64,000 bases of DNA from Bremerella sp. TYQ1. Its GTDB lineage: Bacteria; Planctomycetota; Planctomycetia; Pirellulales; Pirellulaceae. Of the stretch, positions 1 to 64,000 are shown in pieces. Made by a program: the position numbers and the translations under genes. Under the pieces are notes generated by a model that saw nothing but the letters and a program-made list of their open reading frames with translations, did no database searches and was not told the origin of the DNA. The stretch is from positions 5,973,001 to 6,037,000 of the forward strand of contig NZ_CP083740.1 of assembly GCF_020150455.1 (NCBI RefSeq), written 5' to 3'. Each line of letters begins with the position of its first letter. The stretch's first letter is position 1.

Positions 1-1
1 C

Positions 2-685
2 AACCCTTGGGAAAACATCAAGGACCGTTACCCTGTCGAATCGGTCGTCAAAGGCCGTGTTCGCAACCTCACCAACTACGGTGCGTTTGTCGAACTGGAA
101 GAAGGCATCGACGGTCTGTTGCACGTCTCGGACATGTCCTGGACTCGCAAGATCGGTCACCCGAGCGAAATGCTCGAAAAGGGCCAGGAAGTCGAGTGCA
201 AAGTCCTCAGCATCGACGAAGAACGTCGTCGTATTGCACTGGGTCTGAAGCAGCTCGAATCCGATCCATGGGCGACCACCATTCCCGAAAAATACCAGCC
301 GAACCAGTTGGTTAAGGGTAAAGTCACCAAGATCACCAACTTCGGTGTCTTCGTTGGCCTGGAAGATGGTCTGGAAGGCCTGTTGCACATCAGCGAGCTG
401 TCCGACGACAAAGTCGAAAACCCAGAGAACGTCGTCAAAGTGGGCGAAGAGATCGAAGTCAAGATCCTGCGAGTCGACACCGAAGACCGCAAGATTGGTC
501 TCTCCCGCAAGCGAGTTCAGTGGGCCGAAGACGAAGCTCCAGAAGGTGCTGCAGGCGGCGGTGGCGAAGGCCGCACCGGTTCGCCAGCTCCGAGCGAACT
601 CAAGGGTGGTCTCGGCTCGAGCGGCCCAATGTTCTCGATGCCTGCCGAAGAAGAGAACAACGAAAGCGAAGAAGACAACGGCTAG
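2..685 (+). CDS. rpsA: 30S ribosomal protein S1, C-terminal part (5' end outside window)
   Basis: The reading frame is open from base 2 and ends with TAG at 683-685, so only the last 227 residues are present. Two S1 RNA-binding repeats are visible, each beginning near a GxVxxxxxxGxFV pattern (VKGRVRNLTNYGAFVEL and VKGKVTKITNFGVFVGL) and each containing a GLLHxS strand. The tail after the last repeat is Gly-rich and then acidic. S1 binds mRNA on the 30S subunit and helps initiation. A strong terminator follows, so this is the last gene of its transcript. Identification is secure; the number of S1 repeats in the whole protein cannot be seen. Confidence 0.95.
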   Translation, partial: NPWENIKDRYPVESVVKGRVRNLTNYGAFVELEEGIDGLLHVSDMSWTRKIGHPSEMLEKGQEVECKVLSIDEERRRIALGLKQLESDPWATTIPEKYQPNQLVKGKVTKITNFGVFVGLEDGLEGLLHISELSDDKVENPENVVKVGEEIEVKILRVDTEDRKIGLSRKRVQWAEDEAPEGAAGGGGEGRTGSPAPSELKGGLGSSGPMFSMPAEEENNESEEDNG

Positions 686-717
686 TCCGCTGTACTTCGT
701 TATCATTCAAAAAACAG

Positions 718-750
718 AAAAGCCTCGAGGGAAACCTCGAGGCTTTTTTT
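718..750 (+). terminator. Rho-independent terminator after rpsA
   Basis: The arms GCCTCGAGG (722-730) and CCTCGAGGC (735-743) form a perfect 9-bp stem closed by a GAAA tetraloop. The stem can be lengthened by the flanking A and T runs and is followed by seven T. It lies 33 bases past the rpsA stop codon. Confidence 0.93.
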
Positions 751-889
751 ATGAACGCTTCTGCGGTGGCAACAGACGGTGGTGAATTGTGAAAAAAACG
801 GTACAGCAGGTGCCATGCCTGCGACTTGATTCGCAAGCCTTCATTCCGTTTTTCTGTCTACTAATACGTGAGCAGGGCGCGTCGGTTTA

Positions 890-1297
890 CTAACTGCGAA
901 GACGCTTTTGCAGGTCTCGAATTGAGGTGGTCCACTCTCCTCCTTCGTCCCCTTCTTCCCAAAGCTCCTTCAGTTCGGACTCGTCGGCCAGAATTCTCTC
1001 CAGCGCTTTGTCCGCCGTCGCGAGCAACTTAGCGTCTGGCTTTAGTGATACCGATTGAACCCACTCGTCGACCGATTCAGTGTACGCATCTACCTGGGAT
1101 CCCCTCCCCAGTAGCTTGGCCAAGGTTTCTGCCGCGGCGACCGCTTCTTGTGCGAGGTCGGCGTCGAGGTAGTCCTCCTCTTGTACGACAGCGTCCAGGG
1201 TCTCCTGGATCAGTGAGAAGTCGTTTGTTTCCTCCAGGCCATAGGCCCAGTCTGCGGCGGTATCGTTACCAAACGGTTCTGCGGACCATGTTCCCAT
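890..1297 (-). CDS. DUF4259 domain-containing protein
   Basis: A 135-residue protein whose start, MGTWSAEPFGNDTAADWAY, matches the typical opening of DUF4259 proteins (MGTW, then FxNDxAxDW). The rest is mostly helical and acidic, with no signal peptide or membrane segment. The family has no established biochemical role; members are small cytoplasmic proteins. It stands alone, convergent with rpsA. No clear ribosome-binding site precedes the ATG, but that ATG gives the conserved family N-terminus, which supports the start. Confidence 0.85.
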   Translation of the reverse strand: MGTWSAEPFGNDTAADWAYGLEETNDFSLIQETLDAVVQEEDYLDADLAQEAVAAAETLAKLLGRGSQVDAYTESVDEWVQSVSLKPDAKLLATADKALERILADESELKELWEEGDEGGEWTTSIRDLQKRLRS

Positions 1298-1638
1298 CGA
1301 TGTAGGCGCTTTCGTAAGAGTTATGCAGTGGAGGCGAATGGAAGTCGGAAGACTTGCCGGGCACTATTCTCGTGACATTGGGAACGTCATTCAATAGTCG
1401 AAAGATTGTTGCCTGTGGTGCGTGCTTAGTCCGTTTTAATGCTTCTAATCGAAACCCTCGTTACGAATTCTCCCAAACGCAGGGTCGTTCCAAGTGCATC
1501 CCGTACGACCGGAACATTCGGCGCATTGGGGATCGTTTCTCTACCTGCCAAAGAAAGTGATAGCACATGGACGATAGCAGTGGTGTGACAGCGTGAAAAG
1601 TTTTTCCCCCGCCACGTATCGAAAGCATAGACGAAACC
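1298..1638. other. Gene-less stretch between divergent genes
   Basis: This 341-base stretch separates the DUF4259 gene from the sigma factor gene and must hold both promoters. A short dyad, ACTATT at 1363-1368 and AATAGT at 1393-1398, surrounds two CGT(GA)CATT-like copies. I see no convincing coding frame and no clear -35/-10 pair. Confidence 0.4.
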
Positions 1639-2538
1639 ATGGCCACGAAGACCAAACGGAGTGAAACGGAGTTCGACGATTTCGAATCCGTGCAAAGTCC
1701 TCTCGAAACCTATTTGCGTGAAATCAACGAGACCGCTCTCCTCTCGGCCAAAGAGGAACGCGAACTCGCCACCGCGATCGGCAACGGCGACGTGGCAGCT
1801 CGCGATCGCATGGTGCGTGCCAACTTGCGTCTCGTCGTGAATATCGCTCGCGGCTACACTGGCAAAGGCTTGGGCCTGCAAGACCTCATCGAAGAAGGCA
1901 ACCTCGGACTCTTGCGTGCGGTCGAGGGGTTTGACCCTGCGATGGGAACGCGGTTCAGCACTTATGCCAGTTACTGGATCAAGCAGTCGATCAAGCGAGC
2001 CCTGATCAACTGCGCCAAGACGATCCGCATTCCGGCTTACATGGTCGAACTGCTTTCGAAGTGGCGTCGGGCCACCAACCGCCTGACGGAAGAACTCGGT
2101 CGTACGCCGACACCAGAAGAGATTGCCCGCGTCCTGGGTCTGCAGAAGAAGAAGCTGCCGATCATCAAAAAGGCAATCCGCATCTACAATAGCACCCCGC
2201 AAACCGATCAAGCCGACAACGGTTGGTCGCTCGGCGAGATGGTCACCGACGAACGTCTGAAGAACCCGGAAGACGAACTTGTCGAACATGACGACTTGAA
2301 GCATGTCCGCGAGATGCTCAAGACGATGGATGGCCGCGAGTCGACCGTGCTGAAGATGCGTTTTGGTTTGCATGGCGAAGAACCACACACGCTAAAAGAA
2401 ATCGGCGAGAAGCTCGGCCTGACCCGAGAACGTGTTCGCCAGATCGAAACCGAGGCCCTCAATCGTTTGGCGGAAGGACTGCAAGACCCGCGCGAACGCA
2501 TGCTCGAAGGCCCAATCCGACGCCGAACGCGACGTTAA
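1639..2538 (+). CDS. RNA polymerase sigma factor, RpoD/SigA family (group 2-like)
   Basis: A 299-residue sigma-70 factor. Region 1.2 is at about residues 18-50 (SPLETYLREINE). Region 2 is at 55-125, with the core-binding segment GLQDLIEEGNLGLLRAVEGFD and the -10 melting motif RFSTYASYWIKQSI. Region 3 follows, and region 4 ends in a helix-turn-helix (TLKEIGEKLGLTRERVRQIE) at about residues 250-280. It lacks the long region 1.1 and non-conserved region of housekeeping RpoD and is RpoS-sized, so it is probably an alternative sigma factor recognising RpoD-like promoters. No clear Shine-Dalgarno sequence precedes the ATG, but the first ATG yields a standard N-terminus. A terminator follows 59 bases past the stop. 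Confidence 0.93.
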   Translation: MATKTKRSETEFDDFESVQSPLETYLREINETALLSAKEERELATAIGNGDVAARDRMVRANLRLVVNIARGYTGKGLGLQDLIEEGNLGLLRAVEGFDPAMGTRFSTYASYWIKQSIKRALINCAKTIRIPAYMVELLSKWRRATNRLTEELGRTPTPEEIARVLGLQKKKLPIIKKAIRIYNSTPQTDQADNGWSLGEMVTDERLKNPEDELVEHDDLKHVREMLKTMDGRESTVLKMRFGLHGEEPHTLKEIGEKLGLTRERVRQIETEALNRLAEGLQDPRERMLEGPIRRRTRR

Positions 2539-2596
2539 TATAGGAAGAGGCCTCAGCTGCCCATTCTTCACGCGGCGTGAAATTCCTCGTATATTC

Positions 2597-2633
2597 AGCA
2601 CCTGGAGCTTACCCAAGTCTCAGGTGCTTTTTT
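2597..2633 (+). terminator. Rho-independent terminator between the sigma factor gene and apt
   Basis: The arms AGCACCTG (2597-2604) and CAGGTGCT (2621-2628) are perfectly complementary, with a 16-base loop and six T at the end. It lies only 20 bases before the apt start, so it could also attenuate read-through into apt. Confidence 0.82.
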
Positions 2634-2652
2634 ATTGGCTGGAGAGAGCAGC

Positions 2653-3174
2653 ATGTCGGAAATCGATCTTAAAGCGTACATCCGTGATATCCCTGACTTC
2701 CCCAAACCGGGAATTCTGTTCCGAGATATCACGCCGCTGCTCGCCAATCCGCACGCTTTTAATGAAGCGATCGATCAAATGGCGGCCCACTACGAAGGCA
2801 AGCAGATCGACGCCATTGTCGCCGCAGAAGCTCGCGGGTTCATCTTTGCAGCTCCTTTGGCGCTGAAGCTGAACTGCGGTTTCGTGCCAGTTCGTAAGCC
2901 CGGCAAGCTGCCATTTGATACCCATGCGTTCCATTACGAACTGGAGTATGGCACCGATACGCTCGAAATCCATATCGACGGCGTCCAGCCTGGCCAGAAT
3001 GTGTTGATGGTCGACGATCTCTTGGCCACCGGCGGCACGATGAAAGCCTGCTGTAACTTGGTCGAAAAGATCGGCGCCAGCGTCGTCGGCTGCTGCTTCT
3101 TGATTCATCTGAAAGCTTTAGAAGGGGAACAACGCATCGCCCCCTTCGATTCTTTCAGCTTGATCGAGTACTAA
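2653..3174 (+). CDS. apt: Adenine phosphoribosyltransferase
   Basis: A 173-residue enzyme that salvages adenine with PRPP to give AMP. It starts with the APT pattern ([18 protein letters not shown]), carries the adenine-site segment [13 protein letters not shown], and has the PRPP-binding motif [13 protein letters not shown] at about residues 118-130. The length is normal for the family. The ATG at 2653 is preferred over an in-frame TTG at 2635 because GGAGAG lies six bases in front of it. It sits just after the sigma factor terminator and is convergent with egtB, with three bases between the stop codons. Confidence 0.96.
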
Positions 3175-3177
3175 GCG

Positions 3178-4446
3178 TTACTTTGCCAAGCGTAGCCCGG
3201 TGAATTGCCAGCGGGCTTCCGGTGGAAAAAAGTTGCGATAGCTCTTGCGGATGTGGCTCTTCGATGTCGCGCACGATCCGCCTCGCAGGACGTACTGCTG
3301 ACACATGAACTTGCCGTTGTACTCACCGATGGCACCTTCGGCAGGTTGGTAGCCAGGGTACGGGATATAAGGACTCGCGGTCCATTCCCAGGCATCTCCC
3401 AGCATTTGGCGAAGGCCGTCCTGGGTTGTGGCCGGGGCAGGGTGGAAGGTCCTTGATTCGACAAAGTTCCCTTCCAACGTTACCCGGCGACTGGCAGTCT
3501 CCCACTCAAACTCGGTCGGCAAACGTGCCTCTTGCCAGCGCGCGAATGCGTCCGCCTCGAAGTAACTGATGTGCGTGACGGGGGCGGTTTCGTTGAGTGG
3601 CTCCAGCCCGGCCAGGGTAAACTCGTGCCACTGATCGTTTCGCTCAATCCAATACAAAGGGGCGATCCAAGCATCGCTTTGGACCATGTTCCAGCCCAGC
3701 GATAGCCATAGCTCCGGTCGCTGGTAGCCGCCGTCATCGATAAACTGCAGGTACTCGCCGTTGGTAATCAACCGGCCAGCCAGCTGAAAGTCGTAGATCA
3801 ATGCCTCGTGCCGTGGCGTTTCATTGTCGTACGCGAAGCTTTCGTTGGCATGGCCGATCTCGACGATGCCTCCTTCAAAGCCATGCCAGGATTGCGGCGT
3901 TGCTAAGCTTGAATTGACGATCGCTGCTGGATCGTAAGCAGGACACATCGGGTTCTGGGCCAACGCATGTTTGAGATCGGTCAGCATCAGCTCTTGGTGC
4001 TGCTGCTCGTGATTCAGACCGAGCTCGACCAACGGAGCAATCTGTTGGGCCAGTTCAGGGCTTGCTTCCAAAAGTAACTGCCCCATCCGGTTATCCACCT
4101 CTCGACGGTAACTCATCACCTCGGCCACCGTCGGTCGCGTCAGCAGCCCCCGTTTCGGCCGCGAGAATTGCTCGCCGATTCCGTTGTAGTACGAGTTGAA
4201 CAGGTACTCGTACATCGGATGAATCGGTTCGTAGTTCTTCGCGAACGGTTTCAATATGAACGTCTCGAAGAACCATGTGGTATGGGCCAAGTGCCAGCGA
4301 ATCGGACTGGCGTCCGGCATCGATTGAACGACGAAATCTTCGATCTCTAGCGGTTCGCAAAGCACATGTGAGAAACCGCGAACCGATTCATACTTTGGCA
4401 ATAAGCCGCTGGCCAGCGCGGACAGGTCGGTCTGGATGGAACTCAT
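3178..4446 (-). CDS. egtB: Ergothioneine biosynthesis sulfoxide synthase EgtB
   Basis: A 422-residue two-domain enzyme. The N-terminal DinB-like domain has the iron ligands in RWHLAHTTWFFE and the HxxxHxE motif HEQQHQE. The C-terminal formylglycine-generating/sulfatase-modifying domain ends in GGSCATSKSHIRKSYRNF and WQFTGLRL, as in EgtB. The family uses non-heme iron and oxygen to join a thiol substrate to trimethylhistidine. No egtA or egtC is next to it, so cysteine may be the sulfur donor rather than gamma-glutamylcysteine; this is inference. The ATG at 4446 is chosen because a G-rich ribosome-binding site lies before it and the upstream in-frame extension overlaps egtD. It follows egtD by 20 bases in the same operon. 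Confidence 0.93.
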   Translation of the reverse strand: MSSIQTDLSALASGLLPKYESVRGFSHVLCEPLEIEDFVVQSMPDASPIRWHLAHTTWFFETFILKPFAKNYEPIHPMYEYLFNSYYNGIGEQFSRPKRGLLTRPTVAEVMSYRREVDNRMGQLLLEASPELAQQIAPLVELGLNHEQQHQELMLTDLKHALAQNPMCPAYDPAAIVNSSLATPQSWHGFEGGIVEIGHANESFAYDNETPRHEALIYDFQLAGRLITNGEYLQFIDDGGYQRPELWLSLGWNMVQSDAWIAPLYWIERNDQWHEFTLAGLEPLNETAPVTHISYFEADAFARWQEARLPTEFEWETASRRVTLEGNFVESRTFHPAPATTQDGLRQMLGDAWEWTASPYIPYPGYQPAEGAIGEYNGKFMCQQYVLRGGSCATSKSHIRKSYRNFFPPEARWQFTGLRLAK

Positions 4447-4466
4447 CAGATTTTCCCCCGAATGAT

Positions 4467-5468
4467 TTATCGCGATTGGTCGTTGCCAAGTACGACGAAG
4501 TGAAGCACGGCAAAGTAGTTGTTCGGATCGGTCCACGCTCGGCGAAGCGTCCAGCCGACATCGGCAGCCATTTCGGCGAAGCCATCGATGGTGTACTTGT
4601 GCGAGTACTCGGTGTGGATCAATTCGCCCGCCTCCACTTGCACCGTTTGGCCATCCAGCTGAATGGTTTGGTCGATGCGGCTACGAAGGTAAATCTCGAT
4701 TCGCCCTTCATCTTCGTTGTAGAACGCATGATGCTCGAACGCGCTGACGTCGACGCTCGCGCCAAGTTCCTTCTGCATGCGATGCAGTAAGTTCAAGTTG
4801 AACTCAGCGGTGACGCCATCGTCGTCGTTGTAGGCTTTTTCAAGAACCGCTTTGTCCTTCTGCAGGTCGACCCCAATCAAAAGGCCTCCCTGTTCGCCGC
4901 ACATGTGGGCGATACTTTCCAGCAACGTCTTTGCCTGATCAGGTCGGAAGTTGCCAATCGTCGAGCCAGGAAAGTAAACCGCGTCATGGCTTGGTCGCAA
5001 ACGTGGGTTCGGCAGCGCGAACGGCTTGGTGAAGTCGGCACATACCGGCAAGATCTCGATCGTCGGGTATTCGCTGGAAATCTGTTTGGCTGAGGCCAGT
5101 AAATGCTCGCGCGAAATATCGACGGGTACGTACGCCACCGGATCGATCAGGTTATCCAGCAAACGGCGCGTCTTGGTGCTGCTGCCGCTACCGAATTCGA
5201 CCAGCATTACTTTCTCGCCGAGACACTCTCCCATCTCCTTTGCGTACCGCTGCATGATCTCGGCCTCGGTCCGCGTGACGTAGTAGTCTTGCGTCTCGCA
5301 AATTTGATCGAACAGCTGCGAACCACGTTGATCGTAGAAATACTTGCACGGCAGTTGCTTTGGCGAGCGTGTGAGCCCGGCCAGCGAGTCATCCAAAAAG
5401 CGATCGCGAGGAATACTTGTCGCCGGTTGTTGATCGACATGCGAAAGAGAGAAATTCGGCAAAATCAT
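4467..5468 (-). CDS. egtD: L-histidine N-alpha-methyltransferase EgtD
   Basis: A 333-residue SAM-dependent methyltransferase that trimethylates histidine to hercynine, the first step of ergothioneine synthesis. Seen in the sequence: the N-terminal family pattern LTRSPKQLPCKYFYDQRGSQLFD, the SAM loop LVEFGSGSSTKTRRLLD at about residues 90-106, and the EgtD signature YFPGSTIGNF near residue 166. The length is typical. It is the first gene of a two-gene minus-strand operon with egtB. Together they cover hercynine formation and sulfoxide formation; a C-S lyase (EgtE) is not adjacent and would have to lie elsewhere. Confidence 0.95.
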   Translation of the reverse strand: MILPNFSLSHVDQQPATSIPRDRFLDDSLAGLTRSPKQLPCKYFYDQRGSQLFDQICETQDYYVTRTEAEIMQRYAKEMGECLGEKVMLVEFGSGSSTKTRRLLDNLIDPVAYVPVDISREHLLASAKQISSEYPTIEILPVCADFTKPFALPNPRLRPSHDAVYFPGSTIGNFRPDQAKTLLESIAHMCGEQGGLLIGVDLQKDKAVLEKAYNDDDGVTAEFNLNLLHRMQKELGASVDVSAFEHHAFYNEDEGRIEIYLRSRIDQTIQLDGQTVQVEAGELIHTEYSHKYTIDGFAEMAADVGWTLRRAWTDPNNYFAVLHFVVLGNDQSR

Positions 5469-6092
5469 GATCGTGCTTGGCCCTGGGGTGAAAAAGACGA
5501 ATGAAGGCCCTTTGAGAAAAGCAACTAACGGGCCAAGTCCTTGGAGCTCATTGTTACGCCGACAACCGTGAGGTCGGTGTGATGGCTAACGGAAGATGCG
5601 GTAACAATGCGATCTCTCTGGACGCGCGCCTGCCAGCGGTTGGCTGGTTTTTAGGATAAGCCAACTGAACTGCGTGTACAAATGTTTCGTATTCAGGGGG
5701 CACGACGGCCAAGAGTGTCCAGAACCAGACGACAAATTACGCGTTGTCCACTGCGCGATCCCTTAAAACCATGTGAATTTGTAGATTCGACGTCTGTTTG
5801 TGCAATATCTGCACATGACATCGGTCAATTTGGCATCACTTCGAAAGGTTGTCTGCCAGTTCGACCAGGTGAGCAAAATTTATCCAATCCGCACGTGATC
5901 TTAGCTCTTCGCATGGCGTCCCTTGAGCACGTGATATGGGACCAGTTCTCGGCGTTGGAACGCCTTCTGCGCAGCGCATGGGTAAACATCTTCTGTCAGG
6001 AAAAACCAAATGAAACTTTGGCACAGCGCGTGCAATTCTGAGGGCACATCGCGCACCGACGCGCAGCAACACCAACACCACAGGCCCTCTCC
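5469..6092. other. Gene-less stretch between egtD and opgG
   Basis: These 624 bases separate two divergent operons. I found no coding frame that looks real. The stretch holds one perfect palindrome (5799-5815, listed separately) and a weak hairpin CCAGC/GCTGG followed by T near 5633-5652. The promoters of both operons should be here, but I could not assign -35/-10 boxes with confidence. Confidence 0.4.
5799..5815. promoter_or_regulatory. Perfect dyad TGTGCA-N5-TGCACA, possible operator
   Basis: TGTGCA (5799-5804) and TGCACA (5810-5815) are exact inverted repeats around ATATC. The 17-bp size and symmetry suit a dimeric repressor or activator site between egtD and opgG. There is no regulator gene next to it, so the binding protein is unknown. 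Confidence 0.4.
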
Positions 6093-7706
6093 ATGTTTGA
6101 TTGTTCGAATAGGACACAACAACACGCGCTCGTAAATCAACCCGCTCGCTCGGATCGTCAGTTAACGATTCGTGGATCGGTTCTTGGTTTGACTTTGCTC
6201 TTGGCGGTCGCCTGCCAAGTGAGCGCGGAAGAAACGATGGCACCCAACCGCTCCGCTGCCGAGGCGTCGACCGACCCGATCTTTCAAGCAATGGTCGCCA
6301 AAGCGAAGGCAACTTCTGCGAAGCCCTACGAATCTTCGCATGAGCTTCCCGACGATCTCAAAAGTCTGAATTACGATACCTACCGTTTGATCGCGTTCGA
6401 GCACGAACGTTCGATCTGGAAGAAAGAAGCTCTGCCGTTTTGGTTTGAGTTGTTTCACCGAGGTTACATCTTCCGCGACGAAGTCCAGGTTTCGCTTTTG
6501 CCGGAAGAACCTTCCTCGGCCGAACAGGCTCAGCGGATGGACTTTGATAAGTCGCTATTTCAATACCGCGGCGAAATTGCCGGGCTCGATCCTCCGAAAG
6601 ATCTCGGCTACTCCGGAATCAAGATCATCGGCAAGTTTCCTGAATCGGAACATCCGCTGGAAATCGCTTCGTTCTTAGGGGCAAGCTATTTCCGAGCGAT
6701 CTCGCCGGGCCAGTTCTACGGAACCAGCGCTCGCGGATTGGCGGTCGATATCGGACTGGCGAAGACGGAAGAGTTTCCGGTCTTTCGCGAGTTCTGGATC
6801 GAACAGCCAAGCATGGATGCCAAGCAGCTCAAACTGTGGGCATTGCTGGACAGTCCTAGTGTCAGCGGTGCGTACGCTTTGGTAATCCATCCGAACGAGA
6901 CGATGACCATCGACGTGAAAGCCAAGTTGTTCTTTCGCCAGGTGCCTGAAAAAGTCGGGTTCGCGCCGCTGACCAGCATGTTCATGTGGGGCATGGGCAA
7001 GAAGGGACCTGAAGGGGATCCTCGTCCCCGCGTTCACGATGCGGACAGTTTGCTCATTCAGAAAGGCGACAACGATTGGATTCGCCGTTCGCTCAATCGC
7101 CTCGATTTTCCTTCGCTCAGTAACTACGACGCGAAGGAACTTCATGGCTTCGGTCTGATGCAAGCCGAGCGTGCTCCGGAACGTTATAACGATAACGAAG
7201 CGAAATACGATCTTCGTCCCAGCGTGTGGATCACGCCCAAGACACCTTGGAAGGATGGCGCCGTCCAGTTGTTGGAACTGCCATCGGAGCATGAGGGCAT
7301 TGATAACATCGGTGCCTATTGGATGCCAAAACAACCAGTGGAAGTCGGCCAGCCGATCGACCTGGAATATGAAATTGCTTTTCTTAACCAGGCACCCAAG
7401 CAGCATTCGCTTGCGAAAGTGTCTGATTTCCGAGTGGATCGCTCGGATAAATCTTCTCTCCGTCTTACCGTCGTGTTTAAGGGCGACGCCATTTCCAAAC
7501 TCTCTCCGGAACGCCAGTTGCAATCAACCATTGATGTGCAACGCGGCAAAGCAGAAAACGTCGAAGTGCGACGTACTGCGGAAAACACCGTAGAGGTGTC
7601 GTGCAACTTGATTCCAGATTCACCGTACGCAATGGAGATGGAAGTCTTCCTCACCGACGAGGACGAACTCTTCTCTGAATCGTGGAGATACCTATGTCCC
7701 ATTTAA
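6093..7706 (+). CDS. opgG: Periplasmic glucans biosynthesis protein, OpgG/MdoG family
   Basis: A 537-residue protein of the OpgG/OpgD family, which acts in the periplasm on the osmoregulated glucan backbone. The N-terminus has a hydrophobic export segment (SVLGLTLLLAVACQVSA, about residues 29-45) preceded by a long polar leader, so the true start may be later than the ATG used. Family features include DLKSLNYDTYRLIAF, the central block FLGASYFRAISPGQFYGTSARGLAVD, and the C-terminal immunoglobulin-like part with FWIEQP and GAYALVIHP upstream of it. It overlaps opgH by 13 bp, which indicates translational coupling and a shared function. OpgG or OpgD cannot be told apart by eye; the coupling to opgH suggests OpgG. 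Confidence 0.9.
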   Translation: MFDCSNRTQQHALVNQPARSDRQLTIRGSVLGLTLLLAVACQVSAEETMAPNRSAAEASTDPIFQAMVAKAKATSAKPYESSHELPDDLKSLNYDTYRLIAFEHERSIWKKEALPFWFELFHRGYIFRDEVQVSLLPEEPSSAEQAQRMDFDKSLFQYRGEIAGLDPPKDLGYSGIKIIGKFPESEHPLEIASFLGASYFRAISPGQFYGTSARGLAVDIGLAKTEEFPVFREFWIEQPSMDAKQLKLWALLDSPSVSGAYALVIHPNETMTIDVKAKLFFRQVPEKVGFAPLTSMFMWGMGKKGPEGDPRPRVHDADSLLIQKGDNDWIRRSLNRLDFPSLSNYDAKELHGFGLMQAERAPERYNDNEAKYDLRPSVWITPKTPWKDGAVQLLELPSEHEGIDNIGAYWMPKQPVEVGQPIDLEYEIAFLNQAPKQHSLAKVSDFRVDRSDKSSLRLTVVFKGDAISKLSPERQLQSTIDVQRGKAENVEVRRTAENTVEVSCNLIPDSPYAMEMEVFLTDEDELFSESWRYLCPI

Positions 7707-10324
7707 GTTCAACCACTGACATTAGCGCTGTATTCGACTCGTTCAGCGCTGATGGTCTCGCGACTGTATTTCCGAATGCAGGCCGACTGGACAACATTCC
7801 CGAGTCCGACATTCGTGCTGCGAAACTCGTGGTTGCGGATTACCTGCGCGACCTCGGGCTGACCGATACCGATTTCATCGCCGCGGAAAGCAAACGAATC
7901 GTCAACGAAGCCCTCGAGCAGATGGCGACCGATCCGAAAGCGAGCGGTAAACGTCTGCGGAAAGCGGCCATTCGTTTGACAGTGAAAAAGCTGGCCAAAT
8001 GGGTGCATGCAATCGAAGTCGAAAACGACGCCAGCGATCAACCAATTCCTAGTGGCGTGATCGGAGCGCACTTGCCGGAACTGCTTAGTCAGCATCCGGA
8101 AGGTTTGCTCGGTGAAGATCTGCCGGAAACGGTTGTCGCCACCGCAAAGAGCAAGCGTAAGCCAGTTGTTCCGGAAGCGAAGCCGAAAGAGATGACCAAG
8201 CAAGAGTTGCCGCTGCTTCCTCGCTGGGGACATCAAGTGGCCGAAATGTTTGGCTTCGAGCTGGAACGTAAGCCAAGCCACGGCCCTGCATCCAACGCCA
8301 GCGAAAAGAACGATTGCTCGTTCTTCAACTGCTTTAACGTGACGCGTGGGCTGTTGGCATTCCTGACGGTCCTGACGACCGGAACGGCCGCCGCGGTCTA
8401 TTGGGAAACGGTCGCAGGCACCGGCTTCTTCCAATATCCGTTGGTCGGTTTGTTTGTCGTGCTGTTCTTCTGGATCGCGTTCAGCTTCTGGACGGCGACG
8501 ATGGGATTGGCTTCGATCTTGTTTTCGCACAAGAAGAAACAGACGATCAGCCCGGACGATCCTGGTTATCTGGATGGCTTGCCGAAGAGTGCCATCTTGA
8601 TGCCGATCTACAACGAAGATACGACCAGCGTGATGGCGAACGTTAAAGCGGTCGCCGAGTCGCTGCACTCGTTGGGTGCTGCCGAGAAGTTCGACGTGTT
8701 CGTGCTTTCCGACACCACTAACCCAGACATCTGGCTGGAAGAAGAGCGTGCTTGGGCCAAGCTGGTGATCGACCTGCCGGAACAGTGCCAGGTCTTCTAT
8801 CGCCATCGCCCAAAGAACATCAGCCGCAAAGCAGGCAACATTGCCGACTTCTGCCAACGCTGGGGTGACCATTATCCTTATATGACGGTGCTCGATGCCG
8901 ACAGCGTCATGGCAGGCGAAACGCTCGTCGAGATGGTTCGCCGCATGACGAACGATCCGAAGATCGGCATCCTGCAAGTCCCGCCGACTCCGGTCAATCG
9001 TCAGTCGTTCTTCGCCCGAACGCAGCAGTTCGCTGCCCAGATTTACGGCCGCGTCTTCCTCGAAGGGTTCGCGCTTTGGTCGGAATGCGATGGCAACTAC
9101 TGGGGCCACAATGCGATCATTCGCATCAAGCCTTTCATGGAACATTGCGATCTGCCGGTTTTGCCAGGCAACGGTCCACTCGGCGGCGAAATCCTCAGCC
9201 ACGACTTCGTTGAAGCGGCTTTGATGCGTCGCGCTGGCTGGAAGATTTGCCTCGCACATGATCTCCAAGGAAGTTACGAAGAATGTCCCACGACCATGTT
9301 GGACTACGCTCAGCGTGACCAACGTTGGTGCCAAGGGAACATGCAGCACATGGGTTTGCTGTTGGCCGATGGGTTCCATCCCGCCAGCCGACTCCACTTG
9401 AGCATGGGTGTGATGAGCTACCTCGCTTCGCCGCTCTGGCTTGTCTTCCTGACGCTTTCGCTGGTGGCCGCCTTCGTGACCGGAGGAGCCGAAGGAAGTG
9501 CGATCCTGGGTGCGCTTGCTGGTGGCTTGTTCGCCGCGACGATGGGCATGCTGCTGCTGCCGAAAGCTTATGGTTTGATCGCGTTGTACTTGCGTCCACG
9601 CGACTGCGATACGGCACAAGTTCGCGAACGTGCCTGGTTAAGCGTCCTGCTGGAAACCGGCATCGCTATCTTGATCGCTCCGATCATGATGCTGCTGCAC
9701 AGCCAGTTCGTTTTGGCCACCCTGCGTGGTAAGAAGGTGAAGTGGAACGCTCAACAGCGTGACGACACCGGTGTGACGCTGAACGATGCCATTATGATGC
9801 ATTGGGCGCACACGTTGATCGGTTTGACTGCCACGTTGACGCTTTACGCCACCGCCCCGGCCTTCCTCTTCTGGCTGTCGCCGGTATTGGTCGGCTTGGT
9901 CTTCTCGATTCCGCTTTCGATGCTGCTTGGTAGCCTCGATATCGGTCAGAAGCTGAAAGCGAAAAGCTTGCTCATGATTGGCGAAGAAGTCGAACGTCCG
10001 GAAGTGCTCGTCGCTCAGCAAAAAGCGATGGCTCAAGCCTTCCGCGAAAAGCACTCGGCCAGCAAAGCCGATCCATTCCAGTTGGTTCTGGAAGATCCTG
10101 CTTACCTGGTGCTGCACTTGGGCATCCTTCGCACAGCCGATCGCGAGATTCCGATCTTCCGCGATCAGCTGATGGAAATTCAAGCGATGGTCAAAAAGGA
10201 AGGGCTGCATTCGCTTCCACCGAACATTCGCTTCCAGGTTCAAAACAATCGCTATGCGATGGAACAGCTGCACATTCAGTTGCGGTCCCAACGCATGCCG
10301 AAGTCGGCGTTGGCATATCGCTAA
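7694..10324 (+). CDS. opgH: Glucans biosynthesis glucosyltransferase OpgH/MdoH
   Basis: An 876-residue inner-membrane family 2 glycosyltransferase that makes the beta-1,2 glucan backbone from UDP-glucose and passes it to the periplasm. The first 215 residues are soluble. Two membrane segments follow (about residues 220-285), then the catalytic domain with LMPIYNED, the metal-binding VLDADSVM and the QRDQRWCQGN processivity motif near residue 545, and then several C-terminal membrane helices. The ATG at 7694 has GGAGA five bases upstream, which makes it better than the GTG at 7682. It is translationally coupled to opgG and followed by a terminator, so the two form a complete operon. Confidence 0.94.
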   Translation: MSHLSSTTDISAVFDSFSADGLATVFPNAGRLDNIPESDIRAAKLVVADYLRDLGLTDTDFIAAESKRIVNEALEQMATDPKASGKRLRKAAIRLTVKKLAKWVHAIEVENDASDQPIPSGVIGAHLPELLSQHPEGLLGEDLPETVVATAKSKRKPVVPEAKPKEMTKQELPLLPRWGHQVAEMFGFELERKPSHGPASNASEKNDCSFFNCFNVTRGLLAFLTVLTTGTAAAVYWETVAGTGFFQYPLVGLFVVLFFWIAFSFWTATMGLASILFSHKKKQTISPDDPGYLDGLPKSAILMPIYNEDTTSVMANVKAVAESLHSLGAAEKFDVFVLSDTTNPDIWLEEERAWAKLVIDLPEQCQVFYRHRPKNISRKAGNIADFCQRWGDHYPYMTVLDADSVMAGETLVEMVRRMTNDPKIGILQVPPTPVNRQSFFARTQQFAAQIYGRVFLEGFALWSECDGNYWGHNAIIRIKPFMEHCDLPVLPGNGPLGGEILSHDFVEAALMRRAGWKICLAHDLQGSYEECPTTMLDYAQRDQRWCQGNMQHMGLLLADGFHPASRLHLSMGVMSYLASPLWLVFLTLSLVAAFVTGGAEGSAILGALAGGLFAATMGMLLLPKAYGLIALYLRPRDCDTAQVRERAWLSVLLETGIAILIAPIMMLLHSQFVLATLRGKKVKWNAQQRDDTGVTLNDAIMMHWAHTLIGLTATLTLYATAPAFLFWLSPVLVGLVFSIPLSMLLGSLDIGQKLKAKSLLMIGEEVERPEVLVAQQKAMAQAFREKHSASKADPFQLVLEDPAYLVLHLGILRTADREIPIFRDQLMEIQAMVKKEGLHSLPPNIRFQVQNNRYAMEQLHIQLRSQRMPKSALAYR

Positions 10325-10355
10325 GCCTGACTGACAAGTCAACCATCTCAGGTGT

Positions 10356-10389
10356 CATGCCCGTGTTCTGCACGGGCATGCATCTTTTC
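10356..10389 (+). terminator. Rho-independent terminator after opgH
   Basis: CATGCCCGTG (10356-10365) and CACGGGCATG (10371-10380) form a perfect 10-bp stem with a five-base loop, followed by CATCTTTTCT. The T run is interrupted, so strength is moderate. Confidence 0.75.
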
Positions 10390-10501
10390 TTGGGGACGTT
10401 TCTCGCATTACGTAGCCGCAAAATTTGGTTGCAGAAGCCCAGTCGGCTGCTTAGAACTGTGAACACGCAATCGACCTCTCGCCGTTATCTGGATTCTTCC
10501 C

Positions 10502-10966
10502 ATGAACGCGTCCCCACCTTTTGACCTGCAAACCGCCCATCGACACTTTGCGGCCGAGGCTTTCAACACGGCGTGGGACTTGATCGACAGCAAGGATCGA
10601 ACGGCCGAGCAAGAACTCGAGATGTTGGCTCGTGCGTTTGCTTCGCTATGGCATTGGAAGCATCGCGATGACTTAACCAATCAATCTCGCTCGGTCGGCT
10701 ACTGGCAGATCTCGCGCGCGTTCGCACTTTTGAGTGAAGGGAGCATGGCAATGCGTTGTGGGCAATTGGCATTGAAGTATGCCCGAGGGACTCTGCCGTT
10801 CTATGAAGCGTACGCCTACGAAGCGTTAGCCAGAGCAGCCGTTATTTCTGGTGACTCGGCCGCCGCCAAAAAGTACTTAGCCGCAGCTCGGACGTTGGTC
10901 GAGCGCGTCGAGGAAGCATCGTCACGCGAGATGTTACTTGCCGACTTACAGTCGATTCATGGCTGA
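10502..10966 (+). CDS. Hypothetical helical protein, TPR-like
   Basis: A 154-residue soluble protein that I do not recognise by name. It is almost wholly alpha-helical. The segment SEGSMAMRCGQLALKYARG, then FYEAYAYEALARAAVISGDSAAAKKYLAAARTL, has the small-residue spacing of two tetratricopeptide-like hairpins. There is no signal peptide or membrane segment. It sits alone between the opgH terminator and a gene-less stretch. A weak purine-rich site precedes the ATG. The coding frame is supported by its composition and the lack of any competing frame. Confidence 0.7.
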   Translation: MNASPPFDLQTAHRHFAAEAFNTAWDLIDSKDRTAEQELEMLARAFASLWHWKHRDDLTNQSRSVGYWQISRAFALLSEGSMAMRCGQLALKYARGTLPFYEAYAYEALARAAVISGDSAAAKKYLAAARTLVERVEEASSREMLLADLQSIHG

Positions 10967-11288
10967 CTCTCGCCTGAGCGATTGAGACTCGTCGTTTTGC
11001 GTATCTTTTCCTCGACTTGCTTGAGCAGGCAACGTCATCCGGGTTAGCATAGGATCGTCCTACCTGATTCACCTCTGGTGAAACCCTGAAACGGAGGTCC
11101 CTTCAGCCGAGGGGAAACCGTGAAATGGAGGGGCTCCCCACCCCGCGACAAGCCGCTCTTTTGATGAAGAAATCGTTTAGTCCAACGCGGATGGCCGACG
11201 GCACCCTGTTTTCGCTCGATGGTCTTAGATAGTCTTGGTCTACAAAGTTTCTGCAAAATCTCCAATGTGCAAAAGGCAAATCAGCGCG
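10967..11288. other. Gene-less stretch with a short tandem repeat
   Basis: 322 bases without a convincing gene. It holds the two-copy direct repeat listed next. A 73-codon open frame on the minus strand across the repeat has no family resemblance that I can name and no ribosome-binding site. Confidence 0.4.
11077..11131. repeat. Two-copy imperfect direct repeat (21 bp)
   Basis: GGTGAAACCCTGAAACGGAGG at 11077-11097 and GGGGAAACCGTGAAATGGAGG at 11111-11131 agree at 18 of 21 positions, with unit starts 34 bp apart. It lies in an intergenic region upstream of the metallophosphoesterase gene. It may be a remnant of a dispersed repeat family. Confidence 0.6.
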
Positions 11289-12710
11289 ATGAAGTACTCG
11301 TTGGCGTTACAAAGTTGGGTTTGTTTCTCGGTTATTTTTCTCGGAGCGGTAAGTGCCCAGGAAAAGCCAGCCGCAGAAAAGCCGGTCAGTGAAACTCCCA
11401 ATCTGGTGCACGACCGTCACATGCACCATCACAATCACCACCACGAAACCGAGCAGCCCAGCGCAAAGCGGTTTTTCACCACGCGTAACAGCGAAGTGAT
11501 TTTGCCGCTGCCGACCGAGAAAGACGCATTCGTCTTCGCCGTTTTCGGTGACCGAACCGGCGGTCCGAAAGAAGGCGTCAACGTCCTTGCCGACGCCGTT
11601 CGCGACGTGAACTTGATCGAACCTGACTTGGTGATGACGGTCGGCGATTTGATCAATGGCTATAACGGCACCGAAGCCTGGCTCGGGCAGATGCGCGAGT
11701 TCAAAGCCATCATGAAAGAGCTGCTGTGCCCTTGGTTCCCCGTCGCAGGCAATCACGACGTCTATTGGCGTCCACTCGACGATCCGCAAATGCCTGTTGG
11801 CCAGCATGACGAACATTACGAAATGCACTTCGGTCCGCTCTGGTATTCATTCCAGCACAAGAATTGCAACTTCATCGTGCTGTACTCTGACGAAGGCAAT
11901 CCAGAAACCGGCGAGAAAAACTTCAGCAAGCCGGAGTCGCAAAAGATCAGCGAAGAGCAACTGAAGTTCCTCACCGAATCGCTCGAACGAGGCAAAGACT
12001 GCGATCACCAGTTCATCTTCCTGCACCACCCGCGATGGCTCGGCCGTGGCTATGGAAACGACTGGAAAGAACGCGTGCACCCACTGTTGAAGAAGACCGG
12101 CAACGTAACCGCTGTTTTCGCAGGCCATATCCACTACATGCGTTACGATCCGGAAGATGGCATCGAATACGTCACTCTGGCAACCGTCGGCGGTGGGCAA
12201 TCGAGCAAAGTTCCGGAAGCAGGTTATTTGCATCAGTACCACCTGGTCACCGTTCGTCCGAAGCAAGTCGCCATGGCCGCGTTCCCTGTTGGTGAAGCGA
12301 TGGACGTTCGCGAGATCACTGCGGAACTGCAAGGGCAGGTCATCGCGCTCGCAAAACAAAAGCCGGAAGTCACCACCACGCTGGAAGAAGTGGAAGACGG
12401 CGTCTTCAAGGGCAAGCTGACCACGGTCATCAAGAACCCTTCCGATCGACCGATCGACTTCACGCTGACACCAACTAGCCGCGATTCCCGCTGGAGTCTG
12501 GCCCCGAATCATACGCACGGGCATGTCGCTCCTGGCGAGTCGCAGAAGATCAGCTTCAACATTCGTTACCTCGGCAAGATGCACGACGAGTCGTACCAAG
12601 ACATCGAATTGGTTCTCGCCCAAGACTATCTTGCTCGCACAACGCGATACGCAATTCCTGAATCGCGGACGAAAGTCGAGTTCAAGCCTGCCGAAGAAGC
12701 GAAGAAATAA
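11289..12710 (+). CDS. Exported calcineurin-like metallophosphoesterase
   Basis: A 473-residue protein with an N-terminal signal peptide (about residues 1-23, ending AVSAQ), then a His-rich stretch HDRHMHHHNHHHE, then a calcineurin-type phosphoesterase domain. The metal-binding motifs are all present: GDRTGG, GDLINGY, GNHDV, HHPRW and GHIHYM. The C-terminal 120 residues form a beta-rich domain, probably immunoglobulin-like. It should act outside the cytoplasm on a phosphate ester; the substrate is unknown. The ATG at 11289 is chosen because it starts directly at the signal peptide; an upstream in-frame start adds a non-export-like leader. A terminator follows. Confidence 0.88.
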   Translation: MKYSLALQSWVCFSVIFLGAVSAQEKPAAEKPVSETPNLVHDRHMHHHNHHHETEQPSAKRFFTTRNSEVILPLPTEKDAFVFAVFGDRTGGPKEGVNVLADAVRDVNLIEPDLVMTVGDLINGYNGTEAWLGQMREFKAIMKELLCPWFPVAGNHDVYWRPLDDPQMPVGQHDEHYEMHFGPLWYSFQHKNCNFIVLYSDEGNPETGEKNFSKPESQKISEEQLKFLTESLERGKDCDHQFIFLHHPRWLGRGYGNDWKERVHPLLKKTGNVTAVFAGHIHYMRYDPEDGIEYVTLATVGGGQSSKVPEAGYLHQYHLVTVRPKQVAMAAFPVGEAMDVREITAELQGQVIALAKQKPEVTTTLEEVEDGVFKGKLTTVIKNPSDRPIDFTLTPTSRDSRWSLAPNHTHGHVAPGESQKISFNIRYLGKMHDESYQDIELVLAQDYLARTTRYAIPESRTKVEFKPAEEAKK

Positions 12711-12734
12711 CGCTTCTGTTGAAAGCCAACCCAA

Positions 12735-12770
12735 GACCGGGCAACCCCTTCCTGGATGCCCGGTCCCTTT
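12735..12770 (+). terminator. Probable terminator after the metallophosphoesterase gene
   Basis: GACCGGGCA (12735-12743) and TGCCCGGTC (12757-12765) are exact complements with a 13-base loop, followed by CCTTT. The T run is short, so termination may be partial. Confidence 0.6.
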
Positions 12771-12848
12771 GGCCTGTTCGAGGTGGTATCTTAGGCGGCA
12801 ACTTGCACCGACGTGCGAGCATTACTCTGTCCTTGCCAAGGTCCCCTC

Positions 12849-13307
12849 ATGGCTGCAAATCCTGTCGAGGCGTTTCTCTTTTCCATCTGCGCTGTGCCGA
12901 TCTATCTTCTGGTCGGCTCGATGATCGGGGCGTGCTTTCTGCAAGTTTCCGTTCGCCTGCACAACAAGCTAGCCGACCAAATGCGCTACGACGGATTAAT
13001 CCAAGTTCCGTCGATCGGAATCGCCATGGGGATCATGCTCTTGATCAATCTCGTACTGATCAGCATGGCAGTCTTTATCGAAATTGGGATTCGACTTTAC
13101 AAAGTTAACCTGAGCTTGCCTGGCGAAATCGGCTTCCGAGGTGGTCTGGTCTTTTTGAACCTCTTCATCATGATGCTGATGCTCGCGTTCTTCCTCCGCG
13201 CACCAATCACCAGAGCTTTCTGGATAACGTGCCTCCAGACAGCCCTCACGCTCCTAGTCATCGCCCCAATCGCAGGCACACTGGCCTATATCTTTATGGC
13301 TGGCTAG
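12849..13307 (+). CDS. Small integral membrane protein of unknown function
   Basis: A 152-residue protein with about four hydrophobic helices: residues 9-31 (FLFSICAVPIYLLVGSMIGACF), 55-77, 93-115 and 122-148. I do not recognise a family. The start at 12849 is set by the second ATG in frame, because the upstream extension is Cys/Pro-rich and lacks a ribosome-binding site. It is convergent with a methyltransferase gene six bases away. Function cannot be inferred from the neighbours. Confidence 0.72.
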   Translation: MAANPVEAFLFSICAVPIYLLVGSMIGACFLQVSVRLHNKLADQMRYDGLIQVPSIGIAMGIMLLINLVLISMAVFIEIGIRLYKVNLSLPGEIGFRGGLVFLNLFIMMLMLAFFLRAPITRAFWITCLQTALTLLVIAPIAGTLAYIFMAG

Positions 13308-13313
13308 AACTGC

Positions 13314-14129
13314 CTAGGCCGCCTTCGAGACCTGACCAGCAGCACTCGGTTTGGCAAACATTAGCGAAACGCCCAGGTGGCCGCCATGGTTGGTGAACTC
13401 GGTATGAACTTGGTCGATTCCAATCGATTGCAGTAGAAAGAAAACCTGGTTCAAGTGGTAGGCATTCATTTCCATCTCTGGCTGAACCGGCTTGCCGAGC
13501 ATTGCCTTTAAGTGACGGCGAACCGGCGAGTTCAACCAGACGCGTCGCCAAATTTCTCGTGCTGAAGGTCGAGGTGACGGCAACCCTTGATATTCCGCAT
13601 ATTGCGAACGCGAATAGGTAAGCTGGATTGCTCCTATTCCCCCAGGCCGAATTCGTTCGACCAATTGTTGGAATAACGAAAGCCCTTGCTGGGGTCGAAT
13701 GTGTTGAAACACGATGAAGGAATGCACAAAATCGAACTGCTCGTCAGTCGGCAGCGTGGTTCCATCGATGGCCAACCACTGAATGTTGTGCGTGCCTAGA
13801 CGCTGAGCGTTGACTTCCGCTTCTCGCAGCATCCCTTCGGAAACGTCGATTCCGGTAACTTCAGCCGCACGATCCGCGAACGCCAAAGCCAAGCGACCAA
13901 CGCCGCAACCATAGTCGAGAATTTTCTGTGGCTGAAAATCGCGTCCCAGGAAACGGCTTGCTTCCTGCAAGATGTAGTCGACTCGTTCGCGACCACTGGC
14001 AAAGAACTCGTCCTTCTCGGCATCGCCTAGGTTCTTGCCACGATACTTTTCGTCAGTCAGGACGCCATAGTAGGGATCGACATCACCCCATTGCTTCCAT
14101 GCCTGATCAGTTCTGGCTACCTGAGCCAT
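13314..14129 (-). CDS. Class I SAM-dependent methyltransferase
   Basis: A 271-residue protein with the Rossmann-type SAM-binding motif I ILDYGCGVGRLALAFADRA (about residues 75-93), an acidic motif II (VTGIDVSEGMLREA), and post-motif FDFVHSFIVFQHI. It resembles the methyltransferase type 11/12 group; the substrate is unknown. The ATG at 14129 has AGGAAG upstream and begins before the conserved region; the longer upstream extension is hydrophobic without a good site. No operon partner is seen. Confidence 0.88.
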   Translation of the reverse strand: MAQVARTDQAWKQWGDVDPYYGVLTDEKYRGKNLGDAEKDEFFASGRERVDYILQEASRFLGRDFQPQKILDYGCGVGRLALAFADRAAEVTGIDVSEGMLREAEVNAQRLGTHNIQWLAIDGTTLPTDEQFDFVHSFIVFQHIRPQQGLSLFQQLVERIRPGGIGAIQLTYSRSQYAEYQGLPSPRPSAREIWRRVWLNSPVRRHLKAMLGKPVQPEMEMNAYHLNQVFFLLQSIGIDQVHTEFTNHGGHLGVSLMFAKPSAAGQVSKAA

Positions 14130-14607
14130 GACGAGCTTCCTTCCTGGACAACACCATCGGACAAGGCCCACCAGCCAACGAGCTAGCACAGCCTCCCCAA
14201 ATTAAAGCCGCCGAAGTGTATCGAACCACCCTTCGAGGGACAAGCTTGAAAACAGAAGACAAAGAACGGGCACCTTGCAGCTCCACACTGATGAGAAAAA
14301 GCTCCAGACCATCAAGGCCCGTTACTCGACTGACTTTGATGAGCTTCGGTTGGGGGAAACTTTCTTTGATGTGGCCCCGAGAGCCAAGCCGCAGTAAGCC
14401 ATTTCCAGAATTCTCACGCTGAGTGAGCATGGCGTTTCATCATCTTGCGCGTCGATCTCCCAAGTATGCAGGTAGTATGCGCGGAGCGTGCGCGAAGTTT
14501 GCGTGGCTCGGCAGAGGGGCTTTGAGATACGTTCTGCCGCGAGCGACAGGGCAGGGGACCGGAACAGGTCTCAAGCGATTGGGAGCGGCTGATTGGAAGT
14601 TGAGCGC
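14130..14607. other. Gene-less stretch between the methyltransferase and 16S genes
   Basis: 478 bases. Both strands have short open frames, but none shows a domain, a signal peptide or a good ribosome-binding site. The right end borders the terminator of the 16S transcript. Confidence 0.4.
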
Positions 14608-14649
14608 ATAAAAAAAAGCCTCTTAGAACTGCAACAGCTCTAAGAGGCT
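14608..14649 (-). terminator. Rho-independent terminator of the 16S rRNA transcript
   Basis: AGCCTCTTAGA (14617-14627) and TCTAAGAGGCT (14639-14649) form a perfect 11-bp stem. On the minus strand it is followed by seven or more T (bases 14610-14616). It lies about 100 bases past the 16S 3' end, so transcription stops before any 23S gene could be reached. Confidence 0.93.
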
Positions 14650-14742
14650 TCTAATATAAATAAGGTAGTGACTTGCTTGAGTGATTGGTGGATGTCCCAC
14701 TTTAGGTCGTTGCGGTCGTGAAACCGACTTGACCAAAAGTTT

Positions 14743-16257
<1,515 letters not shown>

Positions 16258-16450
16258 AATATTTGCTTAACTAGTCCACCGAGGTGAACCAGCGTATGAG
16301 CAAGTTAGCAATCGAAAATGTTTGAACTAGCTACTAGTTTTAAAAAAAATTGAACTAGCTTGAGTTCAAAAGTTGATCGTTCTCTTCAGCTGCAAGCAGC
16401 CTCCAAAAACACATCCAACCTTCGCTCTCAAACAGAGGTCACTACCAAAT

Positions 16451-16462
16451 TGTCAAAGATCA
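16451..16462 (-). promoter_or_regulatory. boxA-like antitermination site in the 16S leader
   Basis: Read on the minus strand this is TGATCTTTGACA, which matches the boxA consensus TGCTCTTTAACA at 10 of 12 positions and continues with ATTTGG, like the E. coli rrn leader. It lies about 70-80 bases after the predicted transcription start and about 190 before the 16S 5' end, as expected for Nus-dependent antitermination. Confidence 0.75.
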
Positions 16463-16538
16463 TTTTGGTGTTCTCACACCATCAAAAGCGTTTTGCTTTT
16501 GTCCCTGCGAGCAATGTTGCCCAACTGGGAAGAGACAA

Positions 16539-16566
16539 ATAGTACCAGAAACGACTGGGGTGTCAA
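16539..16566 (-). promoter_or_regulatory. Promoter of the 16S rRNA gene
   Basis: On the minus strand TTGACA (complement of 16561-16566) is followed by a 16-base spacer and TACTAT (complement of 16539-16544). This is a strong sigma-70 promoter. Transcription should begin near 16532, leaving a leader of about 275 bases that holds the boxA-like site. Confidence 0.82.
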
Positions 16567-16925
16567 CGGGCCGCGCTCGTTTGACGAAGGAAATTCAAAA
16601 ACAGTGCGTTTTACTCGGGAAAACATAGGGTAATAATCTTCTGGAATTCTCCGAAGTTGAACCAAAAGCGTACTCGTTGCAACGAAAACTTGGCCGTCGA
16701 GACGCGAAATCGGAGCCTGTTTGGGATGCGAAAGCGATCCATTTCCAGCAACTCGCGCCGTAATCCGTTTCTGCTCGATGTAACGGTTAGACCGATCACG
16801 TGAGAAAAGGACGATCGGTTTCTACTCGAATGGGTGGGGATCAGTTCTACCGTAAGCTTTATTTGAAGTAACGGAGGCCAGATTAACGCGTCGTGCGTAC
16901 CGACAGATAAGGGGGAAAGTCGTTC
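16567..16925. other. Gene-less stretch upstream of the 16S promoter
   Basis: 359 bases between divergent transcripts. It should hold the UP region of the rRNA promoter and the promoter of the thioredoxin-like gene. I see no convincing gene or repeat. Confidence 0.4.
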
Positions 16926-17303
16926 ATGCAAAAGGCAATCGTAGTTGTAGTGGCGCTGATTTGCTTCGCTGCTCCTGTACTTCTGACACTCGCAAGTTAT
17001 TCTTCCGGCGACTTTTCACCTACGGACGATGTGGCCCCGCGTGACTTGCCGGGCAAGGTGTTGTTCTTTACCGCTGGCTGGTGCCCAGCTTGTCGTCGTG
17101 CTGATCCCGCCTATCAAGAACTGCGAAATGCCGGCTATCCCATCCGCAAAGTGAATGTCGATTCAAATTCGTCATTGGCTCAGAAGTATGGAATTCGTTC
17201 GATTCCACAATTTGTCTACGTCGTGAATGGCGAAGAGAAACGTCGCGTAAGTGGTGCCGCTTCGGCCTCGCGCATTAAGCGACTCTATCGAGGCGGATGG
17301 TAA
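16926..17303 (+). CDS. Membrane-anchored or exported thioredoxin-like protein
   Basis: A 125-residue protein with an N-terminal hydrophobic segment (about residues 4-24), then a thioredoxin fold. The redox motif is FFTAGWCPACRRADP (CPAC, about residues 53-56) and the cis-proline loop is SIPQFVYV. The active site should face the periplasm or equivalent space. Its partner is unknown. AGGGGGAAAG in front of the ATG supports the start. It is divergent from the 16S gene and stands alone. Confidence 0.88.
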   Translation: MQKAIVVVVALICFAAPVLLTLASYSSGDFSPTDDVAPRDLPGKVLFFTAGWCPACRRADPAYQELRNAGYPIRKVNVDSNSSLAQKYGIRSIPQFVYVVNGEEKRRVSGAASASRIKRLYRGGW

Positions 17304-17500
17304 TTTGGCCACCGCCATCGGAACGCGCTGCTTCTGCCGATTGGGCATGGAGTGCTTCTTCGGGCAAGACTTAAGTTAAGCTGCCAAGCAATCGCTTTGC
17401 GTAAAAAGATACGTGAAATGATTGTCATGCGTACATGCTGCCCCTATGCTGATTCTTCGGTGAATTACTTTCCTTGTGCTACCCATTGGGACGAATCTCT

Positions 17501-17962
17501 ATGCGATTTTGCCTGTCAGTTTTGCTTGCTGTGTTTCTGCTAACCGGTTGTGGCTCTCCTCCAGAAACGCTGGTCCAAGATGGCTACGATGAAAAGGAAA
17601 TGGATGCGGCGATCGCAAAAGCACAAGCAACCGTTGACGAGTTCATTGAAAAACTCGAGAGCCACGACGGCGAGAGTTTCGCGGTCAAAGCACCTATTGA
17701 AGATGGAAAAAAGGTCGAACATTTCTGGGTAACAGGAGTGAAGTTCGACAACGGTCAGTTTACAGGAACGATCGACAACGACCCTGGGATTGTCTCCAAC
17801 GTCCAAGCGGGGCAAGAGTGGACAATCGCGAAAGGGGATATCTCTGACTGGATGTACATGCGAAATGGCAAGATCTACGGAAACTACACGATGCGTCCGC
17901 TTCTGAAGACATTGCCTCCAGAGGAAGCGGAAAAGATGAGATCGATGCTGGCCGAACCTTAA
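17501..17962 (+). CDS. DUF2314 family lipoprotein
   Basis: A 153-residue protein with a lipoprotein signal (CLSVLLAVFLLTGC, lipobox LTGC) and a domain resembling DUF2314/YegJ (FAVKAPIEDGKKVEHFWV, then ISDWMYMRNGKIYGNYTMRPLL). The family has no established role. The ATG at 17501 places the lipobox at about residue 16; an earlier in-frame ATG would spoil the signal. It precedes the sugar isomerase-like gene by 64 bases and may share its promoter. Confidence 0.85.
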   Translation: MRFCLSVLLAVFLLTGCGSPPETLVQDGYDEKEMDAAIAKAQATVDEFIEKLESHDGESFAVKAPIEDGKKVEHFWVTGVKFDNGQFTGTIDNDPGIVSNVQAGQEWTIAKGDISDWMYMRNGKIYGNYTMRPLLKTLPPEEAEKMRSMLAEP

Positions 17963-18026
17963 TCGACTCTGGTACGGCCGTTTTCTCTCTTCTACTTCCC
18001 TCTTTTACTCGTCAGAGAAAATCATC

Positions 18027-19010
18027 ATGAGCAATCAGGCATCCAATTCATCCCGATCGACCCGACGTAATTTCTTAGCCGCGGCTGCCGGAGCATCGTT
18101 GATTCCGCTAAGTCAGGCCTGCCAGGCACACGACGAAACGCCCGCCGACGATAACGGAGCACGAAAAACTTCGCCAATCGTTCTTTCGACCTATTCGTTG
18201 TGGCGATTTCGCAATGAAGAATTCCGCGATTTCCATAAGTGCATCGATATCGCCGATGAATATGGATTCGACGGGGTCGAACTGCTGCTTTATCAATTGG
18301 AACAAAACGAACTACTCAGCCATGCGAAGATGATGTCGTACAAACGACATGCATTGCGGCTTGGGTTGCCGCTTGTGGGACTCTCAACGCACCAAGGCTT
18401 TGTGACCCCAGATCGAGAGAAACGCCAGGAAAACATCGACCGAACGATTGGGCAGATCGAAATTGCCTACGAATTGGGGATTCCGGTCATGCGGGTCAAC
18501 ACCGGCCGCTGGGGAACCTCCGGAAGTTTCGACGAACTGATGGCCAACCGCGGCATAGAACCACCTTTGGAAGGCTACACCGATGAAGATGGTTATCCGT
18601 GGGTAATTGAAGCACTGGAAAAATGCTTGCCAACCGCAGAGAAGTGCGGTGTCGTGCTGGCGCTCGAGAATCACTGGGGCCTTGGATTGACGCCCGAGGG
18701 AATCTTGCGGATTGTCAATGCGGTCGATTCGCCATGGCTGCAGATCTGTACCGACACGGGGAACTTCCTTGAGGATCCCTATACCCGTTTGGAAAAGATC
18801 GCCCCTCAGACGGTCTTTGTGCAAGCGAAGACGTACTACGGTGGAGGACAGTGGTACACGCTTGATCTCGACTATCCACGCATTGGCGAGATTTTGCGAA
18901 AGCACAATTATCGTGGCTACGTTTCGCTCGAATTCGAGGGAATGGAAGACTATACCAAAGCATTGCCGGAAAGCCTGGCGTTGCTGCGTAAAGTCTTCAA
19001 GCGAGCCTAG
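18027..19010 (+). CDS. Tat-exported sugar phosphate isomerase/epimerase-like TIM-barrel protein
   Basis: A 327-residue protein. The N-terminus STRRNFLAAAAGASLIPLSQA is a twin-arginine export signal. The rest is an AP-endonuclease-2/xylose-isomerase-like barrel with FDGVELLLYQ, the metal-ligand region VVLALENHWG near residue 217, CTDTGNF near 250, and YVSLEFEG near the end. Such proteins are abundant in planctomycetes and act on sugars or polyols outside the cytoplasm; the substrate here is unknown. It is convergent with a XylR-type regulator and the two stop codons share the bases CTAG. Confidence 0.87.
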   Translation: MSNQASNSSRSTRRNFLAAAAGASLIPLSQACQAHDETPADDNGARKTSPIVLSTYSLWRFRNEEFRDFHKCIDIADEYGFDGVELLLYQLEQNELLSHAKMMSYKRHALRLGLPLVGLSTHQGFVTPDREKRQENIDRTIGQIEIAYELGIPVMRVNTGRWGTSGSFDELMANRGIEPPLEGYTDEDGYPWVIEALEKCLPTAEKCGVVLALENHWGLGLTPEGILRIVNAVDSPWLQICTDTGNFLEDPYTRLEKIAPQTVFVQAKTYYGGGQWYTLDLDYPRIGEILRKHNYRGYVSLEFEGMEDYTKALPESLALLRKVFKRA

Positions 19011-20206
19011 GAGTCTTCCGACTGCCGCGTTGCGTTGCGATACTCGTTAGGCGTTTGTCCGACTTCGCGACGAAAGAAGTTCACGAAGTTGGCAGGCTCT
19101 GGAAAGCCACATAGCTCTGCCACCTTCGTAACGCTGTGATCCGAGTTCACCAACATCTTCTTAGCTTGCTGAACGCGGATGGCCCGGATCTTTTTGCCAG
19201 GCGTGATGCCGTATTCCTGTTGGAAGCGGCGATTGAGCGTGTTGCGTGAGACGCCCAATCTTCGAGCTAACTCGTCAACATTGATCCCCTGACATGCCTC
19301 GCGTTCGATCAGCCGATTGACCTGAGCGACGACGGCATCTTTGACCAACTCGAAGCGGAAAGTATCGCGTTCGATGAAATCGAGTCGAACGTGATGGACT
19401 TGTGGGAATTCAGCTTCCGGGGTCTCAAGTCGCTGGCGGACCATGTTAAACGCCTGTCGACCGATCATCTGCCCATGAATCTCGATCGATGAAATCGCCG
19501 GGGATGCCACCTGCGAAATCGAGAAGTTCCCAAAACCCATCACCGCGACATCTTGCGGGATGCGAAGTCCGAGATCCCGAGCAACACGACAAAGCAGCGC
19601 CGCGAGATAGTCGTCGTCGCAATAAATGGCCGACGGCTGCGGGAGTTTCTCCAAGAACTTGATGATTTCCTGTTCCCTGGCCGGCTTGAACATGCGCTGC
19701 CGTTCTTCGCTTGGCAGACCAGGCGCGATGAAGAACTGGGTCGTGATGTTGTTCTCGCCAAGCCGGCTGATCAATTGTTCCAGCCAAGCATTCTTAAACG
19801 GATCGTTACCCAGGTTATGCGAAACGATCGCCGCATGCTCTCTTCCGAGGGCGGTAAATTTCTCAATCAAATCGTTTTGTAACGCTTCCCAATCGAACGC
19901 TACGGAGGGAACCCCCTGGCGGATCCAGTTGCTGCCGCAGTTCACCACGGGAATGCCCATCGAGAGTAAACGCTTGGCCCACGGAGAACCGTTGTAGGCC
20001 CAGATAATCGCTCCGTCGAATTCGATTTCGTTGAAATCGTAGTCGAAATCGGGCTGGGAATCGTCGTATGGCCACTCAAGTAGCGTGATATGCGGATAGT
20101 CGGCCGCACTCATGACAGCGCCAGCGGTAATGCGAGCAGACTGCTCGTGCCCCCGCGGCAAGAACAAGGCAATCGTTTTCGTTACCAAGTTGGTGTGATC
20201 GATCAT
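19007..20206 (-). CDS. XylR-type transcriptional regulator (LacI-like sensor plus AraC DNA-binding domain)
   Basis: A 399-residue regulator. Residues 10-280 form a periplasmic-binding-protein-like sensor (FDGAIIWAYN, then AIYCDDDYLAALLCRVARDLG and the LacI-type IPQDVAVMGFGN). Residues about 295-395 form an AraC DNA-binding domain with two helix-turn-helix units (VDELARRLGVSRNTLNRRF and VTKVAELCGFPEPANFVNFF). XylR-like proteins bind a sugar and activate transcription. It is divergent from the DUF1559 run, and the 38-bp element at 20243 lies between, so it probably controls that run. It is convergent with the sugar isomerase-like gene and overlaps its stop. Confidence 0.9.
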   Translation of the reverse strand: MIDHTNLVTKTIALFLPRGHEQSARITAGAVMSAADYPHITLLEWPYDDSQPDFDYDFNEIEFDGAIIWAYNGSPWAKRLLSMGIPVVNCGSNWIRQGVPSVAFDWEALQNDLIEKFTALGREHAAIVSHNLGNDPFKNAWLEQLISRLGENNITTQFFIAPGLPSEERQRMFKPAREQEIIKFLEKLPQPSAIYCDDDYLAALLCRVARDLGLRIPQDVAVMGFGNFSISQVASPAISSIEIHGQMIGRQAFNMVRQRLETPEAEFPQVHHVRLDFIERDTFRFELVKDAVVAQVNRLIEREACQGINVDELARRLGVSRNTLNRRFQQEYGITPGKKIRAIRVQQAKKMLVNSDHSVTKVAELCGFPEPANFVNFFRREVGQTPNEYRNATRQSEDS

Positions 20207-20242
20207 TCAAAGTTGCCTTGGATGGTGATGATCGCAACGTGC

Positions 20243-20280
20243 AACAAATTGAAAATCACAAAAAACGGAAATAGCAATGA
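20243..20280. promoter_or_regulatory. 38-bp conserved element, copy 1; candidate XylR-type operator
   Basis: This 38-bp block begins AACAAATTGAAAAT and ends GCAATGA. It agrees with the block at 23479-23516 at 32 of 38 positions with no gaps. The inner part starts ATTG and ends CAAT, 31 bases in all. It lies between the XylR-type regulator and the first DUF1559 gene. Conservation outside coding sequence with fixed length suggests a protein-binding site. Confidence 0.65.
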
Positions 20281-20446
20281 TGCGACTATCTCTAATCTAC
20301 ACAATAGATCTCAGTAATCCACTCCATCATGCGCTGTGGCGGTGATGAATTTGGCAACCGAGACGCTGGGGGCGTCTGGGAGGATAATGCCGGGTTCATT
20401 GACGCCGATCATCCTCCATTTAATACGATCACGGAGTGGATACTCG

Positions 20447-21466
20447 ATGTCAATGACGAGAAAGAGGGGATTTACCCTCGTTGAGCTCTTGGTGGTAATT
20501 GCCATCATAGGTGTGCTGATTGCGCTGCTTTTGCCGGCAGTCCAGCAAGCACGGGAAGCCGCGAGGCGGTCCCAGTGTTCTAATAATCTAAAACAATTAG
20601 GGATTGCGCTCCACAATTATCACGACACAAACGAAGCTTTTCCCTCGCGAGCGCAGGGCGGCGGGGGTTGCGATTCGTGGTATGGCGGCGTCAGTGCTTT
20701 CGTCCCGCTCACTCCATTTCTCGAGCAAAATGCCGTTTACGAACTGTGGGAACCACGGCTCAACGGTAACGGTGATTGCTACATCAATACCGAGTTTGAT
20801 GGCTCTCGGGCCCAGATTCCAGGCCTTCTTTGCCCTTCGGATAACGATACCCGGACCCATCGCGAACTTGGTCTGACCAACTACGGTACAGTCGTTTCCG
20901 ATCACTGGATGGAAACCACTGGGGCTCAAGGGGAAGACAAGCAGCCACGTGGCATGTTCGGCTGGAATTCCTTCTTCAATATCGCTGACCTGAAAGATGG
21001 GACGAGCAATACGATTGCGTTGGCGGAAATCATGCGGGCCTCATCGGAAGGTGCTCGTGGTGATACGGCGATCATCAACTTCTCGAAGCCAAGCGATTGC
21101 ACGGCCAGCACGGTTTGGTTGGGAAACAAGTTTGCCGAAGGACTCACGTTTCAACCGCTGGTTGATAAGCATGGTTTCAGTTGGCACCCCGGCAATATTG
21201 TTTACACCGGCGTGACGACCATTATTCCACCGAACGGTCCCTCTTGTGCACGCGAGCAAAATTTCTGGACCGAAGCAATGATGACTTCCAACAGTCGTCA
21301 TCCTGGCGGCGTGCAAGTTGTTTTCGCGGATGGCTCGGCGCAGTTCATCAACGAAACCATTGATGCAGGCGATCAAGATGCAACGCCTAACTGGAATGGT
21401 AATTCGGCCTATGGCGTGTGGGGCGCGCTAGGTACCCGCTCGGGAGGCGAAATCCATGACTTTTAA
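20447..21466 (+). CDS. DUF1559 domain protein with prepilin-type N-terminus (copy A)
   Basis: A 339-residue protein. It starts with the type IV pilin-like signal [18 protein letters not shown], followed by [20 protein letters not shown], the hallmark of planctomycete DUF1559 proteins. The C-terminal H-x9-DG motif reads SRHPGGVQVVFADGSAQFI. The prepilin peptidase would cut before F and the helix would anchor or assemble the protein. The function is not established. The ATG at 20447 is chosen because GGAG lies ten bases upstream and the pilin signal starts at once; earlier ATGs add an unlikely leader. The stop lies inside the next gene. Confidence 0.92.
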   Translation: MSMTRKRGFTLVELLVVIAIIGVLIALLLPAVQQAREAARRSQCSNNLKQLGIALHNYHDTNEAFPSRAQGGGGCDSWYGGVSAFVPLTPFLEQNAVYELWEPRLNGNGDCYINTEFDGSRAQIPGLLCPSDNDTRTHRELGLTNYGTVVSDHWMETTGAQGEDKQPRGMFGWNSFFNIADLKDGTSNTIALAEIMRASSEGARGDTAIINFSKPSDCTASTVWLGNKFAEGLTFQPLVDKHGFSWHPGNIVYTGVTTIIPPNGPSCAREQNFWTEAMMTSNSRHPGGVQVVFADGSAQFINETIDAGDQDATPNWNGNSAYGVWGALGTRSGGEIHDF

Positions 21467-21803
21467 TTCCTCTCGATCCCACTGGCTGGCCGTCTGTTTG
21501 TTGGCGGCATTGGCATTCGGCTGCAATATGTCAGGCGGATTTCCTTCGGACCCTGGTGCCGCGGCGGATGATGGCACGGGAATGCTTAAGTCGTTTCTGA
21601 AGCAAATCGTCGATACGAGCACGCCTATGCCAGAAATGTTCGGCGCTGAGCCAGCGTTTGAAAGTGCCATGCGTGGCTCCCCTCAAAAGATCGAGCCCCT
21701 GCGTCCTCTTTACTTCAAGCTGAAGTCAGCCGGAAGTGATACGCAGCGTCGCAAAGTCGCGGAAGAAATGCTGCAAAAGCTAGGCGAAACAAGCCCCGGT
21801 TAA
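21456..21803 (+). CDS. Small predicted lipoprotein, unknown function
   Basis: A 115-residue protein with a lipoprotein signal (LAVCLLAALAFGC, lipobox AFGC). The mature part is short and helical (LRPLYFKLKSAGSDTQRRKVAEEMLQKL). I know no family. GGGAGG lies before the ATG, and the gene overlaps the end of DUF1559 copy A by 11 bp, so the two are probably translated together. In planctomycetes a lipoprotein often follows a DUF1559 gene, and this fits that arrangement. Confidence 0.75.
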   Translation: MTFNSSRSHWLAVCLLAALAFGCNMSGGFPSDPGAAADDGTGMLKSFLKQIVDTSTPMPEMFGAEPAFESAMRGSPQKIEPLRPLYFKLKSAGSDTQRRKVAEEMLQKLGETSPG

Positions 21804-21926
21804 CAAGCAGCGGCGAATAGAGAACAGAGAAGAAGAGCATACCGTCGACGCAGCATGCGCGACTTGGAACATTTGATTATTCATTTTTCAGCTTCTCAAT
21901 GGATCCCTATGAACAAGGAAATACCC

Positions 21927-22913
21927 ATGAACTCGAAGCGGTACTCGGGTTTTACGTTGGTGGAATTACTCGTGGTCATTGCCATTATTGGCGTGCTGAT
22001 TGCCCTGTTGTTGCCTGCGGTCCAGCAAGCACGCGAGGCGGCTCGCCGAATGGAATGCAAGAACAACATGAAGCAAATCGGCTTAGCGATGCATAACTAT
22101 CACGACTCGCTGGGCTCGTTTCCACCGGGCGCGATCGCCACTACGCCTGCTTCCGATAACAATCTTGGCAACAACGGTAGTTGGGATGCCAATATGTCTC
22201 GGGCACCTTGGACGGTACTCATCCTGCCCTACATGGAAGAGTCCGCTCTGCACGATTCATTCGACTTCGGCAAGCAGTTTGCCTGGGCGTTTTATCAAAA
22301 TCTGGATGTCCACAGTGCTTCCAACTACGACACCAGTTCCAATACCAATCATGTCTTTCAGAAGACCAGTATGCCGAAGTACATCTGCCCTTCGTTCACG
22401 ACTGGGCGATTCCCAACGCTAAGCTATCACGCTGTATGTGGTGGTGGCGAGACGCCAGCTCGACAAAACGAATACAACGGCCATGCCGGCTACAGTGGAC
22501 GTGTGTATTTCAACAACGGTGTGTTCTGGCGTAACTCGAAGACCAAGTTTCGGGATATCACCGATGGCACCACGAACGTCTTAATTGTGGGGGAAACCAT
22601 CTATTCGATGAAAGGGAATACCTGCTGCGAAATGACCACTTGGGCTTCCGGGTACCGCCTGACGCCGAACGATCAGTTGCTTGTGGGAACGTCGGCAGCT
22701 GTCCGTCAAATTAACAGCGGCCCCGATGTGAACGGCAACCAGGTCAATACGTTCGGCTATGTGACATCGACGTATGGAAGCGAGCATCCCGGCGGAGCCC
22801 AGTTTGTACTTGGAGATGGATCGGTTCAATTCCTGAGTGAAGTAATGGACATCAATGCTTATCGGCAAATGGCCGTTCGCGCCGATGGACTGCCCATTGG
22901 TTCGCCTCAATAA
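21927..22913 (+). CDS. DUF1559 domain protein with prepilin-type N-terminus (copy B)
   Basis: A 328-residue paralogue of copies A and C. The signal is [18 protein letters not shown] and the C-terminal motif is SEHPGGAQFVLGDGSVQFL. AAGGAAA lies about six bases before the ATG at 21927. Earlier in-frame ATGs exist (for example 21909) but have no ribosome-binding site. The body has the usual YHD, TLSYHAV and DGTTNVLIVGE segments. It lies between two lipoprotein genes in the same direction and is probably part of one transcript from the 20.3-kb promoter region. Confidence 0.92.
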   Translation: MNSKRYSGFTLVELLVVIAIIGVLIALLLPAVQQAREAARRMECKNNMKQIGLAMHNYHDSLGSFPPGAIATTPASDNNLGNNGSWDANMSRAPWTVLILPYMEESALHDSFDFGKQFAWAFYQNLDVHSASNYDTSSNTNHVFQKTSMPKYICPSFTTGRFPTLSYHAVCGGGETPARQNEYNGHAGYSGRVYFNNGVFWRNSKTKFRDITDGTTNVLIVGETIYSMKGNTCCEMTTWASGYRLTPNDQLLVGTSAAVRQINSGPDVNGNQVNTFGYVTSTYGSEHPGGAQFVLGDGSVQFLSEVMDINAYRQMAVRADGLPIGSPQ

Positions 22914-22953
22914 ACGCAGTCGCATTGAACATTATTTGCAGGAAAGGAACTTC

Positions 22954-23337
22954 ATGCGTTATCTCATGCTGGGCGTCCTTTTGATTTGCGGCTGTACACA
23001 GCAGCCGCAAGAAGGACCGCCACGGTATCAAGTTTCGGGAGAGGTGCTGCTCAATGGAAAGCCAGTGCCTGCGGGTACGGTTCAGTTCGAGCCGGACGCG
23101 ACCCTTGGAAACAAAGGGCCGATGGCTATCGCCGAAATTCACGATGGTCGGTACGAAACGGAATACGGCAAAGGGATCGTCGGTGGTCCCCAGAAGATCG
23201 TCGTCGAAGCGTTCGATGGTCAAGGCGAACCAGGTACATCGCTGACCAACGGCCGACCGTTGCCAGGGGGGCCGTTTCGAATGAAAGCCGACATCCCCAG
23301 GGAGAACGGTACGTTCGACATCAGCGTAAAATCTTAG
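22954..23337 (+). CDS. Transthyretin-like (carboxypeptidase regulatory-like) lipoprotein
   Basis: A 127-residue protein with a lipoprotein signal (MLGVLLICGC) and a small beta-sandwich domain: YQVSGEVLLNGKPVPAGTVQF, then a GxY-type turn and the DISV end. This pattern is common in planctomycete lipoproteins that follow DUF1559 genes. The ATG at 22954 is preceded by AGGAAAGGA and starts directly at the signal. It is 40 bases past copy B and ends the first DUF1559 unit; a hairpin follows. Confidence 0.82.
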   Translation: MRYLMLGVLLICGCTQQPQEGPPRYQVSGEVLLNGKPVPAGTVQFEPDATLGNKGPMAIAEIHDGRYETEYGKGIVGGPQKIVVEAFDGQGEPGTSLTNGRPLPGGPFRMKADIPRENGTFDISVKS

Positions 23338-23360
23338 AGAGTCCCTGATACAGGAACCGG

Positions 23361-23398
23361 GGGCGGACGGTCGAAATTGAGGCGTCGATCGTTCGCCC
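23361..23398 (+). terminator. Hairpin after the first DUF1559 unit, possible terminator
   Basis: GGGCGGACGGTCGA (23361-23374) pairs with TCGATCGTTCGCCC (23385-23398) over 14 positions, two of them G-U, around a 10-base loop. No strong T run follows, so it may be a factor-dependent terminator or an RNA 3'-end stabiliser. Confidence 0.5.
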
Positions 23399-23478
23399 CT
23401 ATCTTATGCGCTACGCGCCACAGTCTTCCCTACCTTGCTCCGATGAGAAATTACGAGCGAATGCCCTGTTCGAGGTGG

Positions 23479-23516
23479 AACAAATTGAAAATGTCAAAAA
23501 CATGAAATCGCAATGA
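23479..23516. promoter_or_regulatory. 38-bp conserved element, copy 2
   Basis: Matches copy 1 (20243-20280) at 32 of 38 positions with no gaps. A -10-like TATGAT stands at 23535-23540, with no good -35 box. This is what would be expected if a protein bound at this element recruits polymerase. It lies about 190 bases before DUF1559 copy C. Confidence 0.65.
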
Positions 23517-23705
23517 ACTTTATTGCGGCGTGGCTATGATAAGTGTCCACCTACCCACCACCATTCATGCATCCTGTGAGCAATGCGGCAGTTGCGACGC
23601 CCCAGGAATGAAACACGCTGGACGGCGTCTTTTGTTCTGTTAGCAACGCAAAGCTGAGCTCTATTCATTCACTTTTATTCTCGCATCCCTGGAATGGTTT
23701 CGATC

Positions 23706-24677
23706 ATGTCTACAACGAAGAAAAACGGATTTACGCTGGTGGAGCTTTTGGTGGTGATAGCCATCATTGGGATTTTGATTGCCTTGCTCCTGCCCGCTGT
23801 TCAGCAGGCTCGGGAAGCCGCGCGACGCATTCAGTGCACTAACCACCTGAAGCAGCTTGGGTTGGCGATGCATAACTATCACGATACTTACCAGTCCTTT
23901 CCGTATGGCCAATACAGCGGGCAACAATACGAAGACACTTCGGAGAACCCCAATCGATCGACTTGGTTCGTAGCGATTTTGCCGTTCGTCGAACAGTCGG
24001 CCATGTACGATGCGGTTCGGCCATTGATGGCTACATCGGCTGCAAACACGTGGCCTGCGAATATCCGCAATACCGTGGTTGAAGGGTTTGTTTGTCCATC
24101 AGATCCCAACGGTGGCAAAGTCGGTAACGATGGATTCCAGGGAAATTACGTTGCCAACGCGACGTCCGACGCGATTTTTTCCTCAGGCCCGACCTCAACA
24201 GGTGTGCCGCTAGTCGAAGTCAGTTCGACGACCCCCTACCAGGGCATGAACGGCTTGTTCTTTGTTAAGTCGTCGATCAAGTTTCGGGACATTACCGATG
24301 GAACGAGCAACACGGCTATGTTCAGTGAGGTGCGTCAAAGTCCGCAGGCTGAATGCAAATTAGGCAACTACTGGAACGGCTGGGCGATGGAGAGTCTGTA
24401 TACCGCTATCTTCTCCATCAATGGCAAGCCTTCCGCTGGCAATGGTGACTTTGTCCCTGGCTCGACGGTCACGCAAAATCCTTGGCGTTTGACGTTTCCA
24501 ATGCCAGAAAGCCCACCTGGCGCACAAACAGCATTTAGCCCTCGAAGTGCCCATCCTGGTGGCGTGATGCTGACGCGTGCCGACGCATCGGTATCATTCA
24601 TTCCAGACACGATCAACTTTGGTACGTTCAAGAACCTATCCAATCGTGGCGATGGCAACATTCTGGAAGCGTTCTAA
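23706..24677 (+). CDS. DUF1559 domain protein with prepilin-type N-terminus (copy C)
   Basis: A 323-residue paralogue. The signal is [18 protein letters not shown] and the C-terminal motif is SAHPGGVMLTRADASVSFI, where the usual DGS is DAS. GGAATGG lies eight bases before the ATG at 23706, so this is preferred over the ATG at 23694. It has its own upstream region with the second 38-bp element. A strong hairpin and a lipoprotein gene follow. Confidence 0.92.
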   Translation: MSTTKKNGFTLVELLVVIAIIGILIALLLPAVQQAREAARRIQCTNHLKQLGLAMHNYHDTYQSFPYGQYSGQQYEDTSENPNRSTWFVAILPFVEQSAMYDAVRPLMATSAANTWPANIRNTVVEGFVCPSDPNGGKVGNDGFQGNYVANATSDAIFSSGPTSTGVPLVEVSSTTPYQGMNGLFFVKSSIKFRDITDGTSNTAMFSEVRQSPQAECKLGNYWNGWAMESLYTAIFSINGKPSAGNGDFVPGSTVTQNPWRLTFPMPESPPGAQTAFSPRSAHPGGVMLTRADASVSFIPDTINFGTFKNLSNRGDGNILEAF

Positions 24678-24706
24678 CGCAGAGTATTTGACTTGACGTC
24701 TCTAGG

Positions 24707-24727
24707 GGCCAGGGCTTCGCCCTGGTC
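24707..24727 (+). terminator. Short GC hairpin after DUF1559 copy C
   Basis: CCAGGGC (24709-24715) and GCCCTGG (24719-24725) are exact complements around TTC. There is no T run. It may set the expression ratio between copy C and the following lipoprotein gene by blocking 3' decay rather than ending transcription. Confidence 0.45.
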
Positions 24728-24830
24728 CGCCGCTTCTTGTTTTGCCATTAACCGATCGTTTGCTCAAATACGACAGCGAAGGCAATCGAGCTTCGCTGTA
24801 AGAGTGGACGCTCTTTCGAGGGATACTTCA

Positions 24831-25208
24831 ATGAATTCAAAATGGATTATTTCGAGCCTGGTGCTAATTGCACTGACATCCATAGCGGTGGGGTGTTCGC
24901 AGCAGCCACAGACATTTCCTATTTCTGGAATGGTCACGCTTGACGGCAAGCCGCTGACAAGTGGAAACATTCGCTTCGCGCCAACCGATGGCAGCCCGGA
25001 AGTTCGCGGCGCCACGGTGACTAATGGCGAGTATGAATTGGACTGTTTGCCCGGCGAGAAGATTGTTCAAGTCGCTGGATTTCTAGACAACCAGACGGTG
25101 GTGCCGATGCGCTATATCACCACCGACTCGGGGCTTAAAGCAAACATCACCGAGCCGACAGAACTAGATTTCGAGCTAAGCACCAAACGGTCACGCCGAA
25201 GACGCTAA
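24831..25208 (+). CDS. Transthyretin-like lipoprotein
   Basis: A 125-residue protein with a lipoprotein signal (LVLIALTSIAVGC) and a small beta-sandwich (FPISGMVTLDGKPLTSGNIRF, then GEYELDCLPGEKIVQVAG). It resembles the protein at 22954-23337 in order and motif (SG-V-LDGKP), so the two DUF1559 units end in related lipoproteins. GAGGGA is eight bases before the ATG. The C-terminus is basic (KRSRRRR). Confidence 0.82.
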   Translation: MNSKWIISSLVLIALTSIAVGCSQQPQTFPISGMVTLDGKPLTSGNIRFAPTDGSPEVRGATVTNGEYELDCLPGEKIVQVAGFLDNQTVVPMRYITTDSGLKANITEPTELDFELSTKRSRRRR

Positions 25209-25218
25209 GGGGAGATCG

Positions 25219-25719
25219 ATGGCGCAAATCAATTTGATTATTGGGGCGATCTTTGGAATGGTTGCGATCGTAGGTGGTCCGATTGGTGCTCCTACGGTGA
25301 AGCTGAAGTTGGACGAGCAGCTTCGCGCGAAAGCGAAGTTAGTGCCTGGTCCGGCTTTGCCCAATGGTGATCCTGGGCCTGAGATCATGGAGATCAGCTC
25401 CATTGATCGCCAAGAGAACGAACTGCGGTGGGAGAATTATCAGCACGGTGTTCAGTACGTGATGTACCATGCTTTGGCGCTCACCGCTTTGGGGGTCGTC
25501 GGAACGCGCGGCTACGGCCAAATTATCGGAGGTAGCGGCTTCGTGTTAGGCACACTTCTGTACGGAGGAGGTCTCGCGCTAGGAGCGATTCTCGACATGC
25601 CCACGCTGCAAGTGGGGATGTCCGTTGGTGGAGTTCTGCTTCTCGTGGGATGGTGTGGGCTTGCGCTCGCGACAATTTCCGCGAGACCGAAATCGGTGAA
25701 CCCTGCCTTAGACTCTTGA
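25219..25719 (+). CDS. DUF423 family membrane protein
   Basis: A 166-residue protein with an N-terminal hydrophobic helix (INLIIGAIFGMVAIVGGPIG), a 60-residue polar loop, the family motif YQHGVQYVMYHALALTALG, and two more C-terminal helices. DUF423 (YgdD-like) proteins have no known function. AAGGGGAG precedes the ATG. It lies ten bases after the lipoprotein gene and may be co-transcribed with it. A paralogue begins at 63727. Confidence 0.85.
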   Translation: MAQINLIIGAIFGMVAIVGGPIGAPTVKLKLDEQLRAKAKLVPGPALPNGDPGPEIMEISSIDRQENELRWENYQHGVQYVMYHALALTALGVVGTRGYGQIIGGSGFVLGTLLYGGGLALGAILDMPTLQVGMSVGGVLLLVGWCGLALATISARPKSVNPALDS

Positions 25720-25732
25720 GCTGTTCAGTGGT

Positions 25733-27598
25733 CTATTCCACCGTCACACTCTTCGCCAAATTCCGCGGCTTGTCGACATCGCAGCCGCGTAGCAGGGCGA
25801 TGTGATAGGCAATGAACTGGAGTGGGATCACCGAAACAATGGGCTGCAGGAATTCTTCAACCGTTGGGATTCGGATAACGTCGTCGGCGTAGTTCTCGAT
25901 TTCGTGGTCGTCCTCGCTGGCAATTGCAATGACGGGACCGCCACGTGCTTTGATTTCCTGCAAGTTGCTCATGACTTTGTCGTAAACGACACCTTGTGGC
26001 ATGATGAAGACGCTAGGCGTGTTCTCGTCGACCAGCGCGATCGGACCATGCTTCAGCTCTGCGGCCGGATACCCTTCGGCGTGGATGTAACTGATTTCCT
26101 TTAGCTTCAATGCGCCTTCCAGTGCCGTCGGAAAATTAAAGTACCGGCCCAGGTACAGGAAGTTATTGGCGGATTGATATTTCTCTGCGATCTTTCGGGC
26201 TTGTTCCTGGGTTGTCAGGGCCTTTCGGACCACGTCCGGCAGAGCCTGCATCGCACGGATGATGCGATACCCTTGATCAAAACTCAAATGATTCAAACGA
26301 CCGAAGTAAAGTCCGAGCATGGCTAAGACGACTAGCTGTGACGTGTAAGCCTTGGTCGAAGCTACGCCTACTTCGGGGCCAGCGTGCAGGTAAATGCCGC
26401 CGTCCGCTTCCTGGGCAATGCTACTGCCGACGACGTTGCAGATGGCCAGGGTAGGATGCCCCTTCCGTTTCATCTCTCGCAAAGCAGCCAGCGTGTCGGC
26501 CGTTTCACCGCTTTGTGTAATTCCGAATACAAGCGTTCGTCGTGGAACCGGCGGATTACGATAGCGAAGCTCGGAAGCATATTCCACTTCCACAGGGATT
26601 CGGGCCATCTCTTCGATTAAGTATTCCCCGACCATCGCTGCATGCCAGCTTGTGCCACAGGCCGTCAGTAAGATGCGGTCGACCCCGCGTAGCTCCTGTG
26701 GCGAAAGACTTAATCCACCAAACACGGCCGTAGCATTGTCGAGGTTCAACCGCCCCCGCATCGCGTTCTCGATGGACTGTGGTTGCTCGAAGATCTCTTT
26801 GAGCATGTAGTGCTCGAAGTCGCCGAGCTCGACATCTCCCGAGGCAATCTCCAGCTTTTCGACGTTATGAGTAACCTCTCCCAAATCGCGGTGGGCGATC
26901 TGGAGCGAGTCTGCTTTGAGCAGGGCAACTTGGTGGTCGGCCAGGTAGACGATTTTGTCGGTATAGCCCACCAGTGGCGAGGCATCGCTGGCAAGGAAAT
27001 GAGCATCTTCCGATACGCCAATCACCAACGGGCTACCCAATCGGGCTGCGATGACCAGATCGGGACGACAACGGAAAAGAATGCCAACCCCGTACGTTCC
27101 TTGTAGCTTGGCAAGGACTTTCTGTACGAGTCCGACCAAAGCTTCATCCGAAGGGACTTTGCCAGGTGCGATAGGTAGCTGTTTGAATCCATCTTCCAGC
27201 ATGAATGCGATCACCTCGGTATCGGTGTCGCTTTTAAATTGATAGCCCTTTTGTTGTAGCTTCGCTTTCAGGGTAGCATAGTTTTCGATCACGCCATTGT
27301 GGACGACGACAACTTCTTCATGAGGGCCAGCGTGAGGGTGGGCATTCGCTTGAGTGGCCGGACCGTGAGTAGCCCAGCGTGTGTGGCCGATTCCGGTTGT
27401 GCCCGACGGCATCTCGTCTGCCAACCGATCCGACAAAGAATCGATACGACCGGCCGTCTTCACGATATGAAACTTCTGCAAGCGATCGATTGCCGCGATG
27501 CCGGCGCTGTCGTAGCCGCGGTACTCCAATCGACGCAAGCCTTCCAACAGGAAGTCTGCGGCTCTGAGTTCTCCAACGTACCCGACAATTCCACACAT
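25733..27598 (-). CDS. glmS: Glutamine--fructose-6-phosphate aminotransferase (isomerizing)
   Basis: A 621-residue enzyme that makes glucosamine-6-phosphate for UDP-GlcNAc. The N-terminus is MCGIVGYVG, with the nucleophile Cys2, followed by LRRLEYRGYDSAGIA and THGPATQANAHPH. The two sugar-isomerase domains carry LTACGTSWHAAMVGEY and ITQSGETADTLAALREMK, and the C-terminus ends in the usual RNLAKSVTVE. The ATG at 27598 is fixed by the need for Cys2 and by AAGGAAAC upstream; a longer frame exists upstream but is not plausible. It is divergent from kdsB. Confidence 0.97.
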   Translation of the reverse strand: MCGIVGYVGELRAADFLLEGLRRLEYRGYDSAGIAAIDRLQKFHIVKTAGRIDSLSDRLADEMPSGTTGIGHTRWATHGPATQANAHPHAGPHEEVVVVHNGVIENYATLKAKLQQKGYQFKSDTDTEVIAFMLEDGFKQLPIAPGKVPSDEALVGLVQKVLAKLQGTYGVGILFRCRPDLVIAARLGSPLVIGVSEDAHFLASDASPLVGYTDKIVYLADHQVALLKADSLQIAHRDLGEVTHNVEKLEIASGDVELGDFEHYMLKEIFEQPQSIENAMRGRLNLDNATAVFGGLSLSPQELRGVDRILLTACGTSWHAAMVGEYLIEEMARIPVEVEYASELRYRNPPVPRRTLVFGITQSGETADTLAALREMKRKGHPTLAICNVVGSSIAQEADGGIYLHAGPEVGVASTKAYTSQLVVLAMLGLYFGRLNHLSFDQGYRIIRAMQALPDVVRKALTTQEQARKIAEKYQSANNFLYLGRYFNFPTALEGALKLKEISYIHAEGYPAAELKHGPIALVDENTPSVFIMPQGVVYDKVMSNLQEIKARGGPVIAIASEDDHEIENYADDVIRIPTVEEFLQPIVSVIPLQFIAYHIALLRGCDVDKPRNLAKSVTVE

Positions 27599-27796
27599 GG
27601 CCCGTTTCCTTCGGCTAGGCGAGATAAATCCGTCTATGCTATCGCTGGCAAGCGTAGCAAAATCGCTGGTTTTCACGAAGATCGATTGAAGATCGGAGCA
27701 GGAACTGGTCTCTGAAATTTGAGGCATAACGCTTATCCTAGAGAGTCGCTAACGTGAGGATCACGCGATATTTCCCCGAATGGAATCAGAAACGCC

Positions 27797-28570
27797 ATGA
27801 AACCTGCTCTGTCACTCGCCCTCAACAGCTTGGTCGTTATTCCGGCGCGACTGCAATCGACTCGATTGCCGCAAAAGCTTTTGTTGGCGGAGACCGGCAA
27901 ACCGCTCATCCAGCATACGTACGAAGCAGCATGTAAGGCCCAGGGAACTAGTGGCGTGATTGTGGCGACCGACCACGAATCGATCCGCGGTGCAGTGGAT
28001 CGTTTCGGTGGAGAGTCGGTGATGACCAGCGAGGCATGTGCTAGCGGCACCGATCGTGTGGCCGAGGTCGCCAAAGCACGTCCAGACGTCGATATTTTCA
28101 TCAATGTCCAGGGAGACGAACCTGAGATTTCTGCCGATGCGATCGAGAAAGTGCGATTCCTGCTGGAAGTGAACCCCGACGTTTCTATGGCGACGTTGGC
28201 AACGCCGATTCGTTCGTTAGAAAAATTACGGGATCCCGCGTGCGTTAAGGTGGTCTGCGGCGAAAACGGCCGAGCTCTCTATTTCAGTCGTAGCCCGATT
28301 CCTTACGTACGTGACGGATACGAGTCCGTCCTGAATGCTCAGCAGCCAGCATTTCTTCAGCATTTGGGCATCTATGCCTACCGTCGCGACTTTCTTTTAA
28401 ACTTGGCCACGGCACCCCCTTCCCCCCTCGAGCAGCTCGAAAAACTGGAACAGCTGCGAGTCTTGGAGATGGGAGAGACCATCTTGGTGGGGACCATCGC
28501 CGAACCAAGCATTGGAATCGACACGCCGGAAGACTATGCGGCGTTTGTCAAAAAGATGTCCAATCGCTAG
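27797..28570 (+). CDS. kdsB: 3-deoxy-manno-octulosonate cytidylyltransferase
   Basis: A 257-residue enzyme that activates Kdo with CTP for lipopolysaccharide core synthesis. Motifs: VVIPARLQSTRLPQKLL at residues 14-30, CASGTDRVAEV near 82, the metal-binding NVQGDEPEI near 100, and the C-terminal IDTPEDYAAF. No clear Shine-Dalgarno site is seen before the ATG. Its presence implies an outer membrane with Kdo-containing lipid A core. It lies 185 bases before pyrG, which makes the CTP it uses. Confidence 0.95.
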   Translation: MKPALSLALNSLVVIPARLQSTRLPQKLLLAETGKPLIQHTYEAACKAQGTSGVIVATDHESIRGAVDRFGGESVMTSEACASGTDRVAEVAKARPDVDIFINVQGDEPEISADAIEKVRFLLEVNPDVSMATLATPIRSLEKLRDPACVKVVCGENGRALYFSRSPIPYVRDGYESVLNAQQPAFLQHLGIYAYRRDFLLNLATAPPSPLEQLEKLEQLRVLEMGETILVGTIAEPSIGIDTPEDYAAFVKKMSNR

Positions 28571-28754
28571 GATAGTGGTTTCACGCTAGCGGCACGATGT
28601 TGGTTTCCATTAGGTCTTGTTTAATTCCCGTTGGCCGGGCATTAAGCGGCTTTAATGGCTTGGATTTTTAAATCCAGAGTCGGTCAAGATAGAGCGTCGC
28701 AGCATGTCCCTCTCTGCTCCGAAGCACGGAAGGTCTCCGGGCCCACTCAACTTC

Positions 28755-30416
28755 ATGGCAAAACATATTTTCGTTACCGGCGGCGTCGTTAGTTCACTCG
28801 GTAAAGGTCTGACCAGTGCGTCGGTCGGGATGCTCCTCGAGCAACGCGGTCTCAAGGTCAAGATGCAGAAGCTTGACCCCTATATCAACGTCGACCCCGG
28901 GACGATGAGCCCTTATCAGCACGGCGAAGTTTACGTGCTTGATGACGGTAGCGAGACCGATCTCGATCTTGGCCACTACGAGCGTTTCACGAACAGTCCT
29001 CTGACGCGCGACTCGAACTACACGACCGGCCAGATTTACATGTCGGTGATCAACAAGGAGCGACGAGGCGAGTTCCTGGGGAAGACGGTTCAAGTCATCC
29101 CTCACATCACCGACGAGATCAAGTCGGCGATTCGAAAGCTGGGTGATGACGACACCGACGTGATCATCACGGAGATTGGTGGCACGGTCGGTGACATCGA
29201 GAGCCAACCGTTTCTGGAAGCCATTCGCCAATTTCCGCAGACCGTTGGCCGCGAAAATTGCTTGTTTATCCACCTGACGCTGGTTCCGTATTTGAAAGCG
29301 GCCGGCGAACTGAAGACCAAGCCAACACAGCACTCGGTCGGCCAGTTGCGAGAAATCGGTATTCAGCCAGATATCTTGATTTGTCGTACCGAACGCAACT
29401 TGAGTCGTGACGATCGAGAGAAGATCGCATTGTTCTGTAATGTGCCGATTGAAGCGGTAATCGAAGAGAAGGATAAGGACTTCTCAATTTACGAAGTACC
29501 GATCAGTTTGCACGACAATAACTTGGACGACCTAATTGCCAGCAAGCTTGGCTTGCCCCAGGTTTCTTCGGTGGACCTGACGCCGTGGCAAGAGATTCTC
29601 CATACGCTCCGCTATCCTGATCATGAAATCAGCATCGCTGTTGTCGGAAAGTATGCTGAGCATAAGGATGCCTACAAGTCGATTTACGAATCGATCGATC
29701 ATGCCGGCATTCATCACAAGTCGCAGATTCGCGTCGGCCGCATTCAAAGCGAAACGCTCGAGACCGAAGGTGCCGAACGAATGTTGGCAGGCTTCGATGG
29801 GATCCTCGTACCAGGTGGCTTCGGCGAGCGTGGTATTGAAGGGAAAGTGGAAGCGGTCCGTTATGCTCGCGAACGTGGCATTCCGTTTCTCGGGATCTGT
29901 CTCGGGATGCAGTGTGCTGCGATTGAGTTTGCCCGAAACGTGGTAAAGTTAGAGGGTGCTCACTCGACAGAATTTGATAAACATACGCCACATCCTGTGA
30001 TTTGCTTGCTGGACGAGCAAAAGAATATCACGGACAAGGGTGGGACGATGCGTCTTGGGACACAACCTTGTTCGCTCGAAGAAGGAACTCATTCTCGCGA
30101 TGCGTATGGCGAAGACGAAATTTCTGAACGTCACCGCCATCGTTACGAGTTCAACAACGTCTATCGGGATCAGTTCCGTAGCAACGGGATGAAATTCGCC
30201 GGGTTGAAGCCGGATAAGTCTCTGGTGGAAATCTTAGAAGTCGAGGATCACCCTTGGTTTGTTGCGGTTCAGTTCCATCCTGAATTTAAGAGCAAGCCGA
30301 TCCAGGCCCATCCATTGTTTGCCGGCTTCGTCGGAGCTGCGATTGCACGGCGTCGACGCGACGCGAAGAAGGAGCTTTCCAGTGAAAGTCCTTCTTCAGA
30401 ACATGCGGACGCTTAG
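28755..30416 (+). CDS. pyrG: CTP synthase
   Basis: A 553-residue enzyme that aminates UTP to CTP with glutamine. The N-terminal synthetase domain starts [21 protein letters not shown]. The C-terminal class I amidotransferase domain has the catalytic Cys in [18 protein letters not shown] (about residue 387) and the His/Glu pair in VQFHPEF near residue 523. The ATG at 28755 gives the standard N-terminus. A palindrome TGGATTT-TT-AAATCCA at 28661-28676 lies upstream and could be a regulatory hairpin. The DUF1844 gene follows 78 bases later. Confidence 0.97.
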
Positions 30417-30494
30417 TCCTTCGGAGCGAATAAATTGGCATGTTTGCCTCGCTCAGGCTTCGGTATTTGGCAAGATCAGACGGGAGGTGCAGCG

Positions 30495-30905
30495 ATGAGT
30501 GACGAGCAAGATCCAGACAAGAAGATCATTGTCGACAGCGATTGGAAGGAGCAGGTCCGGCAAGAGCGGGAAAAACTGAAGGGAGACGATTCCCCCGAGG
30601 TTTCCGAGCAGTCGCCGAGCTCCGACACAGTGGAAACTGCTCCTGCGGGGGCAGGACAATTTCCTCCGGCGGACTTCATGCTTCTCATTTCCATGCTCGC
30701 GACTCAGGCGTTTTCCGCAATGGGACAAATCCCTGATCCTGCGACAGGAAAAGCGGAGAAGCACCCTGAAGTTGCCAAGCACATGATTGATCTGTTGGCC
30801 GTGCTGGAAGAGAAGACGAAAGGGAATCTGGATCCACAAGAGAATGCCGCGTTGGAAAGCGTGTTGCACCAACTGCGTATGGCGTTTGTCGCCGTTGGAA
30901 AATAG
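30495..30905 (+). CDS. DUF1844 domain-containing protein
   Basis: A 136-residue protein with an acidic N-terminal half and the DUF1844 segment FMLLISMLATQAFSAMGQI at about residues 61-79, followed by HMIDLLAVLEEKTKGNL. The family is found next to translation and nucleotide genes in several phyla and has no known activity. GGGAGGTG precedes the ATG at 30495. It ends with a hairpin terminator and may be co-transcribed with pyrG. Confidence 0.87.
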   Translation: MSDEQDPDKKIIVDSDWKEQVRQEREKLKGDDSPEVSEQSPSSDTVETAPAGAGQFPPADFMLLISMLATQAFSAMGQIPDPATGKAEKHPEVAKHMIDLLAVLEEKTKGNLDPQENAALESVLHQLRMAFVAVGK

Positions 30906-30930
30906 GTTTCCACTTTTAAAGTGCCATAAG

Positions 30931-30967
30931 AAAAGCCAAGCAATCACTCGCTTGGCTTTTGGTTTTT
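30931..30967. terminator. Bidirectional Rho-independent terminator
   Basis: AAAGCCAAG (30932-30940) and CTTGGCTTT (30951-30959) are exact complements with a 10-base loop. A runs lie on the left and T runs on the right, so it can end both the DUF1844 transcript and the minus-strand lipoprotein transcript. Confidence 0.85.
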
Positions 30968-30984
30968 CTTGAGATGGGACTTGG

Positions 30985-31116
30985 TTATTTCGGCGCTTCC
31001 GGTGCCGAGGTCATGTCCGGGTTGGTTGTGTCGGGGTTTTCCGGCGCCTTGGATTCCCCGCAGCCAACAAGTGCCGCACTGGCGAGAAGAAGAAACGCTA
31101 GGATTAATTGACGCAT
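30985..31116 (-). CDS. Tiny predicted lipoprotein (43 residues)
   Basis: Reading the minus strand from ATG at 31116 to TAA at 30985-30987 gives 43 residues. The first 19 form a lipoprotein signal (MRQLILAFLLLASAALVGC, lipobox LVGC) and the mature part is a Pro/Asp/Glu-rich tail of about 25 residues with PDTTNPD and SAPEAPK. It lies 32 bases downstream of DUF1559 copy D in the same direction, which repeats the DUF1559-then-lipoprotein order seen at 21-25 kb. It has no known family. Confidence 0.78.
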   Translation of the reverse strand: MRQLILAFLLLASAALVGCGESKAPENPDTTNPDMTSAPEAPK

Positions 31117-31148
31117 GTTAAATCATATCCTTGGTGGAGTGTTGTTGA

Positions 31149-32216
31149 TTAGTTATCCAGGCTGGCAATTACGCCGTCAGCAAGGCCGTTCATGCCGAGC
31201 CAGTTCCAGTAGGTGATTCCTTCGGTGACGCGACTTACGGAGGCGTCCCCCATGAGGCACATGACAACGCCGGGATGCATGCTGCTGGGGCCTTGCCAGT
31301 CGTTGTTGATGTTTCGATACGAAATGTACGACGGCGTAAAGTGATGCGGCACATTATCCGATGGGCTACGGAACCAGCCATCAGCGGTGACAGCATTTCC
31401 TTCAGGATCGCTGTAAGGTGCACGCCGGCTGAATCCGTACGACCCCGTGAATACATAGGCAGGGCGAATAACCGCTTCGGTCGAAGCATTGCGACGAATT
31501 CCGGTACCTGCTTTCCAGCGGTCGCCGCCTGACTTGAACCCTGTGGCATTCGCTTCTGCGACCATGATCGTGTTAGAGGTCCCGTCCAGGAAGTTGGCAA
31601 GATCAATTCGATTGCCAATCGTGAACGCGCCGTTCCAACTTCTAGATTGGCTTTCCGACGGCAGGCCTGGAACACCGTGAGAATTGGTGAATGTGTCGGC
31701 ACTAATGCTCGCATTCTGCCACCAGTGATAGCCTTCGGAGGCTGCGTAATTGGTCACGGATACGCCACCGGTCTGACTCGTATCGCGAAAATCTCCATCG
31801 GATGGGCAGCGGAGCACTGAAGCGACCGGGGCTCCTTGAAGGTTGCCCAGTCCGCCTGGCAAAGTTTGGTTCCAGGCCGGTGCTCCGAAATTGAACTGGT
31901 CGTGAAGTGATCCTTGTTCCAACTGCGGAAGGATTAGAGAGATCCAAGTGTAATGGCGAGCCGCTTGAGGGTTCCCGCTTCCGTTTCCAAGAATGGCAAG
32001 TGGCGGCATAACGTTGAACGTGTCGTGGTAGTTGTGCAAAGCCAGTCCAAGTTGCTTCAGATTGTTAATGCACTCCGTTCGGCGAGCCGCTTCGCGCGCT
32101 TGCTGCACTGCCGGCAGGAGCAAAGCGACAAGGACTCCGATGATGGCAATCACAACTAAGAGCTCGACAAGAGTAAATCCGCGCAGGCCGCGGCCCCGGT
32201 GAAGTGGAATAGGCAT
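31149..32216 (-). CDS. DUF1559 domain protein with prepilin-type N-terminus (copy D)
   Basis: A 355-residue paralogue. The signal is [18 protein letters not shown], then [19 protein letters not shown]. The C-terminal motif is [18 protein letters not shown]. The ATG at 32216 is used because GGAG lies a few bases upstream and an earlier ATG would add 33 polar residues. It has its own sigma-70-like promoter and no 38-bp element, so it is probably under different control from copies A-C. Confidence 0.91.
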
Positions 32217-32313
32217 GGGGGCTCCATTCGATTTGAAAAGGGAAGGAATAAGGAGGTCTTGGCACTGGGAAGGTGCTGAGTGGTCACTGCCTGGAGAGGG
32301 GCATGAAGTGCTC

Positions 32314-32343
32314 AATATAGGTAGAAAACTGACAGGAGTGCAA
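32314..32343 (-). promoter_or_regulatory. Predicted promoter of DUF1559 copy D
   Basis: On the minus strand TTGCAC (complement of 32338-32343), an 18-base spacer and TATATT (complement of 32314-32319). This gives a leader of about 90 bases before the chosen start. Confidence 0.6.
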
Positions 32344-32397
32344 GTATTTATTTTTGTGTAACGCGAAAATTAAATGAATCGGCCCTGGGTGAGCGCA

Positions 32398-32442
32398 CAA
32401 AAAAAGCCCCGCGGTTGAGTGGACTATTCTCAACCGCGGGGC
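32398..32442 (-). terminator. Rho-independent terminator after mraZ
   Basis: GCCCCGCGGTTGAG (32406-32419) and CTCAACCGCGGGGC (32429-32442) form a perfect 14-bp stem with a nine-base loop. On the minus strand it ends in seven T. It closes the transcript about 155 bases after the mraZ stop, so mraZ has no downstream operon genes. Confidence 0.92.
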
Positions 32443-32595
32443 CGTCGTTTGCTGGGGAATTTAAAGGTAGGCATCCATGCCTGAAAGGCCATCCCTGGTA
32501 TCTTGTGATTGATCCGAGTCGTTACGGAACAAAACAGGGTTTAACGACGTTCGATCCAATTCCCTAGCAAACAAGTGACTTCATTTGATTTGTTG

Positions 32596-33078
32596 TTAGC
32601 CGCTGAGTTGATCCAGTAGCGATCGGAACTCCGGCATCTTTTCTTCGAGATTGCTAAGCCACGCTTCTGGCTTCCAGATTTCGACACACACAGCGGCCCC
32701 GACGAGTAAGACTTCTTCGCCCGCTTCGACCCCTAAGAATTCCCGAAATCCCTCCGGTATCAGCAATCTCCCTTTTCCTGCGAGTGCAACATTGCGTTGA
32801 CGTGTGGAAAGCAATCGACCTAACAGTTGGACATCCGCAATTCGGTTTTCCAGCTTTCCCGCCGCGATCTTGGCGTGAACCAGGTTTACTCCGGCGTCCA
32901 GCTTTCCTTGCCATTGCGGTCCGTTCCATAAGCTCAAGCAGCCCGGTCGCTCCTTGACCAGGATCAGGTCGTCCCCCTTCGGCGCGATCAGATCGGTTAT
33001 CTGCGTAGGAATTGACAACCGGAACCGGTCGTCCAGCGTACGGCTGTATTCCCCCAGGATGAACTCGTCCGACCCCAT
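32596..33078 (-). CDS. mraZ: Transcriptional regulator MraZ
   Basis: A 160-residue protein with two SpoVT/AbrB-type half-domains: EYSRTLDDRFRLSIPTQI near the start and LAGKGRLLIPEGFREFLGV near residue 100. MraZ normally opens the division and cell-wall cluster, binds its own promoter and represses it. Here it is alone, with its own terminator and no rsmH or fts genes, which fits planctomycetes that lack ftsZ and much of the classical division cluster. The ATG at 33078 is fixed by an in-frame stop just upstream; no ribosome-binding site is at normal distance. Two palindromic sites lie upstream. Confidence 0.9.
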   Translation of the reverse strand: MGSDEFILGEYSRTLDDRFRLSIPTQITDLIAPKGDDLILVKERPGCLSLWNGPQWQGKLDAGVNLVHAKIAAGKLENRIADVQLLGRLLSTRQRNVALAGKGRLLIPEGFREFLGVEAGEEVLLVGAAVCVEIWKPEAWLSNLEEKMPEFRSLLDQLSG

Positions 33079-33119
33079 GCGTTTTCGTTTTCAATCAGGA
33101 AAACCTCCAAACGCCCTTT

Positions 33120-33136
33120 TGGGTTAGTTTCCCACA
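33120..33136. promoter_or_regulatory. Candidate MraZ box, proximal copy
   Basis: On the minus strand the site reads TGTGGGAAACTAACCCA: TGGGN, five bases, NCCCA. The known MraZ box is a row of TGGGN repeats five bases apart; here the second half is inverted. It lies 42-58 bases before the mraZ start. Confidence 0.6.
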
Positions 33137-33160
33137 TCACTGATGAGTTTATGTCCTCTG

Positions 33161-33177
33161 TGGGTCAAATTCCCACA
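33161..33177. promoter_or_regulatory. Candidate MraZ box, distal copy
   Basis: On the minus strand TGTGGGAATTTGACCCA, equal to the proximal copy at 14 of 17 positions. The two copies start 41 bp apart, close to four helical turns, which would put them on the same face of the DNA. Confidence 0.6.
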
Positions 33178-33412
33178 GCAAAGAGTTTACCTGGCGTCGC
33201 CTGTTTGGCAACCATTCTTGAGTGAAAATTGGCAATTCTTTCCGGATATGACGATTTCCTCCGCGTTTCTTCATCTGGCTTCTTCAAAAAACTGAACTGG
33301 AACGGAATTCCGGGATTGGGTAACTTTCCCACACGATGGCCTCGAAAGCCTGCTGGATAGGGAGATCGAGCGGCGAGGCAACCAAGGCACTAGAGCGGTT
33401 GGAATACGCAAC
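33178..33412. other. Remainder of the mraZ/FabF-like intergenic stretch
   Basis: With the two sites above this is a 334-base gene-less region between divergent genes. It must hold the promoter of the FabF-like gene. I could not assign boxes or see a coding frame. Confidence 0.35.
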
Positions 33413-34693
33413 GTGACCAAAGAAGACGCGAAAGATCCGGTAGTCATTACCGGAATCGGATTGATCACGTCGGTCGGAAAGGACCGAGAGTCGACCTGGT
33501 CGTCGATTCAGCGCGGAACGTGCGGAATTCGCCGAATGACGGGAATCGCTCCGATCGAAGACAATCTGGTTCTGGGGGCCCCAGTCGACTTGCCCGAAGG
33601 GCTCGAGCCTCGACTGAAGATTCTTACACTCAATGAAATTGCTGCGGCTGAAGCACTCGAAGACGCCAAAGTCGATTTCGGAAGCATTGACCGAACTCGA
33701 TTCGGATGTGCCGTCAGTGCCGGGATGGGAGATGCCCGTTCTATCTTCGATGTCGTCGACCTCCCCGGAGCAACATGGCCGGTTGCTGGAGGTATTCCAC
33801 ACGAACAATTCTTTCCCTGCACACCGTCGTATCATGTGGCCCATCAGTTCGGACTGGAAGGTCCGCGATTGTCCCATTCGACCGCGTGTGCGAGCGGCTT
33901 GGTGGAACTAGGCTGTGCGGTGCGAGCGATTCGTGATCGGCAGTGCGATATTGCCCTGGCCGGCAGTGCCGAAGCGATCGATCCGCTGTTTGTCGCTGGA
34001 TTCCGCAAGATGCGAGTCTTGTCGGACGATGCTGACCCGGTCCGTGCGTGTCGCCCATTCGACAAGACTAGAAGCGGCTTTGTCATCGGTGAGGGCTCGG
34101 CAATGTTCGTTGTCGAGCGACTCAGTCATGCCTTAGCTCGCGGCGCGAAGATCTATTCCGAAGTGCTCGGCTGTCGCATGTTGGCGGAAGCGCATCATGT
34201 TACCGGCATCGATATGAAGAGCGATGCCTTGGAACGCTTGCTGCGAATTACGCTGAAGTCCAGCGATCTCGGACCGCGCGACGTTGACTATATCAACTGC
34301 CACGGCACTGGAACGCAGCAGAACGATGTGAATGAGGCTCGCGGAATTCGAGCCGCGTTTGGACCGTTTACTAACCGGCTTTGTGCCAGCAGTATCAAGT
34401 CGATGGTAGGGCATTCGCTGAACGCCTCAGGCAGTATCGAGTTGGCCATGACGGCACTGGCTCTGCGTGACGGATTTGTTCCCCCGACGTCCAATCTTCG
34501 CAGTATCGATCCCGAAGTTGATATGGACTGCGTGCCATTGGTAGGTCGAGAGCTCAAGATTCAGCATGCATTGAAGCTGTCTGTTGCCTTTGGCGGGCAT
34601 TTGGTGGCGGTAGCACTTCGTCGCTGGAATGACTCGCAATCAGGATTCGCGTATCCCGAACGCCGATCGGACGATGTTCGCCGAGCTGCCTAA
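33413..34693 (+). CDS. Beta-ketoacyl-ACP synthase family protein (FabF-like)
   Basis: A 426-residue condensing enzyme. The thiolase fold has the nucleophile Cys in STACASGLVELG (about residue 162), the first His in CHGTGTQQND near residue 302, and the second in MVGHSLNASGSIEL near 338. These three residues support a working elongating synthase. The start is a GTG at 33413; the family pattern VVITGIGLITSVG begins at residue 10. It has no acyl carrier protein or other fatty-acid gene beside it, so it may serve a special lipid or polyketide rather than bulk synthesis; this is inference. Confidence 0.9.
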   Translation: MTKEDAKDPVVITGIGLITSVGKDRESTWSSIQRGTCGIRRMTGIAPIEDNLVLGAPVDLPEGLEPRLKILTLNEIAAAEALEDAKVDFGSIDRTRFGCAVSAGMGDARSIFDVVDLPGATWPVAGGIPHEQFFPCTPSYHVAHQFGLEGPRLSHSTACASGLVELGCAVRAIRDRQCDIALAGSAEAIDPLFVAGFRKMRVLSDDADPVRACRPFDKTRSGFVIGEGSAMFVVERLSHALARGAKIYSEVLGCRMLAEAHHVTGIDMKSDALERLLRITLKSSDLGPRDVDYINCHGTGTQQNDVNEARGIRAAFGPFTNRLCASSIKSMVGHSLNASGSIELAMTALALRDGFVPPTSNLRSIDPEVDMDCVPLVGRELKIQHALKLSVAFGGHLVAVALRRWNDSQSGFAYPERRSDDVRRAA

Positions 34694-34805
34694 GAAAGTA
34701 ATTTCTAGTGGGAAGTTCTGGGTAGCTTCTGCTGAATTCGCCAATTGGCCATGTTAAGATGTAAGGGATTGAAACGGACGATCCCTACTGGTTGGCAAGA
34801 TCTTC

Positions 34806-35078
34806 ATGGCTGAATTCAAGCTTCCCCCGCTAAAAAAGTCGAAAGCAGGGCAGGGGCCCAAGCTCACCGATACGGGGCTATTAACCAAGCGTATCGTGAA
34901 GCAGGTCGAATCGTATCTGCCGATCATTTTGAACCGGCTGAAAGCAGGCCAGGATTTTGAGAAGGTAATTCGAGAGATCGCCCAGCATTCCGGTGTCGAG
35001 CCAGACATGGTGGCCAAATACGTTCAGGCCGTCATCAAGGCTGGATCATCACAGCCCTCTTCTTCGTCGATCTTCTAG
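34806..35078 (+). CDS. Small hypothetical protein
   Basis: A 90-residue basic protein that I do not recognise. The N-terminus is Lys/Pro-rich (FKLPPLKKSKAGQGP). Residues 24-80 look helical (RIVKQVESYLPIILNRLKAG, then VIREIAQHSGVEPDMVAKYV), possibly a small DNA- or RNA-binding helical domain. The C-terminus is Ser-rich. It follows the FabF-like gene by 112 bases and ends with a terminator. Confidence 0.65.
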   Translation: MAEFKLPPLKKSKAGQGPKLTDTGLLTKRIVKQVESYLPIILNRLKAGQDFEKVIREIAQHSGVEPDMVAKYVQAVIKAGSSQPSSSSIF

Positions 35079-35087
35079 CAGCGCACG

Positions 35088-35123
35088 AAAAAAGGGTCTG
35101 CGATTTCTCGCAAACCCTTTTTA
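35088..35123 (+). terminator. Rho-independent terminator
   Basis: GGGTCTGCGA (35094-35103) pairs with TCGCAAACCC (35108-35117) with one mismatch, flanked by A and T runs. It ends the small hypothetical gene and lies just past the 3' end of the convergent tRNA gene, whose transcript it may also end. Confidence 0.8.
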
Positions 35124-35129
35124 CTTAAG

Positions 35130-35214
<85 letters not shown>

Positions 35215-35307
35215 ACAATTTTGGCTTTCTGCCAAACAAAGCAGTCTACGCAAAACCCTTGAAAGGTCAAGTGGGGGACACATTTGCCCCCATGAAGTTC
35301 GCGTAAA

Positions 35308-37014
35308 CTAGTTGTCGTCTTTGCGTTTAACGATTACCAGTGTTTTGTCGAGCGAAATCGGTAACGCTGCCCGATTCAGCCGCTCTTGAACGGCTCGCAG
35401 GATCCGATCGGCGGGCAAATCCATGTGCCGGACGACCAAATCGCAGAATTTGGTTTGCCAGTTCTTACCGTCTAGTTCTCGTAGTGTTTCAATCAAACCT
35501 GAGGAAAGCATCGTCATCGCTTCCCCTGGCTGAAGCATCGCACTGGCAAGTTCCGGTTCTACCTCAGGGCCGCTACCCAGTGGCCAGGAGTTGCTCCAAA
35601 GCGGGCGGACCGAATTGTGCTTAAACGCAAACCCTTGCACATGCCCACAGGAGCCGGCTTCCATGGTTCCCAGCATCGGATCGAAGATCGAGTACGCTAG
35701 AGAAGCGAAGTGATCCCCGGCCGAGGCTGCCCAGAAAGTACGATTGACCCGGTCCATCATAACTTCGGCCGTGTGAGCAATCCGGCAATTCGCTTTGACG
35801 GCGGTTGCGAGGCTTGTCGATGTCATGACGGCATCGAAGTTATCATCCATCGCATCGCCGACGAAGATCGCCAGTTTTCCGTCTTCGATGACAGCCCAGT
35901 CGTGGAAATCTCCCCCCATTTCGCTGCCTTGCTGTGTCCAGGCAGAGACGTCCCAGCCTTCCACAAGTGGTTTGACGTTGGGAAGCTGAGCTTTTTGGCG
36001 ATCCGCAATTTGATTTTTTTGACGCGTCAGTTTTTGCGACGATCGGCGTTCGGCAATTAGTTGATCGCGTTCTAGATCAACGGCCAGTTTTCCGGCGATG
36101 ATCTCCAGCAAGTTCGTCTCTTGATCGCTAAAATCACGCTCTTCGTCGGCGAAAACCCAAAGCGTTCCCAACGGTGTCGTAGAAGTTGCTACGGGGATGC
36201 AGACAGCGGAAGGAACATCTTCTGGGCATGGCCAATGCGGAAGAAGTTTTGTGTCTTCAAGGACCACTGCGTTTCCGGATAATGCTTCCAGGTCTGCCAA
36301 GCTTCCTTGCAGCGATCGTGGTGGATCGAGTAACCGGCTTTCTGGGAGGTTGTGCGAAACGCGAAGCTTAAGTTCGCTTGTGGAATCGTCGAGGACATAT
36401 AGTCCAGCTGCTGTGGCTCCTGTTGCTTCCACGGCCGAAGCAAGTGCTGCTTCCAGTCGATCAGCCAAGTGGTCGACTGCAGGATGAGCGACGACGGGAA
36501 TATGCGTGGCCAATTCCGCTTCTCGCTGGCGGACGGCAACACGAAGGCGGTCAATTTCCGCAAGCAGGAACTCAAGGCCGCCGGCGAGTCCGCCTAATCC
36601 TTCCAGGAGCTTCGCATCGTTTCCTTCCGAGACCATAGCGTCTTGCATGGCATGAAGTTCGATGCGTGCTGTCTTGCCGCCCCGAGTCACAAATTGTTGC
36701 GACATGCGTTTTCCCTTGCTGGAGGTTCGTTCTTCGCGAAGGGATAGTCCGAAGCCTGTGAGCGACGTCAGCGCTGCCGAGACTTGGCTCAAGCCTGGAT
36801 AAGCTTCTTGCTTTGCCGGCTTGTTGGCTTGGGATTCTTCGCGGTGGACTCGCAAATAGTTGGGAATCGGTCGGGGCATTAAACGGGCCACGTACTGAAG
36901 TATTGAAATCTGACCTTCGTCCGTGACCGTAGGTGACGAATGTTTAGCCATCATCCGCGATAGCAGCAATTCGTCGGGGCGGCATCCATCGCCACCTATA
37001 GCTGGAATCGTCAC
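35308..37014 (-). CDS. GAF domain plus SpoIIE/PP2C serine phosphatase
   Basis: A 568-residue signalling protein. After a poorly conserved N-terminal region and a predicted coiled coil near residues 145-180, a GAF sensor domain covers about residues 185-330 (ATGATAAGLYVLDD, then SAVCIPVATSTTPLGTLWVF). A PP2C-type phosphatase domain follows, with EMGGDFHDWAVI near residue 378 and FVGDAMDDN near 396, both metal-binding. The usual GGDFYD reads GGDFHD. Such proteins dephosphorylate anti-sigma-factor antagonists; no such partner is adjacent. The start used is a GTG; ATG at 36954 is an equally possible start. Confidence 0.88.
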   Translation of the reverse strand: MTIPAIGGDGCRPDELLLSRMMAKHSSPTVTDEGQISILQYVARLMPRPIPNYLRVHREESQANKPAKQEAYPGLSQVSAALTSLTGFGLSLREERTSSKGKRMSQQFVTRGGKTARIELHAMQDAMVSEGNDAKLLEGLGGLAGGLEFLLAEIDRLRVAVRQREAELATHIPVVAHPAVDHLADRLEAALASAVEATGATAAGLYVLDDSTSELKLRVSHNLPESRLLDPPRSLQGSLADLEALSGNAVVLEDTKLLPHWPCPEDVPSAVCIPVATSTTPLGTLWVFADEERDFSDQETNLLEIIAGKLAVDLERDQLIAERRSSQKLTRQKNQIADRQKAQLPNVKPLVEGWDVSAWTQQGSEMGGDFHDWAVIEDGKLAIFVGDAMDDNFDAVMTSTSLATAVKANCRIAHTAEVMMDRVNRTFWAASAGDHFASLAYSIFDPMLGTMEAGSCGHVQGFAFKHNSVRPLWSNSWPLGSGPEVEPELASAMLQPGEAMTMLSSGLIETLRELDGKNWQTKFCDLVVRHMDLPADRILRAVQERLNRAALPISLDKTLVIVKRKDDN

Positions 37015-37228
37015 CCTTGTCGCTACACATTAGCCAGTCTTCGTAGTTTCTCGGACTCTCGTTCCGGATATACCTGTTAGGCGAACCGTACGATTCGCGA
37101 GGTCATTTTTTGATCAGCGTCTTCACTTGGTTTTCATGGAACTGCGCAAAACAGGAGACCAAACGTGTCCACGGAACCACTGAACATTAGATCAGTGTTT
37201 GAGGCAAGCGTTGTTTAGGAGGAAGGAC

Positions 37229-37729
37229 ATGTTTTGGCATTACACGACCGGAAGGCATATCGATGCTTTGTTTGAGAGCGGAACACTGAAGCCGCAAGTT
37301 CCTATCTGGGCACCAGGGGGAATGCCGGCCGTTTGGTTCTCGACAAATGAGAAGTGGGAGCCCAGTGCCAACTGCGCTTTCGAGCGTCCATCGACACGTC
37401 ATCGACTTCTAGGGACAAGAGAGATGACAGACGTGTTGTGCGATGGGCTGTTTCGAATCTCGGTTCGTGCTTCGGTCGGCGTGATTACGTGGGGGCAATA
37501 TTGCAGCGAGTGTGAATTGGCACCGCGTAATGTCGAAGGTTGTCGACGTGTTGCCGCAATTGAGGGATCGCATCCCGGTCGCTGGCTGGCGTGCCTTCAC
37601 GAGATACCAGCAGAGCAATGGCTTCAGGTCGAGCGTTGGTATGGAAGCCAATGGGGCGTGATCGAAGGGCTGCAAGAGATCTTGCCAGATTGGAATGAAG
37701 CGGAATTTCAGCTTCAAGCAGCTGGTTGA
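37229..37729 (+). CDS. Hypothetical protein, possible ADP-ribosyltransferase-like fold
   Basis: A 166-residue soluble protein that I do not recognise firmly. The N-terminus FWHYTTGRHIDALFESGTLKP, then VWFSTNEKWEPSAN, recalls the opening H-Y/T...L..G.L.P...VWFS pattern of the ART/RNA 2'-phosphotransferase-like fold, in which the first His contacts NAD. This is inference from a short pattern. It has no membrane segment. The ATG at 37229 is preceded by AGGAGGAAGG. It is alone and convergent with pntB. Confidence 0.65.
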   Translation: MFWHYTTGRHIDALFESGTLKPQVPIWAPGGMPAVWFSTNEKWEPSANCAFERPSTRHRLLGTREMTDVLCDGLFRISVRASVGVITWGQYCSECELAPRNVEGCRRVAAIEGSHPGRWLACLHEIPAEQWLQVERWYGSQWGVIEGLQEILPDWNEAEFQLQAAG

Positions 37730-37757
37730 GTACGGTTGTTGCCTGATCGGAAATTGC

Positions 37758-39164
37758 TCAAAGCTCTTTGACCGCTCCCACGATGTCGAGAACCGCTTTC
37801 TTGCCATCGGAGAAAAACATCAATGCATTCTCGGCTGCGAACAATGGATTGGGGATCTTTGCGAAGCCTGGGCTGAGGCTTCGTTTGATGACGACAACCG
37901 TGCGGGCCTTATCGACTTCGATAATTGGCATTCCGGCAATCGGGCTGTTGGGATCGGTGTTTGCCAGAGGATTGACGACATCGTTCGCTCCAATCACGAT
38001 CGCGACATCGACTTGACCCATGGTGGGGTTGATCTCGTCCATCTCTTTTAGCTGATCGTAGGGAACGTCGGCTTCGGCGAGTAAAACGTTCATATGCCCC
38101 GGCATGCGGCCAGCCACGGGATGAATCGCGTATTCGACGGCGACTCCTTTATCTTTTAGCAAGTTGGCCAGATCGCGAACGGCATGCTGGGCCTGAGCAA
38201 CGGCAAGTCCATAGCCTGGAACAAAAACGACACGTTGGGCAGCGTCAAGGATCATCGCAATATCATCTGCTGACGTTGAGCGGACTGTTGCGTACAGTTC
38301 ATCGTCCGCTCCGGCAGGACCGCCGCCAGACTGCATTGTGCCGAACAGGACGTTCACGAGCGATCGGTTCATCGCTTTGCACATGATTTGCGTCAGAATG
38401 ATTCCCGATGCGCCGACCAGCGAGCCAGAAATAATCAGCACATTGTTGTCGATCACAAATCCTGTTGCAGCAGCAGCAAGACCGGAGTAACTGTTAAGAA
38501 GTGCGATGACGACCGGCATGTCCGCACCGCCGATCGGCATGACAAGCGTAAAGCCAAGTGCAGTCGCGCAGAGAAAGATCACCAGGTAGGGCCACCCAAG
38601 ACCGGTCGCCGTCATCACAATGATCAGGATGAGTAGGACCACCGCGAGTACGGCATTGAACGCTTGTGGTGCGGGAATGGGAAGTGGTTTCTCGAAGAGA
38701 TCAATCTCTTGAAGTTTCCCGAAAGCAACGAGCGATCCCCAGAATGTGACCGTGCCGATCAGCCCCGAGATGCCAATTGCCAACATGACGTCCGGGGTGG
38801 CCTTGGCGTCGTCGAGTCCGATTAGCTCGGCGCCAGCCACAAATACCGATGCAGCCCCGCCGAGCCCATTGAACAACGCCACGAGTTGCGGCATTTGCGT
38901 CATTTCAACTTTGATGGCCAGGACGGCACCAAGTGCTCCGCCGATAATCAAGCCGATGGCGATCAGTACCCATCCACCCCATGACGAATCGTCATCCATG
39001 AAGATCATGTAGGCCGTTACCACTACGGCGATAAACATTGCGATGCTGCTGATCAAGTTTCCTCGGACAGCGGTCCGCGGATGGGCCATCATTTTCAGGC
39101 CGAAGATAAATAGGACCGCGGCGACAACGTAGACCAGATTAACAATGATTTGCGAGTCGAGCAC
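37758..39164 (-). CDS. pntB: NAD(P) transhydrogenase subunit beta
   Basis: A 468-residue subunit with about eight or nine N-terminal membrane helices and a C-terminal NADP-binding domain (VVFVPGYGLAVAQAQHAV, then HPVAGRMPGHMNVLLAEA and VAIVIGANDVVNP). It couples hydride transfer between NADH and NADP to proton flow and supplies NADPH. The start is GTG at 39164 with AAGGAG upstream. It is the third gene of the pntAa-pntAb-pntB operon, 75 bases after pntAb. Confidence 0.96.
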   Translation of the reverse strand: MLDSQIIVNLVYVVAAVLFIFGLKMMAHPRTAVRGNLISSIAMFIAVVVTAYMIFMDDDSSWGGWVLIAIGLIIGGALGAVLAIKVEMTQMPQLVALFNGLGGAASVFVAGAELIGLDDAKATPDVMLAIGISGLIGTVTFWGSLVAFGKLQEIDLFEKPLPIPAPQAFNAVLAVVLLILIIVMTATGLGWPYLVIFLCATALGFTLVMPIGGADMPVVIALLNSYSGLAAAATGFVIDNNVLIISGSLVGASGIILTQIMCKAMNRSLVNVLFGTMQSGGGPAGADDELYATVRSTSADDIAMILDAAQRVVFVPGYGLAVAQAQHAVRDLANLLKDKGVAVEYAIHPVAGRMPGHMNVLLAEADVPYDQLKEMDEINPTMGQVDVAIVIGANDVVNPLANTDPNSPIAGMPIIEVDKARTVVVIKRSLSPGFAKIPNPLFAAENALMFFSDGKKAVLDIVGAVKEL

Positions 39165-39239
39165 AGCTGCTCCTTCTTGTTGCTATTGTCTGGGCTCTAG
39201 CGGCAATTGGTTCGCCAGCCATCCATTCGGGCAATTCTC

Positions 39240-39731
39240 TTATCGCTTCTGGAACATCGCCAGCATTCGGTGAGTCACCATGTATCCGCCGACGACGTTG
39301 GTCGTGGCCAGAATGATGGCCAACAGGCCTAAGAACGAAGCGAATCCGTTTTCGCCAAGTGCGGTCGCCAATAATGCCCCCACGATGGAAATGCCTGAGA
39401 TCGCGTTCGATCCAGACATCAGCGGCGTGTGCAGCGTGGGTGGGACTTTGGTAATGATCTCGAAGCCAACAAAAACTGCTAGGACGAAAATCGTAATGCT
39501 CGCAACAAGTGCGGTCCATTTCGAGTAATTCGCCGGCGCTTCTGCTGCTGGCTCGTCTCGCTGGTCTGAGGCTGCAGGATTTGCCTCATTTATTTCATCT
39601 TCGGCGGCCAATTCTGGCTCCTTTTCATCCGAAGTATCGGTGACACGAATACCGTCCTGGGCAATAGCTTCCGGACCCCATGCCAGGCTTACACAACAAA
39701 CCAACGCCAAAATCAACAGATTACGACTCAC
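39240..39731 (-). CDS. pntAb: NAD(P) transhydrogenase subunit alpha, membrane part, with an N-terminal extension
   Basis: A 163-residue protein. The C-terminal 100 residues are the standard PntA-2 membrane domain (ITIFVLAVFVGFEIITKVPPTLHTPLMS, then SGISIVGALLAT and TNVVGGYMVTHRM). The first 27 residues look like a signal peptide (LLILALVCCVSLAWGPEAIAQ) and about 35 acidic residues follow. Typical PntAb proteins lack this extension. The GTG start at 39731 has AGGAG seven bases upstream and overlaps the pntAa stop by 11 bp, so the extension is translated. It may place an added helix or an acidic outside segment on the subunit. Confidence 0.9.
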   Translation of the reverse strand: MSRNLLILALVCCVSLAWGPEAIAQDGIRVTDTSDEKEPELAAEDEINEANPAASDQRDEPAAEAPANYSKWTALVASITIFVLAVFVGFEIITKVPPTLHTPLMSGSNAISGISIVGALLATALGENGFASFLGLLAIILATTNVVGGYMVTHRMLAMFQKR

Positions 39732-40929
39732 TAGGTTTCTCCTCGTCGATTGTTTCGCTTGCCGTTGGAGTAAGTGGTGGAAGCTCGAGCATTTCACGGA
39801 GTCTCGCGTTAGCGACTTCACCGTCGTTAGTCGCGATGGTCCCAGAGACAATTTCATCTTCCATATTTACGTCGAGTTGCCCTTCTTTAACCATGTTCAT
39901 CAGGAACTTGGTGATGTTGTTGGAAAACATCTGGCTGGCATGGTTAGGGATCTCAGACGCTAGATTTGTGGGACCAAGTATCTGGATGCCATCGAGCTCA
40001 ACAGTTTGATCTGGTTCGCTTGGCTCGATATTGCCTCCCCGTTCAGCGGCTAGATCGATGGCCACGCTGCCTGGCGGCATTCGCTTGATGCCTTCGGTCG
40101 TTACCAGCAGTGGTGACTTACGGCCGGGGATTGCAGCGGTCGTAATCACCACATCGCTCTCCCCGCAGATCTCGCCCATGAATTCGCGCTGTTTCTGGTA
40201 GAACTCTTCGCCGAGATCTTTTGCATAGCCTCCTTTGTCTTGGGCTCCTTCCGACTCCAACTGCAACTGGACGCATTTGGCGCCCAGGCTTTCGATTTGT
40301 TCCTTGGCTTCTGGGCGAACGTCGTAAGCGGTAACGACGGCGCCCAAGCGTTTGGCAGTCGCAATCGCTTGCAGGCCAGCGACACCGGCTCCGATGACGA
40401 AAACCTTGGCTGGCGAAAGAGTACCAGCAGCGGTCATCAACATTGGGTACATCTTCGGCAAGTGGATGGCTGCTAGAAGGACTGCTCGATAGCCAGCAAT
40501 GGTCGCTTGCGAAGAAAGGACGTCCATGCTTTGAGCCCTGGTGATTCGCGGGATCATTTCCAAGGCAAATAGTTTGGCCTGTTTTGCGGCAACTTCCTGG
40601 ATCGCGGAAAGATTGCCAAGCGGATCGGCCATTCCAATGACAATTTGTCCAGGTTTCATGAAGTCGAGATCGGCTTTCCCTTCACTAGGGTTTGCCCCAT
40701 AGCTGCGGACCTGAAAAAGCACGTCCGACTTCTCGAATGCCTCTTGCCGACTTTCAATCAGCTCGGCACCCTTCTCGACATATTGCTGATCGGGGAAGCC
40801 AGCGGCCGTTCCGGCGCCCTTTTCGATAAGAACAGTCGCTCCGGCTTTCGTCAGCGTAAGAACGGAGTTGGGCACCAGGGCGACGCGGTGTTCGCCTGGG
40901 AAGTTTTCGCGCACGACGGCAACGATCAT
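39721..40929 (-). CDS. pntAa: NAD(P) transhydrogenase subunit alpha, soluble part
   Basis: A 402-residue subunit that binds NAD(H). It has the alanine-dehydrogenase/PNT N-terminal domain (ENFPGEHRVALVP), the segment EMIPRITRAQSMDVLSSQA, and the Rossmann motif KVFVIGAGVAGLQAIATAKRLGA near residues 173-195. GAGGAAAGG precedes the ATG. The split of alpha into two genes is common in bacteria. First gene of the operon; the stop overlaps the pntAb start. Confidence 0.96.
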   Translation of the reverse strand: MIVAVVRENFPGEHRVALVPNSVLTLTKAGATVLIEKGAGTAAGFPDQQYVEKGAELIESRQEAFEKSDVLFQVRSYGANPSEGKADLDFMKPGQIVIGMADPLGNLSAIQEVAAKQAKLFALEMIPRITRAQSMDVLSSQATIAGYRAVLLAAIHLPKMYPMLMTAAGTLSPAKVFVIGAGVAGLQAIATAKRLGAVVTAYDVRPEAKEQIESLGAKCVQLQLESEGAQDKGGYAKDLGEEFYQKQREFMGEICGESDVVITTAAIPGRKSPLLVTTEGIKRMPPGSVAIDLAAERGGNIEPSEPDQTVELDGIQILGPTNLASEIPNHASQMFSNNITKFLMNMVKEGQLDVNMEDEIVSGTIATNDGEVANARLREMLELPPLTPTASETIDEEKPSES

Positions 40930-41454
40930 GGTCGGCCTTTCCTCGGAGCACTTGGTGTCAATCTTCGATCCATCCAGTCCAAGTCAGTTGAGCAATTGAA
41001 TTGCTAAACCGGCTTACGGCTTTCCGCTAGGCGCGAGCGTATGCGAATTGTCCCACACTATTGAGGCAATGTGAACCCTGAGATTCAGCGATGCCGCGGT
41101 TCGGTCGATTTACAAAACGTAGCGTTACAGTATCTATATAGAGGAGTCTCGGGGCTTAAGCGAGCAGCGTCCGCATTCGTGCAAACTGGACACCTTTAGC
41201 CGATTCTTTGCACAGGCTCGTCCACACTGCTCTCCGCATCCGCCGCTTTTTCTGGACGACGCCCCTTTCTGACCCTTGTGGGGTTCGTTGCATCGCGGTA
41301 AGATACGTGTTTCTAATTTCCCACAGGATGCCAGCAGTAAGTGTAAGGCCTTGTGGGGACTTAGCTTACGAAAGCCACGCGGTTTTTGTGGTTCGAGCCA
41401 CCCGGCGATGTGCAGGATGCCGGCTTGAGCCCCAGCAGTGAAATTAACAAAACG
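40930..41454. other. Gene-less stretch with the probable rplM-rpsI promoter and leader
   Basis: 525 bases between divergent operons. A possible promoter is TTTACA at 41109-41114 with TATCTA at 41131-41136, which would give a leader of about 310 bases before rplM. Long leaders are common for ribosomal protein operons with feedback control, but I could not fold a known L13 site by eye. An open frame from 41208 in this stretch has no family resemblance. Confidence 0.4.
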
Positions 41455-41916
41455 ATGACGACCAAAACTTACTCAGCCAAACCTGGACAAGTCGAGCAGA
41501 AATGGTGGCTCGTCGACGGCGAGGATCAAATCGTCGGACGTTTGGCCAGCGACATCGCCGTGCGTCTGATGGGCAAGCATCGCCCAACTTACACCCCGCA
41601 CGTTGATACCGGCGACTTCGTCATTGTCGTCAATGCCGAGAAGGTGAAATTCACCGGCAATAAGTGGGAACAGAAACGCTATACCTGGTACACCGGTTAC
41701 ACCGGCCAGCGTAGCGAATCGGCCGAAGAGCGATTGGAAGCCCATCCCGATCAAATTCTTCGCGAAGCTGTTCGTCGCATGCTTCCTAAAAACAAATTGG
41801 CTAACAAGATGCTCAGCAAGCTGAAGATCTTTGTGGGCCCAGAACACAGCCATCAAGCACAGAACCCGGAAAAGCTGGAAGGCCTGGGTCAGGTTCGCCA
41901 GAAGAAGCGTAAGTAA
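41455..41916 (+). CDS. rplM: 50S ribosomal protein L13
   Basis: A 153-residue protein of normal family structure: KWWLVDGEDQIVGRLAS, the loop LMGKHRPTYTPHVDTGDFV, and VRRMLPKNKLANKMLSKLKI. L13 is an early-assembly large-subunit protein. The ATG at 41455 starts shortly before the conserved region; a longer in-frame start lies upstream but would add an unlikely leader. It is followed 76 bases later by rpsI, the usual L13-S9 pair. Confidence 0.97.
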   Translation: MTTKTYSAKPGQVEQKWWLVDGEDQIVGRLASDIAVRLMGKHRPTYTPHVDTGDFVIVVNAEKVKFTGNKWEQKRYTWYTGYTGQRSESAEERLEAHPDQILREAVRRMLPKNKLANKMLSKLKIFVGPEHSHQAQNPEKLEGLGQVRQKKRK

Positions 41917-41992
41917 TTCCAGCGGCCAAAGGCGCGGACGCCGAGGCCATTTCCGATTTCCTCCGAAACATCTGGTCAAGAGTTAGCAAGTT

Positions 41993-42520
41993 ATGTCGAC
42001 TGCGGATCCTCAAACCGAAGACGTGCAAAACGAAGGCACCGGCGCCGAAGCCACTGCCGTGGACACCACCGCAACGGAAGCAGTTGAAGCCACCCCGGCT
42101 CCTGTAAAGCACGTTGAAAAAACCGACCCAAAGACGGGCGAACACCTCGGTACCGGTCGTCGTAAGTCGAGCGTGGCTCGCGTTCGCGTGAAGTCGGGTA
42201 GCGGCAAGATCACGATCAATGATCGCGAATTGAACGAATACTTCCCACACGAACAAGATCAGAACGCCGTCATGGCTCCGATCCGTGACAGCGGTTACGA
42301 AGGCAAGATCGACATCCGCATCGTCGTCACCGGCGGCGGCCCAACGGGTCAGTCGGGTGCCTGCCGCATGGGCTTGGGACGTGCTATCCTCAGCATGGAT
42401 GCCGAAGTCGGTCATCAGCTGAAGGACAACGGTCACCTCACGCGTGACAGCCGTATGAAGGAACGTAAGAAGTACGGTCTGCACGGTGCCCGTCGTGGTA
42501 CTCAGTTCTCGAAGCGTTAA
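41993..42520 (+). CDS. rpsI: 30S ribosomal protein S9 with an acidic N-terminal extension
   Basis: A 175-residue protein. The last 130 residues are standard S9 (GTGRRKSSVARVRVKSGSGKITIN, then GGGPTGQSGACRMGLGRAIL and the basic end RMKERKKYGLHGARRGTQFSKR split over the C-terminus). The first 45 residues are Ala/Thr/Glu-rich and acidic, absent in most S9 proteins. The second in-frame ATG lies well inside the conserved fold, so the extension is real unless a GTG is used. A terminator follows. Confidence 0.95.
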   Translation: MSTADPQTEDVQNEGTGAEATAVDTTATEAVEATPAPVKHVEKTDPKTGEHLGTGRRKSSVARVRVKSGSGKITINDRELNEYFPHEQDQNAVMAPIRDSGYEGKIDIRIVVTGGGPTGQSGACRMGLGRAILSMDAEVGHQLKDNGHLTRDSRMKERKKYGLHGARRGTQFSKR

Positions 42521-42550
42521 TCGCCGAGACAACAATTCAGAACGATTGGA

Positions 42551-42586
42551 AAGAGTCTTCGTCTACGGGCGAAGGCTCTTTTTTTG
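42551..42586 (+). terminator. Rho-independent terminator of the rplM-rpsI operon
   Basis: AAGAGTCTTCG (42551-42561) pairs with CGAAGGCTCTT (42570-42580) with one mismatch and an eight-base loop, followed by a run of T. Confidence 0.88.
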
Positions 42587-42694
42587 TTTCTTGTTTAGCC
42601 GTCGCGCTGGCTATTAGTGACAGAACTGGACGCCACGGCAGCAGTAATTCTAACGCGTGGTGATCTTGGGAATCGGCAGAGCAATTCGCGGATG

Positions 42695-43762
42695 TTAGAG
42701 CGTTTCGACGTAGCCGGTTCGTGAGGCGGTGGCGAGGTCGTCGAGCCAGGATTCTACCAACGTGGCGATGTTTGCGTTGGCATCGAGCTGGATCTCTGCT
42801 TCAGCACACCGTTCCAAACAGGCCGCTGCGCCATCCAGGCCGGCCGGAATCGCCATCACGGCCGAACGAATCTCGGGGTTGGTAGAAGCTTCTTCCGTAT
42901 CGAGCTTGGTTAGGAAAGCGAGTTGATTGCGATAGAAGTCGGCGGCAAGCTCGATCAAATGAGAGAGCGCTTCACGTTTTTTGGGGGCGTCGTCTCCCAT
43001 TTTGGTGAGATAGTCGGAAACGTCCTTCGCCATTTGAACGCTGTGAAAGTCGCGTTTGGCAAGCGTGCTTAACAGGACATCTGCAATCCCCTGAAGGCTC
43101 TCGTCGCGAAGCTGATCCGCTCTCGCAAGACTGCCTTTGCTTTGCTTAGCGAGTTTGTCTGCTTCAGCTTGGTCGCCAACCCATTGAAGTTCAAGCAGCA
43201 GCTTCGAAACGATTTCATCCGGCAGCGGAGCAAAGCGAAGGATCTGGCAACGCGACCGAATCGTCGGGAGCTGACGCTGTTCGCTCTGGCTGATCAAGAT
43301 GATCACGCTGTCGACAGGCGGTTCTTCCAGCGTTTTCAGCAGGCAATTCGCCCCTTCCTGATTCAGGTCGTCCGCATCATCCAGGATGGCAACTTTACGC
43401 TGACCGCGAAACGGTCGCATGGCAATGTCGTGACAAAGCCCCGATTCCATACGGTGCTGGTTATCGCCAATGAGCAAGTCGACCGGAATGCGTGTTTTGT
43501 CTTTGGGCTTTTGGACCGTCAGAAGGTCTGGGTGCGTCAGCGCATTGACCTGTTTGCAGTCTTCGCAGTTGCCACATGGGTTCATGTGGTACGCAGGGAC
43601 GTTTTGGCACAGAAGTGTTTTAGCCAACATCATGGCAAACTTCCGCTTGCCGATCGCGGCTGGTCCTACAAACAAAAACGTACTGGCCAGGCGATTCTTC
43701 GAAAGGGCCGTCGCGAACATCTCCCGGATGCGATCGTGCCCTAGCACGTCGTCCCAGCTCAT
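42695..43762 (-). CDS. holB: DNA polymerase III subunit delta' (clamp loader)
   Basis: A 355-residue AAA-type clamp loader protein. It has TFLFVGPAAIGKRKFAMMLA near residue 30, a zinc-binding CGNCEDCK near residue 65, and the conserved DDADDLNQEGANCLLKTLEEPP near residue 130, followed by the sensor region LPTIRSRCQILRF. The start is the ATG at 43762, which overlaps the tmk stop as ATGA. A much longer upstream frame exists but lies over tmk and is not real. tmk-holB is a common gene pair. Confidence 0.93.
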   Translation of the reverse strand: MSWDDVLGHDRIREMFATALSKNRLASTFLFVGPAAIGKRKFAMMLAKTLLCQNVPAYHMNPCGNCEDCKQVNALTHPDLLTVQKPKDKTRIPVDLLIGDNQHRMESGLCHDIAMRPFRGQRKVAILDDADDLNQEGANCLLKTLEEPPVDSVIILISQSEQRQLPTIRSRCQILRFAPLPDEIVSKLLLELQWVGDQAEADKLAKQSKGSLARADQLRDESLQGIADVLLSTLAKRDFHSVQMAKDVSDYLTKMGDDAPKKREALSHLIELAADFYRNQLAFLTKLDTEEASTNPEIRSAVMAIPAGLDGAAACLERCAEAEIQLDANANIATLVESWLDDLATASRTGYVETL

Positions 43763-44400
43763 TTCGCCATCTCCTTGAGTCTTGCCGACACGGCCTCTCG
43801 AATCGCGGCTTGAATTGTCGCGATCTCTTGCGTGGCATCGATGACGGCGACATGGGGATAGATTTCTGCTTCTTTCAGGAAGCCTTCCCGTACGCGATGC
43901 ATGAACGCGACGCCCTTGGCTTCCATACGGTCCAGGTTTTTGCCAAGCCGGGGAAACGCAACGTCTTCCGGTAGATCTAGCAGAATGGTTAGGTCTGGCA
44001 TCACCCGAGCGACGGTGACTTTGCCCACCGAACGCACATCTTCCAGGTCCAGCCCCGAGGCATAACCTTGATAGGCGATATTCGCTAAGAGGTAACGATC
44101 GCACAAAACCGTTTTGCCGGAGGCAATCGCTGGACGGATGATGTCATCGACCAATTGGGCCCTTGCTGCCATGTACAGCAGCATTTCCGTGCGCGGGTGA
44201 AGATCGAGTTCTTTGCGATGCAGTAGCAGGTCACGTACGCGTTCGCCGGCTTCGGTGGTACCAGGATCACGGCAAAGTACGACTTCGTGCCCCTTTTCCT
44301 TGAGCCACTCCGTAAGCAGGTCTCGCTGTGTCGATTTCCCGGCGCCATCGATTCCGTCGAAGGAAATGAATAGCGGGCGAACTGATTGCGTCTGTGTCAT
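43759..44400 (-). CDS. tmk: Thymidylate kinase
   Basis: A 213-residue enzyme that phosphorylates dTMP to dTDP. The P-loop is FDGIDGAGKSTQ at residues 14-25, the DR(Y) motif is LCDRYLLANIAYQG near residue 100, and the segment CRDPGTTEAGERVRDLLL matches the dTMP-binding region. The length is usual. The stop overlaps the holB start by four bases, so the two are translationally coupled. Confidence 0.95.
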   Translation of the reverse strand: MTQTQSVRPLFISFDGIDGAGKSTQRDLLTEWLKEKGHEVVLCRDPGTTEAGERVRDLLLHRKELDLHPRTEMLLYMAARAQLVDDIIRPAIASGKTVLCDRYLLANIAYQGYASGLDLEDVRSVGKVTVARVMPDLTILLDLPEDVAFPRLGKNLDRMEAKGVAFMHRVREGFLKEAEIYPHVAVIDATQEIATIQAAIREAVSARLKEMAK

Positions 44401-44493
44401 GGTTTGGATTGTACGAGAGAGTGCCGCCGTGGTACAGGATAGCGTGAAATAGTCGCTAACTCCGGGGGTTTTGGGGAAAGCGACGACAATTCG

Positions 44494-45495
44494 TCAGCTG
44501 GAAGCGTTCAGTGAAGACGGGACGGAATCGCTGTAGTTCTCGAGGATTTTGCGAGCATGGTCGGCGATCAGGTCTTTTAGCGAGTCTGGTTGCAGGACTT
44601 TCGCTCGGCTGCCGTACCCGAGGATCCACCAGCTGATTTCGCGGATGCCGCTGACGGTCACTTCGTAATCGATGCTGCCATCTTCGTTCCAATGAATTTG
44701 CTGTGTCTTATGCCATTGAACTTCCGCAACATTCTGCGCGACGAGCGGATCGAAGCGGACGATGATGTGCTGATCTGGTCCGGCTTCGGGGATCATGTGC
44801 CAGGCATTTCGCAGGAAGCGATCGACATGGAAGTTCTGAGGGATCTCGAACGTATCTTCGAGCGTCTCGATCTGTTCGATTCGATTCACTTTAAACGTTC
44901 GAACGGCACGGTGAATGGAACTGCGGCCGATGACGTACCAACTGTGCCGGCTGAAAAGCAGCTTGTAAGGGGAGAGCTTCGTTTGAATCACGTCCCCGTC
45001 AAAGATGCTGCGATACTGGATGCGTACGTTGTGGCGATGGCCTGAGGCGTCGACGAGGGTTTGATAGGCGGACTGGGCTTCTTCTGGTTGATTGACGGGA
45101 TTCAGCTTGATTTCGACCGAGCCAGAGATCTCGCGAAGCTGCTGCTTCATGTGCTCGGGAAGGCTGTTCTCAAGCTTCGTTGCTGCACGTCGAGCAGAAG
45201 AATAGTAGGGCAGGCCGGTCCCATCGCCCAACTCATGGCAGAGCACCATCACGGAGAGAGCTTCTTCCGAACTCAGGCTTGTGGGGGCTAAGAAGTATGT
45301 TTCCGGGATATGGAAACGTTGCCCATTCGAATCGAAAGCGAGCGGCACGCCGGCCGCTCGCAGTGTTTCCAGATCTCGAAAGATGGTGCGACGACTAACG
45401 CCGCACACATCGGCCATCGAGTTAACGTTTTGCGGCCTGCCACCCTGAAGCAGTTGCAGTAGCTTGAGCAGGCGTTGGATTTTGGCCAGATTCAT
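44494..45495 (-). CDS. WYL-domain transcriptional regulator (YafY-like, DeoR-type HTH)
   Basis: A 333-residue regulator. Residues 5-55 form a DeoR-like helix-turn-helix (IQRLLKLLQLLQGGRPQNVNS, then DVCGVSRRTIFRDLETLRAAG). The WYL domain covers about residues 145-230 (IQYRSIFDG, then LLFSRHSWYVIGRSS, with WYV as the signature) and a WCX-type C-terminus follows (WWILGYGSRAKVLQP). Such regulators often sense nucleic-acid or stress ligands. The start lies 74 bases inside the TolC-like gene on the same strand; starting later would remove the first HTH helix, so the overlap seems real. Confidence 0.9.
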   Translation of the reverse strand: MNLAKIQRLLKLLQLLQGGRPQNVNSMADVCGVSRRTIFRDLETLRAAGVPLAFDSNGQRFHIPETYFLAPTSLSSEEALSVMVLCHELGDGTGLPYYSSARRAATKLENSLPEHMKQQLREISGSVEIKLNPVNQPEEAQSAYQTLVDASGHRHNVRIQYRSIFDGDVIQTKLSPYKLLFSRHSWYVIGRSSIHRAVRTFKVNRIEQIETLEDTFEIPQNFHVDRFLRNAWHMIPEAGPDQHIIVRFDPLVAQNVAEVQWHKTQQIHWNEDGSIDYEVTVSGIREISWWILGYGSRAKVLQPDSLKDLIADHARKILENYSDSVPSSLNASS

Positions 45496-47719
45496 GGGAG
45501 ACCGACTTTACCACTCGTCGCGACGACGGCTTGGCGGCAGGCGTCGGCTGCGAAGGACTCTTCGATTGACGAACCTCCGAAACCAGTTCGTTCAGCCCCA
45601 GTTTATTCCAATCGAGCTCACTTTTCGATTGGGCTGGTTTGGCGGCGACTCGTGTTTCTGTTGGTGGTTCCAAGCTGACGGCATCCAGCGAGGTTGGCAT
45701 CTTGGCGGGGGTCGGCGTGCCGATCACTTCGCCGTCGGCCGGAGCGTCACCTTCGTAGATGATCGTTCCTTCCTCGATCGTTCCATGGCTGAGGCTGCCT
45801 TGTGGGACAGGGCCGCGGCTGATCACAGCAGGACGGGTATAGCCGTAGTCAACATAGTGGCTGGCTGCACGACGTCGGGCATGACCCTGAGCATCGAAGT
45901 AAGCCTTTTCTGGCCATGGGCCTTCTGCCAGGTAGACGCCGTTGTAATCGAGCAGGCTACCCTTTCGCATGTGGACGTCCTTGATGGCGATGTTGTACTC
46001 GATCAGGGCCTGGAAGTAGGCGATTTGAGCGTCGCTGCGTCGTCGCTGGGCATCCAGCAGCAAGTCGAGCGTTACCGTGCCGGCATCGTAGGCGGCTTGG
46101 ACCGAGTCGACTTCTTTGTCGGCGGCGATCAATCGGTTCAAGTTCGTTTGCACCAGGCTGTAGTTCGAGTCCAAGTCGCGGATCGTGTCGGTCAGCAGGT
46201 GCGAGACTTCCAGTTCCATATCTTCCATGACCGCTTTTTCGCGAGCGATCTGAAGCTGTACATTACGCACCCCGGCAAGTTCCTGACGGAATCCGATTGG
46301 CATCGAGAACTCCATGCCCAGGGTATATTCCTGGTAGTTGCCTTCAGTGAGTACGTCCCAGGCTTTGCTGTCGACCTGGTTGAAGTTTTTACCGTCTCGG
46401 TTCCCGCTGATTAGCTGGTCGCCCAGACCAAGGAAGCGGTACAAGCCGACGACGTCCAATTGTGGCAACAGTTGGTTGCGAGCGGTGATCAATTCGATTT
46501 CACGTTGCTTGATTCTCCAGCCTTGGCGACGCAGTTCAGGGCTACGTGACAATGCTTCGTCGTGGATCTCGAACCAGTCGAAAGCAACCCAAGCATCGGT
46601 TGGTTCCGAAGTTGGTCGGATCAAGCGACCATCGGTAGCGGCTAAGCCCATGAAGTATCGGAGGCTACCTTCTGCTTTGTACAAGTCACGCAATGCACCT
46701 TCGGTACGGCTACGGAATTCAAAGTATTGCTGACGAGCTTGAGCTTCCTTCTCCGCTTCACCCCCTTCGGCACCGTTGACCATCAACGCGTGAACACGAC
46801 GCCAAGTGACCAGGGCACTGTCGCGGCCGGTCTTGGCGGCTTCCAGGTTGTGGTAAGCGAAGTAGAGCTGCCAATAAGCTTCTTCCACATCCGAAACAAG
46901 GTTGCGGATATTGGTCTCGAAGTCGGCCAGGCTGACGTCTTCGCGAATACGAGCAAGCATCACGTTGACGCGGTTGACCTGAACACCGCTTCCACGAAGA
47001 AGTGGGTGACGGGCTTCCATTTCGACGTTGGCCAACCACGAGCTTGGATAAAGCAGGCTACCGCGGTTGTTGTAGTCGTAGGTGGTGTTGTTTCGCAAAA
47101 ACCACTGCGTACCGGTTGCAGAACGCTTGGTCAGTTCTACGGTTCCAACGGCCAGGTTCTGGCCGAATTCCGACAGGAAGAACGGGTTGCCGGTCGCGAA
47201 GTTTTGCGGACGATCCAAACGGTCCCAGTTGAAGCTGGCGTTCAGCTGTGCGTCGAATTCGCTGAGAGCACCTTCGACACCGAACTGAGGATCGCTCGAA
47301 ACCAACGCTGGGTCGTAGATGGTTGGCGTGCCATCGTTACGTGTGACCAGGTTGTTCGGGATCGCCTGCGACGTCAGCGTCGTGTTCGGGATTACGCGGA
47401 AGATCGCGTTGCCGCCGGCAGTGCGGATGGCTTTGCTGTTCTTCAGCGAGTCAGCAACGGCTTCCTCGAGGCTGAGGTTCCAAATCTTCGATTCATCCAT
47501 CTCGAACGGATCGGAGATTGTGAACGGCGCCTCAGCGTTCGATACCTCGTACAAGCGATGATGATCGACATCGGCATATTCGATGTCGGTCGCTTTATCG
47601 AGGTAAAGGCTCAGATCGCCAGACTCTTTGAAGTAAAACGGTTGAGTCGGCTGGCAACCAGTGAAAATGATGGTGCCAATGAGCACAAGCATCCAGGCTT
47701 GATGGAACTGGGTTTTCAT
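45422..47719 (-). CDS. TolC-family outer membrane efflux lipoprotein
   Basis: A 765-residue protein. It has a lipoprotein signal (WMLVLIGTIIFTGC, Cys near residue 22), a variable N-terminal part, then the two TolC/OEP repeats with long helices (LVSDVEEAYWQLYFAYHNLEAAK, then VQTNLNRLIAADKEVDSVQAAYDAG and IAYFQALIEYNIAIKDV). The last 180 residues are Pro/Ser/Ala-rich and end in a basic tail. The protein is longer than usual TolC members (about 450-500 residues). Its gene overlaps the WYL regulator by 74 bp, so the two are probably one operon. No inner-membrane transporter is adjacent. Confidence 0.9.
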   Translation of the reverse strand: MKTQFHQAWMLVLIGTIIFTGCQPTQPFYFKESGDLSLYLDKATDIEYADVDHHRLYEVSNAEAPFTISDPFEMDESKIWNLSLEEAVADSLKNSKAIRTAGGNAIFRVIPNTTLTSQAIPNNLVTRNDGTPTIYDPALVSSDPQFGVEGALSEFDAQLNASFNWDRLDRPQNFATGNPFFLSEFGQNLAVGTVELTKRSATGTQWFLRNNTTYDYNNRGSLLYPSSWLANVEMEARHPLLRGSGVQVNRVNVMLARIREDVSLADFETNIRNLVSDVEEAYWQLYFAYHNLEAAKTGRDSALVTWRRVHALMVNGAEGGEAEKEAQARQQYFEFRSRTEGALRDLYKAEGSLRYFMGLAATDGRLIRPTSEPTDAWVAFDWFEIHDEALSRSPELRRQGWRIKQREIELITARNQLLPQLDVVGLYRFLGLGDQLISGNRDGKNFNQVDSKAWDVLTEGNYQEYTLGMEFSMPIGFRQELAGVRNVQLQIAREKAVMEDMELEVSHLLTDTIRDLDSNYSLVQTNLNRLIAADKEVDSVQAAYDAGTVTLDLLLDAQRRRSDAQIAYFQALIEYNIAIKDVHMRKGSLLDYNGVYLAEGPWPEKAYFDAQGHARRRAASHYVDYGYTRPAVISRGPVPQGSLSHGTIEEGTIIYEGDAPADGEVIGTPTPAKMPTSLDAVSLEPPTETRVAAKPAQSKSELDWNKLGLNELVSEVRQSKSPSQPTPAAKPSSRRVVKSVSHESGQNPTPAQATATASGWQAAKR

Positions 47720-47743
47720 GGGATACCGAGTCCTGATGCGTAG

Positions 47744-47763
47744 CGTGCACGTCCTTGTGCACG
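47744..47763. promoter_or_regulatory. Perfect 7-bp dyad upstream of the TolC-like gene
   Basis: CGTGCAC (47744-47750) and GTGCACG (47757-47763) are exact complements with six bases between, located 25-44 bases before the start codon. It could be an operator or a hairpin in the 5' untranslated region. Confidence 0.5.
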
Positions 47764-48040
47764 ACACTTCGAAGGAAGTAAATCGCTGCTAGTGTTTGGA
47801 CGACGTCGAGCCCATCGCTGGTACCCCACGTCAAGTCAATTGTCTCGGCCCCCCCGGGCCTGGATTGTTCGCCCCGGCACGCATGCGCACCGAGAAGAGA
47901 AAATCCAGTACAAGGGTTATCGTCGCTCTAACCGTCAAACTTTGAGAAAATTGTGTGACCCGCAAAGTTTTACTTCTTGGGGCTGTCACTGATAGCATTT
48001 TCTGCATTGTTACCCTACGTAGCTACAACGAGAAAACAGA
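47764..48040. other. Remainder of the TolC/48-kb intergenic stretch
   Basis: With the dyad above this is a 321-base gene-less stretch between divergent genes. I see no coding frame and no clear promoter boxes. Confidence 0.35.
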
Positions 48041-48325
48041 ATGGAAACGGCCGAACAACTGATGCAGCATGCCGGGGAATTGCTGGAAATCCTAGAGTCT
48101 GGGCAGCCATTTGCCCCAGAAGATCTGATCGACATGGTGCATCATGTCGAGATGTTCTGCGATCACTTCCCTGCTAGCGAAGAAGTCCCTCGAAAAGTGG
48201 CCAGAATGCTGACCGAGTTGGTGCCAGCACTGGATGCAGCTGCACAAAATTACGACCAAGCGACGGCCGAGCAGATTCAAGATGCGGCGGGTGCGTTGTT
48301 TGTCGTCATGCTAGAAAAGCTGTAG
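48041..48325 (+). CDS. Small hypothetical helical protein
   Basis: A 94-residue acidic protein, helical throughout (METAEQLMQHAGELLEILES, then LIDMVHHVEMFCDHF, and PALDAAAQNYDQATAEQIQD). I do not recognise a family. It has no signal peptide. It stands alone with a hairpin 10 bases past its stop. The even amino-acid use and well-placed hairpin support it as a gene. Confidence 0.65.
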   Translation: METAEQLMQHAGELLEILESGQPFAPEDLIDMVHHVEMFCDHFPASEEVPRKVARMLTELVPALDAAAQNYDQATAEQIQDAAGALFVVMLEKL

Positions 48326-48335
48326 GCAAAACAAT

Positions 48336-48370
48336 AAGGCCCCGGAAACGTGGAGCATTTCCGAGGCCTT
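48336..48370. terminator. Hairpin between convergent genes, probable bidirectional terminator
   Basis: AAGGCCCCGGAAA (48336-48348) pairs with TTTCCGAGGCCTT (48358-48370) at 12 of 13 positions around a nine-base loop. T runs are minimal on both strands. Confidence 0.6.
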
Positions 48371-48397
48371 ACCGTACGCAAGCGGGGCAGTGTGTTT

Positions 48398-48889
48398 TTA
48401 AGATGCCATCGCGGTGACGTTTACCTTCTTGGCCAACTTCGAGAGCTTCTTGTCAGCCTGTTCTTCGTCGTTCAGGTTTTCGCCCAGAAGTTGTTTGGCG
48501 TTTTCGTAGCCAAGAGCTTTCGCCCATGTGCACAATGTGCCGTATGTGGCAATTTCGTAGTGCTCGACCTTCTGCGCCAAAGCGATCAACATAGCGTCCA
48601 TTACTTCGGGGTCAGCGTCTTCCTTCATCTCTTCGGAAGCTTCTTCGATCAAGCCTGCCATGGCCTCGCACTTCTTGGCTCGGGCCGCTTTGCCGGTTTC
48701 CTCGAATGCCTTTTCGGCCCGTTCGACGTGCTGTTTGGTTTCTTCTAGATGCTCGCGGAAAGCTTCAGCCAAGTTTTCGTTGCTGGCCTTTTTCGCCATC
48801 TTGGGGAGAGCTTTCAGAAGCTGCTTCTCCGCATGAAAGATGTCGCGAAGTTCGTCGTAAAATGCGTCAGCGAGTGTATTCATCGCCAT
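48398..48889 (-). CDS. DUF892/YciE-type ferritin-like protein
   Basis: A 163-residue four-helix protein of the YciE/YciF group. It has the conserved [24 protein letters not shown] opening (in two parts), then [17 protein letters not shown] and the pair of Glu/His-bearing helices ending [20 protein letters not shown]. These residues would bind a di-metal site. The family is stress-induced in other bacteria. The ATG at 48889 has AGGAGG eight bases upstream. Two dyads lie just upstream and could control transcription or translation. Confidence 0.9.
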
Positions 48890-48906
48890 GAGGAAATCCT
48901 CCTAAG

Positions 48907-48936
48907 CTTGGTTAATCGAATAAACGAGTAACCAAG
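48907..48936 (-). promoter_or_regulatory. Hairpin abutting the ribosome-binding site of the DUF892 gene
   Basis: CTTGGTTAATCG (48907-48918) and CGAGTAACCAAG (48925-48936) pair at 11 of 12 positions around a six-base loop. On the minus strand the hairpin ends two bases before TAGGAGG, so it could affect access of the ribosome, or it could be an operator. Confidence 0.55.
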
Positions 48937-48942
48937 CCCTTT

Positions 48943-48983
48943 GCAAGCATTGTGCCAAGCCATGAAAGCGAGGCAATGCTTGC
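48943..48983. promoter_or_regulatory. Perfect 10-bp inverted repeat upstream of the DUF892 gene
   Basis: GCAAGCATTG (48943-48952) and CAATGCTTGC (48974-48983) are exact complements, 21 bases apart. Half-site centres are about 31 bp apart, three helical turns, which suits a dimeric regulator. Confidence 0.5.
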
Positions 48984-49051
48984 CAAAACCAAGAGGAACC
49001 TGCCAGCTTAACAACCAAAGTGATAGCACTTTGGCCATAGCCCATGATTGA

Positions 49052-51865
49052 TTAGGCCCAGATCACTTCGATCGGGTACCACTGCCCTGGGGCGAGTTGG
49101 AAGATGATTCGATCGCCATCGATCTCGCACTTGGAGATGCGGTTGCCGTTGAAGTCACACAGGTGAGCTTCGGCAACGCGACGGAAGCAGCGAATCGCTC
49201 CTTTGGCGTTTCGTCCTTCAGTTTCCAGTATCTTGGTTTTGCAACCGATAATCTGCCCACTCTCATCCGTCAGTGTATCTAGGCTGGTGAGCTGAACATT
49301 TTTCGCTTCCAGATGAAACATCCACGACGATGTGCCAGGGGCCGGAACGGATGAGGCCTCAAAGATCGGTTCCGGTTGATATAGAAACTGCCGCGCGGCC
49401 GGAAGTGAGTAGGGTAGGTCGAGCCCAATCCCCAAACGAAACTTCCGCTGCGACTCTCCGTGCGGGATTAAAATGGTATCCAGCATGTGCCCGTGATTTC
49501 GGAGGTGGAAAGGGATGCCCCCAGTCAAAAGTGTGGTCTTTCCGTGCGAAGCATTGATCTCCACGTAATTCGAGGCTTCGATACGTCGTCCGCCACAGCG
49601 TGTACGAACCCATTGCACATCGTGATAAGTCAACGCCGACTCGTCGCCCCATGCCAGTCGACAGCAATAATGCGAATCCCAGGGAAGCGACTTTGGATCG
49701 ACTTGTGGATCAAGTTCGATCTCAATTTCTAAGACACGCGACTCACGCCAGAGGCGATACGTCTGCTTGTATTTGGCCATCACTTCCCCTTCTTCGCCAA
49801 TAAGATTCCCTTGCGTGCGAATCTCACCGAGCGCGGCTGAGTTGGTCGCGGGATCGATCTGCGTAACTTCCATGCGACTGTAGACGGCCGAAGCATCGGG
49901 GCCCAGGTAACGTTCCCCGGTCGCTTGCTTTTTGCCAGGCATGCGTAGGGAAAGCTGCTGCGAAAGGCGATTGCCTCGGGTTTTGTAATCGTAGATTGAC
50001 TTGATGCCGCCTGTTTCGGGGTGAATATGAACTTCCATGTACTCGTTACGCAGGACATGGCCGTCTAGCATTGTCTTCTGCTTGCCAGGGTTTGCCTTGG
50101 CATCACCCGTGATCCATGCATAGCCGCTGCCGGGAACATTAATCGCGGCAAACTTTCGCGTGCTGTCATGTCCGCTCGTAATCACTGGAGCTTCGTTGAC
50201 CGGTAAATCGGATAGCTGCGAAAGAAATACGCCTCGTGTCGCGGCCGAATTCGATGTGTTGAGCACCAAATATGCCCGTTGGTCCGACTGATCTACTCGC
50301 GGCAACGCTTCGGCCACCTTTTTGCTCGCCTGATCGACGAGAGCTTCCGCTTCGGTCGATCGGTCAGGCTGAGGGTTGGCTGGGTCTTGGATGGATCGCA
50401 CATGCTCGTGTGGCTTGATCGAGGAAGGCGTGCCGGAGATCAGCTGCGACAGCGCCTCCAGTTTTTGTGCCGATTCGAGCTGGGCGTTGTAGCGTTCTCG
50501 CTGGGCATGCTGAGAGACTGGACCTTCCTGCCGACGAACAATCGACTGTTTCAGCCACGGCGTGCGGTAATCTTCTGGCTTGAAGTTGCCGTGATAGGTT
50601 GCCGTGTCGGTCACTTCGAAGTAATGCTCGACGGTAACAAACTCGCCCAGGCTGTTTCCGTAGCGAGCGATTGTGCGGAGATCTTCGTACCAAGGCGACG
50701 TCATCTGAGGCCAATGTGCGAATGCGAGTGTTGCGACATGCTCACCATCCATCGCTTCGCCTAGTTTGGAAAACAGAGAGAGAAACGTTTCCGGCTTGGT
50801 CGCATCCAGCGGAAACTTGGCCAGCGTATCGATCGTCGAACCGTCGACCCCTTCCCATTGTGCTTTCCCTTGATTGCTGACAGGCAGCTTCCCTTCATCG
50901 AGTGTGGCATGGACCGCACCGATATATCCCAGTCCTTTCAGGACCTGTGGCAGAAACGCTGTCATACCGAATCGGCGGCGGCCGAAAACCTTGGGAGCCC
51001 CACCAAACGCTTGCTCGTAGGCAGTGTGCCCGCGATGAAAGTTCTCGAGCAACGATTCTGGATCGAGCAAGTTGAGCGGCCCTTCGACCAGCTCTCCACC
51101 CACTAACCCAAGTTGCTTGGCTTCAATCTTGCTAGCAATGGCAGCTTTCAGTTCAGGCTGCTCGTCAGAGATCTTCTTGGCCAGCGAACCGCTGATCCAT
51201 AAATTCGTGGGCAGCTGGTCATTCACTTCCGCAAGAAGAGATTCATTAAGCGTCGATTCCGCGACCAACGTAAAGTCGAGCAAGCTGGCATCGACCGCAT
51301 AATATTGATTGCGTTCTTCAAGGAGCACATCGAAACAGGCCTGAAGGTTCGATTTTGCTTCGTCCAGCTTGCCTTCGGCGGCCGCTTTAGCAGCTTCGAT
51401 CGTTTTGTTCTCGAAATAGATCTCGTCCAAGCTGCTCGAATAACGCATCTGCCGCGTGAGGAGCTCAACTTGGAGGTAACAGTATCCCAGCGCATAAAAG
51501 TCAGGTGCTAGCTGCCGAGCTACCTCATGGACTTCGCCTAGGCGATCGAGCAGTTTGGTGACGATCTCTTGGCGGTCGGTCAAACCTTTGACCAGCGCCG
51601 CACCAGATTCCTTGGCACGCTGAGAAAAGCCAGCGGGAAGCTCTGATTTGCAGATCGAAGGAATCAGTAAAGCCAGGCCGTCCAAGTTCTCGGGCGGAGA
51701 GTCAACGCGATGCCACTGCGGATTTTTCCCTGCGGCTGCCAAAAAAGCTGGGTGCCACATCGCTGTCCAGTTGGCGAGCAAGCTTTGGGCTTCGTCCCCC
51801 GTGTGGTATGTGGGGAAGTCTTCGAAGCTGTGGCAAGGGAGTAGAATCGCGATTTCCTGAATCAT
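49052..51865 (-). CDS. Glycoside hydrolase family 38-like protein, probable loss of the catalytic Asp
   Basis: A 937-residue protein with the layout of GH38 alpha-mannosidases: an N-terminal barrel, a helical part, and a large C-terminal beta-sandwich (MEVHIHPETGGIKSIYDYKT, then RESRVLEIEIELDPQVDP). The stretch GGELVEGPLNLLDPESLLENF followed by FGRRRFGMTAFLPQVLKGLG corresponds to the conserved GH38 block in which W-x-P-D-x-FG carries the nucleophile Asp. Here Arg stands where Asp should be (near residue 296). The N-terminal metal-binding HxD motif is also not seen (CHSFEDF). It may therefore bind rather than cut sugar. The start at 51865 is used since an earlier ATG lacks support. Confidence 0.75.
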   Translation of the reverse strand: MIQEIAILLPCHSFEDFPTYHTGDEAQSLLANWTAMWHPAFLAAAGKNPQWHRVDSPPENLDGLALLIPSICKSELPAGFSQRAKESGAALVKGLTDRQEIVTKLLDRLGEVHEVARQLAPDFYALGYCYLQVELLTRQMRYSSSLDEIYFENKTIEAAKAAAEGKLDEAKSNLQACFDVLLEERNQYYAVDASLLDFTLVAESTLNESLLAEVNDQLPTNLWISGSLAKKISDEQPELKAAIASKIEAKQLGLVGGELVEGPLNLLDPESLLENFHRGHTAYEQAFGGAPKVFGRRRFGMTAFLPQVLKGLGYIGAVHATLDEGKLPVSNQGKAQWEGVDGSTIDTLAKFPLDATKPETFLSLFSKLGEAMDGEHVATLAFAHWPQMTSPWYEDLRTIARYGNSLGEFVTVEHYFEVTDTATYHGNFKPEDYRTPWLKQSIVRRQEGPVSQHAQRERYNAQLESAQKLEALSQLISGTPSSIKPHEHVRSIQDPANPQPDRSTEAEALVDQASKKVAEALPRVDQSDQRAYLVLNTSNSAATRGVFLSQLSDLPVNEAPVITSGHDSTRKFAAINVPGSGYAWITGDAKANPGKQKTMLDGHVLRNEYMEVHIHPETGGIKSIYDYKTRGNRLSQQLSLRMPGKKQATGERYLGPDASAVYSRMEVTQIDPATNSAALGEIRTQGNLIGEEGEVMAKYKQTYRLWRESRVLEIEIELDPQVDPKSLPWDSHYCCRLAWGDESALTYHDVQWVRTRCGGRRIEASNYVEINASHGKTTLLTGGIPFHLRNHGHMLDTILIPHGESQRKFRLGIGLDLPYSLPAARQFLYQPEPIFEASSVPAPGTSSWMFHLEAKNVQLTSLDTLTDESGQIIGCKTKILETEGRNAKGAIRCFRRVAEAHLCDFNGNRISKCEIDGDRIIFQLAPGQWYPIEVIWA

Positions 51866-51915
51866 CGTCCGTTGACCTGGGGCAATAGGGGGCGAATGAA
51901 CGCAAGTGATTACCA

Positions 51916-51975
51916 AATAATAAGTTATAAGGTATAGTGTATTGACGGGGCTTCGCCAAATCAGACCTTATTATT
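51916..51975. promoter_or_regulatory. AT-rich dyad upstream of the GH38-like gene
   Basis: AATAATAAG (51916-51924) and CTTATTATT (51967-51975) are exact complements 42 bases apart. It stands in the 475-base gene-less stretch 51866-52340, which otherwise holds only the pilM promoter. Confidence 0.35.
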
Positions 51976-52121
51976 AGGGGCTTCTGCGATGGTGAGGAGC
52001 AGGGGAGGCAGCGACGGGATCGGTTTGCCGCGACTGTCGGCCCCCATGTCGGGTAGGCTTTTTGAGCCCTATCTTGTTGTGAGGTAGTGGTTTACATAAA
52101 ACGGTGGAAATTGCATTTTCG

Positions 52122-52151
52122 TTGACATTCTGGAGAAGTTCACACTAGAAT
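52122..52151 (+). promoter_or_regulatory. Promoter of the pilM operon
   Basis: TTGACA (52122-52127), an 18-base spacer and TAGAAT (52146-52151). This is a good sigma-70 promoter, giving a leader of about 180 bases before pilM. Confidence 0.78.
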
Positions 52152-52340
52152 GAAATCGTTGTCATTAAGGTGATGGAGATTTACCTTCGTGGCAAACACC
52201 CTTCTCCTTTAGTTTGCTTGTCTTAAACCTGCGATCTGCGGAGTGTGCGTTATTCGTTGGACGTAATTGCCGGAGTAATTCTGGCTGTTTCTTGCCAACA
52301 AGCACGGTGCGCGACGCAACGATTGCTGTGAGGAACAGAG

Positions 52341-54665
52341 ATGGCTGTTGGTAAAGCCGTATGGGGCATCGACATCGGTCAAAGTGCGCTCAAGGCCCTC
52401 AAATGCCGTATGCACGAAGACGGATTTTGGATGGTCGCCGAAGCATTCGACTTCATCGAATATCCCAATCCTTTGAATCAGGCCGGAGCCGGATCCGAAG
52501 GATTGATTAAGGACGCTTTGCGAGAATTCCTTTCGCGAAACGATATCCGCAACGACACAATCAGCATCTCGGTCCCAGGCCAAGCCGGTCTGGCACGTTT
52601 CTTCAAGGCTCCGCCCGTTGAAGCAAAGCGTATTGCTGACATTGTGAAGTACGAAGCCAAGCAGCAAATTCCTTTCCCGTTGGAAGACGTGATCTGGGAT
52701 TTTCAGCCGATGCCTGGCTCGCATGAAGAAGATGGCATCTCGCTCGAAACCGAGATCGGTATCTTCGCAATGAAACGCGACCAGATCTTCCGATCGCTGC
52801 AGCCCTATCTCGATACCGGAATCGACGTCGACGTCGTTCAGCTTACTCCGATTTCGCTCTACAACTTTGTGGCGAACGACCAGCTGACCATCAACCCGCT
52901 TAAAGAAGAGTACGATCCGACGAATCAGCCCAATTCGTACGTGATTGTCTCGATGGGGACCGAAACAACCGACTTGGTGATCACCAACGGTTTCCGCGTC
53001 TGGCAGCGTAGCTTGCCGATCGGTGGTAACCACTTCACCAAGCAGCTGACGAAAGAATTAAAGCTGACGTTCGCCAAAGCGGAACATCTGAAGCGACACG
53101 CTTCCGAAGCGGAAAACGCCAAGCTCGTCTTCCAGGCCATGCGTCCGGTCTTTAACGACCTGGTCACGGAAATTCAGCGTTCGATTGGCTTCTTCCAAAC
53201 GCTGGATCGCAAAGCCAAGATCTCGCGAATTATCCCGATTGGTAACGGGATGAAACTCCCAGGTTTGGTTCCTTACCTGGGTAAAAACCTCGGTTACGAC
53301 GTCGTTGAATTGGATGGCTATCAAAAGCTGACAGGGACCGAAGTCACGTCGGCTCCGAGCTTCCGTGAAAACATGCTGTCGTTTGCGACATGCTATGGTC
53401 TGTGTCTGCAAGGCTTGAAGAAGTCGGCCCTGCGTACGAATTTGTTGCCGCAGGAAATTTTGGTCGATCGAATCGTTCGCCAGAAGAAGCCATGGGCGGT
53501 TGCCGCGGTGGCCAGCTTGCTGTTGGCTTGTGCGTTGAATTTCGGCTTCCACTGGCAGGCTTACAATTCGGCTCACATTCCTGAGTTTGAAGACGCCGTC
53601 AGAAAGGTGACCCAGGTCGAATCGACCAGCAATAACTTTAAATCGACAGACACCCAGCTGATGACCGAGAAGGAAAATCTCGAGATGATTGGCCGGTATG
53701 TCGTTGGCAACGAAGAAAACCGTCGCCTTTGGCCAGAACTGATGAAGGCAATCACCACCGCATTGCCAAAGGATCCAGACGTCGCTCCTGGCCGCGTTTC
53801 CGAAAAACCGATCGATCAGCGACCTGATCTTCAGGTTGAAGCGATCGAGTCGCAGTACTTCCCTGATCTTTCAATGTGGTACACCGATGCGGTGAAAACC
53901 AAATATGCGGTGACTTTGGAAAATCGCAAAGTCATTCTGCGTCGTCTAGAAGAAGGGGAGGAAGCTTCTCCGGCGATCGATGAAGATCTTGCCGAAGAAG
54001 CGGCAGCGGAAGCCGCCACAAATCCTGCGGCGGCAAGTGCCACTGCGGAAGAGACGGTCGTCGAAGAAGGATCTGTCGAAGGAACCGCTGCTGAAGAAGA
54101 GGCGGAAGTCAACTTGGACGAGATCGAAGGTGAAGCCGATCCCGAAGACGAACTCGCGGGGCCAGGGGAAGAAGAAAGTGGCTGGGTCGTACAGATCACC
54201 GGCTATCACTTCCACAACAGTCCTGCCGCTCGTGAAAACATGGGTGCCCAATACGTGCGTAATACGCTGATCGATCAACTCGATCGGGGTAGCGTCGAAC
54301 TGATTAACGAGAACAACGAGCCTGAGCTTGTGACGATGAAGGAATTGGGTATCTCCCATCCGATCATCGCCATGGACGAAGTTCCTCGGACCGTGCAAAT
54401 TCCAAATCCAAAGTACGAACCGCCAGCACTCGGTGGTCAAGGTGGAATGGATGAGTACGGCGGTTTCGGTCCTGGCATGGGAGGCGATCCTATGGATCCT
54501 TCACAGCCAATGGAACCACCCACCATTAAAGTCAAGGTTTATCGGTTCACCGTCCAGTTCTGCTGGCGTGAATCCCCTCTCTCGAAACGAGAGGAATTGC
54601 GACGTGCTGCGGAACTAGCGGAAGCGGAAGAACAAGCTGCGAATGCAGAAATGGAGAACTTCTAA
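52341..54665 (+). CDS. pilM: Type IV pilus assembly protein PilM fused to a PilN-like part
   Basis: A 774-residue protein. Residues 1-350 are PilM: an actin-like fold opening VGKAVWGIDIGQSALKALK, with IVSMGTETTDLVITNG and IPIGNGMKLPGLVPYLG as nucleotide-site segments. A membrane helix follows at about 385-405 (WAVAAVASLLLACALNFGF). The rest should lie across the membrane, with a long Ala/Glu-rich acidic linker at 540-610. In other bacteria the second part is a separate PilN, which touches PilM with its N-terminus; a fusion is consistent. GAGGAA is seven bases before the ATG. The next gene starts three bases after the stop. Confidence 0.88.
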   Translation: MAVGKAVWGIDIGQSALKALKCRMHEDGFWMVAEAFDFIEYPNPLNQAGAGSEGLIKDALREFLSRNDIRNDTISISVPGQAGLARFFKAPPVEAKRIADIVKYEAKQQIPFPLEDVIWDFQPMPGSHEEDGISLETEIGIFAMKRDQIFRSLQPYLDTGIDVDVVQLTPISLYNFVANDQLTINPLKEEYDPTNQPNSYVIVSMGTETTDLVITNGFRVWQRSLPIGGNHFTKQLTKELKLTFAKAEHLKRHASEAENAKLVFQAMRPVFNDLVTEIQRSIGFFQTLDRKAKISRIIPIGNGMKLPGLVPYLGKNLGYDVVELDGYQKLTGTEVTSAPSFRENMLSFATCYGLCLQGLKKSALRTNLLPQEILVDRIVRQKKPWAVAAVASLLLACALNFGFHWQAYNSAHIPEFEDAVRKVTQVESTSNNFKSTDTQLMTEKENLEMIGRYVVGNEENRRLWPELMKAITTALPKDPDVAPGRVSEKPIDQRPDLQVEAIESQYFPDLSMWYTDAVKTKYAVTLENRKVILRRLEEGEEASPAIDEDLAEEAAAEAATNPAAASATAEETVVEEGSVEGTAAEEEAEVNLDEIEGEADPEDELAGPGEEESGWVVQITGYHFHNSPAARENMGAQYVRNTLIDQLDRGSVELINENNEPELVTMKELGISHPIIAMDEVPRTVQIPNPKYEPPALGGQGGMDEYGGFGPGMGGDPMDPSQPMEPPTIKVKVYRFTVQFCWRESPLSKREELRRAAELAEAEEQAANAEMENF

Positions 54666-54668
54666 ACC

Positions 54669-56360
54669 ATGGACAAAATACGACCTGTCATTGCGTTTTT
54701 GAAGAAGTATTACTTCTGGGTCTGCGCCGTCATTATTCTTCTGGTCGGCGTCGGTGGATGGTACATGTCTACCAGTTCGCTGGATGAAGAATATGCTTCG
54801 CGAAAATCAGAAATCGAAACGCGTCTAAGCTCGGCGCGTCAGATTGCCACGACGCAAAACCATCCCAACACCCAGTACGAAGAAGAGATGAGTACCTGGT
54901 TGACGCAGTATCGCGACGACATCGATCAGGCCTGGCAAAAGAAGTGGGAAGCTCAGCAGAAAGTTCTCACTTGGCCATCCGAATTGAACGTCGGCCGAAC
55001 GAATTTTTCGGACGCCGTTAACGGAATTCTTCTGGGCCGTCCGATCGAAGCGTTGACCGAAGAAGACAAAGAACTGCCGGTTCGTCTTCGGGAACTTTAC
55101 CGCGACTATATCAAGGAAGAACTGCCTAAGCTTGCCGAGATCATTCATGCCCGCTGGGCACCTTCCAGTAATGGAATGGGGGGCGGCGGTGGCGACAATT
55201 TCGGCCTCGGTGGATTCGAGGGTGGCGGACTTGGGATGGGCGGCTTCGAAGGAGGCGGTCCCGGAATGGGCCTCGGCGGACAGAACCAACTGGAGAAGCC
55301 ACCACTAGTGATGTGGAATCCAGCAAATCAGACCAACATTCAGTCCAAAAGCTTCGACTGGTCCGGCAACAACGCCGGCAACATGGGCGGAGATGGCTTG
55401 GGTGGTCCCAACGGAGCAGCCGGAGCCGGTGGACGAAACGTTCCAACGACTAAGGAAGTGCTTTACGCCCAGGAAAACCTGTGGGTGCTCGAGAACATCA
55501 TGAATGTGATCGCCAAGACCAATGGCGAAATCAGCAGTGCCCACCAAGCCACCATCAAAGGTATCGATACGATCGAGTTCGGTCGTGAAGTGATGCCGAT
55601 TCGTTCCAAAGTGGTCACGCCTCGTTCCCCGCTTGCTGCTGCCGATGGCATGGGCATGGACGGAATGGGAATGGATGGCATGGGCATGGACGGGATGGGT
55701 ATGGACGGCATGGGCATGGAGGGAATGGACGGTATGGGCATGGATGGCATGGGGATGGGGCCCGATGGCATGGGCATGGAAGGGATGGAAATGGATCCCG
55801 GCGATTACCGTTACGTCGACAAAGACTACAAGAAGCTGATGGTCGAAGACCTTCGTGCTGCGACGACCGAACCAACCCAGGAAAATTACTACCTCTCGGT
55901 TGCGAAGCGTTTGCCCGTGCGTCTGCGTCTGCTGATGGACCAACGCGAGATCGATAAGCTGCTTGTCGAATGCGGCAATGCCGACTTGATGATCGAAGTG
56001 CGTCAGGTTCGCGTGAATCCTCAAACCTCCGGTGTCGGTGGCGGCATGGACGGAGGAATGGGAGGCGGCATGGGAGGCGGCATGGGCGGCTTTGAAATGG
56101 GCGGCGGTGGCCTCGGAGGCATGGGCGGAATGGGCGGCATGGAAATGGGTGGCCCTGGCATGGGCGGCCAAGATAGCCAGGCCCTCGACCAAGCCGAAAA
56201 GATCTTCGACGCGCCAGTTGAAGTCTACGGCATCATTTACATTTACAACCCGGTCAATCGCGATTTGCTTTGGCCGGATGGCAGTGCCAAACCTGAAGAC
56301 GGTAGTTCGCCAGACGAGGATGCGACCGAAACCGCCAGCGTAACCGCAACGACACGTTAA
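54669..56360 (+). CDS. PilO-position inner-membrane protein with Met/Gly-rich repeats
   Basis: A 563-residue protein. One membrane helix lies near residues 13-32 (YYFWVCAVIILLVGVGGWYM), followed by a helical stretch with an outside location. Gly-rich blocks lie at about 170-205 and 240-258, a GMGMDG-type repeat at 325-377, and a second Gly/Met block at 455-500. Between them are ordered parts with VEDLRAATTEPTQENYYLSV and VEVYGIIYIYNPV. Position after pilM and topology suggest the PilO role, but I see no PilO sequence match. GGAGAA inside the end of pilM serves as the ribosome-binding site. Confidence 0.7.
   Translation: MDKIRPVIAFLKKYYFWVCAVIILLVGVGGWYMSTSSLDEEYASRKSEIETRLSSARQIATTQNHPNTQYEEEMSTWLTQYRDDIDQAWQKKWEAQQKVLTWPSELNVGRTNFSDAVNGILLGRPIEALTEEDKELPVRLRELYRDYIKEELPKLAEIIHARWAPSSNGMGGGGGDNFGLGGFEGGGLGMGGFEGGGPGMGLGGQNQLEKPPLVMWNPANQTNIQSKSFDWSGNNAGNMGGDGLGGPNGAAGAGGRNVPTTKEVLYAQENLWVLENIMNVIAKTNGEISSAHQATIKGIDTIEFGREVMPIRSKVVTPRSPLAAADGMGMDGMGMDGMGMDGMGMDGMGMEGMDGMGMDGMGMGPDGMGMEGMEMDPGDYRYVDKDYKKLMVEDLRAATTEPTQENYYLSVAKRLPVRLRLLMDQREIDKLLVECGNADLMIEVRQVRVNPQTSGVGGGMDGGMGGGMGGGMGGFEMGGGGLGGMGGMGGMEMGGPGMGGQDSQALDQAEKIFDAPVEVYGIIYIYNPVNRDLLWPDGSAKPEDGSSPDEDATETASVTATTR
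55644..55796 (+). repeat. In-frame tandem repeat coding GMGMDGM units
   Basis: About ten copies of a degenerate 15-base unit (ATGGGCATGGACGGA and variants) run in frame through the PilO-position gene. Copies vary at third positions, so the peptide is kept more strictly than the DNA. Length variation by slippage is likely. Confidence 0.8.
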
Positions 56361-56428
56361 GCGGTGGCGCACCTACTCTTCTTTTCTCACACTCGGACGG
56401 CACGGAACAGAATAAGGATGACACCATC

Positions 56429-58627
56429 ATGAAGAAGCTAGATCTACAAAGCGGTGGGATCAAAACCAAATTGATCCTGCATATCGAAAAGATCGTCTTC
56501 GGATTGGCCATCGCTATGGTGGCTGCGTTCGTCTACTTTGGGACGCAGCAGCAGTCGATCACTACCAAGCCAGGCGATCTTGAAGATCAAGCTCGCAAGG
56601 CCGAAGAAAACATGAAGAAGGCGACTTGGGATCAAGTCGAAACCGAGCGTTGGGTCGCTCCGGAATATCAAACGGCGGCCGTTCGTGCGAGCAAGCCGAT
56701 TCCGCTGAACCCCTACGAAACGCCTTCCAGCTTTCGTGTGCGTCACAAGGAAAGCATCGAGAAGCGGCCCGATCCAACTCTCTTGACCGTCACCGACCTG
56801 GAAGTCACTCCTGGCTTCGCACCGCTGGCATATCTTAGCCCTAATCAAGTTGGGCAGGGGGGCCAAATGCGCGGCGAAGGCATGGGCATGCCTGGGATGA
56901 TGCCGGAAGGGGGTGGATACGATATCTACTCCGGCGGTGGCTATGGCGGCGAAATGGGCATGGCCGATCCCGACGCTCCACCGACGTTGACTCCAGAACA
57001 AGCATTGGAATTAGGTTCGCCGCGTGGCGCTTCCGGTAGCAAGATCGAAGGCAAGTACTTTGTTGCCATCACCGGTCTGGCACCATTGAAGAAGCAGTTA
57101 GATTTGTACGACGCTGCGTTCAAGGATCGTGCGAACTACATGGAAGGCCGCGACTATCCACGCTACGTTCACTTCGCGGTCGAACGTCGCGAGCAGAACC
57201 CAGATGGTTCGTGGGGCGAATGGGAAAAGTCGATCAATGTGAATCAGCAGCGTGCCGTGGCTCGCTATCGCTGGGCGTTTATGCCGGACGAAGTGGCTCC
57301 GCCTGAGTATCTCGACCCGGTTCTCAGCTTCCCAATGCCACCGATCCTTCTTTTCAACCCAGGCGACTGGGGCCGTCATTCGTCTGTCCCTGAATACGAA
57401 CCGCGCGATCAGTACGGTAACGAAGGGCAGATGATGGGCGACGAAATGAATCAGCAGATGATGCCCGAAGTTGGTGGTGACATGCCAGGCGATATCCCTG
57501 GATTCATGGACCCCAACGGCATGGGCGGAATGGGTGGCATGGAAGGCAACATGTATGGTCGACCTGGAATGATGCCTGGCATGATGGGTGGTCGAACGAA
57601 TCAAGACATGTTGACGCCACCACCAGGCATGATGCGAAAGCGAACCAACTCGCGTGGCGGTGGCGGCATGAGCCCTCGCGGTATGGAAGGTGGCGGCGGT
57701 ATGTATGGTTCTTCGGCATTCGATGCTGAGAACAAAATGTTCCGCTTCTACGATACTTCGGTGATGCCGAACAAAACGTACCAATACCGCGTGCAGCTGT
57801 GGCTCGAGGATCCCAACAATCCTCAGAACTACCAGGAAGCACCTCCTGCACGTGCTTTGGAATCGACCGTTCTCACGCGTCTGAAGCCAGAACGTGACAA
57901 GATCATGAAGGCCATGCAGACCCAGCAGGGCGGCATGCGAGAAATGCGAGGTCAGGGGAACACGCAGACTGGACCACAGTTCCAGTTCTGGAGAACCACT
58001 GAGTTCAGCGAAGCAAGCCCAGCGGTCCGTGTTCCTTCCAGTTCGGACGTGGTCGCTGGTTCGGTCGATGCCGGCCGAACGGTGGTCAGCCGAAGCGATC
58101 GTAGCAAAGTGCTGCGAACTTCCGATCCAACCGCGAAAGTGCTCGCGATGAAGTGGGATCCGAAGGAAGATGTCAAAGCCTTGGTGACCAAGGAACTGCA
58201 GGACGTTACCCGCGGCTCGTCGGTCGAATACAAGGGTGACTTGTGGGTCCTCGATCCTGGCACGTACCAGTTCCGCAAACCTTATCCGCTCGATGCGGAT
58301 AAGAGGGATCAAGAGTACACACTGAAGACAGGGTACACCGTGCTCGATATTCGGGGTGGCCAAGACACCGTGGGTCGATTTACCACTGAAGAAAACGAGA
58401 AGCTGAAAGTGCCTGGCGAAATCTTGGTGCTCGACGACGCGGGGAACATTCACATCAAGTCGGAAATCGACGAAGTGAAGAAGTTCGCTAAGTTCAACTT
58501 CTCGAAACCGGAAGTCAAAAAGCCGCGTGGCGGTCGATCTCCGGACGAACTCATGATGGAAGGTGGCTACGAAGAGTATGGCGGCGGCGAAGGTCGTGGC
58601 CGCCGTGGCCGCGGACGAGGCGAATAG
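56429..58627 (+). CDS. PilP-position inner-membrane protein, Met/Gly-rich
   Basis: A 732-residue protein with one N-terminal membrane helix near residues 20-38 (IVFGLAIAMVAAFVYFG). Met/Gly-rich blocks occur near residues 145-175 and 330-435. A beta-rich part lies between (GKYFVAITGLAPLKKQLDLYDAAF, then YPRYVHFAVERRE), and near 440-455 MFRFYDTSVMPNKTYQYRVQLW. The C-terminus is GRGRRGRGRGE. Gene order suggests the PilP role, coupling the inner-membrane parts to the secretin; I see no direct PilP match. A terminator follows, so the secretin gene is a separate unit. Confidence 0.7.
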   Translation: MKKLDLQSGGIKTKLILHIEKIVFGLAIAMVAAFVYFGTQQQSITTKPGDLEDQARKAEENMKKATWDQVETERWVAPEYQTAAVRASKPIPLNPYETPSSFRVRHKESIEKRPDPTLLTVTDLEVTPGFAPLAYLSPNQVGQGGQMRGEGMGMPGMMPEGGGYDIYSGGGYGGEMGMADPDAPPTLTPEQALELGSPRGASGSKIEGKYFVAITGLAPLKKQLDLYDAAFKDRANYMEGRDYPRYVHFAVERREQNPDGSWGEWEKSINVNQQRAVARYRWAFMPDEVAPPEYLDPVLSFPMPPILLFNPGDWGRHSSVPEYEPRDQYGNEGQMMGDEMNQQMMPEVGGDMPGDIPGFMDPNGMGGMGGMEGNMYGRPGMMPGMMGGRTNQDMLTPPPGMMRKRTNSRGGGGMSPRGMEGGGGMYGSSAFDAENKMFRFYDTSVMPNKTYQYRVQLWLEDPNNPQNYQEAPPARALESTVLTRLKPERDKIMKAMQTQQGGMREMRGQGNTQTGPQFQFWRTTEFSEASPAVRVPSSSDVVAGSVDAGRTVVSRSDRSKVLRTSDPTAKVLAMKWDPKEDVKALVTKELQDVTRGSSVEYKGDLWVLDPGTYQFRKPYPLDADKRDQEYTLKTGYTVLDIRGGQDTVGRFTTEENEKLKVPGEILVLDDAGNIHIKSEIDEVKKFAKFNFSKPEVKKPRGGRSPDELMMEGGYEEYGGGEGRGRRGRGRGE

Positions 58628-58661
58628 CCACGTTGCTTCCTCTGGTAAAGATCATTGAATG

Positions 58662-58692
58662 AAAAGGGCGTTCTTCGGAACGCCCTTTTTTC
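58662..58692 (+). terminator. Rho-independent terminator of the pilM operon
   Basis: AAAAGGGCGTTC pairs with GAACGCCCTTTT around a TTCG tetraloop (cTTCGg type), followed by T. The stem is perfect and the loop is the most stable kind known, so this should be a strong terminator. Confidence 0.93.
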
Positions 58693-58829
58693 TTACGAAA
58701 CCGTCCCAAATATCTATTGAGCCATTTCTCGGTTCCCAGTACCGTACTCGCCGGCGATTTTGCGCCATGAGCCTAGGAGAAAACCTGTGCTAGCAGCGCG
58801 ACCGATCAGTTTTCAGAAAATAGTTGGGC

Positions 58830-58873
58830 AATACCACAAACCGGTATTGACCCATATTTTTGGAACCGGTATT
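58830..58873. repeat. AACCGGTATT direct repeat with an extra inverted half, upstream of the secretin gene
   Basis: AACCGGTATT occurs at 58839-58848 and 58864-58873, starts 25 bp apart. AATACC at 58830-58835 is the inverse of GGTATT. The arrangement in the 387-base gene-less stretch 58628-59014 suggests binding sites for a regulator of the secretin gene. Confidence 0.55.
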
Positions 58874-59014
58874 TAACCGCCTCACCTAGAAATGCAAGGA
58901 TGCAGATTCACCAGTGCGCGCGACGCGTGGACACTGCCAAAGGACCCGTTTGGGACCGTTGGTGGATGTTCCCTTGTCAGAAACGTGTCGGCGTGGGGGA
59001 AGGATAGGAACACC

Positions 59015-62000
59015 ATGAATCATTCTCGGACGATCCCAAAACACATGGATCGCAGGCTGCCACAAGTTCAGACAAGGAGAGTCGCGTTGAATTTGGCCAC
59101 GCGTGTGCTTACAGCCGGTCTCATTGCCGTGCTGTGCTTCAGCACTGGAAAAGGGGTCGTCGCTAACCCGTTGACCGAGATTGAGCTCGTCACGACCATG
59201 ACGGCGACCGGTCAACAGCAGGGTTCGCTGTACGATCAGCAAAAGCAGGAAGAGGTGCTTCGGAACGCTCGCGCCGCGATGCGTGCTGGAGACTACCAAC
59301 GTGCTGGCTCGCTGATCGAGCAAGCCAAGTCATTCAATGCTCCTGGCGATCCCGCCTTCAGCAAGTTCCGCGACACGCCTGAAAAGGCTGCCCAGGATCT
59401 TGCCGATCTGCAGGGTGCCAAAAGCAATCCCGACTACGTCGGCCAGAAGTTGCTCGGTCAGTCACCTGACATGCAGCAGCAAATGGCTGCTGAAGCTCTG
59501 GCTCGGGGCAAAGCAGCCCTGGAAAGCGGCCAGACGATGTCGGCGTTGAACTACTATCAACAAGCCGCCAAAGCCGGTCCTAACTTTCAGTCGGCCGGTT
59601 ACTCGGTGATGGCTTTCCGCCGCGATCTGGAACAAGCGGGCGTTCAAGGGGCAATGCTCGGTGGCGATGTCGCTGCCGCACCGCAGGCCACCACGCCAAC
59701 TCGCTTGCCAAGCGTGAGCGAAACGCCGGAACCATCGACGACGGCAAATCCTTACATGGCTGCCAGCGGCGCCCAAGGCAACGCCGAAACGGCTCGCCGA
59801 ATGCTGCTTCAGGCTCGCCTCGAACTGGCTCGCGGGAATGTGGCACTCTCCGAGAAGCTCGTTCGCCAGGTGAATGGCTTGGGTCTGGTTTATCCGGCTC
59901 ACCAAGATTCGCCTGAGAATGTTGACTACTTGATCCGCAAAGTCAATCAGGTTTCCGCTTCGCCGGTTGGTCCTCAGTCGGCCTATCAGTTTGGTGAAGT
60001 TCTGCTGCAACAAGCCGAAGGCCTGATGCTTTACGGCCAATACGATCTGGCCGAGCAAATGACTCGCCAGGTGCAGTCGATGAACCTCGACTTCCAGCGT
60101 GCACGCGTGACGCCTGACCGATTGATGACGGAGATCACTCGTCGTCGTAGCGGTCAGTCGGGCGGTCAGCAGGCCTCGCCGCAGGTTCCTGACAACATTG
60201 CAGGAAACGCCCGTGCGAAAGAACAAGCCATCCTCGTGCAAGCGAAAGCAGCTTTGGATCGTGGCGACATCGGCACTGCCGAAGCGTTCACCAAGCAAGC
60301 CAGCACGCTCGGCAACGGAAGCTACCAACAAGGCGACCTTCGCCCTGACCTGTTGATGCTGGAAATTCAACGAGCCAAGGCTTCCAGCCCAGTTCGTCAT
60401 GCCAGCGGAACGCAGAGCCAAGGTGGTGCTGGATTCCCAGTCGCTCAAGGTCTCTACAATCCTCAGAACGACGATACCCGCAACATGCCAGCTTCGGCTC
60501 AGCAGGGTGCGACCGGTCAAGCCGGCATGCGTTACTTGCAGGAAGGCGAACAAGCCTTGGCTGCTGGTGACAAAATGAAGGCTCGCAAGTTGTTCGAGGA
60601 AGCTTGGAAGTACGAAAACCAACTCGAACCAGGTGCTCGCCAGCGTCTGCAAGACTTCCTGCAGTACCAAACCAATCCTGTGACCAGCGGTGTCGCTCAA
60701 ACGAGCAATCCTTCGCCACTGGCGGAAATCGACGCTCGTCAGCAGGTCCTTCTGCGTCAGATGATCGCGGAAGTGACTCGCGGACAGTCGCAAGCCGATG
60801 CCATGCGAGAAGTCGATCCGAAGGGTGCTTTGGACAAGCTGAAGACCGTTCGCAAGACGGTTGACGAGTCGGCCATCGACGCCGTCGGTAAGAAGCAGCT
60901 TCTCTCCCGCGTCGATCGTAGCATCGAATCGCTGGAAACCTACATCGACATGAACAAGTCGCAGATCGAACTCGACGAGCGAAATGCCGCTCTGAAGAAA
61001 GAGATCAAAGACGAACGCGATTACAAGCTGGAAGTCGACAACAAGTTGGCTGAAATGGTCGAGCAGTTCAACGAACTGATGGACCAACAGCGATGGCAAG
61101 AAGCGGAAGTGCTCGCTCGCCAGGCCCGCGAAATGGATCCGGAAAACCCGGTCGTCCAAACGCTGATCTGGAAATCGAAGTTCGCTCGCCGCACCTATCA
61201 GAACCTTGCGTTGCAGGACCAGAAGGAAGAAGCCGTCTGGGCAACGCTGCAAGATGTCGAAAACTCGGCCATCCCGTTCAACGACTCGAACCCAATCCGG
61301 TTCGGTGACGCCAAAGAATGGGCTGACATGACCGAACGTCGTCGTCGCTGGTTGGCAGAGAACTCGCAGATCTCGGAAGACGAAGTCGAGATTCGCAAGG
61401 CTCTCAAGACCAAAGTCGACGTCAAGTTCAACAAGCAGTCGCTGCAAAGCGTCATGGAAACCCTCGGCAGCATGGTCGGTATCAACGTGATGCTTGATCC
61501 ACGCGGCCTGCAGGCAGAAGGGGTGACTTACGACACCGAAATCACCATTAACATGCAGCAAGCGGTTCGCTTGGACAGTGCTTTGAATCACATTCTGCAG
61601 CCACTGCGGCTCAGCTATGTGATTCGCGACGAAGCCCTGGTCATCACCAGCGAATCGTTCCGCAGCCGCAACGTTTACCAGAAGGTTTACAACGTCGCTG
61701 ACTTGGTGCTGCCGATTCCGAACTTTGTTCCGAGCTACAACATGGGTTTGCCAGGTGCCATTAAGGCTGCCTACGAAAGCCAAGGTCTTGCCGGTTCGCC
61801 AGCAGGTACCATGGGCGGAACCAACCCGATGTCGCTGTTCGCTCAAGGGGAAGACCTCAGCAGCTCGAGTGCTTTGGCTCAGGTTCCTAACGGATTCATC
61901 CCTGGCTTGTCCGGCGGTGGTCCTCCTGTCAGCGGTCAAGCTCAAGGCAACATGGGCTTCGGTCCTGGTGGCGGTGTCGGCGGAGCCGGTGGCTTCGGTG

Positions 62001-63157
62001 GTGGCGTTCAGCCTGACTTCGACTCGCTGATCGAACTGATCACAACGACGGTGGAACCAGAATCGTGGGAAGAACTGGGGGGTCCTGGTTCGGTCGCTCC
62101 ATTCGCTACGAACCTTAGCCTGGTTGTCAGCCAGACTCAGGAAGTGCACGACCGACTCGCCGACCTCTTGGCTCAGCTGCGACGTCTGCAAGACCTTCAG
62201 GTCACCATCGAAGTTCGCTTCATCACGCTGACCGACAACTTCTTCGAGCGTATCGGTGTCGACTTCGACTTCGAGCTCAACGATAACTCGGACGGCCCAA
62301 GCCCAACCGGTAGCCCTAGTGTGACGGTCGGTTTGAACGAGTACGATCCTGTGAACGGCCCTGTGTTCACGGAAGACTTGGACCTTCAGTTCACACAGCA
62401 GATGTTTGCTAACACGGTTCCTGCGGTCGGTGGTCTTATCCAACCGGCAGGTGCTCAGTTTGGCTTCGCCATGCTGTCGGACATCGAAGCTTACTTCGTG
62501 ATGCAGGCCGCCCAGGGTGACTTGCGATCGAACGTGATGCAAGCTCCTAAGGTTACGCTGTTCAACGGTCAAACGGCATTCGTGTCGGATACCACGCAAA
62601 CCCCGTTCGTCACGAGCGTGGTCCCTGTCGTGGGTGACTTTGCCGCCGCACAGCAGCCGGTCATTGTGGTTCTCAACGAAGGTACTTCGCTCAGCGTTCA
62701 AGCGGTTGTCTCGCCAGACCGTCGCTTTGTCCGCCTGACGCTGGTACCATTCTTCAGCCGTATCGGAAACGTCGAAGAGTTCACCTTTGAAGGAACGACC
62801 AGCAGTCGTACCGACTCGACGGTGACCGATCCTGACGCTCCGGATGGCGGTTCGACCGAAGATGAAGAGGAAGAAACCACTTCCGGTACCACGATTCAGC
62901 TGCCGCAGTTCTCCTTCGTGACAGTGAGCACGACGGTGAGTGTGCCGGACGGCGGTACGGTGCTCTTGGGTGGTATTAAGCGTCTGAGCGAAGAACGTCG
63001 CGAACGCGGTATTCCGGTCTTCAGTAAGCTGCCGTACATCAACCGACTGTTCCGTAATGTGGGTATCGGCCGCGAAACCCAAAGCCTCATGATGATGGTG
63101 ACTCCTCGAATCATCATCCAAGAGGAAGAAGAAGCCAAACTCGGCTTCACCAACTAA
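59015..63157 (+). CDS. Type II/IV secretin with long N-terminal repeat region (PilQ-like)
   Basis: A 1380-residue outer-membrane channel protein. A hydrophobic export segment lies near residues 31-50 (LTAGLIAVLCFSTGKGVVA). Residues 60-600 hold several helical repeats of the pattern ARxALxxGDxxxAxxLxxQA. A coiled coil is near 640-700. An STN-like part is near 800-870 (VDVKFNKQSLQSVMETLG), a Gly-rich linker near 915-1005, and the secretin domain from about 1010 to the end (LQVTIEVRFITLTDNFFERIG, then IPVFSKLPYINRLFR). PilQ is usually about half as long. The ATG at 59015 has AAGGA upstream. It has its own promoter region and terminator. Confidence 0.9.
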   Translation: MNHSRTIPKHMDRRLPQVQTRRVALNLATRVLTAGLIAVLCFSTGKGVVANPLTEIELVTTMTATGQQQGSLYDQQKQEEVLRNARAAMRAGDYQRAGSLIEQAKSFNAPGDPAFSKFRDTPEKAAQDLADLQGAKSNPDYVGQKLLGQSPDMQQQMAAEALARGKAALESGQTMSALNYYQQAAKAGPNFQSAGYSVMAFRRDLEQAGVQGAMLGGDVAAAPQATTPTRLPSVSETPEPSTTANPYMAASGAQGNAETARRMLLQARLELARGNVALSEKLVRQVNGLGLVYPAHQDSPENVDYLIRKVNQVSASPVGPQSAYQFGEVLLQQAEGLMLYGQYDLAEQMTRQVQSMNLDFQRARVTPDRLMTEITRRRSGQSGGQQASPQVPDNIAGNARAKEQAILVQAKAALDRGDIGTAEAFTKQASTLGNGSYQQGDLRPDLLMLEIQRAKASSPVRHASGTQSQGGAGFPVAQGLYNPQNDDTRNMPASAQQGATGQAGMRYLQEGEQALAAGDKMKARKLFEEAWKYENQLEPGARQRLQDFLQYQTNPVTSGVAQTSNPSPLAEIDARQQVLLRQMIAEVTRGQSQADAMREVDPKGALDKLKTVRKTVDESAIDAVGKKQLLSRVDRSIESLETYIDMNKSQIELDERNAALKKEIKDERDYKLEVDNKLAEMVEQFNELMDQQRWQEAEVLARQAREMDPENPVVQTLIWKSKFARRTYQNLALQDQKEEAVWATLQDVENSAIPFNDSNPIRFGDAKEWADMTERRRRWLAENSQISEDEVEIRKALKTKVDVKFNKQSLQSVMETLGSMVGINVMLDPRGLQAEGVTYDTEITINMQQAVRLDSALNHILQPLRLSYVIRDEALVITSESFRSRNVYQKVYNVADLVLPIPNFVPSYNMGLPGAIKAAYESQGLAGSPAGTMGGTNPMSLFAQGEDLSSSSALAQVPNGFIPGLSGGGPPVSGQAQGNMGFGPGGGVGGAGGFGGGVQPDFDSLIELITTTVEPESWEELGGPGSVAPFATNLSLVVSQTQEVHDRLADLLAQLRRLQDLQVTIEVRFITLTDNFFERIGVDFDFELNDNSDGPSPTGSPSVTVGLNEYDPVNGPVFTEDLDLQFTQQMFANTVPAVGGLIQPAGAQFGFAMLSDIEAYFVMQAAQGDLRSNVMQAPKVTLFNGQTAFVSDTTQTPFVTSVVPVVGDFAAAQQPVIVVLNEGTSLSVQAVVSPDRRFVRLTLVPFFSRIGNVEEFTFEGTTSSRTDSTVTDPDAPDGGSTEDEEEETTSGTTIQLPQFSFVTVSTTVSVPDGGTVLLGGIKRLSEERRERGIPVFSKLPYINRLFRNVGIGRETQSLMMMVTPRIIIQEEEEAKLGFTN

Positions 63158-63190
63158 CGCCACAGTCGGCAATCAAGCTATGACCTCCTG

Positions 63191-63231
63191 CCGCCGTGGA
63201 ATGTCTTCGGACTTCCACGGCGGTATTTTTT
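63191..63231 (+). terminator. Rho-independent terminator of the secretin gene
   Basis: CCGCCGTGGAA (63191-63201) and TTCCACGGCGG (63213-63223) form a perfect 11-bp stem with an 11-base loop, followed by TATTTTTT. Confidence 0.92.
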
Positions 63232-63306
63232 GCGCGCTGCTCGGGGGTTGGAATACAATGGGGTTTGCTCCGTGCTGGCCTTGGAAGTTGACGTGCCGAT
63301 CGAAGT

Positions 63307-63721
63307 GTTCAGTTTTCAGTGTTCCGTTTTCAGTAAGAGGGAGGAAAGACGAATTGGCTTACCAGTCGTTTGAAGACCTTGAAGTTTGGAAACGATCCTG
63401 CAAACTAGCTGTCGAGATCTATGCGTCATTACAGGCCTGTCGCGACTTCGCACTCCGAGATCAAATGCAGAAGTCGGCTGTGTCCGTGGCCAGCAACATT
63501 GCCGAAGGTTCCGAACGGGGCGGGAAAGACTTCATCCGCTTCCTGAAGATCGCCCAAGGCTCGGCTGCTGAGTTGAGAACCCAATGTTACATTGCCGCAC
63601 GTGTGGGGGTGATCTCTCACAAAGACCAAACAAGATTCGTGTCAGAGCTAAAACGATTTCCCGTATGCTAACCAGTCTGGCACAATCTCTTACTGAAAAC
63701 CGAACACTGAAAACTGAAAAC
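63307..63721 (+). mobile_element. IVS-like cassette: four-helix-bundle gene between 31-bp inverted repeats
   Basis: The left end 63307-63337 and right end 63689-63719 are inverted copies that match at 29 of 31 positions; each is built of TTTTCAGT-like units, such as CTGAAAAC on one strand. Between them lies a gene of the S23/intervening-sequence four-helix-bundle family. Known 23S rRNA intervening sequences have the same plan: complementary ends that fold into a stem and an inner open frame for this protein. Here the cassette is not in rRNA but between a secretin gene and a DUF423 gene. The right end reaches to five bases before the next start codon. Confidence 0.6.
63354..63671 (+). CDS. Four-helix-bundle protein (S23/IVS family), C-terminus frameshifted
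   Basis: From a TTG at 63354 (with GGGAGGAAAG upstream) this codes 105 residues. The family pattern is clear: SFEDLEVWKRSCKLAVEIY, then ALRDQMQKSAVSVASNIAEG, then FIRFLKIAQGSAAELRTQ. The frame ends ELKRFPVC. In the next frame the DNA continues ISRMLTSLAQSLTENRTLK to a stop at 63722-63724, which is the usual family ending after EL. One base seems missing near 63648-63652. The protein fits the fold of proteins coded in 23S rRNA intervening sequences and of retroelement accessory protein Avd. Confidence 0.8.
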   Translation: MAYQSFEDLEVWKRSCKLAVEIYASLQACRDFALRDQMQKSAVSVASNIAEGSERGGKDFIRFLKIAQGSAAELRTQCYIAARVGVISHKDQTRFVSELKRFPVC

Positions 63722-63726
63722 TAACA

Positions 63727-64000
63727 ATGTCCAAATTTGTCTTGTTTCTAGGCGTTCTGTTTGCCCTTACCGCGGTCGTGGCGGGAGCGATGGAGCATAT
63801 GGTTCGTGACATGATCGTGGAAGCAACGTCCAGTGGCGAGCCTGCCGAAGGAGAGCTTTCCGATCCGGCCCCCAACGCGGAAGCGGCTAAGCGGCTTTCG
63901 CAGTACGAGACCGGGGTGAAGTACCACATGTACCACGGACTCGCGATGATCGGGCTGGGGCTCACCATGGCCGTTTCCGCCAGAGGTCAAGTCATCGGCT
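63727..64000 (+). CDS. DUF423 family membrane protein, 3' end outside window
   Basis: The first 91 residues of a paralogue of the protein at 25219-25719: an N-terminal helix (FVLFLGVLFALTAVVAGAM), a polar loop with an acidic stretch, and the family motif YETGVKYHMYHGLAMIGLG. The frame is open at the window edge. The ATG at 63727 is five bases past the right repeat of the cassette and has no Shine-Dalgarno sequence, because the repeat occupies that place. Confidence 0.85.
   Translation, partial: MSKFVLFLGVLFALTAVVAGAMEHMVRDMIVEATSSGEPAEGELSDPAPNAEAAKRLSQYETGVKYHMYHGLAMIGLGLTMAVSARGQVIG

Follow-up and report, generated by a model that had tools for sequence, protein, structure and literature searches.

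An S23 gene between convergent heptamer arrays in Bremerella sp. TYQ1: a cassette that may be mobile, and gene-less palindromes built from the same unit

What is a gene of the S23 family doing between two protein genes, shut in by ends that are complementary to each other? The question arises near the end of a stretch of 64,000 nucleotides from Bremerella sp. TYQ1, here called the window. An S23 reading frame within a unit with complementary ends is the plan of those intervening sequences of 23S rRNA that carry an S23p ORF, as in Coxiella and Leptospira, and rRNA intervening sequences have long been suspected of being mobile (PMC4990558). A sequence-only reading of the window had proposed a cassette of this plan outside rRNA, and such it is: it lies between protein genes, its frame matches PF05635, and each of its arms comprises 36 nt. 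The features of the locus are as follows.

58892..63157, + strand: upstream neighbour and host flank, presumably a secretin-type gene (from the ORF list)
63304..63722, no strand assigned: the whole cassette, 419 bp, an insertion by synteny versus the six relatives in which the interval was read
63304..63339, + strand: left arm, heptamer array AGTGTTC-AGTTTTC-AGTGTTC-CGTTTTC-AGTAAGAG (sequence and inverted-repeat search)
63354..63671, + strand: PF05635/TIGR02436 (S23, four-helix-bundle) gene, probable TTG start at 63354, shortened by a late frameshift (HMM matches; start inferred from relatives)
63672..63724, + strand: C-terminal remnant in another frame, ending ...SLTENRTLKTEN stop, which crosses the right arm (translations)
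63687..63722, - strand: right arm, the complementary heptamer array, which stops 4 nt short of the DUF423 start codon
63727..64000, + strand: downstream neighbour, a DUF423 gene (PF04241, profile match), which continues beyond the window

The two arms are 94% complementary. The best 31-nt inverted-repeat window of the 64 kb, at 63308, matches at 30 of 31 positions; the 29 of 31 given by the earlier reading is reproduced for the 31 nt from 63307 against 63689-63719 of the right arm, 2 bases to the left of the end it had named. Inverted repeats of this kind (31 nt, at least 26 matches, spacing up to about 700) were found nowhere else in the 64 kb, and three shuffles of a 24-kb part of the window gave 21 matches at best. 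Each arm is a run of about five 7-nt units, AGTTTTC or AGTGTTC; the left arm reads inward as the G/T-rich strand, the right one is its complement. The earlier description of TTTTCAGT units was right in seeing repeated units, but their true period is 7, and the 14-nt direct repeats within the arms are two such units. What it missed are the 7-nt arrays themselves, the recurrence of the unit at other places of the genome, in palindromes without a gene, and the spread of the arrangement over many phyla. A fold predicted for the transcript of the cassette (z -4.8) has a long terminal stem.

The enclosed frame matches PF05635 with 1.5e-28 and TIGR02436, “four helix bundle protein”, with 1.2e-26. The HMM match begins at 63372, and the TTG at 63354, chosen by comparison with relatives, suits the N-terminus of the family. 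Near the gene end a frameshift lets the frame stop at 63671; the usual C-terminus (SLTEN...) runs on in another frame to a stop at 63722-63724. That the right repeat is part of the coding sequence, as had been claimed, is borne out: the 3' end of the gene extends into the right arm, and in the relative G001 the arm supplies ...LTEN-stop. Three of the four copies of the window's subfamily in the genus are broken by a frameshift or a stop, which counts against a mobile cassette. In two of these relatives, G004 and G005 (L030, L029), a stop (TGA, TAG) occupies the same conserved Trp codon of EDLEVW, near the gene start. The genome of the window (G000) has one PF05635 gene. Its nucleotide identity is 65.9-68.0% to the other copies of the genus and 65.5 and 66.7% to those of two other genera; the copies of G001 and G005 share 78.3%. 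A weak second DUF423 match lies in the window at 25426-25632 (1.1e-7).

As to the protein, no transposase, nuclease or reverse transcriptase family was matched: Pfam yields PF05635 only, NCBIfam TIGR02436 and two “hypothetical protein” subfamilies. The AlphaFold model of the G001 relative shows four helices (pLDDT 96). A profile search of the PDB matched 2GSC and 2RLD, each deposited with five chains. For the nearest solved relative, XCC0516 of Xanthomonas (2GSC), a homopentamer of four-helix bundles is reported (PMC4990558). Avd of diversity-generating retroelements belongs, according to PMC10053308, to a related four-helix-bundle family; no Avd entry was among the PDB matches listed.

Is the cassette a fixture of its place? 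In six relatives (L113, L114, L117-L120) the secretin-type and DUF423 genes are adjacent, and there are neither arms nor an S23 gene between them; these six are the relatives in which the interval was read, two further ones in the other orientation being left aside. Compared in this way, as the sequence-only reading had advised, the cassette is an insertion, and orthologous intervals without it do exist. G001, G004 and G005 carry a related cassette at another locus, between what we take from the translations to be a deacylase-like gene and a convergent sigma-factor gene, and the copy of G005 is inverted between the same flanks. This second site is empty in G003 (a genome 68% complete) and G006; G008 has only a tiny palindrome there, the unit of which is the outermost unit of the G004 cassette; G002 keeps a right-arm remnant, and G000 and G007 have other DNA. 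A target-site duplication cannot be read at the cassette, because the empty sites are too diverged. The differences between sites and the one inversion support the view that the cassette has moved, though no exact event was caught.

Nor are the repeats confined to this copy of the family. Inverted arms scoring above all 100 shuffles frame the gene at 150 of 187 PF05635 loci, versus 11 of 346 for mock genes of about the same size placed within these loci. At an arm score of at least 20 the figures are 100 of 187 and 2 of 346, one of the latter two being an artefact of an N-run. The 187 loci comprise 109 from Pirellulales (110 of the PF05635 places listed, mostly stronger matches, less L090, which was too short) and 78 from one GTDB scan (80 loci among the 572 relatives listed, less the likewise short L310 and L360). 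Taken alone, Pirellulales show arms above all 200 shuffles at 84 of 109 loci and the GTDB scan shows inverted arms at 60 of 78; five of five S23 copies examined on cyanobacterial plasmids (out of 15 plasmid records) have them too. By record titles, the sources of the positive loci include Pseudomonadota, Bacteroidota, Acidobacteria, Nitrospira, Planctomycetota, Clostridia, Verrucomicrobia, several candidate phyla and one Methanophagales archaeon, some of the phylum names being our assumption from the genus. Among the plasmid copies, the armed gene of L280 (Nostoc edaphicum) lies between genes for ribonucleotide reductase subunits and that of L283 (Calothrix) between genes annotated as transporters of the toxin-secretion type.

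Clear arms are missing at 37 of the 187 loci, which again counts against the mobile reading. Loci of the EKLxVYQK type lack arms in six of seven cases (L031, L066, L071, L074, L079, L091); therefore, not all PF05635 genes sit in cassettes. Genes of the ERLDVYRLS type (L089, L096, L100, L103) have inverted arms of another design, with hexamer-like GTACTC runs. Searched with Rfam at gathering thresholds, neither the 78 GTDB loci nor L032 and L027 contain rRNA; the matches at the loci examined are two SAH riboswitches, two Acido-Lenti-1 and two tRNAs, one of the tRNAs about 120 nt upstream of the L329 gene.

The unit is mostly a heptamer, though hardly ever the same one. Among the 150 armed loci the best period is 7 in 96, 8 in 18, 6 in 3 and 9 in 3, and unclear in 30; the GC skew of the left arm is positive in 94.7%. 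In the 91 cassettes with a clear 7-nt unit the commonest unit occurs only four times. Across these 91, to which the Mantel test was restricted, unit and protein distance correlate with rho 0.17 (maximum of 500 permutations, 0.11), and the mean number of mismatches out of 7 falls from 3.4 at a protein identity below 20% to 2.8 at 60-70%. The claim that ends and protein evolve together survives to this extent: a weak correlation exists beyond 500 permutations, but it is small. The commonest arm length is five units, found in Luteimonas in 26 of 36 paired arms, in the window's genome in 15 of 30 and among the cassette arms of the order in 33 of 96, where four units follow with 23 of 96; these runs were measured with mismatches tolerated, which may pad the ends. 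The AGTGGTG arms of another genome, G059, have five units in only one of eight, and in Xanthomonas the commonest array length, by a stricter count, is four (Rehm 2015, PMC4692102).

The window unit also occurs in the genome apart from the S23 gene. The triple unit has 57 matches at about 25 sites in G000, whereas the pattern read backwards has none. Where opposite arrays are adjacent, they run + then - in 15 of 15 cases (20 regions around such matches). An ungapped-arm detector of palindromes missed most of the known ones and was replaced by another. Fourteen palindromes were studied; they are 94-419 bp long, and ten begin 3-13 nt from the left ORF, with ORFs called mechanically. A second TTTTCAG palindrome, past DUF423 and beyond the window (G000:C1:6037202-6037379, i.e., L244:12202-12379), lies directly downstream of that gene, which is thus framed on both sides. 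The idea that the interiors are decayed S23 genes had to be rejected: among the 14, only the window interior matches the protein (tblastn). Also rejected was a co-variation of arms specific to each palindrome, since in G000 an arm is no closer to its own partner than to arms of other palindromes (permutation P 0.67). Nested further repeats are common to the loops of several unrelated palindromes (L229, L230, L234, L237, L244), one of them CCCTCACCCTAACCCTCTCCCC-like.

In the genus these palindromes are fairly stable. With eight of the 14 as queries, seven sites could be located in relatives; one query had no match. At five sites (0, 4, 5, 6 and 7) a palindrome of the window unit is present, judged by eye, in 4, 4, 3, 3 and 2 of four relatives, respectively. 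At what is probably the sucC-sucD gene pair, compared over nine genomes, four have the palindrome and three, namely G001, G004 and G008, keep only the right-hand array before the ATG; G003 and G006 have decayed arrays. Arms outlast interiors, with normalised scores of 0.68 versus 0.29 at four sites (0.19 and 0.18 when shuffled); the sites had been picked for having arms, and the comparison covers those orthologues in which an arm pair was detected. Normalised scores were used because percent identity of aligned arm and interior columns proved uninformative, shuffled interiors reaching 0.75. The palindromes turn over slowly, under constraint or homogenisation, and do not jump rampantly.

Do gene and repeats belong together? 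In two Xanthomonas genomes, Rehm 2015 (PMC4692102) counts 70 and 75 pairs of GGGAATC heptamer arrays that converge and are mostly intergenic. If gene and repeats do belong together, GGGAATC should also frame the gene of an XCC0516 relative, an expectation set down before the GTDB scan. The closest among the matches listed in that scan, a Luteimonas protein (73% identity), is encoded by a gene framed by GGGAATC arrays of 38 and 33 nt. The left arm starts 6 nt after the upstream stop and the right arm ends at the next ATG; the flanking genes are, judging from their translations, presumably accB and accC. The gene is the single PF05635 match of its genome. Two-unit GGGAATC has 307 matches there, overlaps counted, versus 0, 4, 6, 1 and 1 in five other PF05635-bearing genomes. 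The polarity is + then - in 18 of 19 adjacent pairs (20 regions, ten of them picked for showing such a pair), and in the other ten of these regions it is 6 versus 1. Similarly, TTAGTGG has 16 matches on two contigs of Thiohalocapsa, some being the gene's own arms, and 0-1 elsewhere. The backwards control of this TTAGTGG search, GGTGATT pairs, gave 61 matches in Luteimonas (G060) versus 0-2 in five other genomes, which suggests a second heptamer family in Luteimonas.

In G059, which has six PF05635 matches, 400 kb (two blocks with one PF05635 gene each) contain 61 period-7 tracts, 28 of them with an inverted partner, at about 18 separate places, two of which are PF05635 cassettes; in 400 kb of G052, a genome without a PF05635 match, there are seven such tracts and none is partnered. 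The contrast is one of two genomes only. Many of the places in G059 use the units of three examined cassettes, AGCTTTC, GTGAGTG and GAGGATA (L034, L044, L047); others, with ATTGCAA or AGTTGTC-like units, match none of the five cassettes examined out of the six PF05635 matches. Partnered tracts of other periods occur as well (period 8 twelve, period 10 eight, period 13 six). When 60 genomes were searched for TTTTCAG arrays, at least ten matches were found in 7 of 10 with a gene of the same subfamily versus 5 of 50 without (Fisher 1.9e-4), genomes of one genus not being independent; outside the genus the figures are 3 of 6 and 2 of 45 (P 0.009). There are exceptions on both sides: G002, G007, G008 and G050 have 53, 53, 12 and 305 matches without a matching gene, and three genomes with a matching gene have 2, 3 and 0. 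The matches of this search listed for G059 have another unit, AGTTGTC. The single PF05635 match of G050, the genome with 305, has a different arm unit.

Resemblances to known systems are partial. REPIN-RAYT systems and MITEs with their autonomous partners combine one gene with many short palindromes that have its ends. Like MITEs, the gene-less copies here carry the ends of the gene-bearing copy of the same genome, with the exceptions of the 60-genome comparison. Unlike in either system, the cassette has no transposase and its arms are tandem units without a fixed end sequence; the gene framed by the repeats is PF05635, not a Y1-type RAYT. From the 23S rRNA intervening sequences the cassette differs by its place outside rRNA and by gene-less relatives dispersed in the genome, and it may differ by its tandem-heptamer arms. 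To our knowledge, there is no other system in which a protein that lacks a catalytic domain goes together with a tandem word specific to its lineage and scattered in the form of palindromes. If movement were proved, the element could be a far variant of the plan of autonomous element and MITE.

The closest likeness in outward form is that to the GGGAATC repeats of Xanthomonas: they too are convergent pairs of heptamer arrays, as are 15 of 15 adjacent pairs in G000 and 18 of 19 in Luteimonas, and the same heptamer frames the sole PF05635 gene of Luteimonas. In Rehm 2015 (PMC4692102) they are treated as G-quadruplex repeats generally not found with mobile elements, and “S23”, “four helix” and “xcc0516” do not occur in its text. 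The TAACTGA repeats of Beggiatoaceae, cyanobacteria and Bacteroidetes are heptamer arrays mostly upstream of starts, as are the right-hand arms of the window type; unlike these they are direct arrays, with one inverted case reported, and “S23”, “four helix” and “intervening sequence” do not occur in the text (MacGregor 2015, PMC4679880). A literature search, in which subscription papers mostly lay outside and absence is therefore unproven, found no paper linking PF05635, S23 or four helix bundles with heptamer arrays. S23 proteins and heptamer palindromes are each already in print; a link between them did not turn up in that search.

How, then, is all this to be explained? The arms, their units, the agreement of the gene's unit with that of scattered arrays in the tested genomes, the polarity, and the empty and differing sites are the observed ground. 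From these sequences we lean, with restrained confidence, towards the view that the window holds one copy of a widespread mobile cassette, that its arms are recognised by its own ring-shaped protein and that the gene-less palindromes are dependent copies. The element would have two parts: a cassette of about 400-550 bp, with the S23/IVP gene between convergent, lineage-specific arrays of mostly a 7-nt unit, about five per arm, and gene-less palindromes near gene ends in the same genome, with the same arms and other interiors. The protein, a ring of five in the solved relative, may read an arm with roughly one heptamer per subunit; that, in the tested cases, the unit of a gene is also the one scattered through its genome is most simply accounted for by the protein recognising it. 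Five units are, however, not universal (four in Xanthomonas, one arm in eight in G059), so that matching one heptamer to each subunit is conjecture, not a finding. Recognition might move or maintain copies of both kinds, as an autonomous element serves its MITEs, and since the cassette has no recognised catalytic domain, host enzymes or a reverse transcriptase acting in trans are proposed.

The palindromes kept in relatives and the arms outlasting their interiors fit a cellular role as well and count against mobility. The S23 protein could be an RNA-binding regulator and the arrays in untranslated regions its sites for controlling translation or mRNA stability; the gene would then be no transposon. 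The slow turnover of the palindromes is the main reason to retain this explanation. It also agrees with palindromes that adjoin genes (10 of 14 lie 3-13 nt from the left ORF), with right-hand arrays that reach start codons, e.g., at sucC-sucD in G001, G004 and G008, with the long terminal stem predicted for the window's transcript, and with the translational regulation proposed for TAACTGA heptamers upstream of starts (MacGregor 2015, PMC4679880). It is at odds with gene and arms at differing sites in sister species, inverted in one, and different units for genes of one genome as well as gene decay while arrays persist better suit a selfish element. We consider regulation unlikely, if worth keeping in mind.

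Less credit still can be given to mere hitch-hiking, whereby heptamer minisatellites would arise from slippage and S23 genes only land or survive beside them. Some bacteria indeed abound in tandem heptamer repeats for which no protein is known (PMC4692102, PMC4679880), and arrays without a matching gene turned up among the 60 genomes. Yet arms frame 150 of 187 PF05635 genes and only 11 of 346 mock genes, the polarity is fixed as + then -, the left arm is G-rich in 94.7%, and in the tested cases the unit that frames a gene is scattered through that gene's genome; this reading is already improbable. A classical intervening sequence that left rRNA and is still excised from transcripts by RNase III would share the ORF family and the complementary ends; the Coxiella element ends in a 28-bp stem and is cut by RNase III (PMC4990558), and the window RNA is predicted to form such a stem. 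Between protein genes, however, excision is unneeded, no rRNA is present at the 78 GTDB loci or L032 and L027, and the dispersed gene-less palindromes would stay unexplained, so that we regard it as very improbable.

Going beyond the favoured reading of a mobile cassette, a broader picture may be sketched, albeit as a speculation that we ourselves think more doubtful than not. S23/IVP proteins might be ring-shaped readers of repeats, with a private heptamer in each lineage, about one heptamer per subunit and a five-unit arm for one ring; they would drive a system, mobile or genome-marking, that lacks its own catalytic domain and is present in many phyla as well as in an archaeal lineage. The palindromes of Xanthomonas, Nostoc and planctomycetes would stem from it, and the intervening sequences of rRNA would be copies that landed there. 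What the link offers in any case is that it joins three things: S23/IVP proteins, of which a structure was published in 2006, heptamer palindromes reported without a cause, and rRNA intervening sequences suspected of mobility. The large natural set of pairs of protein and repeat could allow a recognition code to be read. And if the cassettes are mobile, they would constitute a family of elements without a recognisable enzyme of its own.
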